Source of the DNA: Actinomycetospora cinnamomea
GTDB taxonomy: Bacteria; Actinomycetota; Actinomycetes; Mycobacteriales; Pseudonocardiaceae
Assembly (NCBI RefSeq): GCF_003096675.1
Contig: NZ_QEKW01000001.1
Location: 558,001 to 622,000, forward strand
Direction of reading: 5' to 3'
Length of the DNA stretch: 64,000 bases
The notes beneath the pieces are model-generated. The model searched no databases. It saw nothing but the letters and a program-made list of their open reading frames with translations, and was not told the origin of the DNA. Both the position numbers and the translations under genes were made by a program. Positions 1-64,000 of this stretch are shown here, piece by piece. Each line of letters opens with the position of its first letter. The stretch's first letter is position 1.

Positions 1-696
1 GCGAAGCACCCCGTGGTGCGCGGCGTGCTGCTCATCGACGTCGCCGCGATGGTGTTCGCGCTGCCCTACGTGCTGTTCCCGCAGCTGGCCATCGAGGTGT
101 TCTCGGCCGGCCCCGAGGCCGTCGGGCTGCTCTACACCGCGCCCGCGGTCGGGGCGATGGTGGCCGCGCTGACCAGCGGCTGGACCACGCACGTGCACCA
201 CTCGGGCCGCGTGCTCGTGGTCGCGGTGCTGGCGTACGGGGCGGCGATCGCCGGCGTCGGGTTCGCCGGCTCGCTGCCCCTGGCGCTGGCGTTCCTCGCG
301 GTCGCGGGGGCCTGCGACATGATCTCCGAGGTGCTGCGCCGCGCTCTGCTCGCGCACTGCACCCCCGACCATCTCCAGGGCCGCGTGTCCAGCGTCTGGC
401 TCGCGCAGGCCACCGTCGGGCCCTCGGCCGGCGGGGTCGAGGCCGGTGTCGCGTCGCGGCTGCTGGGGCCCGGCCCGGCGGTCGCCACCGGCGGCGCGAT
501 CTGCGTCGTCGCGACGGCCGCACTCGCCGCCTCCCTGCCGCCGCTGCGCCGCGTGAGCCTGCGCGCCGACGCGTGGGCGGCCCATCCGGCCGAGCCGACC
601 CCGGGCATCCCGGAGCGCGCCCCGCTCGAGCCCGAGGCGGAGATCGAGGGCGCCGTGGAGGACCCCGTGGAGGGACTGCCCGAGCAGCGAGGGTGA
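1..696 (+). CDS. EntS-like MFS siderophore exporter, C-terminal part
   Basis: The reading frame is open from base 1, so the start lies left of the window. The 231 visible residues alternate hydrophobic helices and short loops (about six membrane segments, e.g. VLLIDVAAMVFALPYVLFPQ), as in the C-terminal half of a major facilitator. The stretch MISEVLRRALLAHCTPDHLQGRVSS resembles the EntS/enterobactin-exporter class (recognition from memory). The last 40 residues are an acidic, proline-rich cytoplasmic tail. Its position beside 2,3-dihydroxybenzoate and ferric-siderophore uptake genes suggests export of the finished siderophore. The stop codon lies in the loop of a 10-bp hairpin (684-706). Confidence 0.75.
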   Translation, partial: AKHPVVRGVLLIDVAAMVFALPYVLFPQLAIEVFSAGPEAVGLLYTAPAVGAMVAALTSGWTTHVHHSGRVLVVAVLAYGAAIAGVGFAGSLPLALAFLAVAGACDMISEVLRRALLAHCTPDHLQGRVSSVWLAQATVGPSAGGVEAGVASRLLGPGPAVATGGAICVVATAALAASLPPLRRVSLRADAWAAHPAEPTPGIPERAPLEPEAEIEGAVEDPVEGLPEQRG

Positions 697-736
697 CCCT
701 CGCTGCGTCCCACGCACCCAGGGGGTCCCTCGCTCC
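684..736. repeat. Palindromic repeat family C, isolated copy (also hairpin terminator)
   Basis: Bases 684-693 and 697-706 are a perfect 10-bp inverted repeat with the MFS stop codon TGA as its loop, so it can end transcription. The whole 53-bp block aligns without gaps, with identical ends (GCAGCGAGGG and CCCTCGCT) and an identical GCTGCGTC centre, to the minus strand of the units tandemly repeated in the cydDC linker (43862-44062). Confidence 0.6.
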
Positions 737-832
737 GCGCTTCCGGCCCGAGACCACTCCCGGTCCGATGTGTCGGGCGCACCCCGACCCGGGCATCCCC
801 GACCTCCGCACCCGAGGAGAAGGGACTCCCCC

Positions 833-1012
833 ATGGCGGACACCGGCAGCGAAGGCAAGGCCGACGAGGTCAAGGGCAAGGTCAAGGAGACCGCGGGCCA
901 GGCCACCGGCGACGACGAGCTCAAGAGCCAGGGCAAGGGGGACCAGGCGAAGGGCGACGTCAAGCAGGCGGGTCAGAAGATCAAGGACGCGGTCACCCCG
1001 AACAACAAGTGA
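833..1012 (+). CDS. CsbD-like stress protein
   Basis: A 59-residue, very hydrophilic, Lys/Asp/Gly-rich protein with the CsbD pattern: KADEVKGKVKETAGQATGDD, then repeated KGDQAKGDVKQ. CsbD proteins are small general-stress proteins of unknown mechanism, often sigma-factor controlled. The start at 833 is chosen because GAGGAGAAGG lies 8-10 nt upstream; an earlier in-frame start at 770 would add an arginine/proline-rich leader unlike the family. It is a single gene followed by a strong hairpin. Confidence 0.85.
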   Translation: MADTGSEGKADEVKGKVKETAGQATGDDELKSQGKGDQAKGDVKQAGQKIKDAVTPNNK

Positions 1013-1043
1013 CACCTCGGGCCAGGCGGACCCGCACCTGACC

Positions 1044-1080
1044 GTCGAGCCGCACCGGGCCCCGCCCGGTGCGGCTCGAC
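1044..1080. terminator. Bidirectional terminator hairpin
   Basis: Perfect 16-bp inverted repeat (1044-1059 with 1065-1080) and a 5-nt loop, placed between the convergent CsbD and siderophore-interacting protein genes. Confidence 0.8.
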
Positions 1081-1092
1081 GTCGTCGGGGCC

Positions 1093-1965
1093 CTACTCGG
1101 GGGCGCCGTCGTCCCCGCCGGGCGCGTGGTGGTCGTGGTTCACGACGCCCCGGCGCCAGTAGCCGTCGACGTCGAGGTGGCGTGAGCACACGTCCTCGCG
1201 GGCGCGCAGCATCCGCCGCACGGGACGCAGCGCGCCCGCCTCCCCCGCCACCCAGACGAACCCGCGTCCGGCGGGCGGGGTCATCGCGGCGAGTGCGTCG
1301 TGGAGCAGCGTGGCCTCGCCCGCGGGCACGCCGTCGCGGTGCAGCCAGTGCACCGTGAGATCGGCGGCGGACGCGAGCTCCTGCTCCTCGGCGGCATCGG
1401 CGACCTCGCAGAACACCTCGGCACGCGCGCCGGCGGGCAGCTCGGCGAGCCAGCGCCCGATCGCCGGCAGCGCGGTCTCGTCGCCCGCGAGCACGTACCA
1501 GTCGAGGCTGTCGTCGACGACCTCCGAACCCCGCGGGCCCAGCACCCCGACGCGCAGGCCGGGACGCGCCGACGCCGCCCACGCCCCGGCGAGCCCGCCG
1601 GCGTGGACGACCATGTCGAGGTCCAGCTCGCCGGCCTCCCGGTCGAGGCGACGCACGGTGTAGTCGCGGTAGTTCCGCGGCGTCCCGGGCGGCGGCGGCA
1701 CGAGCCCGTGCTCGCCGACCTGCGGCATCACCGGCAGCTCGTCGCCCGGCGACGGGAAGAAGACCTTGACGTGGTCGGTGGCCGCGGCGCCGGGCAGCTC
1801 GGAGAAGTCCCCCGCGAGCGTCACGCGGGCCATCCGCGGGGTCAGGCGCTCGACGCGCACGACCTCCGCGAGGCGGGGCCGCAGGCCGTAGAGGACGCGG
1901 GAGACGGGGGCCGGCGCCCCGTCGATCCACTGCCGTGCCGGGGCCGGTGTGTCGACGCTGGTCAT
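1093..1965 (-). CDS. Siderophore-interacting protein (ferric-siderophore reductase)
   Basis: 290 residues of the SIP/ViuB family: an N-terminal FAD-binding barrel (about 25-150) and a C-terminal NAD(P)H-binding half (about 150-280). The flavin-binding RNYRDYTVRR segment (family pattern R-x-Y-T) is at about residue 100, and GPRGS and VWVAGEAGA patterns follow. Members reduce the iron of imported ferric siderophores in the cytoplasm to release Fe(II). It is the last gene of a minus-strand operon (aryl carrier protein, MbtH, SIP) that begins just after an iron box, so iron repression is expected. Confidence 0.9.
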   Translation of the reverse strand: MTSVDTPAPARQWIDGAPAPVSRVLYGLRPRLAEVVRVERLTPRMARVTLAGDFSELPGAAATDHVKVFFPSPGDELPVMPQVGEHGLVPPPPGTPRNYRDYTVRRLDREAGELDLDMVVHAGGLAGAWAASARPGLRVGVLGPRGSEVVDDSLDWYVLAGDETALPAIGRWLAELPAGARAEVFCEVADAAEEQELASAADLTVHWLHRDGVPAGEATLLHDALAAMTPPAGRGFVWVAGEAGALRPVRRMLRAREDVCSRHLDVDGYWRRGVVNHDHHAPGGDDGAPE

Positions 1966-1977
1966 CGCGATCGCTCC

Positions 1978-2202
1978 CTACTCGGCGGCCGTGCGCTCGA
2001 CGAGGCTGCGCGGCCGCAGGTCGGTCCAGTGCGTCTCGACGTACGACACGCACGCGGCGCGCGTCTCGCCCTCGGGTGCCTCGCCGAGGACGACCCGCCA
2101 CCCGTCCGGGACGTCGGCGAACACGGGCCACAGGCTGTGCTGGCCCTCGTCGTTGACGAGCACGAGGAACCGCCCGTCCTCGTCGTCGAAGGGATTGGTC
2201 AC
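1978..2202 (-). CDS. MbtH-like NRPS partner protein
   Basis: 74 residues with the full MbtH signature: [24 protein letters not shown] at the N-terminus, then WRVVLGEA and a [10 protein letters not shown]-terminal motif. MbtH proteins bind and activate adenylation domains of nonribosomal peptide synthetases. Its presence implies that a partner NRPS is encoded nearby, yet none lies in this window. The start codon overlaps the stop of the carrier-protein gene by 4 nt, so the two are translationally coupled. Confidence 0.95.
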
Positions 2203-2468
2203 GTCGTCGCTCCCCGCTGCTCGCCGCCCAGCAGGCGCACCCAGGCGTCGAGCGTGGGCGTCTCGGCCAGATCGATGAACCCGACCTCGCTGCCGCCGGA
2301 GCGCCAGGACTCGACGAGGCTCATCAGCCGGATCGAGTCGAGGCCCCGGTCGAGCAGGTCGTCGTGGTCGCCGATGGCCTCCGGCGGCTCCTCGAGGGCC
2401 GCGGCGACGTCGGCGCGCATGCGCTCGATGTCGACAGCGGCGGCCGGGTCTCCGTCCGGGGTGGCCAC
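2199..2468 (-). CDS. Stand-alone aryl carrier protein
   Basis: 89 residues forming one phosphopantetheine-binding domain. [20 protein letters not shown] contains the Ser that takes the phosphopantetheine arm, and the downstream [15 protein letters not shown] resembles the C-terminal ArCP domain of EntB. In E. coli this domain is fused to isochorismatase; here the isochorismatase (5490-6245) lacks it, so this small protein probably receives 2,3-dihydroxybenzoate from the DhbE ligase. It is the first gene after the iron box at 2500-2518. Confidence 0.9.
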
Positions 2469-2499
2469 GGGGACGTCCTCTCCGTCGAGATCGGTTCCT

Positions 2500-2518
2500 G
2501 TAGGGGAGCCTAACCTAA
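2500..2518 (-). promoter_or_regulatory. IdeR/DmdR iron box
   Basis: By eye 15 of 19 positions match the inverted-repeat consensus TTAGGTTAGGCTAACCTAA, including the complete right half CTAACCTAA. It sits 31 bp upstream of the carrier-protein start, where IdeR-Fe(II) would block transcription. Confidence 0.85.
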
Positions 2519-2555
2519 GGAGTACGCCCGGGCAGTGGCACGGGCCACGAAGGTG

Positions 2556-3389
2556 TCACGGGCCGGTCGCGGCGCGAGCGGCGACGTCCTGGTGCTCGCG
2601 GCGCGTCTCCCGGCCCGCGGGCACGATCATCGGGGTGCCGGTCTGCGGGTCGGGCACGACCTGGCTGGTGATGCCGAAGACGGCCTTCACCAGGTCGGCG
2701 TCCACGATCTCCGCCGGCGGCCCCTGCGCCACGATCGCGCCCTCGCGCATGGCGACGAGGTGGGTGGCGTAGCGGCAGGCGTGGTTGAGGTCGTGCAGCA
2801 CCGCGACGAGCGTGCGCTCGCCGTCGGCGTGCAGGTCGGCGCACAGGTCGAGCACGTCGAGCTGGAAGGCGATGTCGAGGAACGTCGTGGGCTCGTCGAG
2901 CAGCAGCAGCGGGGTCTGCTGCGCGAGCACCATCGCGATCCAGACCCGCTGGCGCTGGCCGCCCGAGAGCTGGCCGACGTCGCGTTCCGCGAGCTCGGCG
3001 ACGCCGGTGGCCGCCATGGCCTCGCGCACGGCCTCCTCGTCGGCGACCGACCACTGCCGCAGCAGGGACTGGTGCGGGTAACGCCCGCGGGCCACGAGGT
3101 CGAGCACCGTGATCCCGTCGGGCGCGGTCGGGCTCTGCGGCAGCAGAGCCAGCCGGCGCGCCACCTCCTTGGGCCCGTAGGAACCGATCGGACGACCGTC
3201 GAGCGTCACCGACCCCGCGGCCGGCTTGATCATGCGGGCCAGCCCGCGCAGGAGCGTCGACTTGCCGCACGCGTTCGGGCCGACGACCACGGTGAAGGAG
3301 CCGTCGGGGACGGCGACGTCGAGATCGCGGATCACCGTGCGCTGCTCGTAGGCCAACGTCACGCCGTCGGCGCGCAGACGAGCGCTCAT
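2556..3389 (-). CDS. fepC: Ferric-siderophore ABC transporter ATPase
   Basis: 277 residues of the FepC/FecE family. Walker A GPNACGKSTLLRG is near residue 38, the signature LSGGQRQRVWIAMVLAQ near 140, Walker B LLLLDEPTTFLD next and the switch His in VAVLHDLNHA. It powers import through the two membrane subunits encoded just upstream. ATG at 3389 is chosen because it overlaps the permease stop (ATGA). Last gene of the long minus-strand siderophore operon. Confidence 0.93.
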   Translation of the reverse strand: MSARLRADGVTLAYEQRTVIRDLDVAVPDGSFTVVVGPNACGKSTLLRGLARMIKPAAGSVTLDGRPIGSYGPKEVARRLALLPQSPTAPDGITVLDLVARGRYPHQSLLRQWSVADEEAVREAMAATGVAELAERDVGQLSGGQRQRVWIAMVLAQQTPLLLLDEPTTFLDIAFQLDVLDLCADLHADGERTLVAVLHDLNHACRYATHLVAMREGAIVAQGPPAEIVDADLVKAVFGITSQVVPDPQTGTPMIVPAGRETRREHQDVAARAATGP

Positions 3390-4429
3390 CTCCCGGCCCT
3401 CCACTCCCGCGCCAGCAACCACACCAGGTACAGCCCGCCGATCGCCGCGGTCATGGTGCCCGCGGGGAACTGGGTGGGCGCGGCGAGGCGCTGCCCGAGC
3501 ACGTCGCCCGCGAGCAGCAGCACCGCGCCCATGAGCCCGGCCGCCAGCATGCCCGGCCCGGTGGTGCCGGTGATCCGCCGGGCCAGCTGGGGCGCCGCGA
3601 GCGCGACGAACGCGATGGGCCCGACGGCCGCGGTCGCCACGCCGACGAGCGCGACGCCGACCAGCAGCGTCGCCACCCGCGTGCCCTCGACGGCGACGCC
3701 GAGGCCGCGCGCCACGTCGTCGCCCATGCCGAGGAGGTCGAGCCGCCGGCTGCCCGCGGCGGCGATCGGCACGAGCAGCACCAACGCGACGGACACCGCG
3801 ACGACCTCCGGCCACCCGCGGGCGTTGAGCGTGCCGACCAGCCAGCTCTGCGCGGCCACCGCGGTCTGCAGGTCGGTGCGCAGGATGAGGAGGTTGTTGA
3901 GCGCGGCGAGCACGGCGTTGACGCCGATGCCCACGAGCACCAGGCGGTAGCCGCCGACCACGCCGCCGAGCAGGGCCTGGACGGCGAGCGCCGTGACCAG
4001 CGTCCCGACGACCGCGCCGAGCGTGGTCCCGGCGGGCCCGCCGCCGGCGAGCACGATCGCGACGAGCGCGCCGGACGCCGCGCCCGTGGTGAACCCGAGC
4101 AGATCGGGGCTCGCGAGGTTGTTGCGGGCCAGCGACTGGAACACCGCACCCGCCACCCCCAGCGCGGCGCCGACCACCAGGGCGAGCACCACCCGCGGCG
4201 CGCGCAGCCCCAGCACCACGTACTGCTGGGCCTGCGAGCCGGAGCCCGTCAGCGCGCCGATCACCTCGCCGACCGACAGCTGGTAGTCCCCGAGGGTCAT
4301 GGCCAGGGCCCCGAGCACGACGGCCGCCGCGATCAGGGCGAGCGTGGCGGTGACCGCGCGCGGGCGCACCCGCACCGAGACCCGCTCGGTGCGCACCACG
4401 GGTCCGGTGGGCAGGGTCGGGACGTTCAC
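3386..4429 (-). CDS. fepG: Ferric-siderophore ABC permease subunit 2
   Basis: 347 residues with about nine to ten membrane helices of the FecCD/BtuC type. Recognisable family segments are GAVFQSLARNNLASPDLLGFTTGA near residue 95 and a PIAFVALAAPQLARRI loop that contacts the ATPase. The GTG start at 4429 overlaps the stop of the preceding permease (GTGA); an ATG-started frame further upstream would run through the other permease. It pairs with the 4426-5493 product to form the channel. Confidence 0.93.
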   Translation of the reverse strand: MNVPTLPTGPVVRTERVSVRVRPRAVTATLALIAAAVVLGALAMTLGDYQLSVGEVIGALTGSGSQAQQYVVLGLRAPRVVLALVVGAALGVAGAVFQSLARNNLASPDLLGFTTGAASGALVAIVLAGGGPAGTTLGAVVGTLVTALAVQALLGGVVGGYRLVLVGIGVNAVLAALNNLLILRTDLQTAVAAQSWLVGTLNARGWPEVVAVSVALVLLVPIAAAGSRRLDLLGMGDDVARGLGVAVEGTRVATLLVGVALVGVATAAVGPIAFVALAAPQLARRITGTTGPGMLAAGLMGAVLLLAGDVLGQRLAAPTQFPAGTMTAAIGGLYLVWLLAREWRAGR

Positions 4430-5493
4430 AGCGCTACCACCCGCCGTCGACGGGCGATCGCGAGGAAGACGGGGGCGCCGACGAACGCGGTGACCACCCC
4501 GACCTCGAGCTCGGCGGGGATCACGACCACGCGGCCGACCACGTCGGCGCAGACCACGAGCAGGCCGCCGAGCACCATCGACCAGGGCACCACCCAGCGC
4601 TGGTCGGGGCCGGTGACCACCCGCGCGAGGTGCGGCACGGCGAGTCCCACGAACGCGATCGGCCCGCAGGCCGCCGTCGCGCCGCCGCAGAGCAGCACGA
4701 TCCCGACGCCCGTGAGCGCGCGGATGCGCCCGACCCGCACGCCCAGCGCGCGGGCCGTCTCCTCCCCCAGCGCCAGCGCGTTGAGGGCGCGCGCGAGGCC
4801 GACCGCGAGCAGGAACCCGACGAGCAGGAACGGCAGGACCTGCACCAGCGCCTGCGGGTCGCGGCCGGTGAGCGACCCGACGCGCCACACGCGGTACTGG
4901 TCGAAGGTGGTGGCGTCGACGAGCACCGCCGCGTAGATGACGCCCTGCAGCGACGCGCCGACCGCGGTGCCGGCCAGCGCCAGCCGCGCGGGCGTGGCCC
5001 CGCTGCGGCCGGTGGCGCCGAGCAGGTAGACGAGCACGGCCACGATCGCCGCACCGGCCAGCGAGAACCACACGTAGCCGTTCAGGGAGGTGATCCCGAA
5101 CAGCATGATCCCGGCGACGATCGCCGCCGCGGCGCCCCAGTTGATGCCCAGCACGCCGGGGTCGGCGAGCGGGTTGCGCGTCAGCGCCTGCATCAGCGCG
5201 CCCGCCGCACCGAGGGCGACGCCGACGGCGAGGCCCAGCAGCGTGCGCGGGAGCCGCTGCTCGAGCACGACCACCGCGTCGGTGTCGGTGGGCGACGCGG
5301 GCCCGGAGAGCAGCGCGTCGAGCACGACCCCGGGCGCGATCCCGCGGCTGCCGACCATGAGGCTCGCCACGACGGCCAGCGCGAGCAGTACCAGGGCGAC
5401 CACCAGCCCGCCGGCGCGCAGCGAGGTGGGCCGGGTCGGCGGGGCGTCCGCGCCCGGGGTGATGTCGGGGGTGCGGGTGGACGGCACGGTCAC
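4426..5493 (-). CDS. fepD: Ferric-siderophore ABC permease subunit 1
   Basis: 355 residues, FecCD family: a short basic/proline-rich N-terminus, a first membrane helix at about 25-45, the GALMQALTRNPLADPGVLGINWGA segment near 100, and the ATPase-coupling loop GPIAFVGLAVPHLARVV near 265. First subunit of the Fep-like importer. Start and stop codons overlap both neighbours by 4 nt, so dhbB-fepD-fepG-fepC are translated as a chain. Confidence 0.93.
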   Translation of the reverse strand: MTVPSTRTPDITPGADAPPTRPTSLRAGGLVVALVLLALAVVASLMVGSRGIAPGVVLDALLSGPASPTDTDAVVVLEQRLPRTLLGLAVGVALGAAGALMQALTRNPLADPGVLGINWGAAAAIVAGIMLFGITSLNGYVWFSLAGAAIVAVLVYLLGATGRSGATPARLALAGTAVGASLQGVIYAAVLVDATTFDQYRVWRVGSLTGRDPQALVQVLPFLLVGFLLAVGLARALNALALGEETARALGVRVGRIRALTGVGIVLLCGGATAACGPIAFVGLAVPHLARVVTGPDQRWVVPWSMVLGGLLVVCADVVGRVVVIPAELEVGVVTAFVGAPVFLAIARRRRVVAL

Positions 5494-6245
5494 GCGGGCG
5501 CCTCCCGGGCAACGGCCACGGCGCCGTCACCCGGCCCGTCACTCAGCCCGTCACCCGGCCCGTCACCCGGCCCGTCACCCGGCCCGTCACCCAGCCCGTC
5601 ACCCAGCGCCTCGAGCGCGTGCGCGGTGGACGTGACCACCCCGCACCGCTGGGCGGTCCAGGCCAGGGCCTGCTCGTGGTGGCCGCGGGAGAAGTCGGCG
5701 ACGGCGTCGGCGACGAGGAACGGCTGCACGTCGCGCATGAAGGCCTCCACGGCGGTCACCATGCACCCGATGTGGGCGTAGATGCCGGTGATCAGCAGCT
5801 GGTCACGGCCCCACCGGTCGAGCAGCTCGGCCAGCGGGCTGCGCTGGAACGCGCTGTAGCGCCACTTGGTGAGCACCTCGTCGCCGGGCTCGGGGGCGAG
5901 CTCGTCGACGATGGCCACCACCTCGGGATCCTCGGCGTACGCGGCGGCCGGGCCGCGGCCCCAGAAGTCGTCGAGCAGGCCGCGCTCGGCGGGCGGCTGC
6001 TCGCCCGGCTGCGCGGTGTAGACCACGGGCACGCCGCGGGCGCGCGCCCGGCCCGCCAGCGCGCCGATGTGCTCCACCAGCAGGCTCACCGGCTCGTCGG
6101 TCCGCGAGAACGGCGCCAGGAAGTAGCGCTGCATGTCGTGCACCAGCAGCACCGCGCGGCGGGGATCGGGCGACCAGTCCGGCCGGCTGGCGGGCAGCTC
6201 GCCGGCCCGCGGCATCGGGTACGGCGCGATCGACGGCAGGCTCAC
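5490..6245 (-). CDS. dhbB: Isochorismatase with low-complexity Gly-Asp-Pro tail
   Basis: 251 residues. The cysteine-hydrolase fold carries the isochorismatase catalytic set: Asp in [10 protein letters not shown], Lys in LTKWRYSAF and Cys in [13 protein letters not shown]. It converts isochorismate to 2,3-dihydro-2,3-dihydroxybenzoate plus pyruvate. EntB/DhbB normally continues into a carrier domain; here the enzyme ends at about residue 210 and is followed by a Gly-Asp-Gly-(Pro/Leu) repeat tail from a 12-bp minisatellite. The carrier domain is a separate gene (2199-2468). The GTG start at 6245 overlaps the dhbE stop. Confidence 0.92.
5526..5609. repeat. 12-bp minisatellite, 7 units, in dhbB
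   Basis: Seven tandem copies of a 12-bp unit (plus-strand GTCACCCGGCCC with a few substitutions), in frame, encoding the Gly-Asp-Gly-Pro tail of the isochorismatase. Confidence 0.9.
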
Positions 6246-7975
6246 GGGTTCCCCTCCTCCTGGTCCTCCTGGTCGGACGCGGTCCTCCCCGCACGCCAGT
6301 GATCGGCCAGGGCCGCCCGCAGGGCCCGGCGGCTGGTCTTGCCCACCCCGGTCACCGGGAACGCCTCGACGACCTCGACCGTGTCGGGGACCTTGTAGGC
6401 GGCCACCCCCCGGTCGCGGACGAAGCGGCGCAGCGCGGCGCTGCGCGGCGGCTCGCGGTCGGCCACCGGGATGACGTAGGCGTGGGTGCGCTCGCCGAGG
6501 AAGTCGTCGGGCACGCCCACGATCGCGGCGTCGACGACGTCGGGATGGGCGAGCAGGTGGTTCTCGACCTCCTCCGCGGCGATCTTCTCGCCGCCGCGGT
6601 TGATCTGCTCCTTCACCCGCCCCGAGACCACGACGTCGCCGCGGTCGGTGATCCGGACCAGGTCGCCGGTGCGGTAGAAGCCGTCGGGGGTGAACGCTCC
6701 CGCGTTGTGCCCCTCCGCGCGGTAGTAGCCGCGGATCGTGTACGGCCCGCGGGTGAGCAGCGCCCCGACCTCGCCGGGCGCGACCTCGCGCTCGTCCGGG
6801 TCGTCGGGGTCGACGACCCGGATCTCGTCGTCGGGCGAGATCGGCCGGCCCTGGGTGTGCAGCACGACGTCGGCGGGGTCGTCGAGGCGCGTGTAGTTCA
6901 CCAGCCCTTCGGCCATGCCGAACACCTGCTGCAGGCGCGCGCCGAGCGCCGGCTCGATCCGCCGCGCCAGTTCCGGCGCGCACTTCGCCCCGCCGACCTG
7001 CAGCACCTCGAGGCTCGTGAGGTCGCGCTGCGTCCGCGGGGCGGCCTGCACCCACGCCGCAGCCAGCGGCGGCACGACCGCGGCCATCGTCACCCGCTCG
7101 CTCTCGATCAGCCCGAAGCAGGTGTCGGGGTCGGGCGCCGGCGCGAGCACCGACGTCCCGCCGGCGTGCACCACCCCGAGCAGCCCGGGGGAGCTCATCG
7201 TGAAGTTGTGGGCGGCCGGCAGCACCGCCAGGTACACGGTCTCCGGGGAGAGCGCGCAGATGTCCGCGCTGGCCCGCACGCTGTAGAGGTAGTCGTCGTG
7301 GGTCCGCGGGATGAGCTTGGGCAGCCCCGTGGTCCCGCCCGAGAGCTGCAGGAACGCCACCGATGACGGGTCGGCGCCGTCCCCGGGCAGGTCCCCGGGC
7401 GGTGGGCGGCGCAGCGCCGAGAGCCCGAGCGCCCCGGCGGGCAGGTCGGGGGCGGCGGTGGGGGCGGCGACGAGGACGTGCCGCACGCTCGGCACCTCCG
7501 CGGCCACCTCCGCCGCGGCGACCGCGTGATCGAATCGGTCGTGGCGTCCGACGGTCACGATCGCCCTCGCCTCGGCGTGCTCGGCGAAGTAGCGGATCTC
7601 GCTGGCGCGGTGCGCGGGCAGGGCGAACACCGGCAGGGCGCCGAGCCGGAACAGCGCGAACACGACCTCGAGGTACTCGGGGACGTTGGGCAGCCACACG
7701 ACCACTCGGTCGCCCGGTGCCACCCCGACCTCGACCAGCCCCGCGGCCAGCCCGCGGGCGCGCGCGTCGAGCTCGGTGTAGGTCCAACGCTGCGGGCCCG
7801 ACGGCCCGGTGCCGACGACCGCGGTGCGCTCACCGTGGGCCGCGACGGCCTCGTCGAGCAGGTCGGGCAACGTCCGGCCCGTCCAGTACCCGGCGGCCCG
7901 GTAGCGCTCGGCGACCTCCGGCGGGTACGGGACGACGCCCTCGCCCACGGGGCGCGGGGTGCGCGTGGCGGTCAC
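6242..7975 (-). CDS. dhbE: 2,3-dihydroxybenzoate-AMP ligase
   Basis: 577 residues, slightly longer than EntE. Adenylation motifs appear in order: phosphate loop [20 protein letters not shown] near residue 215, [15 protein letters not shown] near 345, YRTGDLVRI near 430 and [20 protein letters not shown] near 445. The Asn of [11 protein letters not shown] matches the aryl-acid specificity region of the DhbE/EntE/YbtE group. It activates 2,3-dihydroxybenzoate with ATP and loads the aryl carrier protein. GTG at 7975 overlaps the dhbC stop. Confidence 0.95.
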
Positions 7976-9225
7976 GGCGTGGCCTCCAGCCCCAGCGCCG
8001 CGAGCAGCGTGCGGAACTTGGCGCCGGTCTCGGCCAGCTCCGCCTCCGGCCGCGAGCCCTCGACCACCCCGGCACCGGCGTAGACCCGGGCGGCGCGCCC
8101 CGACACCTCGGCGCAGCGGATCGCGAGGGCCCACTCGCCGTCGCCGTCGGCGTCGCACCACCCGACGAGCCCGGCGTAGAAGCCGCGCGGGAACTCCTCG
8201 AGCTCGGCGATGGCCTCGCGCGCCGCCCTCGTCGGCTCCCCGCACACCGCGGGTGTGGGGTGCAGCGCCTCGGCGAGCTCCAGCGAGGTCGGCGCGGGGT
8301 CGCGCAGCCGCCCCTCGATGCGGGTCGCGAGGTGCCACAGCGCCGGCGTGTGCGTCAGCGACGGGGCCTCGGGGACGTCGAGCGAGGTGCAGAACGGGGC
8401 GAGGCGCTCGGCGACGCGCTCGACGACCAGGGCGTGCTCGCGCCGGTCCTTGGCCGAGGCGGCCAGGGTCTCGCCGCGGCGCGCGTCCTCGTCGGGGTCG
8501 GGGCTGCGGGGCGCGGTGCCGGCCAGCGGCTGCGAGAGCACCGCGGCACCGCGGCGGGAGACGAGCAGCTCGGGGCTGGCGCCGAGGAGGGTGCGGGCGT
8601 CGGCCTCGTCGGCCTCGTCGGGGTCGGCGACATCGACCGCGAACGCGTAGCCCGCGGGGTTGCGGGCCGCGAGCCGCTCGAGGACCGCGGCGACGTCGAG
8701 CGGCTCCGGCGCGGTCAGGGTCGCCGCGCGGGCCAGCACCACCTTCTCCAGGCGGCCCTCGGCGATCATCTCCAGCGCCCGGCGCACGGCGGCCGCGTAG
8801 CGCGGGGGCGGCGGCTCGGCACGGAAGTCCCACCGGGTGCCGATCGAGGCGGGTGCGGACGGCGGTGCGGTCAGCGGTGGCGCCGGCGGCGCGTCCTCGG
8901 CGCTGCGCGACAGGGTGGGCGTGCGGTGCACGTGCGCGGGCACCACGAGGCGCGCGAGGCCGGGCGCGAACCCGACCGCGCCCACCACCAGCGGGTCCGG
9001 GTTGCCGGCGTCGCGGTCGGCGGCAAGGGTCGCGGCGGCTGCCGCGCCGACCGCGCCCGGGGCGGTCGCGGGCACGCGCGCCCGCACCCCGGCCGTGCGC
9101 AACGTCGCCTCGCGGGTGGAGAAGAGGAACGAGCCCGGACCGGAGCCGGGCGCGGGCGGGATGCCGGCCGCCACGTCCCCCGCGGGTGCGAGCTCCGGAC
9201 CGGCGTCGGTCGGGGTGCTGGTCAT
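7972..9225 (-). CDS. dhbC: Isochorismate synthase
   Basis: 417 residues of the chorismate-binding family; the conserved C-terminal core runs from about 165 to 410. Visible marks are the GCGEPT-like [28 protein letters not shown], and the Mg-binding [22 protein letters not shown]. It converts chorismate to isochorismate, the first step toward 2,3-dihydroxybenzoate. ATG start preceded by GGGAGGAC. The 75-bp gap to dhbA is the largest inside the operon. Confidence 0.94.
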
Positions 9226-9300
9226 GCGGTCCTCCCACGGTGCGGGCCGAGCGGTGTCGTCGAGACGTGCGGGGACAGGGGTGGTGGTCGGCGGAGGAGG

Positions 9301-10080
9301 TCAGGGTCCGAGCGCGGCGCCGCCGTCCACGTAGACGGTCTGCAGGGTCACGTGGCGCGCGGCGTCGGAGGCGAGGAACGCGACGACCTCGGCGACGTCC
9401 TCGGGCGCGGCGACCCGCCCCAGCGGGATGCCCGTCTTGAACGACTCGGGCGCTCCGCGCACGAGGGCGGCATGGTCGGCGGGCAGGTCGCCGGTCGCCC
9501 CCATGCCGCGCAGCATCGCGGTGTCGGTGGAGCCGGGGCAGACGACGTTGGCGCGCACGCCCCGCCCGGCCAGCTCGAGGCCCAGGCAGCGGGTGAGCGC
9601 GACCGCCGCCGCCTTCGACGCCGCGTAGGCGGCCATGCCGATGCGCGGCACCCCCGCCGCGTTGGAGGCGACGGTGACGACCGAGCCGCGGCCCCGCTCG
9701 GCCAACCGCGTCCCGACCGCCCGGCAGGCGTGCATGACCCCGGTGACGTTGACGTCGAAGCAGTGCCGCCAGTCCGCGTCGTCCTGCTCGGTGACCCGCC
9801 CGACGTGCAGCACCCCGGCCACGTTCGCCAGCGTCGCCAGCGGACCGAGGGCGTCCTCCGCCGCCGCGACCGCCTTCGCCACCGCCGCGGCGTCGGTGAC
9901 GTCGGCGGGCACCGCCACCGCGGTCCCGCCGCCGGCGCGCAGGGCCTCGGCGACGGCCTCGACCGCGTCGGCGTCGCGGTCGAGCAGCGCCACGGGCGCT
10001 CCCGCGTCGGCCAGACGCCGGCAGACCACCGCGCCGATGCCCCCGGCGGCGCCGGTGACCAGTGCTGCGTCTCCCGTCAC
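9301..10080 (-). CDS. dhbA: 2,3-dihydro-2,3-dihydroxybenzoate dehydrogenase (SDR)
   Basis: 259-residue short-chain dehydrogenase: NAD-binding TGAAGGIG at about residue 10, catalytic Ser in VTVASNAAG, and Y-x3-K as YAASK near 155. Placed between dhbC and the N-hydroxylase, it almost certainly oxidises the DhbB product to 2,3-dihydroxybenzoate; the exact substrate is inferred from context because SDRs look alike. The GTG start at 10080 overlaps the stop of the monooxygenase gene (GTGA). Confidence 0.88.
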
Positions 10081-11558
10081 GGGGTGGCCACCCCCGGGTC
10101 GCCCCAGCCGTGCCCCATCGTCGCCGGCTCCCCGGTGCCGCCGTCGTGGTCGACGGCGAGCTCCGGCGCGGGCCGGCGGTGTCCGAGCACCGAGTCGAGG
10201 ATCTCCCCCGCACGCACTGCGGTGGTCGAGAGCAGCGTCGAGCTGATGCCGTGCGTGTGCTCGGTGGGCCCCTGCAGGTAGATGCCCGCGCGCAGCGGGT
10301 CCACGGTGTGGAGGCGGTAGTCCCGCTCGACGAGCAGCTCGCCGTCCCCGGCCCGCCGGCACCACGCGCCCACGTCGCCCAGCAGCCCGCTCGGGTCGAT
10401 CGGCCGGTACCCCGTGGCGTACACGACGACGTCGGCGGCGATCGTGTGCGCGCGCCCGGTGGGCAGGAACTCGACGTCGACCTCGATGTCCGGGCCGTCG
10501 GTGCCCGGGCCCGGGCCGTCGCCGTTGCCGGCGGGGTCGGGGGCGCGCACCGCGGACACCCGGCACGCGCCGTGCACGTGCAGGCGCCGGGGCCCGTGCA
10601 CCTGCTCCTGGTAGGCGCGCCGGTACAGCTCCGCGATCAGCTCCGGGTCCACCACCGAGTAGTTCGTGTTCGCGTGGTAGTCCATGAGCATCTGCTTGAC
10701 CTCGCCCGGGGCCGCGTAGAAGTGGTCCACGGCCTCCGGGTCGAAGATCCTGTTGGCGAACGACGTGTCGTCGGCCGGGCTGTAGCCGTAGCGCGAGAAC
10801 ACGGAGTGGACCTCGGCGGCGTCCTCGCGGTCGTGCAGGTACGCCGTCGCCTCGGCGGCGCTCTGGCCCGCGCCGACCACGACGTAGCGCCGCCGCCGCG
10901 GCTCCGCCGGCGCCAGGCGCGCCAGCCGCGGCAGGAGCTCGCTGTTGTGCCAGACGCGCTCGCCGCGCTGCACGCCCGCGGGCAGCCAGGGCACGAGGCC
11001 GGTACCGAGCACGAGGTTGCGGGTGCGCACCACGCGCGAGGCGACCCGGTCGCCCGCGGCGTCGCGCAGGACGACGTCGAGCTCGCCGACGATGCCGTCC
11101 GGGCTCGTCACCGGGTGCACCGCGACCGCGCGCGTGCCGTAGGACACGAGGTGGCGGACGTCGGCGGCGCACCACTCGAGGTAGTCGTGGAACTCGATCC
11201 GCGACGGGAACATCGTCTTGGTGTTGATGAAGTCGGCCAGCCGGCCCTGGCCCTGCAGGTAGCTGAGGAACGACCGCGGGCTCGTCGGGTCGCGCATCGT
11301 CACGAGGTCCTTGAGGAAGGACACCTGCATGGTGGCCCCCTCGAGCAGCATGCCCCGGTGCCAGCCGAAGGCGGCCTGCTGCTCGACGAACGCCGCGCGC
11401 AGCCGACGGGAGGCCGGCGACCGCTCGTTGTGCTCCTGCACGGCGAGGGCCAGCGCGAGGTTCGACGGCCCGAAGCCGACGCCCAGGACGTCGACGACGT
11501 CCGCCGGCCCTGCGCCCTCCGCGCCGTCGGGCCCGGCGCGCCCCGGCTCGCGACTCAC
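10077..11558 (-). CDS. L-ornithine/L-lysine N-hydroxylase (SidA/IucD/PvdA family)
   Basis: 493 residues. FAD-binding [15 protein letters not shown] begins near residue 23, the family segment [20 protein letters not shown] is near 75, NADPH-binding [16 protein letters not shown] near 225 and the ATGYRP motif near 385. It N-hydroxylates the side-chain amine of Orn or Lys, supplying the hydroxamate ligand; which amino acid cannot be decided by eye. GTG at 11558 is chosen because GAGGAG lies just upstream and because the longer frame from 11645 would overlap the iron box. First gene of the dhb/fep operon. Confidence 0.92.
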
Positions 11559-11586
11559 TCGCTCTCCTCGCCGTCGGCAGCAGTCG

Positions 11587-11605
11587 TTAGGGGAACCTAA
11601 CCTAA
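11587..11605 (-). promoter_or_regulatory. IdeR/DmdR iron box of the main siderophore operon
   Basis: TTAGGGGAACCTAACCTAA matches the iron-box consensus at 15 of 19 positions with both outer half-sites intact (TTAGG and CTAACCTAA). It lies 28 bp upstream of the N-hydroxylase start. Confidence 0.87.
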
Positions 11606-11793
11606 CCGGCCCAACGGTGCGAGACAGATGTCGGCCCGCCCACACGGGTCGTGTCCACCCGACGACGGAGGGAGACGTCCGCCGGAGCTCGAGACGATCT
11701 CCGGCCGCTCAACCCGTGTGATCACGCTCACCATGGGCTAGCGTGCCGGGTGGCGCCGGTACCGCGGGGCTGCGAGCGAGGAGGTTCGACGAG

Positions 11794-12261
11794 ATGGTGG
11801 ACCCGGCGGACGACCCGTCCCGCGCGACGTTCCGGCTGATCTACCGCAGCCACATGCGCATCCCGGAGCACGAGCGCAAGGCCGAGCTCGGCGAGATCTT
11901 CAGCACGGCGCGGTCGAACAACAAGCGGCTCGGCGTGAGCGGGGCGCTCCTCGTGTGGCACGACCAGTTCGTCCAGACACTGGAAGGCGACGAGAACATC
12001 GTCCGCGACCTGTACGCGACCATCCACGACGACCCCCGCCACGAGCGGGTGACCGTCCTGGAGGAGGAGATGGTGCCCGCGCGCGTGTTCGGGCGCTGGT
12101 CGATGGCGCGCGTCTCCGACGACGACGGCCCCGACATCCCGCTGCTGATGAACCGGGACAAGGGCGGCATCACGCCCGCCGCCCCGAGGGAGACCACGCC
12201 GGAGCAGGACGACCTGGTCGCGACGATGCGCGAGTACGTCCGCACCACCACCACGGCCTGA
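11794..12261 (+). CDS. BLUF-domain blue-light sensor
   Basis: 155 residues, almost all one BLUF domain (about 10-105). Key residues of the flavin pocket are present: Tyr in RLIYRS, Asn in ARSNNKRLGVSG, Gln in DQFVQTLEGDE, and Trp in RWSMARV. BLUF domains bind FAD and change hydrogen bonding on blue-light absorption. There is no output domain, only a 50-residue charged tail, so it must signal by protein contact. GAGGAGG lies 9 nt before ATG 11794. No partner gene is obvious; its neighbours are siderophore and glycan genes. Confidence 0.88.
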   Translation: MVDPADDPSRATFRLIYRSHMRIPEHERKAELGEIFSTARSNNKRLGVSGALLVWHDQFVQTLEGDENIVRDLYATIHDDPRHERVTVLEEEMVPARVFGRWSMARVSDDDGPDIPLLMNRDKGGITPAAPRETTPEQDDLVATMREYVRTTTTA

Positions 12262-12314
12262 CCCTCCCCCGCCCGGGCGCGCGGGAGCGCCCCGCCGGCG
12301 ACGCACACAGGGGT

Positions 12315-12361
12315 GTGCGAGCAATGCGGCTTTGCTGGCGTTCGACGCCAGGATCGCCACA
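12315..12361 (+). repeat. Palindromic repeat family B, copy 1
   Basis: 47 bp, identical at 44 positions to the inverted copy at 50551-50597. It contains a 7-bp stem, 3-nt loop hairpin (CTGGCGT-TCG-ACGCCAG). It lies 60 bp upstream of the methyltransferase start. Confidence 0.8.
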
Positions 12362-12421
12362 TTCTCGACCGCGCGACACGCCGTCGAGGGGAGACGTCGC
12401 GGGTGCCAGGATGGCGCGGCC

Positions 12422-13186
12422 ATGACGAACGCCGACGCGACGCTGCCGCTGACCGGCGAGCGCACCGTGCCCGGTGTCGACGTCGAGAACTACTGGTTCC
12501 GGCGCCACGAGGCGGTCTACCTCGCGCTGGTGCCCGCGTGCGCCGGGGCCGTGGTGCTCGACGCCGGGGTCGGCGAGGGCTACGGCGCGGCGCTCCTGGC
12601 CTCGTCCGCGCGTCGCGTGATCGGCCTCGAACTGGACCCGGGCGTGGCGTCCCACGTCGGGGCGCGCTACCCACGGATCGGCGCCGTCCGCGCCGACCTC
12701 CAGGCCTTCCCCGTCGCCGACGGGAGCGTCGACGCCGTCGTGAACCTGCAGGTCATCGAACACCTGTGGGACCAGCCCGGCTTCCTCGCCGAGTGCGCCC
12801 GCGCGCTGCGCCCCGGCGGACGGCTGCACTGCGCCACGCCCAACCGCCTGACGTTCTCGCCCGGCGCGGGCCCCGCCGACCGTCCACTCAACCCGTTCCA
12901 CACCCGCGAGCTGACGGGCGCCGAGCTGGCCGCGCTGGTGGTCGACGCGGGCCTGGTCGTCGAGTCGCTCGTCGGCCTGCACCACGGACCCGGCCTGCGT
13001 GCGCTCGACGCCCGCCACGGCGGTTCGCTGATCGACGCCCAGATCGCGCTGGCGCTCTCGGGCGCGCCGTGGCCGGAGGACCTCGCCGTGGACGTGGCGG
13101 CGGTGACGACCGACGACTTCGAGCTCCGCGCCGACGACCTCGACGCCTCCCTGGACCTGCTGGTCACCGCGCGACGGCCGGCGTGA
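12422..13186 (+). CDS. SAM-dependent methyltransferase, Rv3030-like
   Basis: 254 residues of a class I methyltransferase: motif I VLDAGVGEGYGAALLA near 42, then DGSVDAVVNLQVIEHLWDQP near 100 and RPGGRLHCATPN near 133. Gene order (this, GH57, GT4, acyltransferase) equals Rv3030-Rv3031-Rv3032-Rv3034c of M. tuberculosis, where Rv3030 is the candidate sugar O-methyltransferase of methylglucose lipopolysaccharide synthesis. That role is therefore inferred from synteny. ATG 12422 is preferred to an upstream in-frame ATG (12332) because the latter would translate repeat B. Confidence 0.8.
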   Translation: MTNADATLPLTGERTVPGVDVENYWFRRHEAVYLALVPACAGAVVLDAGVGEGYGAALLASSARRVIGLELDPGVASHVGARYPRIGAVRADLQAFPVADGSVDAVVNLQVIEHLWDQPGFLAECARALRPGGRLHCATPNRLTFSPGAGPADRPLNPFHTRELTGAELAALVVDAGLVVESLVGLHHGPGLRALDARHGGSLIDAQIALALSGAPWPEDLAVDVAAVTTDDFELRADDLDASLDLLVTARRPA

Positions 13187-13555
13187 CGTCGGTGTGGACG
13201 AAGCCGTCGCCCGGGACCAAGCGCGGGAGTCGATGACGAGGTCGACTTCCAGGCACGTCACCGCCGGGGTTCGGTGAGGCCCGTGGTGCGCCAGGAGCGA
13301 CTCGACCACGTGCGCTTCCGGCTCTCCACGGAGGACGGGACCGAGGAGGGGCCGACGATCGTCGCGGCAGCCCGGTCCCCTCGTCGTGGAGGAACGACGC
13401 GGGTCCTCGTCCGGTGGCACAGGACCCGTAGCGCGCGGCGGCATCGCAGCGCGAGGGGGTGGGTCTGCTCGTTCTTGATGTTCAGGCTCAACAGCGTCGT
13501 GCGAGACTCGGGCCGCTGGGGGTCGACGAGAGGGGCGTGCTTGACGAGGGAGCCG
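13187..13555. other. 369-bp region without recognised gene
   Basis: No frame here gives a recognisable protein, and the codon pattern of the neighbours is lost. It probably holds the promoter of the GH57 gene and perhaps decayed sequence; no repeat, hairpin or insertion-sequence end was recognised. Confidence 0.5.
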
Positions 13556-15100
13556 GTGGGCACGTTCTGCCTGGTCCTGCACTCGCACCTGCCGTGGCTG
13601 CTGCGCCACGGCGCCTGGCCGGTGGGCGAGGACTGGCTCTACCAGGCGTGGGCGCACTCGTACCTGCCCGTCGTCGAGGTCCTCGAACGCCTGGCCGCCC
13701 GGGGACGGCACGACGTCCTGACCCTCGGCGTGACGCCGGTGCTCGCCGCGCAGCTCGACCACCCGGCGGCCCTGCGCTCGATGCACACCTGGCTCGCCGA
13801 CTGGCAGCTGCGCGCCCACGAGGCACACACCGACCACCCCGCCCTGGCCACCCGGGAGCACCGCGCCGCCGCCCACGCGCTCGCGACGTTCGAGTCCGAC
13901 TGGTGCCACGGCGCGTCGCCCGTGCTGCGGCGGCTGGTCGACGCCGACGTGATCGAGCTGCTCGGCGGCCCGGCCACCCATCCGTTCGCGCCCCTGCTGC
14001 CCGGGCGGGTGCGCCGGTTCCTGCTCGACGCGGGGCTGCGCGACACGGCGCGGCGGCTCGGCGCGCGGCCGGGCGGCATCTGGGCCCCGGAGTGCGGCTA
14101 CGCGCCGGGGCTCGAGCAGGACTACGCGGCCGCGGGCGTCGAGCGCTTCCTCGTCGACGGGCCCGCACTGCGCGGGGACACCGCGGCGGCGCACCCCGTC
14201 GACGGCACCGACGTCGTCGCCTTCGCCCGCGATCTCGACGTCACCTACCGCGTGTGGTCCCCGCGCGCCGGCTACCCGGGCGCCGCCGACTACCGCGACT
14301 TCCACACCTACGACCACGCCACCGGCCTCAAGCCCGCGCGCGTCACCGGGCGCCGCGTGGCCCCGCAGGACAAGAAGCCCTGGGATCCCGGCCGGGCGGC
14401 GGCGGCGGTCGCCCGCGACGCCGGGGACTTCGTCGGCGTGGTCCGCGCGCGGCTGGAGGACCTGCGTGCGCGGCGCGGCCGGCCCGGGCTCGTGGTCACA
14501 GCGTTCGACACCGAGCTGTTCGGCCACTGGTGGCACGAGGGCCCGGCGTGGCTGGAGGCCGTGCTCACCGCGCTGCCCGAGGCCGGGGTGCGGGTGACGA
14601 CGCTGCGCGGCGCGGTGGAGGCCGGGCACGTCGAGGAGCCCGTGGTGCTGCCCGCGTCGTCGTGGGGCTCGGGGAAGGACTGGCGGGTGTGGGACGGGCT
14701 CGCGGTCCGCGACCTCGTGGCCGACAACGCCGACGTCGCCGCCCGCCTGCTCGCCGCCGTCGACGGGGCCGAGCCGACCGTCGGGCGCGACACCACCCTC
14801 GACGCCCTGGCCACGCAGGCGGCGCTGGCGCTGTCGAGCGACTGGGCGTTCATGGTCACCAAGGACTCCGCCGCCCACTACGCCCGCCGGCGCGCCGCGC
14901 AGCACCGCGACCGCGTCCGCGAGCTCACCGACCTCCTGCCCGCGGGCCGCCATGCCGACGCCGCCGCCCGCGCGGCGGCCTTCGCGGCCCAGGACGACGT
15001 GTTCGGGCAGCTCGACGCCCGCGCCCTGCGCCGCCGCCTCCCCGCCGACCGCCGCCATCCGGACTTGGCCTACTCCGGAGTAGGATCCTCGACCGCCTGA
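13556..15100 (+). CDS. GH57 alpha-glucan branching enzyme, Rv3031-like
   Basis: 514 residues. Family GH57 regions are visible: LVLHSHLPWLLRHGAWPVGE at the N-terminus, WAPECGYAPGLEQ near 180 (with the nucleophile Glu in APEC) and TAFDTELFGHWWHEGP near 320 (acid/base Asp). The opening segment closely matches the mycobacterial Rv3031 protein, a 1,4-alpha-glucan branching enzyme linked to methylglucose lipopolysaccharide. GTG 13556 has GAGGGAG just upstream; TTG 13541, five codons earlier with its own GAGAGGGG, is an equally possible start. Confidence 0.88.
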   Translation: MGTFCLVLHSHLPWLLRHGAWPVGEDWLYQAWAHSYLPVVEVLERLAARGRHDVLTLGVTPVLAAQLDHPAALRSMHTWLADWQLRAHEAHTDHPALATREHRAAAHALATFESDWCHGASPVLRRLVDADVIELLGGPATHPFAPLLPGRVRRFLLDAGLRDTARRLGARPGGIWAPECGYAPGLEQDYAAAGVERFLVDGPALRGDTAAAHPVDGTDVVAFARDLDVTYRVWSPRAGYPGAADYRDFHTYDHATGLKPARVTGRRVAPQDKKPWDPGRAAAAVARDAGDFVGVVRARLEDLRARRGRPGLVVTAFDTELFGHWWHEGPAWLEAVLTALPEAGVRVTTLRGAVEAGHVEEPVVLPASSWGSGKDWRVWDGLAVRDLVADNADVAARLLAAVDGAEPTVGRDTTLDALATQAALALSSDWAFMVTKDSAAHYARRRAAQHRDRVRELTDLLPAGRHADAAARAAAFAAQDDVFGQLDARALRRRLPADRRHPDLAYSGVGSSTA

Positions 15101-15101
15101 T

Positions 15102-15155
15102 GTCAGCGGTGGGCCATCGCTGACGTCGAGTGTCCGTATCGCCACACGCTCGATC
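15102..15155 (+). repeat. Palindromic repeat family A, copy 1
   Basis: 54-bp element starting with a 23-bp near-perfect palindrome (GTCAGCG...CGCTGAC) and ending in GCCACACGCTCGATC. Copies 2 (20654-20699) and 3 (40274-40327) share at least 40 of the first 46 bases. It lies between the GH57 stop and the ribosome binding site of the glycosyltransferase. Confidence 0.85.
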
Positions 15156-15183
15156 GGCGAGCTCCGGCGGGGAGGAGGACGGC

Positions 15184-16410
15184 GTGCGCGTGCTGATGCT
15201 GTCCTGGGAGTACCCGCCCGTGGTCGTGGGTGGGCTGGGGCGCCACGTGCACGCGCTCTCGGTCGCCCTCGCCGAGGCCGGGCACGACGTGGTGGTCGTC
15301 GCCCGCCACCCCGCGGGCACGGACGCCGAGACCCACCCCACCGGCCTCGAGCACGTCGACGGGGTCCGCGTCCTGCGCGTCGGGGAGGACCCACCGCACC
15401 TGGAGTTCGTCCGCGACCTCGTCGCGTGGACGCTCGGGCTCGGGCACGCGATGCTCCGCGCCGCGGCGGGCCTGCTGCGCGACTGGACACCCCACGTCGT
15501 CCACGCCCACGACTGGCTCGTCGCCCATGCCGCGATCGGGCTCGCCGACCTGACCGGCGCCCCGCTGGTCGCGACGATCCACGCCACGGAGGGCGGCCGG
15601 CACGGCGGCTGGCTCTCGCAGCCCCTCAACCAGCAGGTGCACTCCGTGGAGTGGTGGCTCACCCGCCGCGCCGACGCCGTCGTCACGTGCTCGCAGGCGA
15701 TGCGCGCCGAGGTGACGGGGCTCTTCGACGTCGACCCCGACGACGTCACCGTCCTGCACAACGGCATCGAGCCGCAGGGGTGGGTCCGTCCACGGCGGGT
15801 CGCCGACGGGCCCCCGACCCTGCTCTACCTCGGACGGCTCGAGTGGGAGAAGGGCGTGCACGACCTCGTCGCCGCGCTCCCGGCGATCCGCCGCGCCCAC
15901 GCGGGCACCCGGCTGCTGGTCGCCGGGACGGGCTCGTGCAGCGACTGGCTCGCCGAGCGGGCCCGGGCCGCCCGGGTGCGCCGCTCGGTGCGGCTGCTCG
16001 GGCACGTCGACGACGCCACCCTGCGCGACCTGCTCGCCTCCGCCGACGCCGCCGTGCTGCCCAGCCGCTACGAGCCGTTCGGCATCACCGCGCTCGAGGC
16101 CGCGGCCGCCGGCGCGCCCCTGGTGGCGTCACGCGCCGGGGGTCTCGGCGAGGTGGTGGTCGACGGTGTCACGGGCCTGTCCTTCGCGCCCGGCGACGTG
16201 CCCGGCCTCGCGGCGGCCGTCGTGCGCTGCCTCGACGACCCCGTCGCCGCCCGGACACGCGCCGACGCCGCCCGCGCCCGGCTCGACACGGACTTCGCCT
16301 GGCCGGCGATCGCCGACGACACCGCCGCGCTCTACGCGGCGACCCGCCCGCGTCCGCCGACGATCCTCGGCCGTCCCAAGATCCCGACGGGGAACGTCTT
16401 CGGCACGTGA
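15184..16410 (+). CDS. GT4 alpha-glucan glycosyltransferase, Rv3032-like
   Basis: 408 residues with the GT-B fold of glycogen-synthase-like GT4 enzymes: VLMLSWEYPPVVVGGLGRHVH at the start, VVHAHDWLVAHAA near 100, LLYLGRLEWEKGVHDLVAAL near 215, and the donor-binding PSRYEPFGITALEAAAAGAP near 295. It closely follows the sequence I recall for mycobacterial Rv3032, which elongates the alpha-1,4-glucan of methylglucose lipopolysaccharide. GTG 15184 follows GGGGAGGAGG. A terminator-like hairpin follows the gene. Confidence 0.9.
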   Translation: MRVLMLSWEYPPVVVGGLGRHVHALSVALAEAGHDVVVVARHPAGTDAETHPTGLEHVDGVRVLRVGEDPPHLEFVRDLVAWTLGLGHAMLRAAAGLLRDWTPHVVHAHDWLVAHAAIGLADLTGAPLVATIHATEGGRHGGWLSQPLNQQVHSVEWWLTRRADAVVTCSQAMRAEVTGLFDVDPDDVTVLHNGIEPQGWVRPRRVADGPPTLLYLGRLEWEKGVHDLVAALPAIRRAHAGTRLLVAGTGSCSDWLAERARAARVRRSVRLLGHVDDATLRDLLASADAAVLPSRYEPFGITALEAAAAGAPLVASRAGGLGEVVVDGVTGLSFAPGDVPGLAAAVVRCLDDPVAARTRADAARARLDTDFAWPAIADDTAALYAATRPRPPTILGRPKIPTGNVFGT

Positions 16411-16413
16411 GCA

Positions 16414-16439
16414 ATCTTCTGCGCTATACCTCAGAAGAT
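16414..16439. terminator. Bidirectional terminator hairpin
   Basis: Perfect 8-bp inverted repeat ATCTTCTG/CAGAAGAT around a 10-nt loop, between the convergent glycosyltransferase and acyltransferase genes. It is notably AT-rich for this genome. Confidence 0.65.
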
Positions 16440-16449
16440 CACGCACGAG

Positions 16450-17199
16450 TCAGCGCTGCGCCGGCTCCCCCGCCGACGTGCCCGGCGCGCCCTCGTCCTC
16501 GGGCTCCTGAACTGCCCGTCCCGCCGCCAGTGCCGTCTTGCGGGCGATGTCGGCCAGGGCCTCGCGCTGGGCGGCCGCGGCCTCCCAGTCGGCCATGCGG
16601 TCGCGGACCACGCGCGCCGGGGCGCCCACGGCCACCGACCAGTCCGGCACGTCTCCGCGGACCACCGCGTGCGCGCCCAGCACGCACCCACGCCCCACGC
16701 GGGCGCCGCGCAGCACCGTCACCTTGGTCCCGATCCACGTCTCCGGCCCGATGCGCACCGGCGACTTCACGATCCCCTGGTCCTTGATCGGCACGTTGAC
16801 GTCGGCGTAGCGGTGGTCGAAGTCGCAGACGTAGATCCAGTCCGAGAGCAGCGTCGCCTCGCCGAACTCGATGTCGAGGTAGCAGTTGATCGTGTTCTCG
16901 TTGCCGAACACCGACTTGTCCCCGATGCGCAGCGAGCCCTCGTGGCAGCGCACGCGGGTGTTGTCGCCGATGTGCACGAACCGCCCGATCTCCAGGCGCC
17001 CGAACCCCTCGCGGGCCTCCAGCGACACGCCCCTGCCCAGGAACACCAGCCCGTGCAGCACGATGTGCGGCTGGCGCACCCGGACCTTGAGCATCCGCCA
17101 GTACCGCACCAGGTAGAACGGCGTCCACGCCCGGTGGCGCACGATCCAGCGCAGCGACGCCCAGGTGACCAGGCGCGGCTGGCGCGGGTCCGACCTCAC
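16450..17199 (-). CDS. Left-handed beta-helix acyltransferase, Rv3034c-like
   Basis: 249 residues. The N-terminal 50 residues are basic and aromatic (RWIVRHRAWTPFYLVRYWRM). A hexapeptide-repeat helix follows (about 60-200: e.g. IGRFVHIGDNTRV, IGPETWIGTKVTVLRGARVG), and the C-terminus is acidic. This is the trimeric acetyl/acyltransferase fold. The position next to Rv3031/Rv3032 homologues equals that of Rv3034c, proposed to acylate methylglucose lipopolysaccharide. GTG start; divergent from rbsK with only 23 bp between starts. Confidence 0.82.
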   Translation of the reverse strand: MRSDPRQPRLVTWASLRWIVRHRAWTPFYLVRYWRMLKVRVRQPHIVLHGLVFLGRGVSLEAREGFGRLEIGRFVHIGDNTRVRCHEGSLRIGDKSVFGNENTINCYLDIEFGEATLLSDWIYVCDFDHRYADVNVPIKDQGIVKSPVRIGPETWIGTKVTVLRGARVGRGCVLGAHAVVRGDVPDWSVAVGAPARVVRDRMADWEAAAAQREALADIARKTALAAGRAVQEPEDEGAPGTSAGEPAQR

Positions 17200-17210
17200 G
17201 GCGACGACCC

Positions 17211-17216
17211 TACGAT
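17211..17216 (+). promoter_or_regulatory. -10 box of leaderless rbsK transcript
   Basis: TACGAT lies 6 nt before the GTG start of rbsK with no ribosome binding site between, the layout of a leaderless actinobacterial promoter. Confidence 0.5.
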
Positions 17217-17222
17217 CGGCCC

Positions 17223-18077
17223 GTGCCCGGTCACGCTCCCAGGGTCGCCGTCGTCGGCAGCGTCAACCTCGACCTCGTCGCCCGGGTCGAGCGCCTGCCC
17301 GCGCCCGGCGAGACGCTCACCGCCCACGGCGTCACCCGCGTCCCCGGCGGCAAGGGGGCCAACCAGGCGCTCGCGGCGGCCCGGCTCGGCGCGCGGGTGC
17401 GCCTGCACGCCGCCGTCGGCGGTGACCCGTTCGCCGGCGAGGCGCTGGCCCTGCTGCGGGCCGGCGGTGTCGAACTCACCACCCTGCAGACCGTCGACCG
17501 CCCCACCGGCACCGCGCTGATCCAGGTCGACGACGCCGGCGAGACCACGATCGTCATCGACGCCGGCGCCAACGAGGCGCTGGCGATCGCCGCGGACGAC
17601 CTCGACGCCGACGTCGTCATGACCGTGCTCGAGGTGCCCGACGACGCCGTCGCGACCGCGATGGCCGCCCGCGCCTACACCGTGCTCAACGCGGCCCCGG
17701 CCCGGGAGCTCCACGAGGACGTCCTCGCCGGCGTCGACCTGCTCTGCGTCAACACCGCCGAGCACGACGCGCTCGCGGCGCACGCCGACCTCGACGCGCT
17801 CGCCGCCGTGGCCGTCACCCACGGGGCCGCGGGCGCCGAGCTGCGCCGCCACGGCCGGGTCGTCGCCCGGGCCGAGCCACCGGCCGTCGACGTCGTGGAC
17901 GGCACCGCCGCCGGCGACGCCTTCACCGCCGCCCTCGCGCTCGCCCTCGTCACGGGCACCGGCGACGACGCCGCCCTGCGCCGCGCCTGCCGCGTCGGCG
18001 CGCTCACCGCCACCCGCGTCGGCGCCCAACCGTCGCTGCCCACGGCCGAGGAGGTCGACGCATGGCCGTCGGACTGA
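17223..18077 (+). CDS. rbsK: Ribokinase (PfkB family)
   Basis: 284 residues. Sugar-binding GSVNLDLVARVERLPAPGET at the N-terminus, GGKGANQALAAARLG near 40, and the ATP/anion-hole motif DGTAAGDAFTAALAL near 225 with the catalytic Asp. It phosphorylates ribose to ribose 5-phosphate. The stop overlaps the start of the nucleoside hydrolase gene by 16 nt, which fits a two-gene nucleoside salvage operon: hydrolase frees ribose, kinase traps it. Confidence 0.88.
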   Translation: MPGHAPRVAVVGSVNLDLVARVERLPAPGETLTAHGVTRVPGGKGANQALAAARLGARVRLHAAVGGDPFAGEALALLRAGGVELTTLQTVDRPTGTALIQVDDAGETTIVIDAGANEALAIAADDLDADVVMTVLEVPDDAVATAMAARAYTVLNAAPARELHEDVLAGVDLLCVNTAEHDALAAHADLDALAAVAVTHGAAGAELRRHGRVVARAEPPAVDVVDGTAAGDAFTAALALALVTGTGDDAALRRACRVGALTATRVGAQPSLPTAEEVDAWPSD

Positions 18078-19018
18078 TCGTCGACACCGACCCGGGCGTC
18101 GACGACGCCTTCGCGCTCGCCGTCGCCGCGCACTCGGCCGAGCTCGACCTGCGCGCGGTCACCACCGTCTTCGGCAACGTCGACCTGCCCACCACCACCG
18201 ACAACGCCGGGCGGGTGCTCGGCCTGCTCGGGCGCCGCGACGTCCCGATCGGCCGGGGCGCCGGGCGCCCGCTGATCCACCCGACGACCCGGCGCGCCGT
18301 CGACGTCCACGGCGACGACGGTCTCGGCGGGACGGCGGAGGCGTTCGGCCCGGTCGGCGACGGACCGGCCGGGCGCGCGATCGACGTGGCGACCCGCGTG
18401 CTCGAGACGGCCGACGAGCCCGTCGTCCTCGCCGCGATCGGGCCGCTGACCAACGTCGCGCTGCTGCTGGCCACCCGCCCTGACCTCGCGGACCGTATCG
18501 ACCGGCTCGTCGTCATGGGCGGGGCGCTGGGCGAGGGCGGCAACATCACGATGGGCGCCGAGTTCAACGTCTGGAGCGACCCCGAGGCCGCCCGCCGGGT
18601 GCTCGTCGAGGAGCGCGTGCCGACGACGCTCGTCCCCCTGGACCTCACGCACGCGGTCACCGTCGACGAGCCGTGGCTCGACGCGCTCGGCCGGTCGGGC
18701 CCGGTCGGCGCCGCGCTCGCCGGCACGCGGGCGCCCTATCTCGCGCACTACGGCCGGCGCCTCGGCGCGCCCCGGATCGCGATCCACGACGCGGTCGCCC
18801 TGCTCGAGGCCGCCGTGCCGGGGACGCTCGCGACGACGCCGCTGGCGCTGGAGGTCGACACCTCACTCGGGCCGGCGCGCGGCACCGTGCTCGCCGACCG
18901 CCGACCCGACGCCGATCCGGGGGCCCACCGCGTCGACGTCGCGCTGCCCGCGGGCACCGGCCTCGACGCCGTGCGCGAGGCCCTCTTCCACCGCCTGACC
19001 GGGGACCGTGCCGGCTGA
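18062..19018 (+). CDS. Inosine/uridine-preferring nucleoside hydrolase
   Basis: 318 residues. The calcium-binding DTDPGVDDAFAL motif of the IunH family is at residue 8, with VTTVFGNVDLPTTTDNAGRVL, IGPLTNVALLL near 142 and a C-terminal metal-site Asp in IHDAVALLEA near 240. It hydrolyses nucleosides to base and ribose. It is coupled to rbsK by overlap. Substrate preference is not evident. Confidence 0.9.
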   Translation: MAVGLIVDTDPGVDDAFALAVAAHSAELDLRAVTTVFGNVDLPTTTDNAGRVLGLLGRRDVPIGRGAGRPLIHPTTRRAVDVHGDDGLGGTAEAFGPVGDGPAGRAIDVATRVLETADEPVVLAAIGPLTNVALLLATRPDLADRIDRLVVMGGALGEGGNITMGAEFNVWSDPEAARRVLVEERVPTTLVPLDLTHAVTVDEPWLDALGRSGPVGAALAGTRAPYLAHYGRRLGAPRIAIHDAVALLEAAVPGTLATTPLALEVDTSLGPARGTVLADRRPDADPGAHRVDVALPAGTGLDAVREALFHRLTGDRAG

Positions 19019-19054
19019 CGACATGGCCGGGCGGCCCGCCGGGTAGCCACGCGC

Positions 19055-19624
19055 ATGACCGAGCCCGAGCACCGCGACGAGGTCCCCGAATCGCCCGACC
19101 TGGGCGCGAGCGTCCAGCTGGAGTCCGGCGAGTCCCTCGACGGCCGCCCCGGCACCGACGGCCTCGACGCCGGCTACGTCTCGCCCAACCGGCCCTTCGG
19201 CCTCGACGACCCCGACACCACCCCCGAGGGCCAGCGCGAGCGCGAGACCATCGACGACCGCCTGACCCGCGAGATCCCCGACGACACCGGCGGCGCGGCG
19301 ACCGCGCCCGGCCCCGAGCTCTCCGAGGGCGAGATCGCCTCGGAGGCGGGCCAGGGCCGTTCGGGCCGGCTCGCCGCCGCCGAGCCCGACCCGGACCAGG
19401 TGCCCGGACGTTCGCTGGCGGCCGAGGACGTCGGCATCTCCGGCGGCGCCGCGTCCGCGGAGGAGGCGGCGATGCACGACCTCGAGGAGGACGAGATCGT
19501 CGACCTCGACGACCCCGACCCCGACCCCGGAGCCGGACCGGGTGAGCGGCTCGAGGGACCCGAGGTGCGCCTGCGCGACGAGGACGTCGACCCGGCCAGC
19601 GGGGTCCCCGACCGGCGGCTCTGA
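19055..19624 (+). CDS. DUF5709-like acidic disordered protein
   Basis: 189 residues, strongly acidic with almost no hydrophobic core. The N-terminal LESGESLDGRPGTDGLDAGY followed by PNRPFGLDDPDTTPEGQRER and LTREIPD fits the actinobacterial DUF5709 family (from memory). No function is known for the family. Single gene followed by a strong hairpin. Confidence 0.75.
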   Translation: MTEPEHRDEVPESPDLGASVQLESGESLDGRPGTDGLDAGYVSPNRPFGLDDPDTTPEGQRERETIDDRLTREIPDDTGGAATAPGPELSEGEIASEAGQGRSGRLAAAEPDPDQVPGRSLAAEDVGISGGAASAEEAAMHDLEEDEIVDLDDPDPDPGAGPGERLEGPEVRLRDEDVDPASGVPDRRL

Positions 19625-19629
19625 CCACG

Positions 19630-19659
19630 CCTGCGGCCCGGCGGTGGCCGGGCCGCAGG
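19630..19659. terminator. Bidirectional terminator hairpin
   Basis: Perfect 13-bp stem (CCTGCGGCCCGGC) and 4-nt loop between the convergent DUF5709-like and DksA-like genes. Confidence 0.8.
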
Positions 19660-19666
19660 TGTCGCC

Positions 19667-20008
19667 TCACGCGGCGTCGGCGTGCTCCCGGCAGGTGTCG
19701 ACCTGCGGGCGCGCCTCCAGACGCTCGTCGTCGATCTCCCGCCCGCAGACACGGCAGCGGCCGTAGGTGCCGTCGTCGATGCGGCCGAGGGCGGCGTCGA
19801 TCTCGGCGACCTGACGGTCGCTCTCGGCGGCCAGCGCCTGGCGGTCCATCGACTCCTCGACCTCGGAGCCGTAGTCGCCCGGGTGCTGCCCCATCGAGCC
19901 CTCCTGCTGCACCGACGGGGACGGGGCGTGCTCCCGGTTCCACGAGGCCATCTCGGTGAGACGGTCACGCTCCTCGGTCAGCAGGCGACGGGCCTTGTCG
20001 GCGTCCAT
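19667..20008 (-). CDS. TraR/DksA-type zinc-finger protein
   Basis: 113 residues: an N-terminal coiled-coil region (about 1-75, KARRLLTEERDRLTEMASW then ALAAESDRQVAEIDAALGRI) and a C-terminal zinc finger YGRCRVCGREIDDERLEARP ending DTCREHADAA. The family usually has four Cys; here the last ligand is His (C-x2-C, C-x2-H). Such proteins bind RNA polymerase through the secondary channel. ATG 20008 has AGGAGGAC upstream; an in-frame start at 20047 lacks one. Last gene of the minus-strand operon that begins with the ABC ATPase. Confidence 0.85.
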   Translation of the reverse strand: MDADKARRLLTEERDRLTEMASWNREHAPSPSVQQEGSMGQHPGDYGSEVEESMDRQALAAESDRQVAEIDAALGRIDDGTYGRCRVCGREIDDERLEARPQVDTCREHADAA

Positions 20009-20022
20009 GCGGTGAGGTCCTC

Positions 20023-21264
20023 CTACGGTGTCCCATGCGTCGTGCACGATGGCTCGGAGCGGGCGGATACCCGGTCACCGACCGCCTCGCACACGAACGC
20101 CTCCGGCCCGCTCGCGAGGCGCGCGAGGACAATCGTGGCTTCCCGGTCGCCGCGCAGGCGCAGCCGCGGGCGCAGCGTGTTCGGGTCGACGTCCAGGCCG
20201 CGCACGAGGACCTCGGCGCGCCCGACGCCCCGGGCGGCCAGGGTCCGGCGCAGCGCCTTCTCGCCGTAGCGGCCGTGCTCGAGCACCCGGAACGCGCGCA
20301 CACCGGGTGGGCGCACGTCGCCGGTGAGGTAGGCGAGATGCTCCTCGAGGCGCCACAGCCCGTGTCGCGCGCCCCACTGGCGCACCAGGCCCGCGCGGAC
20401 CACCGCGCCGTCCGGGTCGACGATCCACTCCCCCACCGGGCCCACCGGGCACGTGTCGTCCTCGGCGTCGGTGACGGTCCAGGCCCCGCCCCGGGACGAG
20501 AGCACCGTCGCCCGGCGAGCCGTCGTCGCCAGCCCCGCCGACCACAGCGCCGCCTCGCGTACCCGCCCGTCGAGGGACACCAGCTCCACCTCGCCCGCCC
20601 AGGGCGCCAGCGCCGGATCGAGCCCCGGCGCCGTCGACACGACCAGCTCATGTGTGTGGCGATACGGACGTTCAACGTCAGCGATGGCCCACCGCTGACG
20701 AACCCCGGAGGCTTCCGCTAGGCCGTCCAGCGGAGGTTTGAAGTCGTCCGGACGCCAGGTGCGGCGGCCGCCGGCGGTGCGGCGGGCGGGGTCGGCGACG
20801 AGGACCGTGTCGCGGGTGACGGGGGCCAGGGCGTCGGCGCGCGCCAGGGCCACGCCCGGCACGTTCACCGCGGCCATGGCCAGTCGCACGGGGTCGAGGT
20901 CGGAGCCGACGAGACGTGCGGCGGTGCCCCGCAGGGCGTGCAGCTCCGCGCCCACCGAGCAGGTCACCTCGTGGACGTCCCGCCCGGCCAGCCGGGCGGC
21001 GCGGTGGGCGGCCACGGGTGCGGCGGTGGCCTGCTCGGCGGCGTCGGCGGTCAGCAGCCACCCGTCGGGCACCCGCCCGCGCACCCGCTCCTGCAGCAGC
21101 GCGGTCTCGAGCACCGGGGCGGCGCGGTCGCCGAGGCGCTCCCGCAGGGCCGTCACCGCCCGCAACCGGTCGCCGGTCAGCAGCGGCGCCGCGCCCGCGA
21201 CGGCGTCGCGCCCGGCCTCCGAGGCCAGGTACGCGACGTCGTCGAGGGTGAAGGCGTACGGCAC
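20023..21264 (-). CDS. THUMP-like class I methyltransferase, Rv3037c-like
   Basis: 413 residues. N-terminal helical part (about 1-95), then a Rossmann methyltransferase core: EVTCSVGAELHALRGTAARL near 98, GSDLDPVRLAMAAVNV near 122, VLVADPARRTAGGRRTWRPDDFKPPLD near 155. The C-terminal part is a THUMP-like domain (RAEVLVRGLDVDPNTLRPRL). Order and type match Rv3037c, linked to methylglucose lipopolysaccharide. Codons about 189-204 are repeat A copy 2, inserted in frame between FKPPLDGLAEA and LVVSTAPGLD. The GTG start shares a base with the stop of the preceding gene (TAGTG). Confidence 0.82.
   Translation of the reverse strand: MPYAFTLDDVAYLASEAGRDAVAGAAPLLTGDRLRAVTALRERLGDRAAPVLETALLQERVRGRVPDGWLLTADAAEQATAAPVAAHRAARLAGRDVHEVTCSVGAELHALRGTAARLVGSDLDPVRLAMAAVNVPGVALARADALAPVTRDTVLVADPARRTAGGRRTWRPDDFKPPLDGLAEASGVRQRWAIADVERPYRHTHELVVSTAPGLDPALAPWAGEVELVSLDGRVREAALWSAGLATTARRATVLSSRGGAWTVTDAEDDTCPVGPVGEWIVDPDGAVVRAGLVRQWGARHGLWRLEEHLAYLTGDVRPPGVRAFRVLEHGRYGEKALRRTLAARGVGRAEVLVRGLDVDPNTLRPRLRLRGDREATIVLARLASGPEAFVCEAVGDRVSARSEPSCTTHGTP
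20654..20699 (-). repeat. Palindromic repeat family A, copy 2, inside a coding sequence
   Basis: 46-bp core, minus strand, identical to copy 1 except for three changes near the middle. In frame it encodes VRQRWAIADVERPYRHT of the Rv3037c-like methyltransferase; no stop or frameshift is introduced. Confidence 0.88.
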
Positions 21265-22211
21265 TACACGCGCACGGGATCCAGCCGAAGAGGATTCTCC
21301 GGCCGCACGCCGGTGACCAGCGCGTTGTAGAACAGCGAGCGCGGCACGACCCGGGAGAGCACGCGCGCGTCGAGCCACGACAGCCGCTGCCAGGTCCGGT
21401 AGGCGAACATCGCCCAGCCCATCCCCAGCTTCTCCGGTGGCACCGCGGCCTCGAACGTCCGCACCGGCCAGCCGAACACCGCGGCGGCGAGCTCCTCGGT
21501 GACCACCCGGACGTCGACCGCGCCGGCCGCGTGGGCGTAGCGCTCGAGCCGGTCGGGGTCGAACACGTGCTGGTCGACCACCGACTCCAGCGCCGCCGCC
21601 CGCGACGACTCGTCCAGCTCGGCCTGCGGCCGCAGCCAGGACGCGGGCGCCAGCCGTGTCGTCGCCCACCACGTCGCCTGCCCGAGCTTGCGGGCGTAGA
21701 GGTCGCCGAGGCGCGTCGGCTCGCCCGCGAAGACGAACCGCCCGCCGGGCCGCAGCACCCGCAGGATCTCGCGGAACGCCCGGTCGAGGTCCGGGATGTG
21801 GTGCAGCACCGCGTGCCCGACGACGAGGTCGACCGACGCATCGGGCACCGGGATCGTCTCGGCGTCGGCCACGCGACCGGCGACGTCGAGCCCGAGGTTC
21901 GCCGCGTTGCGCGTCGCGACCTCGACCATGCCCGGCGAGAGGTCGGTCACCGTCCCGCGCCGCGCGATCCCGCCCTGCATGAGGTTGAGCAGGAAGAACC
22001 CGGTCCCGCAGCCGAGCTCGAGCGCGTGGTCGAACGGCCCCGCATCGCCGGCCACCGCCCGGAACCGGTCGACGGCGAACGTCGTGCAGCGCCCGTCGAA
22101 CGAGATCGACCACTTCTCGTCGTAGGTCTCCGACTCCCAGTCGTGGTAGAGGACGTTCGCGAGCTTCGGGTCCTCGCGGGCGGCGTCGACCTCGGCCTGT
22201 GACGGAGCCAT
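21264..22211 (-). CDS. SAM-dependent methyltransferase, Rv3038c-like
   Basis: 315 residues. Motif I ALELGCGTGFFLLNLMQGG near 64, DLSPGMVEVATRNAANLG near 92, DLVVGHAVLHHIPDLDRAF near 130 and LRPGGRFVFAGEPTRLGD near 155. The conserved N-terminus (HDWESETYDEKWSISFDGRC) and a C-terminal half rich in aromatics are typical of the mycobacterial Rv3038c group; substrate unknown. ATG 22211 overlaps the hydratase stop (ATGA); a TTG one codon earlier is less likely. Confidence 0.82.
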   Translation of the reverse strand: MAPSQAEVDAAREDPKLANVLYHDWESETYDEKWSISFDGRCTTFAVDRFRAVAGDAGPFDHALELGCGTGFFLLNLMQGGIARRGTVTDLSPGMVEVATRNAANLGLDVAGRVADAETIPVPDASVDLVVGHAVLHHIPDLDRAFREILRVLRPGGRFVFAGEPTRLGDLYARKLGQATWWATTRLAPASWLRPQAELDESSRAAALESVVDQHVFDPDRLERYAHAAGAVDVRVVTEELAAAVFGWPVRTFEAAVPPEKLGMGWAMFAYRTWQRLSWLDARVLSRVVPRSLFYNALVTGVRPENPLRLDPVRV

Positions 22212-22990
22212 CAACGCCCCAGGAACTGGGCCTTGCCGGGCCCGTTCTCGACGAACGAGCGCATGCCGATCGTCTGGTCCTCGGTGCCGAACAGCGCCGC
22301 GAACACCTCGGACTCGAACGCGAGTCCGTCACGCAGGTCCATGTCCATGCCGCGGTCGATCGCGTACTTGGCGGCCGCGAGCGCGCGGGTGGGCCCGTTC
22401 GCGAACTGCTCGGCCCAGGCGCGGGCCCGGGTGTAGACCTCGTCGGCCGGCACGACCTCGTCGACCAGCCCCATGTCCAGGGCCTCGGCGGCCTTGACGA
22501 AGCGGCCGGTGAAGATCACGTCCTTGGCCTTCGCCGGCCCGACGAGCCGCGTGAGCCGCTGCGTCCCGCCGCCGCCGGGGATGATCCCGAGCAGGATCTC
22601 CGGCTGGCCGACCGTGGCGTTGTCACCGGCGATGCGCCGGTCGCACGACAGCGCGACCTCGAAGCCGCCGCCCAGCGCGTAGCCGGTGATCGCCGCCACC
22701 GTGGGCTTCGGGATCTCGGAGACCGCGCCGAAGCCGCGCGAGAGCTGGTGGGTGCGCTCGGCCATCTCGGAGTAGGTCATGTCGGCCATCTCCTTGACGT
22801 CCGCGCCCGCCGCCAGGGTCTTCTCGCCGCCGTAGACGACGACGGCGCGCACGTCGCGGCGGCTGGTCGCCTCCGCGGCGACCTCCACCAGCTCGTCCTG
22901 CACCTGGCGGTTGATCGCGTTCATCGGGGGACGGTCCAGCCGGATGGTGCCCACCCCGCCGTCCACCTCGAGCCGCACGAACTCCGTCAC
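22211..22990 (-). CDS. Enoyl-CoA hydratase/isomerase, EchA17-like
   Basis: 259 residues of the crotonase family: oxyanion-hole segment KTLAAGADVKEMADM near 55 and ITGYALGGGFEVALSCDRRI near 97. The hydratase Glu is in QPEILLGIIPGGGGTQRLTR near 130. Its position between the ABC ATPase and the Rv3038c-like gene equals Rv3039c (echA17). It hydrates 2-enoyl-CoA; whether it serves fatty-acid breakdown or acyl-chain supply for the glycolipid is not shown. Confidence 0.9.
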   Translation of the reverse strand: MTEFVRLEVDGGVGTIRLDRPPMNAINRQVQDELVEVAAEATSRRDVRAVVVYGGEKTLAAGADVKEMADMTYSEMAERTHQLSRGFGAVSEIPKPTVAAITGYALGGGFEVALSCDRRIAGDNATVGQPEILLGIIPGGGGTQRLTRLVGPAKAKDVIFTGRFVKAAEALDMGLVDEVVPADEVYTRARAWAEQFANGPTRALAAAKYAIDRGMDMDLRDGLAFESEVFAALFGTEDQTIGMRSFVENGPGKAQFLGR

Positions 22991-23032
22991 CGACGATCCT
23001 CCTCGATCTCCGAACCCCCTGCGCGCCGGACC

Positions 23033-23845
23033 CTAACGCCGGAACGCGGTGAAGCGACGGCGCCGGCTGGTGAGCTCGAGCGGTTGGTCGAACGTCGCCG
23101 ACAGGTTCTCCGAGGTCATCACGTCGTCGAGCAGGCCCTGGGCGACGACGCGACCGTCGCGCAGCAGCATCGCGTGGCTGCAGCCGGGCGGGATCTCCTC
23201 GACGTGGTGGGTGACCATGACCGTCGCCGGGCCCTCCGCGTCGGCGGCCAGCTCGGAGAGCAGGGCGATCAGGTCCTCGCGCGCCCCGAGGTCGAGGCCC
23301 GCCGCCGGCTCGTCGAGCAGGAGCATCTCGGGGTCGGTCATCAACGCGCGCGCCAGGAGCACCCGCTGGCGCTCTCCGGTGGACAGGGTCGCGTAGGGCC
23401 GCCGGGCCAGCCGGAGCACGCCCATCATGTCCATGAGCACCGAGGCGCGGCGGTCGTCCTCGGGGTCGTAGCGCTCGCGCCAGGTGCCGACGACGCCGTA
23501 GCCGGCGCTGCGCACGACGTCGTGGGCGGTCTCGTCGCCCGGCACGCGCCCGGCGAGGCTCGGGCTCGCCAGCCCGATGCGCGGGCGCAGCTCGAACACG
23601 TCGACCCGCCCGAGGCGCTCGCCGAGGAGCTCCACCGAGCCGGTGGTGGGGTGCATCTCGGCGGCCGCCAACCGCAGCAACGTCGTCTTGCCCGCCCCGT
23701 TGGGACCGAGCACGACCCAACGCTCGTCCAGCTCGACGGTCCAGTCCAGGTCGGCGAGCAGGTCGGCGCCGCTGCGGCGCACGCCCACGCCGGCCATGCG
23801 GATCACGGTGTCCGCGTCGGTCACGGGGGCCTGCGCTGCGGTCAC
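23033..23845 (-). CDS. ABC transporter ATPase, Rv3041c-like
   Basis: 270 residues, one ATPase domain: Walker A GPNGAGKTTLLRL near 42, signature LSTGERQRVLLARAL near 150, Walker B MLLLDEPAAGLD and switch His in VMVTHHVEEI. No permease is adjacent, as for Rv3041c. Its partner and substrate are unknown. GTG 23845 begins the first gene of a five-gene minus-strand operon, divergent from glgX. Confidence 0.85.
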   Translation of the reverse strand: MTAAQAPVTDADTVIRMAGVGVRRSGADLLADLDWTVELDERWVVLGPNGAGKTTLLRLAAAEMHPTTGSVELLGERLGRVDVFELRPRIGLASPSLAGRVPGDETAHDVVRSAGYGVVGTWRERYDPEDDRRASVLMDMMGVLRLARRPYATLSTGERQRVLLARALMTDPEMLLLDEPAAGLDLGAREDLIALLSELAADAEGPATVMVTHHVEEIPPGCSHAMLLRDGRVVAQGLLDDVMTSENLSATFDQPLELTSRRRRFTAFRR

Positions 23846-23916
23846 CGCGCCATCCTGACGGATCGGGCCACTCGGCGGGCGACGGCCCACCGCCTCATCG
23901 GGCACGATCTCGCCCG

Positions 23917-26031
23917 ATGACCCGCTCCCCCTCCGCCCCACCCGACGCGCGCGGCGCCCGGCTCGACGGCGACGTGCTGCGCGTCGCCGTCCCGGCCACG
24001 GCTTCCGCGGAGGCCGTGGAGCTCTGCCTGCTCCCTCGCGGGGGGTCGAGCTCCGCCGCGCTCCCTCTCCCGGGCCCGGACGGTGAGCGGCGCGTCGAGC
24101 TGAGGCGCACCGCCGAGGGTTGGTGGCAGGGCGAGGCCGACGGTGTCGCGGCCGGCACGCCGTACGGGCTGCGGGTGCACGGCCCGTGGGATCCGGTCCG
24201 TGGCGTACGCACCAACCCGGCGAAGCTGCTGGTGGACCCGTGGACCCGCCGCGTCGCGGGCAGCCTGACCTCGCTCGCCGCCGCACGCCCGTTCGCCGGC
24301 GACGACCCGTTCTCGGCCCGCCGCAGCGACGAGGACTCCGCCCGCGCCGTCCCGCACGGGCTCGTCACGCCCGCGCCCGAGCCGGCGACGTCGGCCCGCC
24401 CGGACGTCCCCTGGCCCGACACCGTGATCTACGAGACCCACGTGCGCGATCTCACGATGCGCCACCCCGAGGTCCCCGAGCACCTCCGCGGCACCTACGC
24501 GGGGGTCGCGCACCCCGCGGTCGTCGACCACCTCGTCGCGCTCGGCGTGACGACGCTCGAGCTGCTGCCGATCTTCGCCAGCCAGGCCGAGCCGTCGCTG
24601 CTCGCCCGCGGGCGGGGCAACCACTGGGGCTACTCGACGCTCGCCTACCTCGCCCCGCACCCGCGCTACGCCTCGACGCCCGGGCGCGAGGTCGAGGAGG
24701 TCCGGGCGATGGTGGCGACGCTGCACGCCGCCGGGCTCGAGGTCGTCCTGGACGTCGTGTTCAACCACACCTGTGAGGGCGGCGTCGACGGGCCGTCGCT
24801 GTCGTGGCGCGGCCTCGACGCGGCCGGCTGGTACGCGCTCGACTCCCGCGGCCGTGACGTCGACCTCACCGGCTGCGGCAACACCCTCGACCCGGCGTCA
24901 CCGCTGGTCCGGGCCCTGGTGGTCGACTCGCTGCGGTACTGGGTGACGGTCATGGGCGTCGACGGCTTCCGCTTCGACCTCGCCTCGACCCTCGGCCGCC
25001 CCCGCGGCGGCGCCTTCGACCCGGCCGCGCCGCTGCTCACCGACATCGCGACCGACCCCGTGCTCTCGACGGTCAAGCTCATCGCCGAACCGTGGGACGC
25101 GACGGGCGAGGGCTACCGCGTGGGCGGGTTCGGGCCGGCCTGGGCGGAGTGGAACGGGCGCTTCCGCGACGGCGTGCGCGACTTCTGGCGCGGCCACGGC
25201 CCGCTCTCGGAGATCGTGACCCGGCTCGCGGGCTCGTCGGACCTCTACTGGCCCGCCCGCACCCCCGCCGCGTCGGTCAACTTCGTGACCGCCCACGACG
25301 GCTTCACCCTCGCCGACCTCGTCTCCTACGAGCGCAAGCACAACGAGGCCAACGGCGAGCAGGGCCGCGACGGCACCGACGACAACCGCTCGGCGAACCA
25401 CGGCGTCGAGGGCCCGACCGACGACCCGGCCGTCCTCGCGCTGCGGGCGCGGCAGGCGCGCAACCTGCTGGCGACGCTGCTCCTCTCGGCGGGCACCCCG
25501 ATGCTGCTCGGCGGGGACGAGCTCGGCCACACGCAGCACGGCAACAACAACGTGTACTCGCTGGACGACGAGACCTCGTGGCGGTCGTGGACAGCGCTGC
25601 CCGACCCGGACCTCGTCGACTTCGTCGCCCGCGCGCTGTCCCTGCGCCGCGCGACGCCGGCGCTGCGGCGCACCGACTTCTTCTACGGACGCGAGGACAC
25701 CGACCCCGACGGCGCCGTCCCGGACGTCGCCTGGCTGCACCCCGACGGCCGCGAGCTCGTCGAGCCCGACTTCCACCACCACGGCCGCACGCTGGTGGTG
25801 CGCGTCGACGGCGCGGGCGCGGGGCCGGCGCTGCTGGTGGTGCTGCACGCGGACTCGTCGTCGGTGGACGTGCGCCTGCCCGACGCCTACGGCGACGCCG
25901 CGTGGACCCCGGTGCTCGACACCGGCACGGCGAGCGGGGCGCCCGGGTCGGCGCAGACCCGCCCGGCGGGCGAGACGATCGACGTCCGGGGCCACACGAC
26001 GCTGGTGCTGCGCGCGGCGCCGGGCGCGTGA
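23917..26031 (+). CDS. glgX: Glycogen debranching enzyme (isoamylase type)
   Basis: 704 residues, GH13_11: an N-terminal CBM48-like domain (about 15-130) and the catalytic barrel. Nucleophile Asp is in GVDGFRFDLAS near 347, acid/base Glu in LIAEPWDATGEGY near 391, transition-state Asp in NFVTAHDGFTLADLVSYERK near 455. It removes short alpha-1,6 branches left by phosphorylase. Convergent with glgP, with a strong terminator between. Confidence 0.95.
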   Translation: MTRSPSAPPDARGARLDGDVLRVAVPATASAEAVELCLLPRGGSSSAALPLPGPDGERRVELRRTAEGWWQGEADGVAAGTPYGLRVHGPWDPVRGVRTNPAKLLVDPWTRRVAGSLTSLAAARPFAGDDPFSARRSDEDSARAVPHGLVTPAPEPATSARPDVPWPDTVIYETHVRDLTMRHPEVPEHLRGTYAGVAHPAVVDHLVALGVTTLELLPIFASQAEPSLLARGRGNHWGYSTLAYLAPHPRYASTPGREVEEVRAMVATLHAAGLEVVLDVVFNHTCEGGVDGPSLSWRGLDAAGWYALDSRGRDVDLTGCGNTLDPASPLVRALVVDSLRYWVTVMGVDGFRFDLASTLGRPRGGAFDPAAPLLTDIATDPVLSTVKLIAEPWDATGEGYRVGGFGPAWAEWNGRFRDGVRDFWRGHGPLSEIVTRLAGSSDLYWPARTPAASVNFVTAHDGFTLADLVSYERKHNEANGEQGRDGTDDNRSANHGVEGPTDDPAVLALRARQARNLLATLLLSAGTPMLLGGDELGHTQHGNNNVYSLDDETSWRSWTALPDPDLVDFVARALSLRRATPALRRTDFFYGREDTDPDGAVPDVAWLHPDGRELVEPDFHHHGRTLVVRVDGAGAGPALLVVLHADSSSVDVRLPDAYGDAAWTPVLDTGTASGAPGSAQTRPAGETIDVRGHTTLVLRAAPGA

Positions 26032-26037
26032 CACCCC

Positions 26038-26074
26038 GGTGACGAAGTCCGCGGTCGGCGCGGACTTCGTCACC
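26038..26074. terminator. Bidirectional terminator hairpin
   Basis: Perfect 16-bp inverted repeat with a 5-nt loop, flanked by complementary CCCC/GGGG, between the convergent glgX and glgP genes. Confidence 0.85.
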
Positions 26075-26087
26075 GAGGTCCGGGGAG

Positions 26088-28730
26088 CTACGCCGGCAGC
26101 ACCACGCGCCCGAGCTCCGCGGGCGCGGCGAGGAGGTCGTGGCGGGGCAGGACCCGCACCGTGTAGCCCAGGACGCCGGCGTGGGGCAGGGCGACGACGG
26201 CCTCGAAGCGGTGCGAGCCCTCGTGCCCCTCGCCGATGAGGGTCATCGGCTCCACCGTGGACTCCGTGAGCTCGTCGGCGTCGTCCGCGCGCCCGACGAC
26301 GGCCTGCACCAGCACCTCGTCGGGGTCGAGGCCCCCGAGCACGACCTCCGCGCGCACGGTCATCGGCGCCCCGAGCACCGGGGTGTCCGCGCCGCCCGAG
26401 GCATCGACCTCGGCGACGGCCACCGACGACCACGCCTTGTCCAGGCGCGCACGGTAGGACGCCAGCTCCTTGGCGCCCGCGAACCCGTCCGCCACGACCC
26501 GCGCCGCCGACCGGGCGGCGGGCGCGTACCACTGCTCGACGTACTCGGTGACCATCCGCGTCGCCTGCACCTTCGGCGAGAGCGTCGCGAGCGTGTGGCG
26601 CACGAGGGCCGTCCAGCGATCCGGGACGCCGTCGGTGCCGCGGTCGTAGAACAGCGGCGCGACCTGCGTCGACAGCAGGTCGTAGAGCGCGTTCGCCTCG
26701 ATGTCGTCGCGGCGGTCGGGGTCGTCGACGCCGTCGGCGGTCGGGATGGCCCAGCCGTTGCGGCCGTCGTAGAGCTCGTCCCACCAGCCGTCGCGCACCG
26801 ACAGGTTCAGCCCGCCGTTGAGCGCCGACTTCATCCCCGAGGTCCCGCACGCCTCGAGCGGACGCAGGGGGTTGTTGAGCCACACGTCGCAGCCCCAGTA
26901 CAGGTAGCGCGCCATCGACATGTCGTAGTCGGGCAGGAAGACGATGCGGTGGCGCACGGCGGGGTCGTCGGCGAAGCGCACCATCTGCTGGATGAGCCGC
27001 TTGCCCTGCTCGTCGGCGGGGTGCGACTTGCCCGCGATCACCAGCTGCACCGGCCGCTCCGGGTCGAGCAGCATGGCCTTGAGCCGCTCGGGGTCGCGCA
27101 GCATCAGCGTCAGGCGCTTGTAGGTCGGCACGCGGCGGGCGAAGCCGATGGTCAGCACGTCGGGATCGAAGACGCGCTCGGTCCAGGCGAGCTCCGGCTC
27201 CGACGCGCCGCGCTGCAGCCACGACGCCTTGACCCGCCGGCGGACCTCCTCGACGAGGCGGCGCCGCAGCGTGCCGCGCATCTCCCAGAGCAGCGCGTCC
27301 GAGACGCCGAACAGCTCCGGGCTCCCGGCGGCCGACGCGCCGGCGGTCAGGCCCGCGATCTCCCGGGCGGTCCACGTGGGGCCGTGCACGCCGTTGGTCA
27401 CCGAACCGATCGGCACCTCCGGCGCGTCGAACCCGCCCCACAGGCCCTGGAACATCCCGCGCGAGACCTCGCCGTGCAGCGCCGAGACGCCGTTGGAGCG
27501 CTGGGCCAGACGCAGGCCCATGTGGGCCATGTTGAACATCTCGCCGGACGGCTCGCGGCCCAGCGTCAGCACCCGTCCGGGCTCGATGCCCGGCAGCATG
27601 TCCGGGGTGAAGTAGTGCTCGACCAACCCGATCGGGAAGCGGTCGATGCCCGCGGGCACCGGGGTGTGCGTGGTGAACACGGTGCCGGCGCGGACCGTCG
27701 CCAGCGCCTGGTCGAAGTCGAGGCCCGCGTCGCCCCCTTCTCCCGTCGCTCCGCCCGCCACGTCCACTCCCCCCGTCGCTCCGCTCGCCCCGTCCACTCC
27801 CCCCGTCGCTCCGCTCGCCCCGGAGACCAGCTCACGGATGCGCTCGAGGCCCAGGAAGCCGGCGTGGCCCTCGTTGGTGTGGAACACGGCGGGCGCCGGG
27901 TGGCCCGTCAGGCCGCAGAAGACACGGACCGCGCGCACGCCACCGATGCCCACCAGGATCTCCTGGCGGATCCGGTGCTCGGCGTCGCCGCCGTAGAGGC
28001 GGTCGGTGATCTGGCGCAGGTCGGCGTCGTTCTCCTCGATGTCGGAGTCGAGGAGCAGCAGCGGCACCCGCCCCACCGACGCCTGCCACACCCGCGCGCG
28101 CAGCGTCCGGCCCTCGGGCATCGCGATCCCGACCAGCACCGGGGTGCCCGAGGCGTCGGCCAGGAGGTGCAGCGGCAGGCCCTGCGGGTCGAGGGCCGGG
28201 TAGTGCTCCTGCTGCCAGCCGTCGAGCGAGAGCGACTGCCGGAAGTAGCCGGAGCGGTACAGCAGGCCCACGGCGATCAGCGGCACGCCGAGGTCGCTGG
28301 CCGCCTTGAGGTGGTCACCGGCGAGGATGCCGAGCCCGCCCGAGTAGTTCGGCAGGACCTCGCTGACACCGAACTCCATGGAGAAGTAGCCGATCGCCGC
28401 GGGGACCTCGTCCGCCCCGTCACGATCTCTGGCCAGCCCCTGGTACCAGCGCGGCTCGGCGAGGTAGGTGCGCAGGTCCTCCGCGCGCTCGCGCACCCGT
28501 CCGACGAACTCCTGGTCCTCGGCGAGCTCGGCGAGGCGCTGCGGCCGGACCTCGCCGAGCAGCCGGACCGGGTCCCCGCCGCACGAGCGCCAGACCGCGT
28601 CGTCGACGGTCGCGAACAGGTCCTGGGTGGGCCCGTGCCACGTCCACCGCAGGTTCGTGGCGAGCTCCTGGAGCGGCGCGAGGGGGGCCGGGAGCTGGGC
28701 GCGGACGGAGAAGCGACGCAGTGCCTTCAC
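26088..28730 (-). CDS. glgP: Alpha-glucan phosphorylase
   Basis: 880 residues, GT35 of the mycobacterial Rv1328 type. N-terminal [18 protein letters not shown], then [20 protein letters not shown] near 112, active-site loop [13 protein letters not shown] near 357, and [19 protein letters not shown] near 625, which holds the pyridoxal-phosphate Lys. It releases glucose 1-phosphate from alpha-1,4 chain ends. An insertion at about residues 304-333 consists of Gly/Ala/Thr/Ser-rich repeats from a 30-bp minisatellite. Divergent from glgE. Confidence 0.95.
27731..27820. repeat. 30-bp minisatellite, 3 units, in glgP
   Basis: Two identical 30-bp units (27761-27790, 27791-27820) preceded by one diverged unit (27731-27760). 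In frame, each encodes ten residues of the [10 protein letters not shown] type. Confidence 0.85.
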
Positions 28731-28813
28731 GCGCCGGGAGACTACGGCGCACCCCCCGACGCGCCGTGCGGCCCCACCTCGGCTGGATCGATCCCACGAC
28801 TACGCTGCGTCGC

Positions 28814-32617
<3,804 letters not shown>

Positions 32618-32705
32618 CCTGAGCATGCCCTGAGGATCCGGGCGGATCGGGCACGATCCGGCGCAGCGCGGCGTTGGACGGGGTGAGCACCACCTCGGAG
32701 GTCAG

Positions 32706-33215
32706 ATGCGCATCCTCGTCGCCCTCGCGGTCTACCTGGCCGTCGAGATCACCGTCCTGGTCCTGGTCGGCCAGGCCGTCGGGTTCTGGGGCCTGCTCGG
32801 GCTGCTCGTTCTGTCCGCGGTCGTCGGCGCGTGGGCGATCAAGCGGGAGGGCCGGCGGTCGATGTCGGCGCTGGTCGAGGCCGCGCGGCGGGGCCGGCCG
32901 GCCGAGGCCGAGGTCGCCGACGGCATGTACCTCGCCCTCGCCGGCGTCCTGCTGGTCGTCCCCGGCCTGCTGTCGACGCTCGCCGCGCTCGTGCTGCTGG
33001 TCCCGCCGGTGCGCCGGGCGCTCGCCCGCCGCGCCGCCGCCCGCGCCGTGCGGGCCGGCAGCGCGCGCAGGGGCCCGAGCGTGACCGTCGTCGGCGTCGC
33101 CGGCCCCGGTCCGCAGGGTCCCGCGGGCGACCCGTCGGGCCCCGGCGCGTTCCGCGGGACGGTCGTGGAGGGCCACGTCCTCGACAGCCGCGAGGCCGGC
33201 CGGGACACCACCTGA
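32706..33215 (+). CDS. FxsA family membrane protein
   Basis: 169 residues. Two to three membrane segments (about 3-25, 27-46, 76-98), with the FxsA pattern VEITVLVLVGQAVGFWGLLGL and ADGMYLALAGVLLVVPGLLS, then a basic and Pro/Gly-rich cytoplasmic tail. E. coli FxsA affects phage exclusion by F; otherwise the family's function is unknown. It sits between glgE and treS with no evident link to them. Confidence 0.88.
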   Translation: MRILVALAVYLAVEITVLVLVGQAVGFWGLLGLLVLSAVVGAWAIKREGRRSMSALVEAARRGRPAEAEVADGMYLALAGVLLVVPGLLSTLAALVLLVPPVRRALARRAAARAVRAGSARRGPSVTVVGVAGPGPQGPAGDPSGPGAFRGTVVEGHVLDSREAGRDTT

Positions 33216-33271
33216 TCAGCGCGCCGGGGCGTGCAGCGATCGGATCTCCCCGACCACTAGCGTGACGGGTG

Positions 33272-35107
33272 ATGAACGAGGGAGTCAGCGCGGGTGCGGT
33301 CACCCCTGCGCACGTCAGCACCGCCGCCACCGGGGAGAACGACGTGGCTCGCGACCACGTGCGCGACCACACCGACGACCACGGCGCGCACGCCGTCGAG
33401 GAGCCCAGCGCCGCCGACTTCCGCCATGCGCGGACGCTGCCGGTCGAGCAGGACTGGTACAAGCGCGCCGTCTTCTACGAAGTGCTCGTCCGGGCGTTCG
33501 CCGACTCCAACCGCGACGGGTTCGGCGACCTGCGCGGGCTGACCGACAAGCTCGACTACCTGGCCTGGCTCGGGGTCGATTGCCTGTGGCTGCCGCCGTT
33601 CTACGACTCCCCCCTGCGCGACGGCGGCTACGACATCCGCGACTACCGCAAGGTGCTGCCGGAGTTCGGCACGGTCGCCGACTTCGTCGAGTTCATCGAC
33701 CAGGCGCACGCCCGGGGCATTCGCGTCATCACCGACCTGGTCATGAACCACACGTCGGACCAGCACCACTGGTTCCAGGAGTCCCGCCGCGACCCCGAGG
33801 GGCCCTACGGCGACTTCTACGTGTGGTCCGACGACGACACCCGCTGGTCCGAGGCCCGGATCATCTTCGTCGACACCGAGTCGTCGAACTGGACCTACGA
33901 CTCGGTGCGGGGGCAGTTCTACTGGCACCGCTTCTTCTCCCACCAGCCGGACCTCAACTTCGACAACCCCGCCGTGTGCGAGGCCATGATCGATGCGCTG
34001 CGGTTCTGGCTGGACCTGGGCATCGACGGGTTCCGCCTCGACGCCGTGCCGTACCTCTACGAGCGCGACGGCACCAACGGCGAGAACCTCCCCGAGACCC
34101 ACCAGTTCCTCAAGCGGGTCCGCAAGGTCGTCGACGACGAGTACCCCGGGCGGGTGCTGCTCGCCGAGGCGAACCAGTGGCCGTCGGACGTCGTCGAGTA
34201 CTTCGGCGACCCGGAGGTCGGCGGCGACGAGTGCCACATGGCGTTCCACTTCCCGCTGATGCCGCGCATCTTCATGGCCGTCCGCCGCGAGTCACGGTTC
34301 CCGATCTCGGAGATCCTCGCCCAGACGCCGGAGATCCCGTCGAACGCGCAGTGGGGCATCTTCCTGCGCAACCACGACGAGCTCACGCTCGAGATGGTCA
34401 CCGACGACGAGCGCGACTACATGTACGCGGAGTACGCCAAGGACCCGCGGATGAAGGCCAACATCGGCATCCGCCGGCGCCTGGCCCCGCTGCTCGACAA
34501 CGACCGCAACCAGCTCGAGCTGTTCACCGCCCTGCTGCTCTCCCTGCCCGGCAGTCCCGTCCTCTACTACGGCGACGAGATCGGGATGGGCGACAACATC
34601 TGGCTCGGCGACCGCGACGGCGTGCGCAGCCCGATGCAGTGGACCCCGGACCGCAACGCCGGGTTCTCCACGTGCGACCCGGGGCGGCTGAACCTCCCCG
34701 TGATCATGGATCCGGTCTACGGCTACCAGGCGGTCAACGTCGAGGCGCAGTCGAACTCGACGGCCAGCCTGCTGCACTGGAACCGCCGGATGATCGACAT
34801 CCGCAAGCAGCACCCCGCGTTCGCGCTGGGCACCTTCCACGAGCTCGGCGGATCCAACCCGAGCGTGCTGGCCTACGTGCGTGAACACACGGGCGAAGAG
34901 GGCACCCAGGACATCGTGCTCTGCGTGAACAACATGTCGCGGTTCCCCCAGCCGGTGGAGCTCGACCTCATCGCGTGGAAGGACTGGGTCCCCACCGAGC
35001 TGACCGGGGGTGTGCCGTTCCCGCCGATCGGGGAGCTGCCGTACCTGTTGACGTTGCCGGGGCACGGTTTCTACTGGTTCTCGATCCACCCGGCGGAGGA
35101 GCGCTGA
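33272..35107 (+). CDS. treS: Trehalose synthase (maltose isomerase)
   Basis: 611 residues, GH13_16. The hallmark [20 protein letters not shown] is near 75; nucleophile Asp in [15 protein letters not shown] near 255, acid/base Glu in [11 protein letters not shown] near 295, and [13 protein letters not shown] near 365. It interconverts trehalose and maltose. Its stop overlaps the mak start (TGATG), so TreS and maltokinase are made together, as in the TreS-Pep2 complex. ATG 33272 is used (a GTG is one codon earlier); TAGCGT 8 nt upstream suggests a leaderless message. Confidence 0.95.
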
Positions 35108-36573
35108 TGCCCCCCACGAGCCCGCACGACGGGTCCGCCGATCCCCTCGGCGACCTGCACGACGCCCTGCTCGCCTGGTTGCCCGGGCAGCGGTGGTTCC
35201 CCGCCAAGGGCCGCCAGATCGCCGGCCTGCGCACCGTGGGGCACAGCGTGGTGTCGGCGCCGGGTGACACGCCGACGGTCGAGCACGCGGTGATCGCGGT
35301 GTCGTTCACCGACGCCGCCGGCGGGAGCGCCGAGGAGCGCTACCAGCTGCTGCTCGGCGCGCAGTCCAGCCCGCCCGGGGACCTCGAGCACGCCGTGATC
35401 GGGCGGCGTCGGAGCTCCCACGGTGGGGACGACGTCGTCTACGACGGGCTCGCCGACGGGCGGATCAGCCGGCTGCTGCTCGCGCTGATCACCGAGAACG
35501 CGACGCGGGGTCCGCTGCGGTTCGTCGCCGAGCCGGACACCGAGGCCCCGATCGTGGGGCCGGGCCGCCCGCTGTTCGGCGAGCAGTCGAACAGCTCGGT
35601 GATCTACGGCGAGCGCGCCATCCTCAAGCTCTTCCGCCGTGCCACCGCCGGCCTCAACCCCGACCTCGAGCTGCACCGCGCGCTCCGGCGCGAGGGCAGC
35701 GACGAGGTGGCGCCCCTGCTCGGCGCGATCGAGGGCGAGCTGCCCGGAGAGTCGGGTGGGGTCGAGGCGATGACCGTCGCCATGCTCCAGGGCTTCGCGG
35801 CCAACTCCGCCGACGGATGGTCCATGGCTCTGACGAGCGTGCGTGACCTGCTCGCCGAGGCGGACCTGCGCGCCGACGAGGTGGGCGGGGACTTCGCGGG
35901 CGAGGCCCACCGCATCGGCAAGACCGTGGCCGCGGTGCACCAGGAGCTCGCCCACGCCCTGGGCACCCGCCCGCTGGACGCCGTCGGGGCCCGCGCGGTC
36001 GAGGAGTGGATGCTCGAGCGCCTCGACCGCGCCGCCGCGGCCGTCGAGGGCGTCGCCGAGCAGCGCGAGGAGATCGCCGCGGTGCTGCACGGGGTCACCG
36101 AGGCGGGGCCGTCGACGGTGCAGCGCATCCACGGCGACCTGCACCTCGGCCAGGAACTCCGCACGCCGACGGGCTGGCTGGTCATCGACTTCGAGGGCGA
36201 GCCGTCGAAGCCGCTGGCCGACCGCGTGCGTCCCGACTCCCCGATGCGTGACGTGGCCGCGATGCTGCGCTCGTTCGACTACGCCGCGTTCCACCAGCTC
36301 GCGGAGTGGGAACAGTCCGCTGACGAGCCCGATCCGCAGCTCGAGCGCCGCGCGCAGGAGTGGGCCGACCGCAACCGGTCGGCGTTCTGCGACGGCTACG
36401 CCGAGGTCGCCGGGACCGATCCCCGGGAGAACCCCGAGCTGCTGCGGGCCTACGAGCTGGACAAGGCGGTGTACGAGGTGCTGTACGAGACCCGGAACCG
36501 ACCGGGCTGGGTGTCGATCCCGCTCCGGTCGATGCGCCGGTTGCTGACCGGGGTCGGGCGGGCCGAGCGGTGA
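35107..36573 (+). CDS. mak: Maltokinase
   Basis: 488 residues, Mak/Pep2 family. N-terminal cap domain ([13 protein letters not shown] near 25), then a eukaryotic-kinase-like fold with [18 protein letters not shown] near 165, catalytic loop [12 protein letters not shown] near 340 and metal-binding [11 protein letters not shown] near 360. It phosphorylates maltose to maltose 1-phosphate, the GlgE donor. It overlaps treS by 1 nt (TGATG) and glgB by 4 nt. Confidence 0.95.
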
Positions 36574-38852
36574 CCCGCGCGCGTCCCCACTCCCCCGCGC
36601 CCTCGGACCTCGACGTCCACCTCCTCATGGAGGGCTCGCACCGCGACCCGCACGGCGTGCTCGGCCCGCACCGCGACCCCGACTCACCGGGCACGGTGGT
36701 CGTCCGCGCGCTGCGCCCGGGCGCCGACGCCGTGGACGTCGTCGTCGACGAGGGCCCCACGGCCGGTCGCTACCCGCTGGCCGAGGTGCACGCGGCCGGC
36801 GTGTTCGCCGCGGGCGTGCCCGGGCCGCTGCCGCGGTACCGCCTCGCGACCCGCTGGACCGACGAGACCAGCGGCGAGACCGTCGAGACCATCACCGACG
36901 ACCCGTACCGGTTCTCGCCGGTGATCGGGCCGGTCGACCTGCACCTCATCGGCGAGGGCCGCCACGAGCGGCTGTGGGACGCCCTCGGCGCCCACTTCCG
37001 CCGCTGGCCGACCCCGTCGGGGCCGGTGGAGGGCACGTCGTTCACCGTCTGGGCGCCGCACGCCCGCGGGGTGCGGGTGATCGGCGACTGGGATCCGGAC
37101 CACGGCAGCTGGGACGGCACCGCGACGCCGATGCGCTCGCTCGGCTCCGGCGTCTGGGAGATCTTCCTGCCCGGCGTCGCGGACGGCACCCGCTACCGCT
37201 TCCGCATCCTCACGCCGGACGGCCAGTGGCTGGACAAGGCCGACCCGATGGCGTTCGCCTCGGACCTGCCGCCGGCGCCGGCGTCGATCGTCACCACCTC
37301 GAGCCACGAGTGGGCCGACCAGGAGTGGATGGCGCGGCGCGCCGCGTCGGTGTCGGACGGTGGCCCGCACGCCGAGCCGATGAGCGTGTACGAGCTGCAC
37401 GCGGGCTCCTGGAGGCAGCGGCCGGATGGTGGGGCGCTGAACTATCGCGAGCTGGCCGACGAGCTGGCCGACTACCTCACCGAGACCGGCTTCACCCACG
37501 TCGAGCTGCTGCCCGTGGCCGAGCACCCGTTCGGCGGCTCTTGGGGCTACCAGGTCAGCTCGTACTACGCGCCCACGTCGCGGTTCGGCACCCCGGACGA
37601 CTTCCGGTACTTCGTCGACCGGCTGCACCAGGCGGGCATCGGGGTGATCGTCGACTGGGTGCCGGCGCACTTCCCGCGCGACGCGTGGGCGCTGGCCCGC
37701 TTCGACGGCACGGCCTGCTACGAGCACGGCGACCCGCGGCGCGGCGAGCAGCTCGACTGGGGCACGCTCGTCTTCGACTTCGGGCGCTCGCAGGTGCGGA
37801 ACTTCCTCGTCGCCAACGCGCTGTACTGGCTCGAGGAGTTCCATGTCGACGGGCTCCGGGTGGACGCCGTGGCCTCGATGCTCTACCTGGACTACTCGCG
37901 CACCGAGTGGACGCCTAACCGCTACGGCGGCCGTGAGAACCTCGAGGCGGTGTCGTTCCTCCAGGAGGTCAACGCCACCGTCTACAAGAACCACCCCAGT
38001 GCCGTGACGATCGCCGAGGAGTCGACGGCCTGGCCCGGCGTCACACGGCCCACCCACCTCGGCGGCCTGGGCTTCGGATTCAAGTGGAACATGGGATGGA
38101 TGCACGACACGCTCGACTACGTCGGGCGCGATCCCATGTACCGCGGCTACCACCACAACCAGATGACGTTCTCGATGACGTACGCGTACAGCGAGAACTA
38201 CGTGCTGCCGCTCTCGCACGACGAGGTCGTGCACGGCAAGGGCTCGCTGTGGACCCGCCAGCCGGGCGACGACGAGCGCAAGGCCGCCGGCGTGCGGGCG
38301 CTGTTCGGCTACATGTGGGCGCACCCGGGCAAGCAGCTGGTGTTCATGGGCGGCGAGTTCGGCCAGGTCCGCGAGTGGTCCGAGGAGCGCTCGCTGGACT
38401 GGGAGCTGCTCGACGACCCGCGCCACGGCGGCCTGCGCCGGCTGGTCGCCGATCTCAACGCGGCCTATCGCGCCCTGCCGCCCATGTGGCAGCTGGACAC
38501 CGACCCGGCCGGCTTCTCGTGGATCGACGCCAACGACGCGGGCGGCAACGTCCTGTCGTTCCTGCGCCTGGACCGCGAGGGCAACGCCGTGGCCTGCCTG
38601 GTGAACTTCGCGGGCGTCGACCACCCGAACTACCGGGTGGGCCTCCCGGCGACCGGCCGGTGGCGCGAGGTCGTCAACACCGACGCGGAGGTCTACGGCG
38701 GGCGCGGGGTCGGCAACTACGGCGCCGTCTTCGCCACGTCGTACCCGTGGCACGGCCGCCCGGCCTCCGCCGAGGTGACCCTGCCCGCGTCGGGGGTGCT
38801 GTGGCTGCAGCTCGACGCCGCGAGTCCGCCCGAACGGCCCGCACGCGGGTGA
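36570..38852 (+). CDS. glgB: 1,4-alpha-glucan branching enzyme (GH13)
   Basis: 760 residues, GH13_9: two N-terminal domains (about 1-110 and a CBM48 at 120-230) and the catalytic barrel. Nucleophile Asp is in [17 protein letters not shown] near 430, acid/base Glu in [11 protein letters not shown] near 484, Asp in [14 protein letters not shown] near 550. It adds alpha-1,6 branches to GlgE-made chains. GTG 36570 overlaps the mak stop. The window thus has two branching enzymes, this one and the GH57 type at 13556. Confidence 0.95.
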
Positions 38853-38862
38853 TCGTCCCGGC

Positions 38863-40257
38863 ATGATGGCGCCCGTGGGGGGAACGCTCGGACGGGCGCT
38901 GGTCGTGACGGTCGCCGTGCTCGCGGTGCTGCTGACGTCGGGGTGCGCGTTCCCCGTCACGGGTCGGGCGATCGCGGGCCCGGAGGTCACCGCCGGCATC
39001 GATCCCTCGTTCATCGAGGGCACCGACGGCGGCGAGGAGGACCGCCTGGCCGCCGCGGTGCTGCGCGACCTCGAGCGCTTCTGGGGCGAGGCCTACCCGC
39101 CGCTGGCGGGCGACCGGGCGTTCCCGCCGCTGCAGGGCTACTTCTCGGTCGACCCCCGCCGCGGCGGCGCGGGCGGCCGGTCGGTGCCGTGCCTGCCGGA
39201 CGTGGGGGACATCGAGGGCACGGCGTTCTACTGCCCGAGCGCGGACGTCATCGCCTGGGACCGCGCGGGCCTGCTGCCCCAGCTGCGGCGCGACTTCGGG
39301 GACGCGGCCGTGGTCGTCGTCCTGTCCCACGAGTTCGGGCACGCGGTGCAGGGCCGGCTCGACCGCGACGGGACGGTCGCGGCCTCGCCGACGATCCTGC
39401 TCGAGGCCCAGGCCGACTGCTACGCGGGCCTGTTCCTGCGCCGGGTGCGCGACGGCGCCCTGCCCGACCTGCGCACGGGCGCCGACGGCATCGACGGCGC
39501 CATGGGTGCGCTGATCACCTTCCGCGACCCCGTCGGCACCTCGCCGCGCAACGCCGACGCCCACGGCAACGCGTTCGACCGCGTCTCGTCGTTCCAGGAC
39601 GGGTTCGACGGCGAGCCGGGGACCTGCGCGGCCATGGGGCGCGAGCGCGTGTTCACCCAGCAGTCGTTCCGTTCGGCGGCCGACGAGAGCTCGGGGGGCA
39701 ACCTCGGGCTCGACGAGCTGCTCCGGGCGATGCTGCCCGACCTCGACCGGTACTTCGGCGCGGAGGTCCGCCGGCGCGGCGCGCAGTGGACGCCCCCGAC
39801 CGCCGAGACCGGCACCGCGACCTGCCCGGGTTCCGACGGGGCGCTGCAGGGCCCGGTGGCGTGGTGTGCGGGAGAGCCCTCGGCCCTGCGGATCGACGGG
39901 AACGGCCCCCTCGCGGCCGATCATCGGCGCATCGGCGACTACGCCACGGGCACGCTGCTGGCCTCGCGGTTCGGCGCGGCGGCGCTCGCGGCCCTGGACC
40001 GACCCACCGCCGGCGCCGAGGGCGGGCGCGCCGCGCTGTGCCTGGCGGGCGCCTACAGCGCCGCGGTCGGCACCGGCGACAGCGCCTTCGGCCTCTCCCC
40101 CGGCGACCTCGACGAGTCGGTGACGATGCTCCTCGACGAGGACACCGCCTCGCGCGGCACCGACGGCGTCGCCGCCGCGAGCACGGGCTACGAACGCATC
40201 CGCGTCTTCCGCGCCGGCGTCACCGGCGGCCCCGACGCCTGCCTCCGCGGGGTCTGA
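38863..40257 (+). CDS. Secreted zinc metallopeptidase lipoprotein
   Basis: 464 residues. Signal peptide of about 25 residues ending in the lipobox LTSGC, so it is anchored outside the membrane. Zinc motif HEFGHAVQ is near 165, with Glu in ILLEAQADCYAGLF as probable third ligand. The pattern is that of the neutral zinc metallopeptidase family (YpfJ-like). It starts 10 bp after glgB and may be co-transcribed, but no functional tie is evident. Substrate unknown. Confidence 0.82.
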   Translation: MMAPVGGTLGRALVVTVAVLAVLLTSGCAFPVTGRAIAGPEVTAGIDPSFIEGTDGGEEDRLAAAVLRDLERFWGEAYPPLAGDRAFPPLQGYFSVDPRRGGAGGRSVPCLPDVGDIEGTAFYCPSADVIAWDRAGLLPQLRRDFGDAAVVVVLSHEFGHAVQGRLDRDGTVAASPTILLEAQADCYAGLFLRRVRDGALPDLRTGADGIDGAMGALITFRDPVGTSPRNADAHGNAFDRVSSFQDGFDGEPGTCAAMGRERVFTQQSFRSAADESSGGNLGLDELLRAMLPDLDRYFGAEVRRRGAQWTPPTAETGTATCPGSDGALQGPVAWCAGEPSALRIDGNGPLAADHRRIGDYATGTLLASRFGAAALAALDRPTAGAEGGRAALCLAGAYSAAVGTGDSAFGLSPGDLDESVTMLLDEDTASRGTDGVAAASTGYERIRVFRAGVTGGPDACLRGV

Positions 40258-40273
40258 ACGGCGGAGCCCGAAA

Positions 40274-40327
40274 GTCAGCGGTGGGCCATCGCAGACGTTG
40301 AGTGTCCGTGACGCCACACGCTCGATC
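40274..40327 (+). repeat. Palindromic repeat family A, copy 3
   Basis: 54 bp, identical to copy 1 except for four substitutions, one in the palindrome (CGCAGAC for CGCTGAC). It lies between two convergent genes, where it may also act as a terminator. Confidence 0.85.
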
Positions 40328-40349
40328 CGGAGGCGCTGCGACGAGCGGA

Positions 40350-41360
40350 CTAGTAGAGCGCGCGGGCCAGAGCGCGTCGGGCCGTGGTGACGCGCTCGTC
40401 GTCGGTGCCGAAGAGCTCGAACAGCTCGACGAGGTGGGTGCGTGCGCGGTCGCGGTCGTCGCCGGCGGTGCGGGCGACGGTCTGCACGAGGCGGTCGAAC
40501 GCGCCGGTCACGTCCTGCGCCGCGATCTGCGCGTCGGCGGCGGCGATCTGGGCGTCGACGTCGGTGGGCGCGGCGTCGGCCCGGGCGATCGCCGTCGGGT
40601 CGGCCGACTCGGCCCGCTCCAGGAACTTCACCTGGGCCAGGGCGGCCTGCGCCTCGGCGTTCTGCGGCTCGACAGCCAGGATCTGCTCGTAGGCCTGCTG
40701 CGCGGCCGCGTAGTCACCCCGCTCGAGGGCGTCCTCGGCCGCGACGAACCGCGGGTCCTCGGGCTCCTCGACCGGCGCCTCGCCGTCGCCGTCACCCTGC
40801 GCCTCGGCCGCGGCGATGCCCGGCATCTGGTCGCGCAGGGCGTCGAGCAGCTGGGCGATCCACTGCCGCAGCTGCGGCTCGGGCTGGGCGCCCTGGAACG
40901 ACGTCACGGGCTGGCCGCCGGCCACGACGACGACCATCGGGATCGACTGGACCTGGAACGCCTGCGAGATTCGCGGGTTGGCGTCGACGTCGATCTTCGC
41001 GAGCACCCAGGCGCCGCGGCCCTCGGCGGCGAGCTTCTCCAGCACCGGTGAGAGCTGCTTGCACGGCCCGCACCACTCGGCCCACAGGTCGACCACGACG
41101 GGCACCTGCATGGAGCGCTCGATGACGTCGGCCTGGAAGCTGGCCTCGGTGACGTCGATGACGGTGGCCGACGCGCCGGCCGCCGCACCGCCACCACCGG
41201 CGGCGTCCGCGCCGTCGGCCGGCGGGCCCCCGGCGGGGCGCTGCGGGGCCGCGGACCGGGCCTCGGCGCGGGCCTTCAGTCCGGACAGGTCGACGGCTCC
41301 GGCCATCGCGGAGGACAGGGCAGCGGCCTGAGCCGCCTGGCGGGAATCGGGACGTGCCAC
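40350..41360 (-). CDS. YbbN-like thioredoxin with TPR domain
   Basis: 336 residues: a Gly/Ala/Pro-rich N-terminal linker (1-65), a thioredoxin domain (about 68-175) with active site [13 protein letters not shown], and a C-terminal tetratricopeptide part (about 200-336). The family (YbbN/CnoX) protects and holds proteins under oxidative stress; here the CGPC site is intact, so it may also be redox active. A similar gene (Rv1324) neighbours glgB-glgE-glgP in M. tuberculosis. Confidence 0.88.
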
Positions 41361-41394
41361 GAGACCAGTCTGCCACTCGTGCGTGACGGGCGGC

Positions 41395-41712
41395 TCAGCC
41401 CTGCAGGCGCTCCTCGACGCGCGCCACCTTGGCCGCGAGCTGGCCCGTGTGACCGGGGCGGATGTCGGCCTTGAGCACGAGCGAGACGCGCGAGCCGTAG
41501 CGCCCCGCCGCCTCGGTGGCGCGGCGCACCACGTCCATGACCTCGTCCCACTCCCCCTCGATCGAGGTGAACATCGACGAGGTCTCGTGCGGCAGCCCGG
41601 ACTCGCGCACGACCCGGACCGCGGCCGCGACGGCCTCCGACACCGACCCGTCCTCGCCCGCCGACCCGTCCACGCCGACGCCGGACGGGGCCACGCTGAA
41701 CACCACGATCAC
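41395..41712 (-). CDS. Thiamine-binding MTH1187/YqgV family protein
   Basis: 105 residues of the DUF77 family: [10 protein letters not shown] at the start, [39 protein letters not shown] and [20 protein letters not shown]. Structures of the family show thiamine-type ligands bound at subunit interfaces; a cellular role is not settled. GTG 41712 gives the standard length. No TPP riboswitch was seen around it. Divergent from the MarR gene by 37 bp. Confidence 0.85.
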
Positions 41713-41749
41713 GGGATCCAGCCTGCCACGCGGTAGGTTCGCGGCCGTC

Positions 41750-42253
41750 ATGACCGCGTCCGCGCCCCTGCCCTTCGACCCCATCGCCCGGGCCGCCTCG
41801 CTGTGGGGCGAGCGGATCGGCGAGCCGCGGGCGATGGCCGCCGTCACCAGCGTCATGCGCGTCCAGCAGATCCTCCAGCAGGCCGTGGACACCGCGCTGC
41901 GCCCGCACGGGCTGACGTTCGCGCGGTACGAGGCGCTGGTGCTGCTGCGGTTCTCGCGGGTGGGCTCGCTGCCGATGCGGATCATGGGTGAGCGGCTGCA
42001 GCTGCACCCGACCTCGATCACCAACATCGTCGACCGCCTGCAGGGCTCCGGGCTCGTGGCGCGCCGCCCGCACCCCACCGACGGGCGCACGACGCTCGTG
42101 GAGATCACCGAGGCCGGGCGCGAGCGGTGCGCGGCGGCCACCGCGTCGGTCACCGCGATCGACTTCGGCCTCGTGGGCCTCGACGACGAGCAGACCGAGA
42201 CGCTGACCGACCTGCTCGCCCGCGTCCGTCACGCGGCCGGCGACTTCGCGTGA
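41750..42253 (+). CDS. MarR family transcriptional regulator
   Basis: 167 residues with a winged helix-turn-helix: FARYEALVLLRFSRVGSLPMR, recognition helix LHPTSITNIVDRLQGSGLV, wing RRPHPTDGRTTLVEITEAG. It probably acts as a dimeric repressor; ligand unknown. Its last 25 nt overlap the 3' end of cydDC on the other strand. TAGGTT lies 10 nt before ATG. Confidence 0.88.
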   Translation: MTASAPLPFDPIARAASLWGERIGEPRAMAAVTSVMRVQQILQQAVDTALRPHGLTFARYEALVLLRFSRVGSLPMRIMGERLQLHPTSITNIVDRLQGSGLVARRPHPTDGRTTLVEITEAGRERCAAATASVTAIDFGLVGLDDEQTETLTDLLARVRHAAGDFA

Positions 42254-45200
42254 ATCCTCGTCAGGACCCCGCCGGCGAGGTGGCGGACCTCGTCGACGAG
42301 GTCGAGGCCCTCGCCGCGGTGGGCGAGGAGCACGACGGTGCGACCCGCCGACGCGTCGAGCAGGTCCGCGACCAGCTCCCGCGCGGTGGCCGGGTCGAGC
42401 CCCTCGGTCGGCTCGTCGAGCACGAGCACGGCGGGGTCGACCAGCAGGGCCCGGGCCGCGGCGAGGCGCCGGCGCTCGCCGCCCGAGATCGTGCCGGCGT
42501 CGAGCCAGGTGTCGAGGCCGTCGGGCAGGCCCTCGAACCACGCGCCGAGGTGGACCCGCCGCAGGACGGCGACGAGGTCGGCGTCGCCGGCCGCCGGGTG
42601 GGCGAAGCGCAGGTTCTCCCGCAGCGTGGTGGCGAAGACGTGGTCGTGCTCGCCGACCAGCGCCACCCGTCGCCGCCAGGTGTCGCCGGGCAGCTCGGCG
42701 GCGTCGAGCCCGTCGAGGGTGACGGTGCCGGCGCGGGGGTCGAGCAGGCGCAGCAGCACCGCGGCGAGCGTGGACTTGCCCGAGCCCGACGCGCCGGTGA
42801 TCCCGAGGCGGTGGCCGGCGGGCAGGTCGAGGTCGAGGCCGCGCAGGGCGGGCTGGTCGCCCCAGCCGGCGACGATCCCGCGCAGGCGCAGGTCGGGGTG
42901 GGAGCCGGGGCGCGCGTCCGTGGGGTGCTCGGGGTCCGCGGCGGGAGGCGCCGGCGCGGCCAGGGCGGCGAGCCGGGCCCGGGCGCGCCGGCCGCGGACG
43001 AGGGCGCCGGCCGCGGCGGGCAGGGCGAGGACGGTCTCGCCGAGCGCGAGCGGGGCGAGCACGGCGACGGCGGCGAGCTCCGGTGAGGTGCTGCCCGGGG
43101 CGGCGAGCGCGGCGGCGACGACCGCGGCGCCGACGCCGAGCTGGGCGAGGGCCGAGGCCACCGCCGTGCCGGCCGCGTCCCGGCGGCGGGCGCGGGCGAG
43201 CTCCGCGGCGCGGGCGCGGGGCACGGCGCGCAGGGCCTCGGGACCGCGGGCGGCGAGCTCGTCGCGGGCGGCGTGGGTCTCCACCATTGCGGCGCGCAGC
43301 CCGTCGGTGCCCCGCTCGATCGCGGGCGCGGTGCGGCGCGCGGCGACGGCCGCGACCAGCGGCGCCGCGATCGCGGCGACGGCGAGGCCGGGCAGCAGCG
43401 CCGCGGCCACCGGCGGGCTGGCGAGGGCTGCGCCGGCGAGGAGCAGCGGGAGCGCTAGCGCCGCCACGACCAGCGGCAGCGCCCCGCGCACGAGGCCGTC
43501 GAGGCGGACGTCGACGTCGTCGACCACGCGGGCGAGCAGGTGGCCCCGTCGCCCGGCGACCGCGCCGGGGACCCGCCGCGCCAGCGCCGCGACCACCCGC
43601 CGGCGCCAGCGCACGACCCGCGCGAGCCCGTCCTCGTGTGCCGCGAGCCGCTCGAGGTAGCGCAGCAGCGGGCGCGCGACGGCGAACGCCCGGACGGCGG
43701 CCACGGCGACCGAGAGCGCGAGCACGGGCGGCTGCGCCGCGGCGCGGGCGATGAGCCACGCGGCCGAGGCCGTCAGCGCGACGCCTGCCAGTGCCGCCCC
43801 GGTGCCGAGCACCGCCGCGGTGGGCAGGCCGCGCCGGCGTGCGGGGGTCGTGGTGGTGGTCGAAGCGAGGGCGTCCTCCGCTGCCTGCGACGCAGCCAAG
43901 GCGTCCCTCGCTGCACGGGAGTCGGCGGGCATCGCGGGAGCGAGGGGCGCCCCCGCTGCCTGCGACGCAGCCAATGCGTCCCTCGCTGCACGGGGCCCCG
44001 CCGGCACCCCGGAAGCGAGGGCGTCCCCCGCTGCCTGCGACGCAGCCAAGGCGTCCCTCGCTCCACCCGGAACCGGCGCCGCGCCCAGGTCGACGACGCG
44101 GTCGGCGCCGGCGCGCAGGGCCTCGCGGTGGGCGACGGCGACGACGAGGGCGCCGGCGCGCGCCAACGCCCGCAGCTCGGCGACCACGGCCCGTTCGGCA
44201 TCGGGGTCGAGGTGGGCGGTGGGTTCGTCGAGCAGGACGACGGTGCCGGCGGGGTCGGCGAGCGCGTCGCCGAGCACGCGGGCGAGCGCGAGCCGACGGC
44301 GTTGGCCGGCGGACAGGGTCGACCCCGCCTCGCCGAGCGGGGCGCCGGGGTCGAGCTCGATCCCGAGGCGACGCAGCAGCGCCGGCGTCCCGGCCCCGAG
44401 CGCATCGCCGACGGTCGCGGCGTGCGGGAGCTGCGGGTGCTGCCCGAGCACCACGACGCGCCCCGTGACCACGACCGAACCACGCGCGTCGGCGGCGTCG
44501 TCCAGCGTGCCGGCCAGGGCCCGCAGCAGCGTCGTCTTCCCGACACCCGACGCCCCGGCGACGACGAGCAGCTCGCCGCCCGCCGCGTCGAGGACCGGCA
44601 TCGAGGGCGTCGCGTCCCGGCGCCCCGGGTGGCGCACGGCCAGGTCGTGCACCCGCAGCCGCGCGGGCCCCGGCGCCTCGGTGCGCGCCACCCGCCCCGC
44701 CTGCGCGCGGGCCAGCAGCGCGTCACGCTCGTCGAGCACCGCGGTCGCGCGGGCCGTGTCGTGGAAGCGCGCGCCGGCCTCGCGGACCGGGCGGTGCGCC
44801 TCGCCGGCGAGCAGGATCGCGACGAGTGCCGGGTAGAGCGCGAGCGAGCCCTCGACGAGCCGGATGCCCGCGCCCACCGCGACGAGCCCCACCGACAGCG
44901 TGCCCAGCAGCTCCAGCGCCGTCGAGGACAGGAACGCGACCCGCAGCACGCGCGCCGAGGCCTGCCGGTGCCGCTCGCCGAGCTCGCCCACCGACGCCAC
45001 GGCCCGCGCGCCCCGCCCGAACAGCCGCAGCGTGGCGAGGCCGGCGACGGTGTCGAGGAAGTGCCCGGCCAGGCGCTCGCCCGCCGCCCATTCGCGCCGC
45101 GCGCGGGCCTGCGCCGCCCAGCCCAGCAGCGCGGCGAACACCGGCACCAGCGGCAGGGTCACCGCCACGACCGCCGCCGTCGCCAGGTCGTTGACGGCCA

Positions 45201-45639
45201 GCACCACGAACACCGCCGGCGGCAGCACGACGGCCAGCACGAGCGCGGGCAGCGTGCCGGTGAACCACCCCCGCAGCGCGTCCACCCCGTGCCCGGCGAG
45301 CGGCACCACCTCCGGGGCGTCGTCGTGACCGAGCCGCTCGAGCAGGCGCTCGCGCTCCCGCTCGACGACCCGCTCCCCGGTGCGCGCCGCCAGCCACGGC
45401 TCCGCCCACGCCAGTAGCGCGCGGGTGACGACGACGCCGGCGAGCACCGCGACCGCGCCACGCGGGACCTCGCCCGGCCCCGTGACCAGCGCCGTCACCA
45501 CCGACGCGGCCGCCAGCGCCACCGCCACCGTGCCGGCGGCCTGCGCGACGCCCACCAGGACCAGCCCGGTCACCCCGGGCCAGGCGCCGCGCGCGAGCCG
45601 CAGCAGCCGGGGATCGACAGGGCCGCGGGACCGACTCAC
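42229..45639 (-). CDS. cydDC: Fused CydD-CydC ABC exporter for cytochrome bd assembly
   Basis: 1136 residues: two complete half-transporters in one chain. CydD half: membrane domain 1-300, Walker A GASGVGKTTLLRAL near 355, LSAGQRRRLALARVL, LLDEPTAHLD. A linker (about 520-595) is made of three 25-residue repeats (ARDALAASQAAG...). CydC half: membrane domain about 600-870, GASGSGKSTLAAVLL near 930, ISGGERRRLAAARALL, VLDEPTEGLD. CydDC exports cysteine/glutathione and is needed for bd oxidase assembly. ATG overlaps the cydB stop. Confidence 0.93.
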   Translation of the reverse strand: MSRSRGPVDPRLLRLARGAWPGVTGLVLVGVAQAAGTVAVALAAASVVTALVTGPGEVPRGAVAVLAGVVVTRALLAWAEPWLAARTGERVVERERERLLERLGHDDAPEVVPLAGHGVDALRGWFTGTLPALVLAVVLPPAVFVVLAVNDLATAAVVAVTLPLVPVFAALLGWAAQARARREWAAGERLAGHFLDTVAGLATLRLFGRGARAVASVGELGERHRQASARVLRVAFLSSTALELLGTLSVGLVAVGAGIRLVEGSLALYPALVAILLAGEAHRPVREAGARFHDTARATAVLDERDALLARAQAGRVARTEAPGPARLRVHDLAVRHPGRRDATPSMPVLDAAGGELLVVAGASGVGKTTLLRALAGTLDDAADARGSVVVTGRVVVLGQHPQLPHAATVGDALGAGTPALLRRLGIELDPGAPLGEAGSTLSAGQRRRLALARVLGDALADPAGTVVLLDEPTAHLDPDAERAVVAELRALARAGALVVAVAHREALRAGADRVVDLGAAPVPGGARDALAASQAAGDALASGVPAGPRAARDALAASQAAGAPLAPAMPADSRAARDALAASQAAEDALASTTTTTPARRRGLPTAAVLGTGAALAGVALTASAAWLIARAAAQPPVLALSVAVAAVRAFAVARPLLRYLERLAAHEDGLARVVRWRRRVVAALARRVPGAVAGRRGHLLARVVDDVDVRLDGLVRGALPLVVAALALPLLLAGAALASPPVAAALLPGLAVAAIAAPLVAAVAARRTAPAIERGTDGLRAAMVETHAARDELAARGPEALRAVPRARAAELARARRRDAAGTAVASALAQLGVGAAVVAAALAAPGSTSPELAAVAVLAPLALGETVLALPAAAGALVRGRRARARLAALAAPAPPAADPEHPTDARPGSHPDLRLRGIVAGWGDQPALRGLDLDLPAGHRLGITGASGSGKSTLAAVLLRLLDPRAGTVTLDGLDAAELPGDTWRRRVALVGEHDHVFATTLRENLRFAHPAAGDADLVAVLRRVHLGAWFEGLPDGLDTWLDAGTISGGERRRLAAARALLVDPAVLVLDEPTEGLDPATARELVADLLDASAGRTVVLLAHRGEGLDLVDEVRHLAGGVLTRIHAKSPAA
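43862..44062. repeat. 75-bp tandem repeat (family C palindromes) in the cydDC linker
   Basis: Nearly three units with a 75-bp period (starts near 43862, 43937 and 44012). Each unit contains a palindromic 53-bp block flanked by AGCGAGGG and CCCTCGCT with an inner GCTGC/GCAGC pair. The 53-bp block matches the isolated element at 684-736. As 75 is a multiple of 3 the frame is kept. Confidence 0.85.
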
Positions 45640-46598
45640 GTCGCCACCCGCTCGCTGGCCACGCGCCGGCGGAAGACCCAGTACGAGAAGACCTGGTAGG
45701 CGACGACGCCGGGCAGCACGAGCACGGCCGCGAGCGTGATCAGCCGCAGGGCACCCGGGCTCGCTGCCGCGCCGGCGATCGTCAGCGACGCCGCCGGATC
45801 CAGCGTGCTCGGCAGCACCACCGGCAGATGCGCGGCGAGGACTCCGACCACCCCGGCGGCGACCGCCACCGACGCCGCCGCGAACGCCAGCACCTCGCGC
45901 CGCACGGCCACGAGCACTGCCACCACGGCCACGGCCACGAGGCCGACCGGCGCGACGAGGGCCACGAGCACCGCGGTCGGCACCAGGGCCGCGAGCGCCG
46001 CCGTCCGCGCCCGGGCCCGCAGCGGGCCGGTCGTGCGCAGGCCGAGGAACGTCGCGCCCTGCACGAGGGCCACCGTCACCCCGAGCGCTGCCCCGAGCAG
46101 CGCGGGCGGCTCGACGAGCGGCGCCAGCGATCGCCCGAGCCCGTCACCGACGACCTCCCCGCCCGGCCCGAGGGCGAGCCCCGTCGCGAGGACCCCGAGC
46201 ACCGCGCCCCACAGCGCCGCCACCGCCAGCGACGACCCGGCGAGCACCGCGTCGCACACGGCACGGAAGCGAGTGGTGCCGCCCTTGCCGCGGAACTCCA
46301 GGGCCACGCCGCGCGCGGCCAGCGCCAGCAGGATCAGCACGAACGGCAGGTAGAGCCCGCTCATCAGCGCCGCGTACCAGTCGGGGAACGCCGCGAAGGT
46401 CACGCCGACGGCGGCCACGAGCCAGACCTCGTTGCCGTCCCACACGGGGCCGATCGTGGTGACCCCCGCGCCGCGCTCGTGGTCGTCGCGCCCGAGGGCG
46501 CCCGCGAGCACGCCGACCCCGAAGTCGAAGCCCTCGAGGACGAAGAACAGCACCCAGCAGGTGACCGCCAGGGCGAACCAGAGGGTGGGCAGGTCCAT
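45636..46598 (-). CDS. cydB: Cytochrome bd oxidase subunit II
   Basis: 320 residues with about eight to nine membrane helices. The CydB N-terminus LWFALAVTCWVLFFVLEGFDFGVGVL and the WDGNEVWLVAAVGVTFAAFP motif near 53 are present. It pairs with CydA to form the quinol-oxidising, oxygen-reducing complex. It lies 9 nt after cydA and overlaps cydDC by 4 nt. Confidence 0.96.
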   Translation of the reverse strand: MDLPTLWFALAVTCWVLFFVLEGFDFGVGVLAGALGRDDHERGAGVTTIGPVWDGNEVWLVAAVGVTFAAFPDWYAALMSGLYLPFVLILLALAARGVALEFRGKGGTTRFRAVCDAVLAGSSLAVAALWGAVLGVLATGLALGPGGEVVGDGLGRSLAPLVEPPALLGAALGVTVALVQGATFLGLRTTGPLRARARTAALAALVPTAVLVALVAPVGLVAVAVVAVLVAVRREVLAFAAASVAVAAGVVGVLAAHLPVVLPSTLDPAASLTIAGAAASPGALRLITLAAVLVLPGVVAYQVFSYWVFRRRVASERVAT

Positions 46599-46607
46599 CG
46601 TCGGCTC

Positions 46608-48068
46608 CTAATAGGTGGGGACGAGCGGGCGCTCGTCCGCCTCGGCCGTCTCGTCCGCCTCGGCCTCGGGGCCGGGGTCGTCGCCCGACGTGCGCGCCAC
46701 ACGCAGCACCAGCCGCACCCAGACCACAGCCAGCACCCCGTAGACCACGGCGAACCCCGCCAGCGACGCAGCGATCTCGCCGGCCGTGAGCCCGGGCGAG
46801 ACACCGTCGGCGGTGCGGAAGAGGCCGAACACGAGCCAGGGCTGGCGGGCGGTCTCCGTGAACAGCCAGCCCGCGGTCGCCGCCAGCGCGGGCAGCACGG
46901 GGACGACCCACAGGCCGCGCAGCAGCCAGCGGTCGGCGAGCCCGGACAACCCGGTGCCGGGCGCCAGGTCCCGCCCCCGCCGCGTACGCCAGAGCACCCA
47001 GGCGGCGACGGCCGCCGCCAGGACCCCGAAGCCGATCATGAAGCGGAAGCTCCAGTAGGCGACCGGCACCACGGGCACGTACTCGCCCGGGCCGAACTGC
47101 GCGACGTACTGCGCCTGCAGGTCGTCGATGCCCTGCACGGTCGCGGTCGGGTCGCCGGTCGCGAGGAACGACAGCAGCCACGGGACGTCGAGGGAGAAGA
47201 ACGGCTCCTTCTCCCCGGGCGCGCCCACCGCGAACAGCGAGAACGGCGCCCCGGCCTGCGTGGCGTACAGGGCCTCCGCGGCGGCCATCTTCATCGGCTG
47301 CACCGCCGTCATGACCTTGCCCAGCAGGTCGCCGGTGCCCGCGACCGCCACGCCGCTGACCAGCGTCGTCCACGCGCCCACGCGGGTGAGCAGCCGCCAC
47401 CGCCCGTCCGGGTCGCCGCCGTCCGCGCGCCAGGCCCGGAACGCCCCGATGGCCAGCAGGAGCGCGCCGCCGCCGGCGAAGGCGCCGGCGATCGTGTGGG
47501 GGAACGCGGCCAGGACGACCGGGTTGGTCAGCAGCTCGGTGAAGTCGCCGAGCCGGGCCCGGCCCGTCTCCGGGTCGAGCGTGTAGGCCACGGGGTTCTG
47601 CATGAAGGCGTTGGCCGCGAGGATCACGTAGGCGGAGATCAGCGTGCCCACGGCGACGACCCAGATCGTCGCGAGGTGCAGCGCCGGCCGCAGCCGGTCC
47701 GCGCCGAACCACCACAGGCCCAGGAACGTGGCCTCGAGGAAGAACGCGAGCATGCCCTCGATCGCCAGCGTCGGGCCGAACACGTCGCCGTAGAAGCGGG
47801 CGAAGGCCGACCACGAGAGCCCGAACTGGAACTCCTGGACCAGGCCCGTGACGATCCCGACGGCGAAGGTGATCATCAGCAACTTGCCGGCGACGAGCGT
47901 CAGCCCCTGCCACCGCGCGGCGTCCGGGCGGCCCCGCCTCCGCGCGCGGTACGCCAGGGTCTGCAGCACCGCGGTCAGCGTCGCCAGGCTGATCGACAGT
48001 GGGACGAACAGGTAGTGGTACACGGTCACGACCGCGAACTGCAGTCGGGACAGCTCCAGGGCGGTCAT
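46608..48068 (-). CDS. cydA: Cytochrome bd oxidase subunit I
   Basis: 486 residues. The heme-ligand His is in FAVVTVYHYLFVPLSISLAT near 18; EFQFGLSWSAFARFYGDVFG, SAYVILAANAFMQNPV near 150 and TARQPWLVFGLFRTADGVSP near 400 are standard. The periplasmic Q-loop is of the short type. It binds quinol and the three hemes. AGGAGGGG precedes the ATG. The promoter region carries palindromes that look like BlaI-type operators. Confidence 0.96.
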   Translation of the reverse strand: MTALELSRLQFAVVTVYHYLFVPLSISLATLTAVLQTLAYRARRRGRPDAARWQGLTLVAGKLLMITFAVGIVTGLVQEFQFGLSWSAFARFYGDVFGPTLAIEGMLAFFLEATFLGLWWFGADRLRPALHLATIWVVAVGTLISAYVILAANAFMQNPVAYTLDPETGRARLGDFTELLTNPVVLAAFPHTIAGAFAGGGALLLAIGAFRAWRADGGDPDGRWRLLTRVGAWTTLVSGVAVAGTGDLLGKVMTAVQPMKMAAAEALYATQAGAPFSLFAVGAPGEKEPFFSLDVPWLLSFLATGDPTATVQGIDDLQAQYVAQFGPGEYVPVVPVAYWSFRFMIGFGVLAAAVAAWVLWRTRRGRDLAPGTGLSGLADRWLLRGLWVVPVLPALAATAGWLFTETARQPWLVFGLFRTADGVSPGLTAGEIAASLAGFAVVYGVLAVVWVRLVLRVARTSGDDPGPEAEADETAEADERPLVPTY

Positions 48069-48085
48069 CGTCGACCCCTCCTACC

Positions 48086-48125
48086 TACGACACAGCGTCG
48101 TATCTACGACCTAGCGTAGTACGAC
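48086..48125. promoter_or_regulatory. Operator-like palindromes between cydA and blaI-type gene
   Basis: TACGAC-acagc-GTCGTA (48086-48102) is a perfect 6-5-6 palindrome, and CTACG-acctag-CGTAG (48104-48119) a second one next to it; a further TACGAC follows at 48120-48125. BlaI/MecI repressors bind TAC...GTA dyads, and the divergent gene encodes such a regulator. Confidence 0.6.
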
Positions 48126-48157
48126 GGCTTGCGTTGGCGAGGGGATCCCTCGGTAGG

Positions 48158-48574
48158 ATGCGTCACGTGGCCTTGGGTGAGCTGGAGCGCGCGGTGATGG
48201 CGCAGCTGTGGGCCGCCCCCGGCCCCCTGACCGTCCGGGAGGTGCACGACGGGCTCGAGCGCGAGCTCGCGTACACCACGGTGATGACCGTGCTCGGGCG
48301 CCTGGCCAAGAAGGGCGTGGTCCGCCAGGAGCGGGACGGCAAGGCCTACCGCTACGCCGCGGCCTCCACGCGCGAGCAGATGGCGGCCGAGCTCATGCTC
48401 GACGCGCTCGGTGACGTCGGCGAGGACCGCACGGCCGCCCTCGTGGCGTTCGTCGACCGCGTCGGCCCCGAGGAGGCCGCCGCCCTGCGCGCAGCGCTGC
48501 TGAACGGGCGCGGCGACGTCCCGGCGCCCCGCGAGGGCCCCGAGAACGACGGCGCCGCGACCCCCGAGTCGTGA
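48158..48574 (+). CDS. BlaI/MecI/CopY family repressor
   Basis: 138 residues. Winged helix at the N-terminus: LGELERAVMAQLWAAPGPLT, VREVHDGLERELAYTTVMTV, LGRLAKKGVVRQERDGKAYR; the C-terminal dimerisation helices follow. It strongly resembles mycobacterial BlaI (Rv1846c). In BlaI systems, repression is lifted when a partner peptidase cleaves the repressor. ATG 48158 is used; GTG 48167, 7 nt after TAGGAT, is a plausible leaderless alternative. It is divergent from cydABDC. Confidence 0.9.
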   Translation: MRHVALGELERAVMAQLWAAPGPLTVREVHDGLERELAYTTVMTVLGRLAKKGVVRQERDGKAYRYAAASTREQMAAELMLDALGDVGEDRTAALVAFVDRVGPEEAAALRAALLNGRGDVPAPREGPENDGAATPES

Positions 48575-48606
48575 TCTCGGTCCCACCGGGCCCAGACTGA
48601 ACCACC

Positions 48607-49509
48607 ATGGCCTCGGTGTGGCTGGCCGTGCTGGCCCTCGCGCTGGCCGGCCCCGTCCCGTCCGCGCTGGCCCGTGCCCGGTGGCCCCAGCGCGTGCCCC
48701 GTGCCGCCATCGTGCTGTGGCAGGCGATCGCCCTCGCCGCCGTGCTCGCCGCCGTGGGCAGCGCCCTCGCCGCGCCCGAGGAGCTGCTGCGCGCCCTCGA
48801 CCCCGAGGACCGCGAGGGCACGCCGATGATCGTCGCGGTGGTCGTGGCCGCGACGCTCGCCGGGCTCATCGTGGTGCGGCTGGTCGGCGTCCTCGTGCTG
48901 CTGGCGGTGCGCACCCGGCGCCGGCGTGCCCGCCACCGGGACATGGTCGACCTGCTCGACCGCGCCGAGCGCAGCGCCCTGCTCGGCCAGGCGGGCGCGA
49001 AGGCGGTGCTGCGCGTGCTCGACGGCGCGGTCCCGTTCGCCTACTGCGTCCCCGGGCGCGCCCCGCGCGTGGTGATCACCGAGGCGGCCCTCGACACGCT
49101 CGACGCCGACGAGCTGCGCGCCGTCCTCGCCCACGAGCAGGCCCATCTCGACGCCCGCCACGACCTCGTCCGCGAGGGCTTCGTCGCCCTCCACCAGGCC
49201 TTCCCCGTGCTCGTGCGCAGCCGCCAGGCGCGCGACGTGGTGGGCCTGCTGCTGGAGATGCTCGCCGACGACGCGGGGCGACGCCGCTGCTCCGACGCGG
49301 CGATGGCCGGCGCGCTCGAGGCGTTCGTCGCCGCCGGCGACACCGAGACCGTCGCGCGCCTCGAGCGCGTCCGCGCCCGCCGCTGCGGCGGCCGGGCCCT
49401 GGCGACGGGGACCTACCTCGCCGCGGCCGCCGTCGTCGTCGTGCCCACCGTCGCTGTCGTCATCCCCTGGCTCTCGGAGGCCCTGCCCGCCGCGGGCGTG
49501 CTGCGCTGA
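48607..49509 (+). CDS. BlaR1/M56-like membrane metallopeptidase
   Basis: 300 residues. Membrane segments at about 1-20, 30-55, 75-105 and 270-295; a cytoplasmic zinc-peptidase domain carries HEQAHLDARHDLVREGF near 178. The organisation matches the BlaR/M56 peptidase paired with BlaI in mycobacteria (Rv1845c). No penicillin-binding sensor domain is present, so the activating signal is unknown. It probably cleaves the adjacent repressor. Confidence 0.85.
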   Translation: MASVWLAVLALALAGPVPSALARARWPQRVPRAAIVLWQAIALAAVLAAVGSALAAPEELLRALDPEDREGTPMIVAVVVAATLAGLIVVRLVGVLVLLAVRTRRRRARHRDMVDLLDRAERSALLGQAGAKAVLRVLDGAVPFAYCVPGRAPRVVITEAALDTLDADELRAVLAHEQAHLDARHDLVREGFVALHQAFPVLVRSRQARDVVGLLLEMLADDAGRRRCSDAAMAGALEAFVAAGDTETVARLERVRARRCGGRALATGTYLAAAAVVVVPTVAVVIPWLSEALPAAGVLR

Positions 49510-49516
49510 TCGCGCG

Positions 49517-50497
49517 TCACGCCCGCACCGAGGCGACGACCTCGTCCGCGGCGGTGTAGGGGTCCAGCTCGCCGGCGACGACGCGCGTCGCGAGCTCGCC
49601 GAGGGCCGAGTCGGAGCCGAGAGCGCCGGACAGGTCGCGGATGCGGGCGCGCAGGTCGGCCAGGGCGATGGCCTCGATCTCGGCGCGGGCGCGGCGGCGC
49701 GGGCCCTCGGCGAGGCGGCCGTGGTCGGCCAGGAAGGCGCGGTGGGCGTCGAGCGCGCCGACGAGCTCGTCGATGCCCTGCCCCGACGACGCGACCGTGC
49801 GCACGACCGGCGGGCGCCACGACGGCCCCGACACCTCGCGGCGGTTCAGCGACATCATGTGCTGCAGCTCACGCACCGTCGCGTCCGCGCCGTCGCGGTC
49901 GGCCTTGTTCACCACGAACACGTCGGCGACCTCGAGGATCCCGGCCTTGGCCGCCTGCACGCCGTCACCCATCCCGGGGGCGAGGAGCACGACCGTCGTG
50001 TCGGCCAGGGCCACGACCTCGACCTCGGACTGGCCCACCCCGACCGTCTCGACCAGCACCACGTCGCACCCCGCCGCGTCGAGCACCCGCAGCGCCTGGG
50101 GTGTGGCGGCCGCGAGCCCGCCGAGGTGCCCACGGGTGGCCATCGAACGGATGAACACCCCGGGGTCGGTGGCGTGCTCGCCCATGCGCACACGGTCGCC
50201 CAGCAGCGCGCCGCCGGAGAACGGGGAGCTGGGGTCGACGGCGAGCACGCCCACCCGTCGCCCGTCGGCGCGCAGGGCCGTGACCAGCGCGGACGTCGTC
50301 GTCGACTTGCCCACCCCCGGCGAGCCGGTGAGCCCGACGACCCGCGCGTGGCCGGTGTACGGGGCGAGCGCGGCGGCGAGCTCCCGCAGCGGTGTCTCGT
50401 CGCCGCCCACCCCGCCGTCCTCCACGAGCGAGATCAGGCGCCCCACCGCCCGCGGCACGCCCTCGCGCGCGTCGGCGACCAGCCGGTCCAGGTCCAC
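49517..50497 (-). CDS. meaB: Methylmalonyl-CoA mutase GTPase chaperone
   Basis: 326 residues, MeaB/ArgK G3E GTPase: P-loop GLTGSPGVGKSTTTSAL near 57, AVDPSSPFSGGALLGDRVRM near 87, VLVETVGVGQSEVEV near 145, and guanine-binding VNKADRDGAD near 197. It loads and protects B12-dependent acyl-CoA mutases. The mutase genes are not in this window. GTG 50497 is used; a longer frame from 50626 would translate repeat B. Confidence 0.94.
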   Translation of the reverse strand: MDLDRLVADAREGVPRAVGRLISLVEDGGVGGDETPLRELAAALAPYTGHARVVGLTGSPGVGKSTTTSALVTALRADGRRVGVLAVDPSSPFSGGALLGDRVRMGEHATDPGVFIRSMATRGHLGGLAAATPQALRVLDAAGCDVVLVETVGVGQSEVEVVALADTTVVLLAPGMGDGVQAAKAGILEVADVFVVNKADRDGADATVRELQHMMSLNRREVSGPSWRPPVVRTVASSGQGIDELVGALDAHRAFLADHGRLAEGPRRRARAEIEAIALADLRARIRDLSGALGSDSALGELATRVVAGELDPYTAADEVVASVRA

Positions 50498-50550
50498 GGC
50501 GCGGCACGTTACCCACCGCGACCGGCGTGACCGGCCCCGGAAGTGATCGA

Positions 50551-50597
50551 TGTGGCGTTCCTGGCGTCGAACGCCAGCAACGCCGCATCGCTCGCAC
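50551..50597 (-). repeat. Palindromic repeat family B, copy 2
   Basis: 47 bp on the minus strand, 44 matches to copy 1. Its CGCCACA end lies 53 bp before the meaB start, the same orientation and nearly the same distance (60 bp) as copy 1 to the Rv3030-like gene. Confidence 0.8.
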
Positions 50598-50645
50598 GGG
50601 GGTCCGTGCGCTGCGTCACTTATCAAGCAGAGCGATTCAGATGGT

Positions 50646-50651
50646 TAGGGT
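50646..50651 (+). promoter_or_regulatory. -10 box of leaderless epimerase transcript
   Basis: TAGGGT lies 7 nt before the ATG of the epimerase gene and there is no ribosome binding site between. Confidence 0.45.
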
Positions 50652-50658
50652 GCCCGCC

Positions 50659-51147
50659 ATGGCTTTCGACGGGGCAGCGGACGAGCTGGGCGCGAGCGGC
50701 ATCACGACGATCGACCACGTGGGGATCGCGGTGCCCGACCTCGACGCCGCGATCGCCTGGTACGCCGAGAACCTCGGTCTCGTGGCGTCGCACCAGGAGA
50801 CCAACCAGGAGCAGGGCGTGCGCGAGGCCATGCTCCACGCCCCGGGCGACGAGTCGGGGCCCGCGGTGCAGCTGCTCGCGCCGCTGGACGAGTCGTCGAC
50901 CATCGCCAAGTTCATCGACCGCAACGGCCCCGGCCTGCAGCAGGTGGCCTACCGGGTCACCGACGTCGAGGCCAGCGCCGAGGCCCTGCGCGCCAAGGGC
51001 ATGCGCCTGCTCTACGACGCCCCGCGCCGGGGCACCGCCGGCTCGCGAGTCAACTTCGTGCACCCGAAGGACGCCGGCGGCGTGCTCGTCGAGCTCGTCG
51101 AGCCCGCTGCCGACACCACAGCCGGCCCCGCCACCGACCACGACTAG
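50659..51147 (+). CDS. Methylmalonyl-CoA epimerase
   Basis: 162 residues of the VOC fold: metal-binding His in TTIDHVGIAVPDLDAAIAWY near 20, VQLLAPLDESSTIAKFIDRN near 75, GPGLQQVAYRVTDVEA, and C-terminal metal Glu in VLVELVEP. It interconverts the 2R and 2S forms of methylmalonyl-CoA (and likely ethylmalonyl-CoA). It is divergent from meaB and upstream of ccr, a coherent pathway set; Rv1322A is the counterpart near the M. tuberculosis glg genes. Confidence 0.93.
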   Translation: MAFDGAADELGASGITTIDHVGIAVPDLDAAIAWYAENLGLVASHQETNQEQGVREAMLHAPGDESGPAVQLLAPLDESSTIAKFIDRNGPGLQQVAYRVTDVEASAEALRAKGMRLLYDAPRRGTAGSRVNFVHPKDAGGVLVELVEPAADTTAGPATDHD

Positions 51148-51228
51148 ACGGCCCGCTCACACCCTGGTCCCCGTGGCCGTTACCCGTCGGTAGCCTCGCG
51201 CCACCGCACCACATCCGGAGGCAAGAAC

Positions 51229-52560
51229 GTGCAGGACATCCGCGACGCCATCCTCGCCGACGACACCAGCGCCCTCGCCGGCGTCTCGGTTCCCGAGTCC
51301 TACAAGGGCATCACCGTCCACGCGGACGAGGCCGGAATGTTCGAGGGGATGCCCTCGCGCGAGAAGGACCCGCGCAAGTCGTTGCACCTCGACGACGTCC
51401 CCACCCCGGAGGTCGCCCCCGGCGAGGCGCTCGTCGCCGTGATGGCCAGCGCCATCAACTACAACACCGTGTGGACGTCGATCTTCGAGCCCGTCTCGAC
51501 GTTCAGCTTCCTCAAGCGCTACGGCAAGATCTCGCCGCTGGCCAAGCGCCACGACCTGCCCTACCACGTGGTCGGCTCCGACCTCGCGGGCGTCGTGCTC
51601 AAGACCGGCGAGGGCGTCCAGATGTGGAAGCCGGGCGACAAGGTGGTGGCGCACTGCCTGTCGGTCGAGCTCGAGGCCCCCCAGGGGCACGACGACACGA
51701 TGATGGATCCCGAGCAGCGCATCTGGGGCTTCGAGACCAACTTCGGCGGCCTGGCCGAGCTGGCGCTGGTCAAGACCAACCAGCTGATGCCCAAGCCGGA
51801 CCACCTGACCTGGGAGGAGGCCGCCTCCCCCGGGCTGGTCAACTCCACCGCCTACCGGCAGCTGGTCAGCCAGCACGGCGCCAACATGACCCAGGGTGAC
51901 GTCGTGCTGATCTGGGGTGCCTCGGGCGGCCTGGGCTCCTACGCCACCCAGTTCGCGCTCAACGGCGGCGCGACCCCGGTCTGCGTGGTGTCCAGTCCCG
52001 AGAAGGCCGACATCTGCCGCAAGATGGGCGCCGAGCTGATCATCGACCGCTCGGAGGAGGGCTACAAGTTCTGGTCCGACCCCGAGACCCAGGACCCGCG
52101 GGAGTGGAAGCGCTTCGGCCAGAAGATCCGGGAGCTGACCGGCGGCGACGACCCCGACATCGTCTTCGAGCACCCGGGCCGCGAGACCTTCGGGGCGAGC
52201 GTCTACGTCGCCAAGCGCGGCGGAACGGTCGTCACCTGCGCGTCGACCTCGGGTTTCATGCACCAGTACGACAACCGCTACCTGTGGATGAACCTCAAGC
52301 GGATCATCGGCTCGCACTTCGCCAACTACAAGGAGGCCTACCTGGCCAACCGCCTCGTGGCGAAGGGCCAGATCCACCCGACCGTGTCGCGGGTCTACCC
52401 GCTGCACGAGACGGGCGAGGCGGCCAACGACGTGCACCACAACAGCCACCAGGGCAAGGTCGGTGTGCTCTGCCTCGCGCCGGAGGAGGGCCTCGGCGTC
52501 ACCGACACCGAGAAGCGCGAGCAGCACCTGGAGGCCATCAACCGCTTCCGGGGGGTCTGA
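51229..52560 (+). CDS. ccr: Crotonyl-CoA carboxylase/reductase
   Basis: 443 residues, zinc-free MDR superfamily. NADPH-binding GASGGLGSYATQFALNGG near 225. Residues known to bind CO2 in this enzyme are present: Asn in SAINYNTVW, Phe-Glu in IWGFETNFGG near 165, His in GSHFANYKEA near 364; this supports the carboxylating form rather than a simple reductase. It makes ethylmalonyl-CoA from crotonyl-CoA, CO2 and NADPH for the ethylmalonyl-CoA pathway or as polyketide extender. GTG start after GGAGGC. Confidence 0.95.
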   Translation: MQDIRDAILADDTSALAGVSVPESYKGITVHADEAGMFEGMPSREKDPRKSLHLDDVPTPEVAPGEALVAVMASAINYNTVWTSIFEPVSTFSFLKRYGKISPLAKRHDLPYHVVGSDLAGVVLKTGEGVQMWKPGDKVVAHCLSVELEAPQGHDDTMMDPEQRIWGFETNFGGLAELALVKTNQLMPKPDHLTWEEAASPGLVNSTAYRQLVSQHGANMTQGDVVLIWGASGGLGSYATQFALNGGATPVCVVSSPEKADICRKMGAELIIDRSEEGYKFWSDPETQDPREWKRFGQKIRELTGGDDPDIVFEHPGRETFGASVYVAKRGGTVVTCASTSGFMHQYDNRYLWMNLKRIIGSHFANYKEAYLANRLVAKGQIHPTVSRVYPLHETGEAANDVHHNSHQGKVGVLCLAPEEGLGVTDTEKREQHLEAINRFRGV

Positions 52561-52609
52561 GACCCTGTGCCCTCCTCACCCGTCCGTGGAACGGTCGCGG
52601 GGCCGTCGG

Positions 52610-52615
52610 TACCGT
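52610..52615 (+). promoter_or_regulatory. -10 box of leaderless coiled-coil gene transcript
   Basis: TACCGT lies 7 nt before the ATG at 52623, without a ribosome binding site. Confidence 0.45.
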
Positions 52616-52622
52616 GAACCGC

Positions 52623-53900
52623 ATGCCGTCCGACGAGCACGAGCTGTTGCCGCTGGGGACCGGCTTCGACGTCGTGCGCCGCGGTTACGACCGCGGTCAG
52701 GTCGAGGAGCACCTCGACCGCGTCGAGGCCGACCTGCGCATCCTCACGGCCGACCGTGACGCCGCCGTGGCCCAGGCCGCGGAGCTCGCCCGCGCGCTGG
52801 ACCACCACCGGGCGCACGTCGAGGACCTGCGCGCGCAGGTCGACCGGCTCTCGGCGCCGCCGGACACCATGGAGGGCCTCTCCGAGCGCCTCCAGCGCAT
52901 GCTGCGCCTCGCCCAGGACGAGACGCGGGCCATGCGCGAGGAGGCCGCGCAGGCGGCGCAGCGGGTGCGCGAGGAGGCCGACGACTACGCCCGCCGCACC
53001 CGCAACGGCGCGGACGAGCACGCCCGGCGCACCATGGCCGAGGCCGACGAGCACGCCCGCAGCACCGTCGCCGAGGCCGAGGAGCACGCCCGCGGCACCG
53101 TCGCGGAGGCCGACGAGCGCGCCCGCCGCACGGTCGAGCACGCCGAGGAGCAGGCGCGCGCCACGCTCGACGAGGCGCGCCGGCAGGCCCGCGAGGTCCA
53201 CGAGCGGGCCGAGGCCGAGGCGGCGGAGGCGCGCACCCGCTACGACGCGGGCATCGCCGACAACGAGCGCCGGCGCCGCGAGATGGAGGAGGAGCACCGC
53301 GGCCTGATGGACGGCGCGCGCGCCGAGGCCGCCCGCATCCGCCAGGACGCCGAGCGCGAGCGCGACCGCCTGGACGAGGAGGGGCGGGCGACGCGCACGC
53401 AGGTCGAGAACGACTTCGCCGTGGCGATGGCCTCCCGCCGCCGGGAGGCGATGCGCCAGCTCGAGGCCGACGAGGCGGTGTCGAAGGAGCGGGCCGAGAA
53501 GCACGTGCACGACGCTGCCGAGGAGGCCCGCCGGCGCCTGCGCGAGGCCGACGCCGAGGTGGCCGAGATGCGCCGCCTGCGCGACCGGGTGGCCCAGCAG
53601 CTGGCCACCCTGCGCACGGCGCTCGGCGCCCTGCCCACGCTCGACGCGCTCCCCGACGAGGACGGCGGCGACGGGCGCCCCGTCCTGCCCGAGCCGCCCG
53701 CTGCGGGTGCGCCCGTGGCCGGCCCGCGCCCGGTGAGCCCCCAGGGCGGCGGGCGCGGCGGTGGCAACGGCGGTGGCAACGGCGGTGGCAACGGCGGTGG
53801 CAACGGCGGTGGCAACGGCGGTGGAAACGGCGGTGGCAGCGGCACCGGTGAGCTGGGCGGCGCCTCGGCGCCGGAACAGCGCAGCGCCGCGTCGCGCTGA
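52623..53900 (+). CDS. DivIVA/FilP-like coiled-coil protein
   Basis: 425 residues. A DivIVA-like N-terminus (FDVVRRGYDRGQVEEHLDRV, about 13-40) is followed by a continuous Glu/Ala/Arg-rich coiled coil to about residue 335. Part of the coil is an 11-residue repeat around AEADEHARRT (about 130-185). The C-terminus is disordered with a Gly-Gly-Gly-Asn repeat. Such proteins form polar or cytoskeletal assemblies in actinomycetes (Wag31, Scy, FilP) and are often misnamed cellulose-binding proteins. The specific role is unknown. Confidence 0.82.
   Translation: MPSDEHELLPLGTGFDVVRRGYDRGQVEEHLDRVEADLRILTADRDAAVAQAAELARALDHHRAHVEDLRAQVDRLSAPPDTMEGLSERLQRMLRLAQDETRAMREEAAQAAQRVREEADDYARRTRNGADEHARRTMAEADEHARSTVAEAEEHARGTVAEADERARRTVEHAEEQARATLDEARRQAREVHERAEAEAAEARTRYDAGIADNERRRREMEEEHRGLMDGARAEAARIRQDAERERDRLDEEGRATRTQVENDFAVAMASRRREAMRQLEADEAVSKERAEKHVHDAAEEARRRLREADAEVAEMRRLRDRVAQQLATLRTALGALPTLDALPDEDGGDGRPVLPEPPAAGAPVAGPRPVSPQGGGRGGGNGGGNGGGNGGGNGGGNGGGNGGGSGTGELGGASAPEQRSAASR
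53757..53840. repeat. 12-bp minisatellite, 7 units, in the coiled-coil gene
   Basis: Seven 12-bp units (GGCGGTGGCAAC, last two with one change each) in frame, encoding Gly-Gly-Gly-Asn repeats. Confidence 0.92.
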
Positions 53901-53912
53901 GCTCGCCCCTTC

Positions 53913-53978
53913 GACCTCCGGTCTCGTGCGTGCTTGTCCGTGCCCTGGCACGGGCGAGCACGCACGAGACCGGAGGTC
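53913..53978. terminator. 66-bp near-perfect inverted repeat between convergent genes
   Basis: Two 32-nt arms (53913-53944 and 53947-53978) pair at 30 positions plus two G-U pairs, with a 2-nt loop. It ends on the stop codon of the minus-strand gene and can terminate transcription from both sides. It is far longer than the other terminators of the window. Confidence 0.75.
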
Positions 53979-54267
53979 AAACGCGGCGGCGCCAGCACCC
54001 CGTGTGCCAGTGCCGCCGTTCCACGGTCTCCTCGTCGTCGCCGGCCGGCCACGCCACCACGTGCGGCGTCCCGGGCACGATCTCCTGGTCGCAGCCCGGG
54101 CAGCGGTAGGTCTTCGTCGCGGCCGTGCCGCTGATCGACCGCACGGTCCAGCCGCCCTCCTCGCGCACCCAGCCGCCCCGCAGCGGCGGGGGCGCCGGCG
54201 CGGGGCGGGCGGGGTGCGGAGGGCGACGGCCGGTGCGCTCGGCACGCGGTCGGGGCCGTCGGGGCAC
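53977..54267 (-). CDS. Small zinc-ribbon protein of unknown function
   Basis: 96 residues: a basic, proline-rich N-terminus, then WVREEGGWTVRSISGTAATK and a zinc-binding pattern YRCPGCDQEIVPG...HWHTGCW (C-x2-C ... H-x2-C). It resembles a conserved small actinobacterial protein of unknown function sometimes labelled ATP/GTP-binding. GTG 54267 lies 2 bp after the dehydrogenase stop, so it is probably co-transcribed with it. Confidence 0.75.
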   Translation of the reverse strand: MPRRPRPRAERTGRRPPHPARPAPAPPPLRGGWVREEGGWTVRSISGTAATKTYRCPGCDQEIVPGTPHVVAWPAGDDEETVERRHWHTGCWRRRV

Positions 54268-54269
54268 GC

Positions 54270-56054
54270 CTACTTCTTCTGGTAGTCCCGGAAGCCCTGG
54301 CCGGTCTTGCGGCCCAGGCGCCCGGCGGTGACCAGGTGCTCGAGCAGCGGCGCCGGCGCGAACCCGGGCACGCGGAACTCCTGGTACAGCGAGCGCTCGA
54401 TCGCCAGCGACACGTCCAGACCGACGACGTCGAGCAGCGCGAACGGCCCCATCGGCAGGCCGCAGCCGTTCTTCATGGCCGAGTCGATGTCGTCGGCGCT
54501 CGCGTAGTTCGTCTCGAGCATCGTCGTGGCGTCGTTGAGGTACGGGAAGAGCAGCGCGTTGACGATGAAGCCCGCGCGGTCGCCACACAGCACCGGGTGC
54601 TTGCCGATCGTGGCGCACACCGCCCGCACGGTGGACGTGACGTCGGGGGCGGTGGTGATCGGGCTGACGATCTCGACGAGCTTCATCACCGACGCCGGGT
54701 TGAAGAAGTGCATGCCGACCACGTCGTCGGGCCGCTGCGTCGCCGCCGCGCACTCGACCACCGGCAGCGAGGACGTGGTCGTCGCGAGGATGGCGCCGGG
54801 CTTGCAGACGTCGTCGAGCGCGCCGAACACGGCCTGCTTGACCTCGAGGTCCTCCGCGACGGCCTCGACGACGAGGTCGCAGTCCGCGAGGTCGTCGAAC
54901 GACGTCGTGGGCCGCACGCGTGCGAGGGTCTCGTCGCGGGCCGACTCGGCGAGCTTGCCCTTGACCACGGCCTTGTCCAGCGACTTGCGGATGGCCGCGA
55001 CGACGCCCTCGCCCTTGGCCTCGGTGCGCGCGCGGACGACGACGTCGTAGCCGGCCTTGGCGAAGACCTCGGCGATGCCGGTGGCCATCGTGCCGGTGCC
55101 GACGACGCCGACGGAGCGCACCGTGCGCTGCTCGCCGGTCTCCTGGCCGGGCGGGGGCGGGGTGAGGGCGTCGGCGACGACCTCGGGCGAGCCGGGCGCG
55201 GCGTAGGTGTAGAAGCCACGCCCGGTCTTCCGGCCCAGCAGGCCCGCGGTGATCATCTGCTTGAGTATCGGGGCCGGCGCGTGGCGCTGGTTGCGCGACT
55301 GCCGGTACATCGTGTCGAGGATCTCGTAGGCGGTGTCGAGGCCGATGAGGTCCATGAGCGCCAGCGGGCCCATCGGGTAGCCGCAGCCGTAGCGCATGGC
55401 GGCGTCGAGGTCCTCGCGGCCGGCGTAGTGGGACTCGAACATCCCGACGGCCTGGTTGAGGTAGGTGAAGAGCAGGCTGTTGGCGATGAAGCCGGCGCGG
55501 TCGCCGCACACCACCGGGCTCTTGCCCAGCCGCACCGCCAGGTCGCAGACGTCGGAGAGCACCTCCGGGTCGGTGACGACCGTGCGCACCACCTCGACCA
55601 GCTTCTGCACCGGCGCCGGGTTGAAGAAGTGCATGCCGACGACCTGCGACGGGCGCTCGGTGCGCACCGACAACTCGGTGATCGACAGCGACGAGGTGTT
55701 CGACGCGAAGATCGTGTCGGGTCCGCACACCTTCGACAGCGCCGCGAACACCTCGGCCTTGAGCTCCAGGCGCTCGGGCACCGCCTCGACCACGAGGTCG
55801 ACGTCGGCGAGGTCGTCGAGGTTGGTGGTCACGCGCAGGCGCCCGAGGAGGGCCTCGCGGTCCTCGGCGGCCAGCTTCGAGCGGTCGACGGCCCGCTGGG
55901 TGGAGGCCTCGACGATCTCGCGGCCGTGGGCCACGGCGGCGTCGTCGACCTCGACGGCGATCACTTCGATGCCCGCCTTGGCGAACACCTCGGCGATGCC
56001 CGCCCCCATGGTGCCGAGACCGACCACTCCCACCCGGGCGAATTCGCGCGCCAC
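54270..56054 (-). CDS. Duplicated 3-hydroxyacyl-CoA dehydrogenase
   Basis: 594 residues: two complete 3-hydroxybutyryl-CoA dehydrogenase modules. Module 1 has GVVGLGTMGAGIAEVFAKAG near 8, ASNTSSLSITELS near 115, and VGMHFFNPAPVQKLVEVV. Module 2 has GVVGTGTMATGIAEVFAKAG near 318 and VGMHFFNPASVMKLVEIV. It oxidises 3-hydroxyacyl-CoA (or reduces acetoacetyl-CoA) with NAD(H). A dehydrogenase of this double type is found near ccr in streptomycetes, consistent with feeding the ethylmalonyl-CoA pathway. Confidence 0.92.
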   Translation of the reverse strand: MAREFARVGVVGLGTMGAGIAEVFAKAGIEVIAVEVDDAAVAHGREIVEASTQRAVDRSKLAAEDREALLGRLRVTTNLDDLADVDLVVEAVPERLELKAEVFAALSKVCGPDTIFASNTSSLSITELSVRTERPSQVVGMHFFNPAPVQKLVEVVRTVVTDPEVLSDVCDLAVRLGKSPVVCGDRAGFIANSLLFTYLNQAVGMFESHYAGREDLDAAMRYGCGYPMGPLALMDLIGLDTAYEILDTMYRQSRNQRHAPAPILKQMITAGLLGRKTGRGFYTYAAPGSPEVVADALTPPPPGQETGEQRTVRSVGVVGTGTMATGIAEVFAKAGYDVVVRARTEAKGEGVVAAIRKSLDKAVVKGKLAESARDETLARVRPTTSFDDLADCDLVVEAVAEDLEVKQAVFGALDDVCKPGAILATTTSSLPVVECAAATQRPDDVVGMHFFNPASVMKLVEIVSPITTAPDVTSTVRAVCATIGKHPVLCGDRAGFIVNALLFPYLNDATTMLETNYASADDIDSAMKNGCGLPMGPFALLDVVGLDVSLAIERSLYQEFRVPGFAPAPLLEHLVTAGRLGRKTGQGFRDYQKK

Positions 56055-56214
56055 GTCCGAGACCTTCCTGCCGACGACCGGTGTCCGGGTCCGACCGAGA
56101 TCGTGCGCGGGCCGGTCCCGCGGCGCGATCCTGCCATGCGTGACCGCGTCTCACCCCGGTCCGAGGGAGGGGGCGGTACCCACGGGTAACTTGACCGTTC
56201 CGGTTAGTCCCTCG

Positions 56215-56763
56215 TCAGCCCCCGTCGAGCGCGACCGCGGCCAGCTCGCCGGCCGGGACACGGTCGTCGGGGCTGCGGGGGTTCCAGCGGGCGACGGCGA
56301 CTCCACCGCGGACCACCGCGTCACCCCCGAGCTGGCGGGTATCCTCCACGGGCGCTCCGCTCCCGTGACCCCACCGGCCCCGCCGCGCGGCCCGCAGGTA
56401 GATCGCGATCGTGCCCGGCGAGTACACGCGCCACCAGGGCGCGCGCCCCAGCCCGAGGTCGCGGTAGAGACGGCGCTCGGTGTCGGCGAGGAAGCGCCCC
56501 CGCCACCCGAGGTGCTCGGCGAGCGGGGCGAGGGCGTCGGGCGGGCTGAACCCGACCGCGACGGCCTCCACCGCCGATCCCGCCACGGCCTCCTGCACCC
56601 GGACCAGGTGCTCCTGACACGGCAGTCAATACCGGTGGCGGATCGCGGTCAGCACGACCGCCGCGTCCCGCCCGAGCTCGCCGAGGTCCACCGGGTCGCC
56701 GGTGCGGGCGTCGGGCAGGACGATGTCGTGCAGGTCGACCGGACGGTCGTCGCGACGGGGCAC
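56215..56763 (-). CDS. Peroxiredoxin-like selenoprotein (in-frame UGA read as Sec)
   Basis: 182 residues if the TGA at 56626-56628 is read through. Before it: PDARTGDPVDLGELGRDAAV and VVLTAIRHRY; after it: LPCQEHLVRVQEAV, then VGFSPPDALAPLAEHLGWRG, VYSPGTIAIYL and QLGGDAVVRGGVAVARW. Both parts are in one frame and belong to one thioredoxin-fold AhpC/TSA-like family whose members have RH-x2-C-x2-C-QEH. The UGA stands at the first Cys, giving U-x2-C at residue 46. A SECIS-like hairpin follows. It probably reduces peroxides or thiols. GTG 56763 is used (alternative 56802). A nonsense pseudogene is the other reading. Confidence 0.75.
56595..56628 (-). promoter_or_regulatory. Bacterial SECIS-like hairpin after in-frame UGA
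   Basis: In the mRNA, 14 nt after UGA, GCACC (56611-56607) pairs with GGUGC (56599-56595) around the 7-nt loop UGGUCCG. The loop starts 19 nt after UGA and contains GGUC, like the GGUCU loop of E. coli fdhF, which begins about 18 nt after its UGA. Confidence 0.55.
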
Positions 56764-56793
56764 GCACCGGATCGTGCCGGGGAGGGAGACCGG

Positions 56794-58380
56794 GTGCAGC
56801 ACGGCCACCAGCACCGCCGTCAGCACCGCCGTCAGCACCGCCGTCAGCACCGCCGTCAGCACCGCGACCAGCTCATCGACCTGCTCGTCGTCGGGGGCGG
56901 CACGGCCGGGCTGGTGGCGGCGCGCACCGCCGCACGGCTCGGGGCGCGGGTGGTGCTGGTCGAGCGCACCCGCACCGGCGGCGACTGCCTCTGGACCGGA
57001 TGCGTGCCGTCCAAGGCTTTCCTCGCCGCTGCCGCGCACGCCCACGCGGTGCGCGACGGCGCCCGGTTCGGGGTCCGCGCGGCGGCGCCGCACGTCGACC
57101 TCGCCGCGGTCATGACCCATGTGCACGCCGCCCGTGAACGGATCGCCCCGGTCGACTCGGTCGAGGCGCTGGCCGCCGACGGCGTGGAGGTCCGTCACGG
57201 CACGCTGCGCTTCAGCGGCCCCGGGCGCGCCACCCTCGACGGCGAGGTGGATGGCGCCCCGCTGCGCTTCCGGCGCGCGGTCATCGCGACGGGTGCCGAT
57301 CCGGTGCTGCCGGGGATCCCCGGCCTGGCCGACGCCGCGCCGCTGACCACCGACTCGGTGTGGGACCTGGACGCCCCGGTCCCCTCGCTGGTCGTGCTCG
57401 GCGCCGGACCGATCGGCTGCGAGCTCGGCCAGGGGTTCGCCCGGCTCGGGACGGCGGTGACGCTGCTCGAGGCGGCCGATCGCGTCCTGCCCGTCGAGGA
57501 GCCGGAGGCCTCGGCGCGCCTGGGTGCGGCGCTCGCCCGCGACGGGGTGGACGTCCGCACCGGGCGGCGCGCCGTGGCGGTGTCGGCCGTGCGTCCCGCC
57601 GGTGACGGGTGGGAGGTGGAGCTCGACGACGGTGCCCGGGTGCGGGGCGCGCGCGTCCTGGTCGCCCTGGGCCGGGCCCCGGCGACCGCGGGGCTGGGCC
57701 TGGACGCCCTCGGCGTCACGCGGGCGTCCACGGGGCACGTCGTCGTGGACGACCGGCTGCGCACGAGCGCGCCCGGGGTGTTCGCGGCCGGCGACGTCGT
57801 CGGCGACCTGCCCTCGGGCGGCGCACTGTTGCCGAGGCCGTTCACCCACGTCGCCGGGGTGCACGGGAGCGTGGCGGCGACCAACGCGGTCCTCGCCCCG
57901 CTGCGCCGCGTGGACCACCGGGCCATGCCCCGGGTGACCTACACCGCCCCGGAGGTCGCCCACGTCGGGCTGACCGAGGACGCGGCCCGGGAGGGCCACG
58001 ACGGCGTGCGGGTTCGGACGCTGGAGCACGGCGAGGTGGACCGGGCCGTGACCGAGGACGAGACCGCCGGGGTGACCCGCGTGGTGCTCGACCGGCGGGG
58101 GCGCGTGCTCGGCGCCACCGTCGTGGGCCCGCGGGCCGGGGAGGTGCTCAACGAGCTGACCGCGCTCGTCGCCCGCCGCGGCCGGCTGCGCGAGCTCGCC
58201 GGCGTCACCCACCCCTATCCGGGCTGGGGCGACGCCGTGTGGAACGCCGCCCTCGCCGAGCTCGGCGACGCCCTCGCGACCCAGGCGGCGCGGCGGGCGG
58301 CCCGTCTCGGCGTGCTGGCGCGGCGGGTCGTGCCGCTCAGCCGCGCATCCGCCGGGCGAGCAGCGCCCCGCCCACGGTGA
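56794..58380 (+). CDS. Flavin disulfide reductase with His/Gln/Arg-repeat N-terminus
   Basis: 528 residues of the dihydrolipoamide dehydrogenase/mercuric reductase family. FAD-binding LLVVGGGTAGLVAARTAARL begins near 30; redox-active pair is in TGGDCLWTGCVPSKAFLAAA near 62; NAD(P)-binding LVVLGAGPIGCELGQGFARL near 200; second FAD motif SAPGVFAAGDVVGDL near 325; the C-terminal dimer domain ends in THPYPGWGDAVWNAAL with the His of the His-Glu pair replaced by a THPYP type. The first 25 residues are Gln-His-Arg-Arg repeats. GTG 56794 has GGAGGGAG upstream. Divergent from the selenoprotein; the 3' end overlaps the VTT gene by 44 nt. Confidence 0.88.
   Translation: MQHGHQHRRQHRRQHRRQHRRQHRDQLIDLLVVGGGTAGLVAARTAARLGARVVLVERTRTGGDCLWTGCVPSKAFLAAAAHAHAVRDGARFGVRAAAPHVDLAAVMTHVHAARERIAPVDSVEALAADGVEVRHGTLRFSGPGRATLDGEVDGAPLRFRRAVIATGADPVLPGIPGLADAAPLTTDSVWDLDAPVPSLVVLGAGPIGCELGQGFARLGTAVTLLEAADRVLPVEEPEASARLGAALARDGVDVRTGRRAVAVSAVRPAGDGWEVELDDGARVRGARVLVALGRAPATAGLGLDALGVTRASTGHVVVDDRLRTSAPGVFAAGDVVGDLPSGGALLPRPFTHVAGVHGSVAATNAVLAPLRRVDHRAMPRVTYTAPEVAHVGLTEDAAREGHDGVRVRTLEHGEVDRAVTEDETAGVTRVVLDRRGRVLGATVVGPRAGEVLNELTALVARRGRLRELAGVTHPYPGWGDAVWNAALAELGDALATQAARRAARLGVLARRVVPLSRASAGRAAPRPR
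56809..56868. repeat. 12-bp minisatellite, 5 units, at the reductase 5' end
   Basis: Four identical 12-bp units (CAGCACCGCCGT) and a fifth ending in GAC, encoding Gln-His-Arg-Arg repeats directly before the flavin-binding fold. Confidence 0.92.
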
Positions 58381-59023
58381 GCGTGGCGAACCCCCCGGCG
58401 GCGGCGAGGAACGCCGGTGAGGTCGGGTCGTCGGCGCTGCCGCCGAGCACGACGAGGGCGACGACGCCGGGCACGATGCCCAGCGCGGTGCCCGCCAGGT
58501 AGGGCCGCAGGCCGACGGCCGTGGCCGCCGCGCCGTAGTTGACGAGCACGAACCCGAACAGCGGGACCAGCCGGACGAGGAGCACGGCGAGGAACGCCCG
58601 GCGCGCCGTGTGGGTCAGGAACCGGTCGAACCGTTCGAGGCGCTCGCCGGCGAGCGCCTCGACCGCCGGTCGCGACAGCACCCGCCCGACCGCGAACGAG
58701 CCGCCCGCGCCCAGCATCGCCCCCGTCCAGACCACCGCGACCCCGGCCACGGGCCCGAAGAGCACCCCGGCCACCGCGGAGAGCAGCGAGACCGGCAGCA
58801 GGGCCATGGTGGCGACCGCGTAGACCAGGACGAACGCGACCGCGCCGGCCGGGCCGAGGCCCGCGACCCACGCCCGGGTGTCGGCGACCAGCGAGCTCCC
58901 GCGCGTCACGGCCAGGACGCCGGCCGCCGCGAGCAGCACCGCGAAGAGCGCCAGCCGCGGCCAGGGCGAGCGCAGGACCCGCACCCAGCGGCGGCCCGGT
59001 GCGGTGGTGGCGGGCCCGGTCAC
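58337..59023 (-). CDS. TVP38/TMEM64 (VTT domain) membrane protein
   Basis: 228 residues with about five membrane segments. The VTT core is visible: AVAFVLVYAVATMALLPVSL near 65, AGVLFGPVAGVAVVWTGAMLGAGGSFAVGR near 85, and LVRLVPLFGFVLVNYGAAAT near 150. VTT proteins are lipid scramblase/transport-like with unclear substrates in bacteria; they often occur beside mercuric-reductase-like flavoproteins, as here. GTG 59023 overlaps the stop of the upstream glycosyltransferase-radical SAM gene (GTGA). Confidence 0.88.
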   Translation of the reverse strand: MTGPATTAPGRRWVRVLRSPWPRLALFAVLLAAAGVLAVTRGSSLVADTRAWVAGLGPAGAVAFVLVYAVATMALLPVSLLSAVAGVLFGPVAGVAVVWTGAMLGAGGSFAVGRVLSRPAVEALAGERLERFDRFLTHTARRAFLAVLLVRLVPLFGFVLVNYGAAATAVGLRPYLAGTALGIVPGVVALVVLGGSADDPTSPAFLAAAGGFATLTVGGALLARRMRG

Positions 59024-61092
59024 CGGTCACGCTCGGAGAGCGGCAGCAGGCGGCGCAGCGCGGCGTTCTCGGCCGGATCGAGCACGGCGTGCTGCACGCA
59101 GGCCGGCACGATCGTGCCGTCCTCGGGGTGGGCCATCGCGTAGTGGCACGCGGCGAGGCGTTCCTGGGTCGCGCGCACGCGCGGGTCGTCGGCGGTCTCC
59201 CCGCGCCGGGTGAGTGCCCAGGCCGGAGCGACGTCGGCGGCGTCCATGAAGCTGTGCATGACGAACGTCAGCGGTCGCGGGCGGTGGCGCAGCACCCGGC
59301 GCGGGCCGACGCGGCGCACGGTGCGCGCCAGCCAACCGGCGGCCACGGCGACCACCGAGGGGTGGCGGGCCACGACCCGTGCCAGGCGGACGGCCAGCAG
59401 GGCCGGGGGCACCCCGGTGAAGGTCACCGCCCCGAGGTGGCGGAAGAACGCGTCGCGCACGGCGAGGTCACGCGGGTCGTCGCCGTCGAGCAGGGGGAAC
59501 CAGCGGTCCCCGAGCCGGACGCCGTAGGCCACGCGGTTGCAGCGCACGTCCCCGTGCTGGAACAGCGTCGGGTCCAGCCGCGTCCCGGCGCCGGACTCGA
59601 TGCGCGCCCACACCGCGTCGGCGTCGTGGTCGCGGTAGTCCTCGCGCCACCGGCGCTCGTCGCCCACGAACGCCGCGGGCTGGAACGACAGCATCCCGAA
59701 CCCCAGCGGCAGGCAGTCGCGCACCACGTCGGGCACCTGGTCGAGGTTGGCCGGGGTGACGGTCATGGTGTGGGCCACGAAGGAGCGCACCCCGTGGCGG
59801 CGCAGCGCGGCCATCGCCTCGACGAAGCGGCGGCGGTAGGGGGTCAGCGAGCGCTCGTCCGGCGGCCGCGGGATGCCGCGGCGCCCGTACATCAGCGAGT
59901 CGACGTGCACCGCGAACGACAGGCGCCGGAAGCGGCGACGCCCGTCCGGCCCGAGGGCGAGCCGGCGCAGGTGGTCCGGGTCGACGTCGCCGTGGGTCAT
60001 GCTCATCGGCTCCCGGCCGTGCCGGCGCATGATCTCCAGCGCGGCCGCGTGGTCGTCGGGATCGAGCAGGGTGACCTCGCCGCCGATGAGCTGGGCGTGC
60101 GCCACCGGGCCCCGCTCGCGGTGCAGCAGCGCCATCTGGGCCTCGACCTGCGCGAGGGTGTGCGGGCCGTCGACGCGCACCCGGTTGGCGTCGCGGGAGT
60201 GGTAGCAGGGCGTGCAGGCCAGGTCGCAGCGCGGGAACACGCCGTGGGTGCCCTCGCACCCCACCGCGTGCCGCCCCAGCACCTGCCCGGGCGTGCGCGC
60301 ACCGTCGGGCAGCTCCGCCCACCGGCGCGCCAGCGCGTCCGCGAAGGCGGGGTCGACCGGGCGGAGCCTCCGGCGAAGGGCCCGCAGGCGGCCCTCGCGG
60401 CGGGGCGCGGTGTAGCGCCGCCGGATCTCCTCGGGCGGGACGCCGCGGAAGTACAGCAGCTTGCACCACTGCATCCGCACGATCATGCGCACCGTCCCGT
60501 GCTCGTCGAAACGGCGGGCCGACGCGACGCAGGGCGGGTCGAGGACGACGACCCGGCCCCGGCCGTGCAGTCGCCTGCTGAGCTCGAGGTCCTCCATGAG
60601 CACCAGGCCGCCGAACCCGCCGACAGCGTCGAAGTGCCGGCGGCGCACGAACATCGCCTGGTCGCCGAACACCCAGCCCAGCCGGCGCGCCCGCACGTTC
60701 GAGGTCCACTCCAGCCAGCGCAGCGCCGGGCCACCCCGGTCGAAGCGCAACCGGAACCCACCGCCCACGACGCGCGGGTCGGCCAGGGCCGCCGCCATCG
60801 CCGCCAGGGACGCCGGGTCGGGGCGGGTGTCGGCGTGCACGAACCACAGCACGTCGCCCGTGGCGGCGGCCGCGCCCGCGTCGCCCTGCCGGCCACGGCC
60901 CGTCGGTGCGTGCACCACGGTGGCCCGCGGCGCGGCCCGCGCCACCAGGTCCAGGGTGTGGTCGGTGCTGCCGCCGTCGGCGACGACGATCTCGCAGCCG
61001 GCGAAGTGGGTGCGCAGGTGCTCGAGGAGCCCGGCCACGCGCTCCTGCTCGTCGAGCACCGGCACGACGATCGAGACGCGCACCGGCGTCAC
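59020..61092 (-). CDS. Fusion: TIGR04283-like glycosyltransferase + radical SAM enzyme
   Basis: 690 residues. Domain 1 (about 1-230) is a GT2 glycosyltransferase: VSIVVPVLDEQERVAGLLEH, IVVADGGSTDHTLDLVARA near 40, GDVLWFVHADTRPDPASLAA near 85; this matches the TIGR04283 group, named for arsenosugar clusters. Domain 2 (about 270-690) is radical SAM: FPRCDLACTPCYHSRDANRV holds the C-x3-C-x2-C iron-sulfur site near 295, followed by AQLIGGEVTLLDPDD. More Cys near the end (AACHYAM, VPACVQHAV) may bind auxiliary clusters. Product unknown. GTG 61092 overlaps the upstream stop; an ATG at 61101 is less likely. Confidence 0.82.
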   Translation of the reverse strand: MTPVRVSIVVPVLDEQERVAGLLEHLRTHFAGCEIVVADGGSTDHTLDLVARAAPRATVVHAPTGRGRQGDAGAAAATGDVLWFVHADTRPDPASLAAMAAALADPRVVGGGFRLRFDRGGPALRWLEWTSNVRARRLGWVFGDQAMFVRRRHFDAVGGFGGLVLMEDLELSRRLHGRGRVVVLDPPCVASARRFDEHGTVRMIVRMQWCKLLYFRGVPPEEIRRRYTAPRREGRLRALRRRLRPVDPAFADALARRWAELPDGARTPGQVLGRHAVGCEGTHGVFPRCDLACTPCYHSRDANRVRVDGPHTLAQVEAQMALLHRERGPVAHAQLIGGEVTLLDPDDHAAALEIMRRHGREPMSMTHGDVDPDHLRRLALGPDGRRRFRRLSFAVHVDSLMYGRRGIPRPPDERSLTPYRRRFVEAMAALRRHGVRSFVAHTMTVTPANLDQVPDVVRDCLPLGFGMLSFQPAAFVGDERRWREDYRDHDADAVWARIESGAGTRLDPTLFQHGDVRCNRVAYGVRLGDRWFPLLDGDDPRDLAVRDAFFRHLGAVTFTGVPPALLAVRLARVVARHPSVVAVAAGWLARTVRRVGPRRVLRHRPRPLTFVMHSFMDAADVAPAWALTRRGETADDPRVRATQERLAACHYAMAHPEDGTIVPACVQHAVLDPAENAALRRLLPLSERDR

Positions 61093-62780
61093 ACCGCGCA
61101 CTGGTAGATCGTCGGCAGCGACCCGTCACGGCGGCGCAGCTCGAGGAACCGCTCGACGACGCGGCGCTTGGCCTCGGCCATCGGCACCTCCGGCCCGCCC
61201 AGGTGCATGTCGGGGCTGGTGGCGACGTCCGCGCCCGCGGGGTGCCAGTGCCAGCCGTCGGTGGTGACGGTGAGCTCGGGGACCGTGTCGTCCTCGCCGA
61301 TCGCCATGCCCGCGTCGGAGTGGCCCCGGGCGATCAGCGGGCGCACCGCCACCCGCTCCGGCGGCACGCCGTGCCCGGCGAGCAGCGTGCGCAGCGCGTC
61401 GCCCTGCCCGGCGTTGTGCTCGGTCTCGGTCATCCCGACGCGCACCGGCAGCCCGAGCGACACCGCCAGGTCGAGGCCCTCCATCGCCCGCACCCACGAC
61501 CCGCGGCCGCGCAGCGCGTCGTGGGCGGCGGGGTCGGGGCCGTCGAGCGAGGTCTGCAGGGTCAGCCCCTCGACGCCGGCGAGCCGGGCGAGCTGCTCGC
61601 GGCGCCGCCCGCGGTAGAGCATCGCGTTGGTCAGGCAGACCACGTCGAGGCACTCGGTGGCCTCGAGCAGCATGTCCACGAGGTCGGCGACCAGGAACGG
61701 CTCGCCGCCGGTGACGTAGAGCTCGGTGAACCCCTCGGCGACGGCGTCGGCGAGCAGGGCCGAGAAGCGCTCGCGGTCCAGGCGCCGCGGCCGCGCCCGC
61801 GGCGACGACGCGACCGAGCAGTAGTCGCAGGCCAGGTTGCAGTCGAAGTTGGTGTACAGCCAGAGCCGGGGCGGGAAGAGCGCCGAGCCGAACAGCGGCA
61901 TCACCGGGCGCCCGTCGTCGGGTACCGCGAGGTCGGCGCCCCACGAGCCCGCGGCGGCGCGGAAGTCGGGCACGGCGGACTTGTAGAGCTGGAAGCGGCC
62001 CCGGGACCGCTCCGCGGGCGGCAGGATCTCCAGGCAGGTGGTCAGCCAGCCGGTCTCGATCGACTCGGCGAACGCCTCGGGCAGGCCCGCGGCCCGGATC
62101 GACGCGGCCTGCGCCGCCCAGTCGTACTCCAGGGGCACCAACGTCGCGCTCGCCGAGCCGTCCTCGAGGTCGAGCAGCGCGTACCAGACGTGGGTGCCGC
62201 CGTCGTTGGCCGGCCGCCCGAGCACGCCCACGTTGACCACCAGCGTCTCGCCGCCGTCGGAGCGGGTGATGCGACGGGTCCAGGGCAGGCCGGAGTGGGT
62301 GCAGCACACGACGTCGGCCCCGGACGCGTCGACCCGGGCCCGGTGCGCGTCCTCGTCGAGCGAGGACCACCAGAAGTCGTTGACCGCGAGCGTGGAGCCG
62401 TGGACCAGGTGCAGGTCGACGCCGGCGACGGTCTCGCGGTGCTCGGTCGGGAGCGTGCGCATCCACGCCGCGAAGGCGACCGAGGTGTTCGCGAACGTGT
62501 AGTCGTAGGCGATCTGGGCGAACGCGTTGTCGGCGTCGTCGGCGTAGCCGCAGCCGCAGTCGGTCTGCCCGGAGCCGATCGCGACCTCGTAGTTGCCCGC
62601 CAGGCACTCGACCCCGCCCTCGCGCAGCAGCGGGAAGACCGCCTCCGGTTCGGCGCCGTAGGCCCCGAAGTCACCCAGGCACACCAGGCGCTGCGCGCCC
62701 CGGGCGCGGGCGTCGGCGAGGAAGGACCGCAACGCGTAGGGGTTGGAGTAGACGCCGCCACACAGGGCGATCCGCACCAC
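61089..62780 (-). CDS. Fusion: degenerate metallophosphoesterase + radical SAM/SPASM-like enzyme
   Basis: 563 residues. Domain 1 (about 1-250) follows the calcineurin-like phosphoesterase fold: VCLGDFGAYGAEPEAVFPLL near 32, LAGNYEVAIG in place of GNHD, VHGSTLAVNDFWW near 125, NVGVLGRPANDGG near 178. The usual first D-x-H is replaced by GGVYSN, so catalysis is doubtful. Domain 2 (about 300-563) is radical SAM: YTNFDCNLACDYCSVASSP with C-x3-C-x2-C near 310 and LYVTGGEPFLVADLVDMLLE near 345. Substrate unknown. GGAGGC directly precedes two adjacent GTG codons (62780, 62777). First gene of the coupled three-gene operon. Confidence 0.82.
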   Translation of the reverse strand: MVRIALCGGVYSNPYALRSFLADARARGAQRLVCLGDFGAYGAEPEAVFPLLREGGVECLAGNYEVAIGSGQTDCGCGYADDADNAFAQIAYDYTFANTSVAFAAWMRTLPTEHRETVAGVDLHLVHGSTLAVNDFWWSSLDEDAHRARVDASGADVVCCTHSGLPWTRRITRSDGGETLVVNVGVLGRPANDGGTHVWYALLDLEDGSASATLVPLEYDWAAQAASIRAAGLPEAFAESIETGWLTTCLEILPPAERSRGRFQLYKSAVPDFRAAAGSWGADLAVPDDGRPVMPLFGSALFPPRLWLYTNFDCNLACDYCSVASSPRARPRRLDRERFSALLADAVAEGFTELYVTGGEPFLVADLVDMLLEATECLDVVCLTNAMLYRGRRREQLARLAGVEGLTLQTSLDGPDPAAHDALRGRGSWVRAMEGLDLAVSLGLPVRVGMTETEHNAGQGDALRTLLAGHGVPPERVAVRPLIARGHSDAGMAIGEDDTVPELTVTTDGWHWHPAGADVATSPDMHLGGPEVPMAEAKRRVVERFLELRRRDGSLPTIYQCAV

Positions 62781-62874
62781 GGGCGCCTCCTGGGGCGTCG
62801 ATCGGTTGCGCCCGTCCCATGGTGCCCGGTGCCGGCGGTCCGCGCTCTCCGGCGCGTGCCGACCTCCCCTGGCG

Positions 62875-64000
62875 TCAGCGGCCGTAGATGACGCTGACGA
62901 GCTTCGCGAGGACCTTCACGACCCAGTTCGGGCGGTCGAAGGTCATGACGTTGACGCTGCGGAAGCGGCGCTCGGAGATCGCGAGGGGGCGGGTGAACTC
63001 GCGCAGCCCGTCGACGCCGTGGATGCGCCCGAACCCGGAGTCGCCGACGCCGCCGAAGGGCAGCGACGGGATGCCGGCGAACGCGATGACGCCGTTGACC
63101 GAGACCATGCCGCACCGCAGCTTGCGGGCCACCTCGTGGCCGCGCGCCTTCGCGAACACCGAGGCGCCAAGCCCGTAGCGCGAGGCGTTGGCCCGCTCGA
63201 CGGCCTCGTCGAGGTCACGCACGCGGTTGACGACGACCGTCGGCCCGAACGTCTCGTCGGTCACCGCCGAGCTGTCCTCGGGGACGTCGGCGAGCACCAC
63301 GGGGTCGACGTAGGGCGCGCGAACCGAGCCGGGACCGCCGACCACCGCGCGGCCGCCGCGGGAGAGCGCGTCGTCGATCTGGCCGGAGATGATCCCCAGC
63401 TGCGAGGGCATGGTGATCGGGCCGTACGGCGAGTCCGGGCGGCCGCCGGGCCGCACCTGCGCCGCGCGCGCGGCGACGCGGTCGAGCAGGTCCTCGGCCA
63501 CCGCGTCCACCACGTAGACGCGCTCGACGCCCACGCACGTCTGGCCCGCGTTCGACATCGCGCCCCACACGACGGCCGCCGCGGCGTCGTCGAGGTCCGC
63601 GTCGGCGTCCACGAGCAGCGCGTCCTTGCCACCGCACTCCACGAGCACCGGAGTGAGCGACTCGGCGCAGGTGGCCATCACCTTCTTCGCGGTGGCCGTC
63701 GAGCCGGTGAACGCGACCTTGTCGACCCCCGCGCGGCACAGTGCGCCGCCGGTCTCGCCCTCGCCGGTGACGACCTGGAACACCGCGTCGGCGTTGATGT
63801 CGCCCGGCACGTCGCCCACGGCCTCGGCGAAGCTGTCGGCGAGCCAGGTGCCGACGCCGGGCGTGAGCTCGCTGGGCTTGAACACCACCGTGTTGCCCGC
63901 GGCCAGGGCGTAGGCGATCGAGCCCATCGGCGTGAACACCGGGTAGTTCCATGGCCCGAGTACGCCGATCACGCCCATCGGCGGGTACTCGACGGTGGCC
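62875..64000 (-). CDS. Aldehyde dehydrogenase, partial (N-terminus beyond window)
   Basis: 375 residues are visible and the frame stays open to base 64000, so the start lies to the right. GVIGVLGPWNYPVFTPMGSI, AFTGSTATAKKV, catalytic-Glu region VLVECGGKDALLVDADADLD, and catalytic Cys in SNAGQTCVGVERVYV follow the family. The C-terminus (LREFTRPLAISERRFRS then a hydrophobic KVLAKLVSVIYGR) resembles the membrane-associated long-chain/coniferyl aldehyde dehydrogenase-like group. It oxidises an aldehyde with NAD(P); substrate unknown. It lies 94 bp upstream of the radical-SAM operon on the same strand. Confidence 0.9.
   Translation of the reverse strand, partial: ATVEYPPMGVIGVLGPWNYPVFTPMGSIAYALAAGNTVVFKPSELTPGVGTWLADSFAEAVGDVPGDINADAVFQVVTGEGETGGALCRAGVDKVAFTGSTATAKKVMATCAESLTPVLVECGGKDALLVDADADLDDAAAAVVWGAMSNAGQTCVGVERVYVVDAVAEDLLDRVAARAAQVRPGGRPDSPYGPITMPSQLGIISGQIDDALSRGGRAVVGGPGSVRAPYVDPVVLADVPEDSSAVTDETFGPTVVVNRVRDLDEAVERANASRYGLGASVFAKARGHEVARKLRCGMVSVNGVIAFAGIPSLPFGGVGDSGFGRIHGVDGLREFTRPLAISERRFRSVNVMTFDRPNWVVKVLAKLVSVIYGR

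Follow-up and report, generated by a model that had tools for sequence, protein, structure and literature searches.

The gene at positions 56215 to 56763 of the window, which is the whole stretch of 64,000 nucleotides that was analysed, very probably encodes a selenoprotein by means of an in-frame UGA codon. Judged against its relatives, the case for a real selenoprotein gene is an unusually clean one. Annotation based on stop codons would split or lose this gene.

An in-frame TGA in a gene for a thioredoxin-fold protein

The features of the gene are as follows.

56215..56763, minus strand: predicted selenoprotein gene, 182 residues plus stop, with the GTG start at 56763-56761 and the natural stop TGA at 56217-56215
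56626..56628, minus strand: in-frame TGA, read as selenocysteine (U46); the aligned codon was compared in 56 distinct family genes
56617..56619, minus strand: TGT codon of Cys49, the partner in the UxxC motif, in a column that is at least 90% conserved

The original prediction had joined two parts of one frame, separated only by the TGA at 56626-56628. Translation bore this out and placed the gene on the minus strand, which had not been stated. With TGA read as U, the frame from 56763 to 56215 gave 182 residues with a single internal TGA, and the residues around it were ...AIRHRY-U-LPCQEHLVRV.... The predicted placement of the TGA at the redox Cys of the motif, RHRY-U-LPCQEH, was confirmed. 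It had also been claimed that, unlike in a pseudogene, there is no other stop, and the frame is indeed otherwise open from the GTG at 56763 to the TGA at 56215. The part past the TGA is no chance frame, with 39.2 bits for PF13911 (cut-off 27).

The same frame stays open far upstream of the GTG at 56763-56761. Since this GTG is aligned with the ATG starts of relatives, position 56763 is likely to be the true start. A search between 55900 and 57100 for promoter and terminator consensus sequences gave none. In an Rfam search (E 5) of positions 54000-59000, no SECIS family was detected near the selenoprotein gene, and the matches obtained were just weak microRNA/sRNA matches, far under the cut-offs.

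Family survey and the aligned codon

We searched 397 genomes of the order, 18 of the genus, 112 of the family of genome G257 (taken as Geodermatophilaceae) and 396 of the phylum. Full-length stop-bearing matches were detected in five of the 18 genus genomes and, among the matches listed, in three of the 112 genomes of the G257 family. Each of the five genus genes has a single TGA at the same place; the random stops in sister genomes that the original prediction had named as contrary evidence were not seen. In the phylum, 43 of the 396 genomes gave matches with E at or below 1e-10, in 47 rows, with TGA in 40 and Cys in seven. Since 40 of these 47 phylum matches carry the same TGA, under-annotation may affect a selenoprotein family that is widespread in actinobacteria. 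The order search matched 14 genomes, eight of them only weakly (E 1.2e-5 to 7.3e-4). These eight were left out; the ones that were read, L036 not among them, resembled noise or a different kind of thioredoxin-fold protein. The counts also exclude genus and Geodermatophilaceae hits that scored no more than about 20-30 bits, as well as hits in the phylum with E above 1e-10. No match at E 1e-5 was found in plasmid records.

The aligned codons were read from a profile alignment of 58 rows, comprising the genus, G257-family and phylum matches, two Cys relatives from the order search, L023 and L082. The codon was TGA in 47 rows, TAG in two, TGC in seven and TGT in two. As L023 is identical in sequence to L065 and was counted once, 57 distinct genes remained, and 56 after the paralogue L082 was set aside: 45 with TGA, two with TAG and nine with Cys. 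Thus, 47 of the 56 distinct family genes carry a stop at this position, and Cys is the sole sense residue (9/56). Inside the family genes there is no further stop; the second stop listed for two rows lies at the C-terminal end of the match.

A relative with 84% identity reads through the same TGA. Between the study gene and its closest relative, L065, dN/dS after the TGA was 0.17, and in four other pairs it was 0.28, 0.34, 0.36 and 0.42 after the stop. Before the stop it was 0.21-0.69, on far fewer sites. A pseudogene, a sequencing error and a chance ORF were rejected on comparative grounds.

Two further arrangements were observed. In genome G475, two adjoining TGA-bearing family genes lie side by side (L163; G475:C130:56119-56646 and 56694-57200). 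In genome G440, a partial second relative (L217; G440:C303:3248-3541, minus strand), possibly a remnant, lies on another contig and matches by its C-terminal part alone; it lacks the active-site column and was dropped from the codon count.

Selenocysteine machinery of the source genome

The source assembly comprises 5.97 Mb in 50 contigs. The original prediction had proposed a search for the selenocysteine machinery, and selA, selB, selD and tRNA-Sec are all present. The selA gene (C9:198044-199297) scored over its cut-off and is adjoined by selB, which gave 241.2 bits alone and 259.4 bits with the neighbouring in-frame stretches (cut-off 242.25). The selD gene, on C21, was also over its cut-off. 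The tRNA-Sec gene (C9:204823-204914) scored 72.1 bits against a cut-off of 47, and its anticodon was read as UCA by ARAGORN.

Two other genes of this genome carry an in-frame TGA. Near tRNA-Sec and selAB, a formate dehydrogenase alpha gene (L220:12515-15772, minus strand) has the TGA as residue 190 and, when read through, scored 1904 bits to NF041513. Given this gene together with the sel genes and tRNA-Sec, selenocysteine decoding is probably used apart from the study gene. A second candidate selenoprotein is L082 (G000:C17:83295-83558, minus strand), an AhpC/TSA protein (PF00578, 96.6 bits) with the motif FYRGDW-TGA-PYC.

A bSECIS-like hairpin after the UGA

The following feature was found downstream of the UGA.

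56595..56611, minus strand: bSECIS-like hairpin GCACCUG-GUC-CGGGUGC, with its stem from 14 nt and its loop from 21 nt after the UGA

In the published bSECIS model, the loop is 3-9 nt, the stem is 4-16 bp, a G lies within the first two loop bases, the distance from the UGA is 16-37 nt and the MFE is at most -7.5 (PMC13188914). The hairpin of the study gene agrees with this model (7 bp, loop GUC, 21 nt, -9.1 kcal/mol). Among the 48 stop genes, L082 included, 40 passed, and none of the nine Cys genes did. The eight that failed include L067, of the same genus; the hairpin of L082 also failed. As 402 of 1874 ordinary neighbouring coding windows pass, the test alone is weak, and it is covariation that carries weight.

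The stop genes were divided into type 1, with HLV after the site (23 genes, including the study gene), and type 2, the remaining 24 stop genes without L082.

Type 1 genes: The HLVxV codons form CACCU...AGGUG with an apical GU, and 99.3% of the cells are paired, versus 34-44% when the pattern is slid. At one pair, 11 genes have G-C and 10 have C-G. In L142, L144 and L203, U-A replaces C-G and the protein has Met for Val.

Type 2 genes: The common form is GUCGCGC-AGUU-GCGCGAC, and 88.1% of the cells are paired, versus 17-55% when slid. The Leu codon in the loop is TTG in 21 of 22 cases, compared with 25 of the 319 Leu codons in the rest of these genes. L213 lacks the common form.

The nine Cys genes pair in 61% and 49% of the cells. 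The types follow the tree, except for L150, which is not HLV, lacks such a hairpin and yet branches basally in the type 1 half. A synonymous-codon test of folding energy, which is weak, gave a mean z of -0.53 for 46 TGA genes (five at p <=0.05), +0.66 for the nine Cys genes (two at p <=0.05) and -0.41 for the study gene.

In the study gene, GGUC lies 20 nt after the UGA, and in E. coli fdhF it lies 18 nt after the UGA. The fdhF query had matches in 5368 of the 5426 E. coli genomes searched. The GGUC loop has a role in SelB binding. We suggest that SelB and Sec-tRNA-Sec(UCA) insert selenocysteine at codon 46, and that insertion would be directed by the hairpin, in which the stem starts 14 nt past the UGA and takes in sequence of the HLVRV codons.

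Neighbouring genes

The genes beyond the start of the selenoprotein gene are as follows.

56794..58380, plus strand: divergent MerA-like FAD/NAD(P) disulfide reductase with the redox motif CLWTGC; start uncertain, the in-frame GTG at 56794 being one candidate
58337..59023, minus strand: VTT-domain membrane protein, which we take to be TVP38/DedA-like
59020..61101, minus strand: glycosyltransferase (TIGR04283, 222.6 bits, cut-off 182) fused to a radical-SAM protein, kept in close relatives

A 12-bp tandem repeat of 5.8 copies lies at 56797-56865, between the divergent selenoprotein and MerA-like genes; it may be within the N-terminus of the reductase, as a His/Arg-rich stretch. A second 12-bp repeat, at 53756-53843 (7.3 copies, 96% matches), corresponds to a Gly/Asn-rich tail in the frame 52104-53900.

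In three genomes of the genus (G267, G404 and G400), the glycosyltransferase, MerA-like reductase, radical-SAM and selenoprotein genes lie in this order on one strand, and the last two overlap by one base in the stop/start sequence TGATG. The study locus and G409 differ from this, with a divergent reductase gene and a single fusion of the glycosyltransferase and radical-SAM parts. The tight gene row in the three congeners suggests a redox partner. A MerA-like neighbour, defined as a tblastn match at E 1e-8 or better in the stretch around the locus, was found near 13 of the 23 type 1 genes versus none of the 20 type 2 loci, which account for 21 of that type's 24 genes; these counts are not independent because the loci are related. 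Within type 1, it was found near seven of the eight genes of the near clade (the exception is G292) and at six of the 15 further loci, some of which are on short contigs. On this co-occurrence, the reductase is the best candidate for the electron donor. From the gene order, the adjoining MerA-like flavoprotein would hand NAD(P)H electrons to the selenoprotein, a step to which we give a little under an even chance.

It is slightly more probable than not that the selenoprotein is real and that its MerA-like, radical-SAM and glycosyltransferase neighbours are incidental. No MerA-like gene is near 10 of the 23 type 1 genes or at any of the 20 type 2 loci, some of which lie on short contigs; only the near clade shows the radical-SAM/glycosyltransferase match; and the reductase of the study locus is divergent, on the other strand. 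The one-base TGATG overlap in three genomes and the difference of 13/23 versus 0/20 between the types argue against coincidence.

A wider reading is tentative and, in our judgement, rather unlikely as a whole. The selenoprotein would stand at the end of the redox chain in a dedicated actinobacterial module, in which electrons pass from NAD(P)H to the MerA-like flavoprotein and on to the SelL-like Sec protein; the module would be tied to a radical-SAM/glycosyltransferase pathway, and in one lineage the active-site codon of the selenoprotein and the tRNA-Sec anticodon would have changed jointly, the codon from UGA to UAG. If this dedicated module exists, it would be a branch of metabolism that depends on selenium. 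A testable lead to the role of the SelL-related group is provided by its MerA-like and radical-SAM neighbours.

The stop codon agrees with the anticodon of tRNA-Sec

The aligned codon was compared with the tRNA-Sec anticodon of the same genome wherever both were read. Genomes G257 and G292 have the TAG genes, and in both the tRNA-Sec anticodon is CUA. ARAGORN labels this CUA tRNA as Pyl from its anticodon; it is the best RF01852 match in each of the two genomes, with 66.9 and 66.6 bits, respectively. G440, which belongs to the family of G257, has a TGA gene and the anticodon UCA. In the genus, UCA was read in all 18 genomes, five of which have the gene. Of 42 other phylum-sample genomes, 32 have a tRNA-Sec, always with UCA; the family gene has TGA in 28 of these genomes and Cys in four. 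In total, TGA occurs with UCA in 34 genomes and TAG with CUA in two, with no mismatch; thus, agreement is 36/36 where both were read. The alignment of homologues that the original prediction had proposed therefore gave Cys, or a stop matching the tRNA-Sec anticodon wherever the anticodon was read. The two TAG genes group together as a single clade in the tree, next to six TGA genes. With UGA in some genomes and UAG in others at one orthologous site, each matched by the tRNA-Sec anticodon, nature provides a clean test of selenocysteine decoding.

The distribution of the machinery was as follows. G575, with a Cys gene and neither tRNA-Sec nor selA found, is sister in the tree to G596, with a TGA gene and both found. 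The searches of G368 and G372, which have Cys genes, gave neither selA nor a tRNA-Sec score above the cut-off; in G710 and G738, also with Cys genes, selA is present and tRNA-Sec was not found. Four genomes with Cys genes retain tRNA-Sec (G607, G498, G637 and G628). Since Cys genes occur in genomes keeping the machinery, selenocysteine is not used everywhere the machinery exists.

In a search with stricter filters, tRNA-Sec was not found in seven of the 35 phylum-sample genomes with a TGA gene. Among these seven, selA was over the cut-off in G584 and G586, consisted of two abutting sub-cut-off stretches in G721, and appeared as a partial match in G615 and as a fragment in G645. In G518 and G623, neither tRNA-Sec nor selA was found alongside the TGA family genes, and the assemblies are possibly incomplete. 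Because most of the seven assemblies are in about 170 or more contigs, absence is weak evidence here; this does not account for G518, which is 98% complete.

G475 has two tRNA-Sec matches about 9 kb apart (C96:70099-70187 and 79295-79385; 74.7 and 58.0 bits). An apparent second tRNA-Sec beside the gene of G622 was rejected, as ARAGORN calls it tRNA-Ser.

These observations bear on two other explanations of the TGA. A decaying gene with a nonsense mutation in the active-site codon would fit the patchy occurrence in the genus (5/18) and the incomplete second relative in G440, which has no active-site column. However, the stop is at the same position in 47 of 56 distinct genes without any other internal stop, dN/dS after the TGA is low, and the type of stop tracks the anticodon; decay is very improbable. 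Readthrough of the UGA by a near-cognate or ordinary tRNA such as that for Trp, which draws on the fact that the inserted residue is deduced from sequence alone, is more improbable still, in view of Cys as the sole sense residue at the site, UAG with tRNA-Sec(CUA) in place of UGA in two genomes, the conserved hairpin and the complete machinery. Thus, the original reading of the gene as a selenoprotein gene is supported.

Protein family and comparison with known systems

The best Pfam family of the predicted selenoprotein is PF13911 (AhpC-TSA_2; 39.8 bits, over the gathering cut-off of 27), and PF00578 (AhpC-TSA) scored 25.5 bits, just under its gathering cut-off of 26. NF040769 (SelL-related redox protein) gave 75 bits, under the curated cut-off of 120; its scores for the relatives L023, L024 and L068 were 81.2, 92.5 and 72.7, and all 53 aligned family members matched it at E 0.001 or better. 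Because its score is under the cut-off, we call the study protein SelL-related and do not file it as a member of NF040769. The alignment of 53 sequences shows no variation at R42, position 46 or D94, and conservation of 90% or more at G22, C49 and D167. An AlphaFold model with Cys for Sec had a pLDDT of 93.6 and places position 46 directly before helix 47-59. A UxxC pair in this place corresponds to thioredoxin-type oxidoreductase geometry. Judged by its fold and motif, the product would be a SelL-related thioredoxin-fold oxidoreductase of the PGF-synthase type, in which Sec46, at the start of the helix, may be the nucleophile and Cys49 may resolve it as a selenenylsulfide. The substrate may be a disulfide, a peroxide or another oxidant.

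Human prostamide/PGF synthase (PDB 9us9 and 9usa) is the top match by both fold and profile. In its RFGCVVCR segment, Cys44-x-x-Cys47 is aligned with U46-x-x-C49. The human protein differs in having Cys rather than Sec, in being eukaryotic and in its identity of about 25%. We take it to belong to the PRXL2 family, kin to eukaryotic selenoprotein U.

The gene had been described as peroxiredoxin-like. This description calls for a qualification: the site is of the UxxC SelL/PGF-synthase type, not the T/SxxC(U) type of true peroxiredoxins. The peroxidatic motif of classical peroxiredoxins is T/S-x-x-C or U (PMC1794560). In the study protein, His43 stands three residues before U46, and C49 follows U46.

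Selenocysteine in UxxC Prx-like proteins and UAG-encoded selenocysteine in Geodermatophilaceae have both already been published. Decoding of UAG via tRNA-Sec(CUA) was described in Geodermatophilaceae, with FDH, UGSC and an AhpC selenoprotein named (PMC5330540). Our two TAG relatives follow this rule, and that AhpC may or may not belong to the study family. In the accessible parts of mainly open literature, including PMC5330540, PMC13188914, PMC9312934, PMC1794560, PMC5029168 and PMC2398784, we saw no account of UGA/UAG alternation in a PF13911 family with UxxC. In the parts available of two of these, the thioredoxin-fold selenoproteins comprise Prx-like thiol:disulfide oxidoreductases (PF00578) with UxxC or UxxU and Redoxin (PF08534) with UxxC, and AhpC/TSA selenoproteins (PF13911 or cd02970) are given only with UxxS (PMC13188914, PMC9312934). 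Like the proteins covered there, the study protein combines a Prx-like fold with a predicted Sec at a CxxC-like site, whereas its PF13911 domain carries UxxC, not UxxS.
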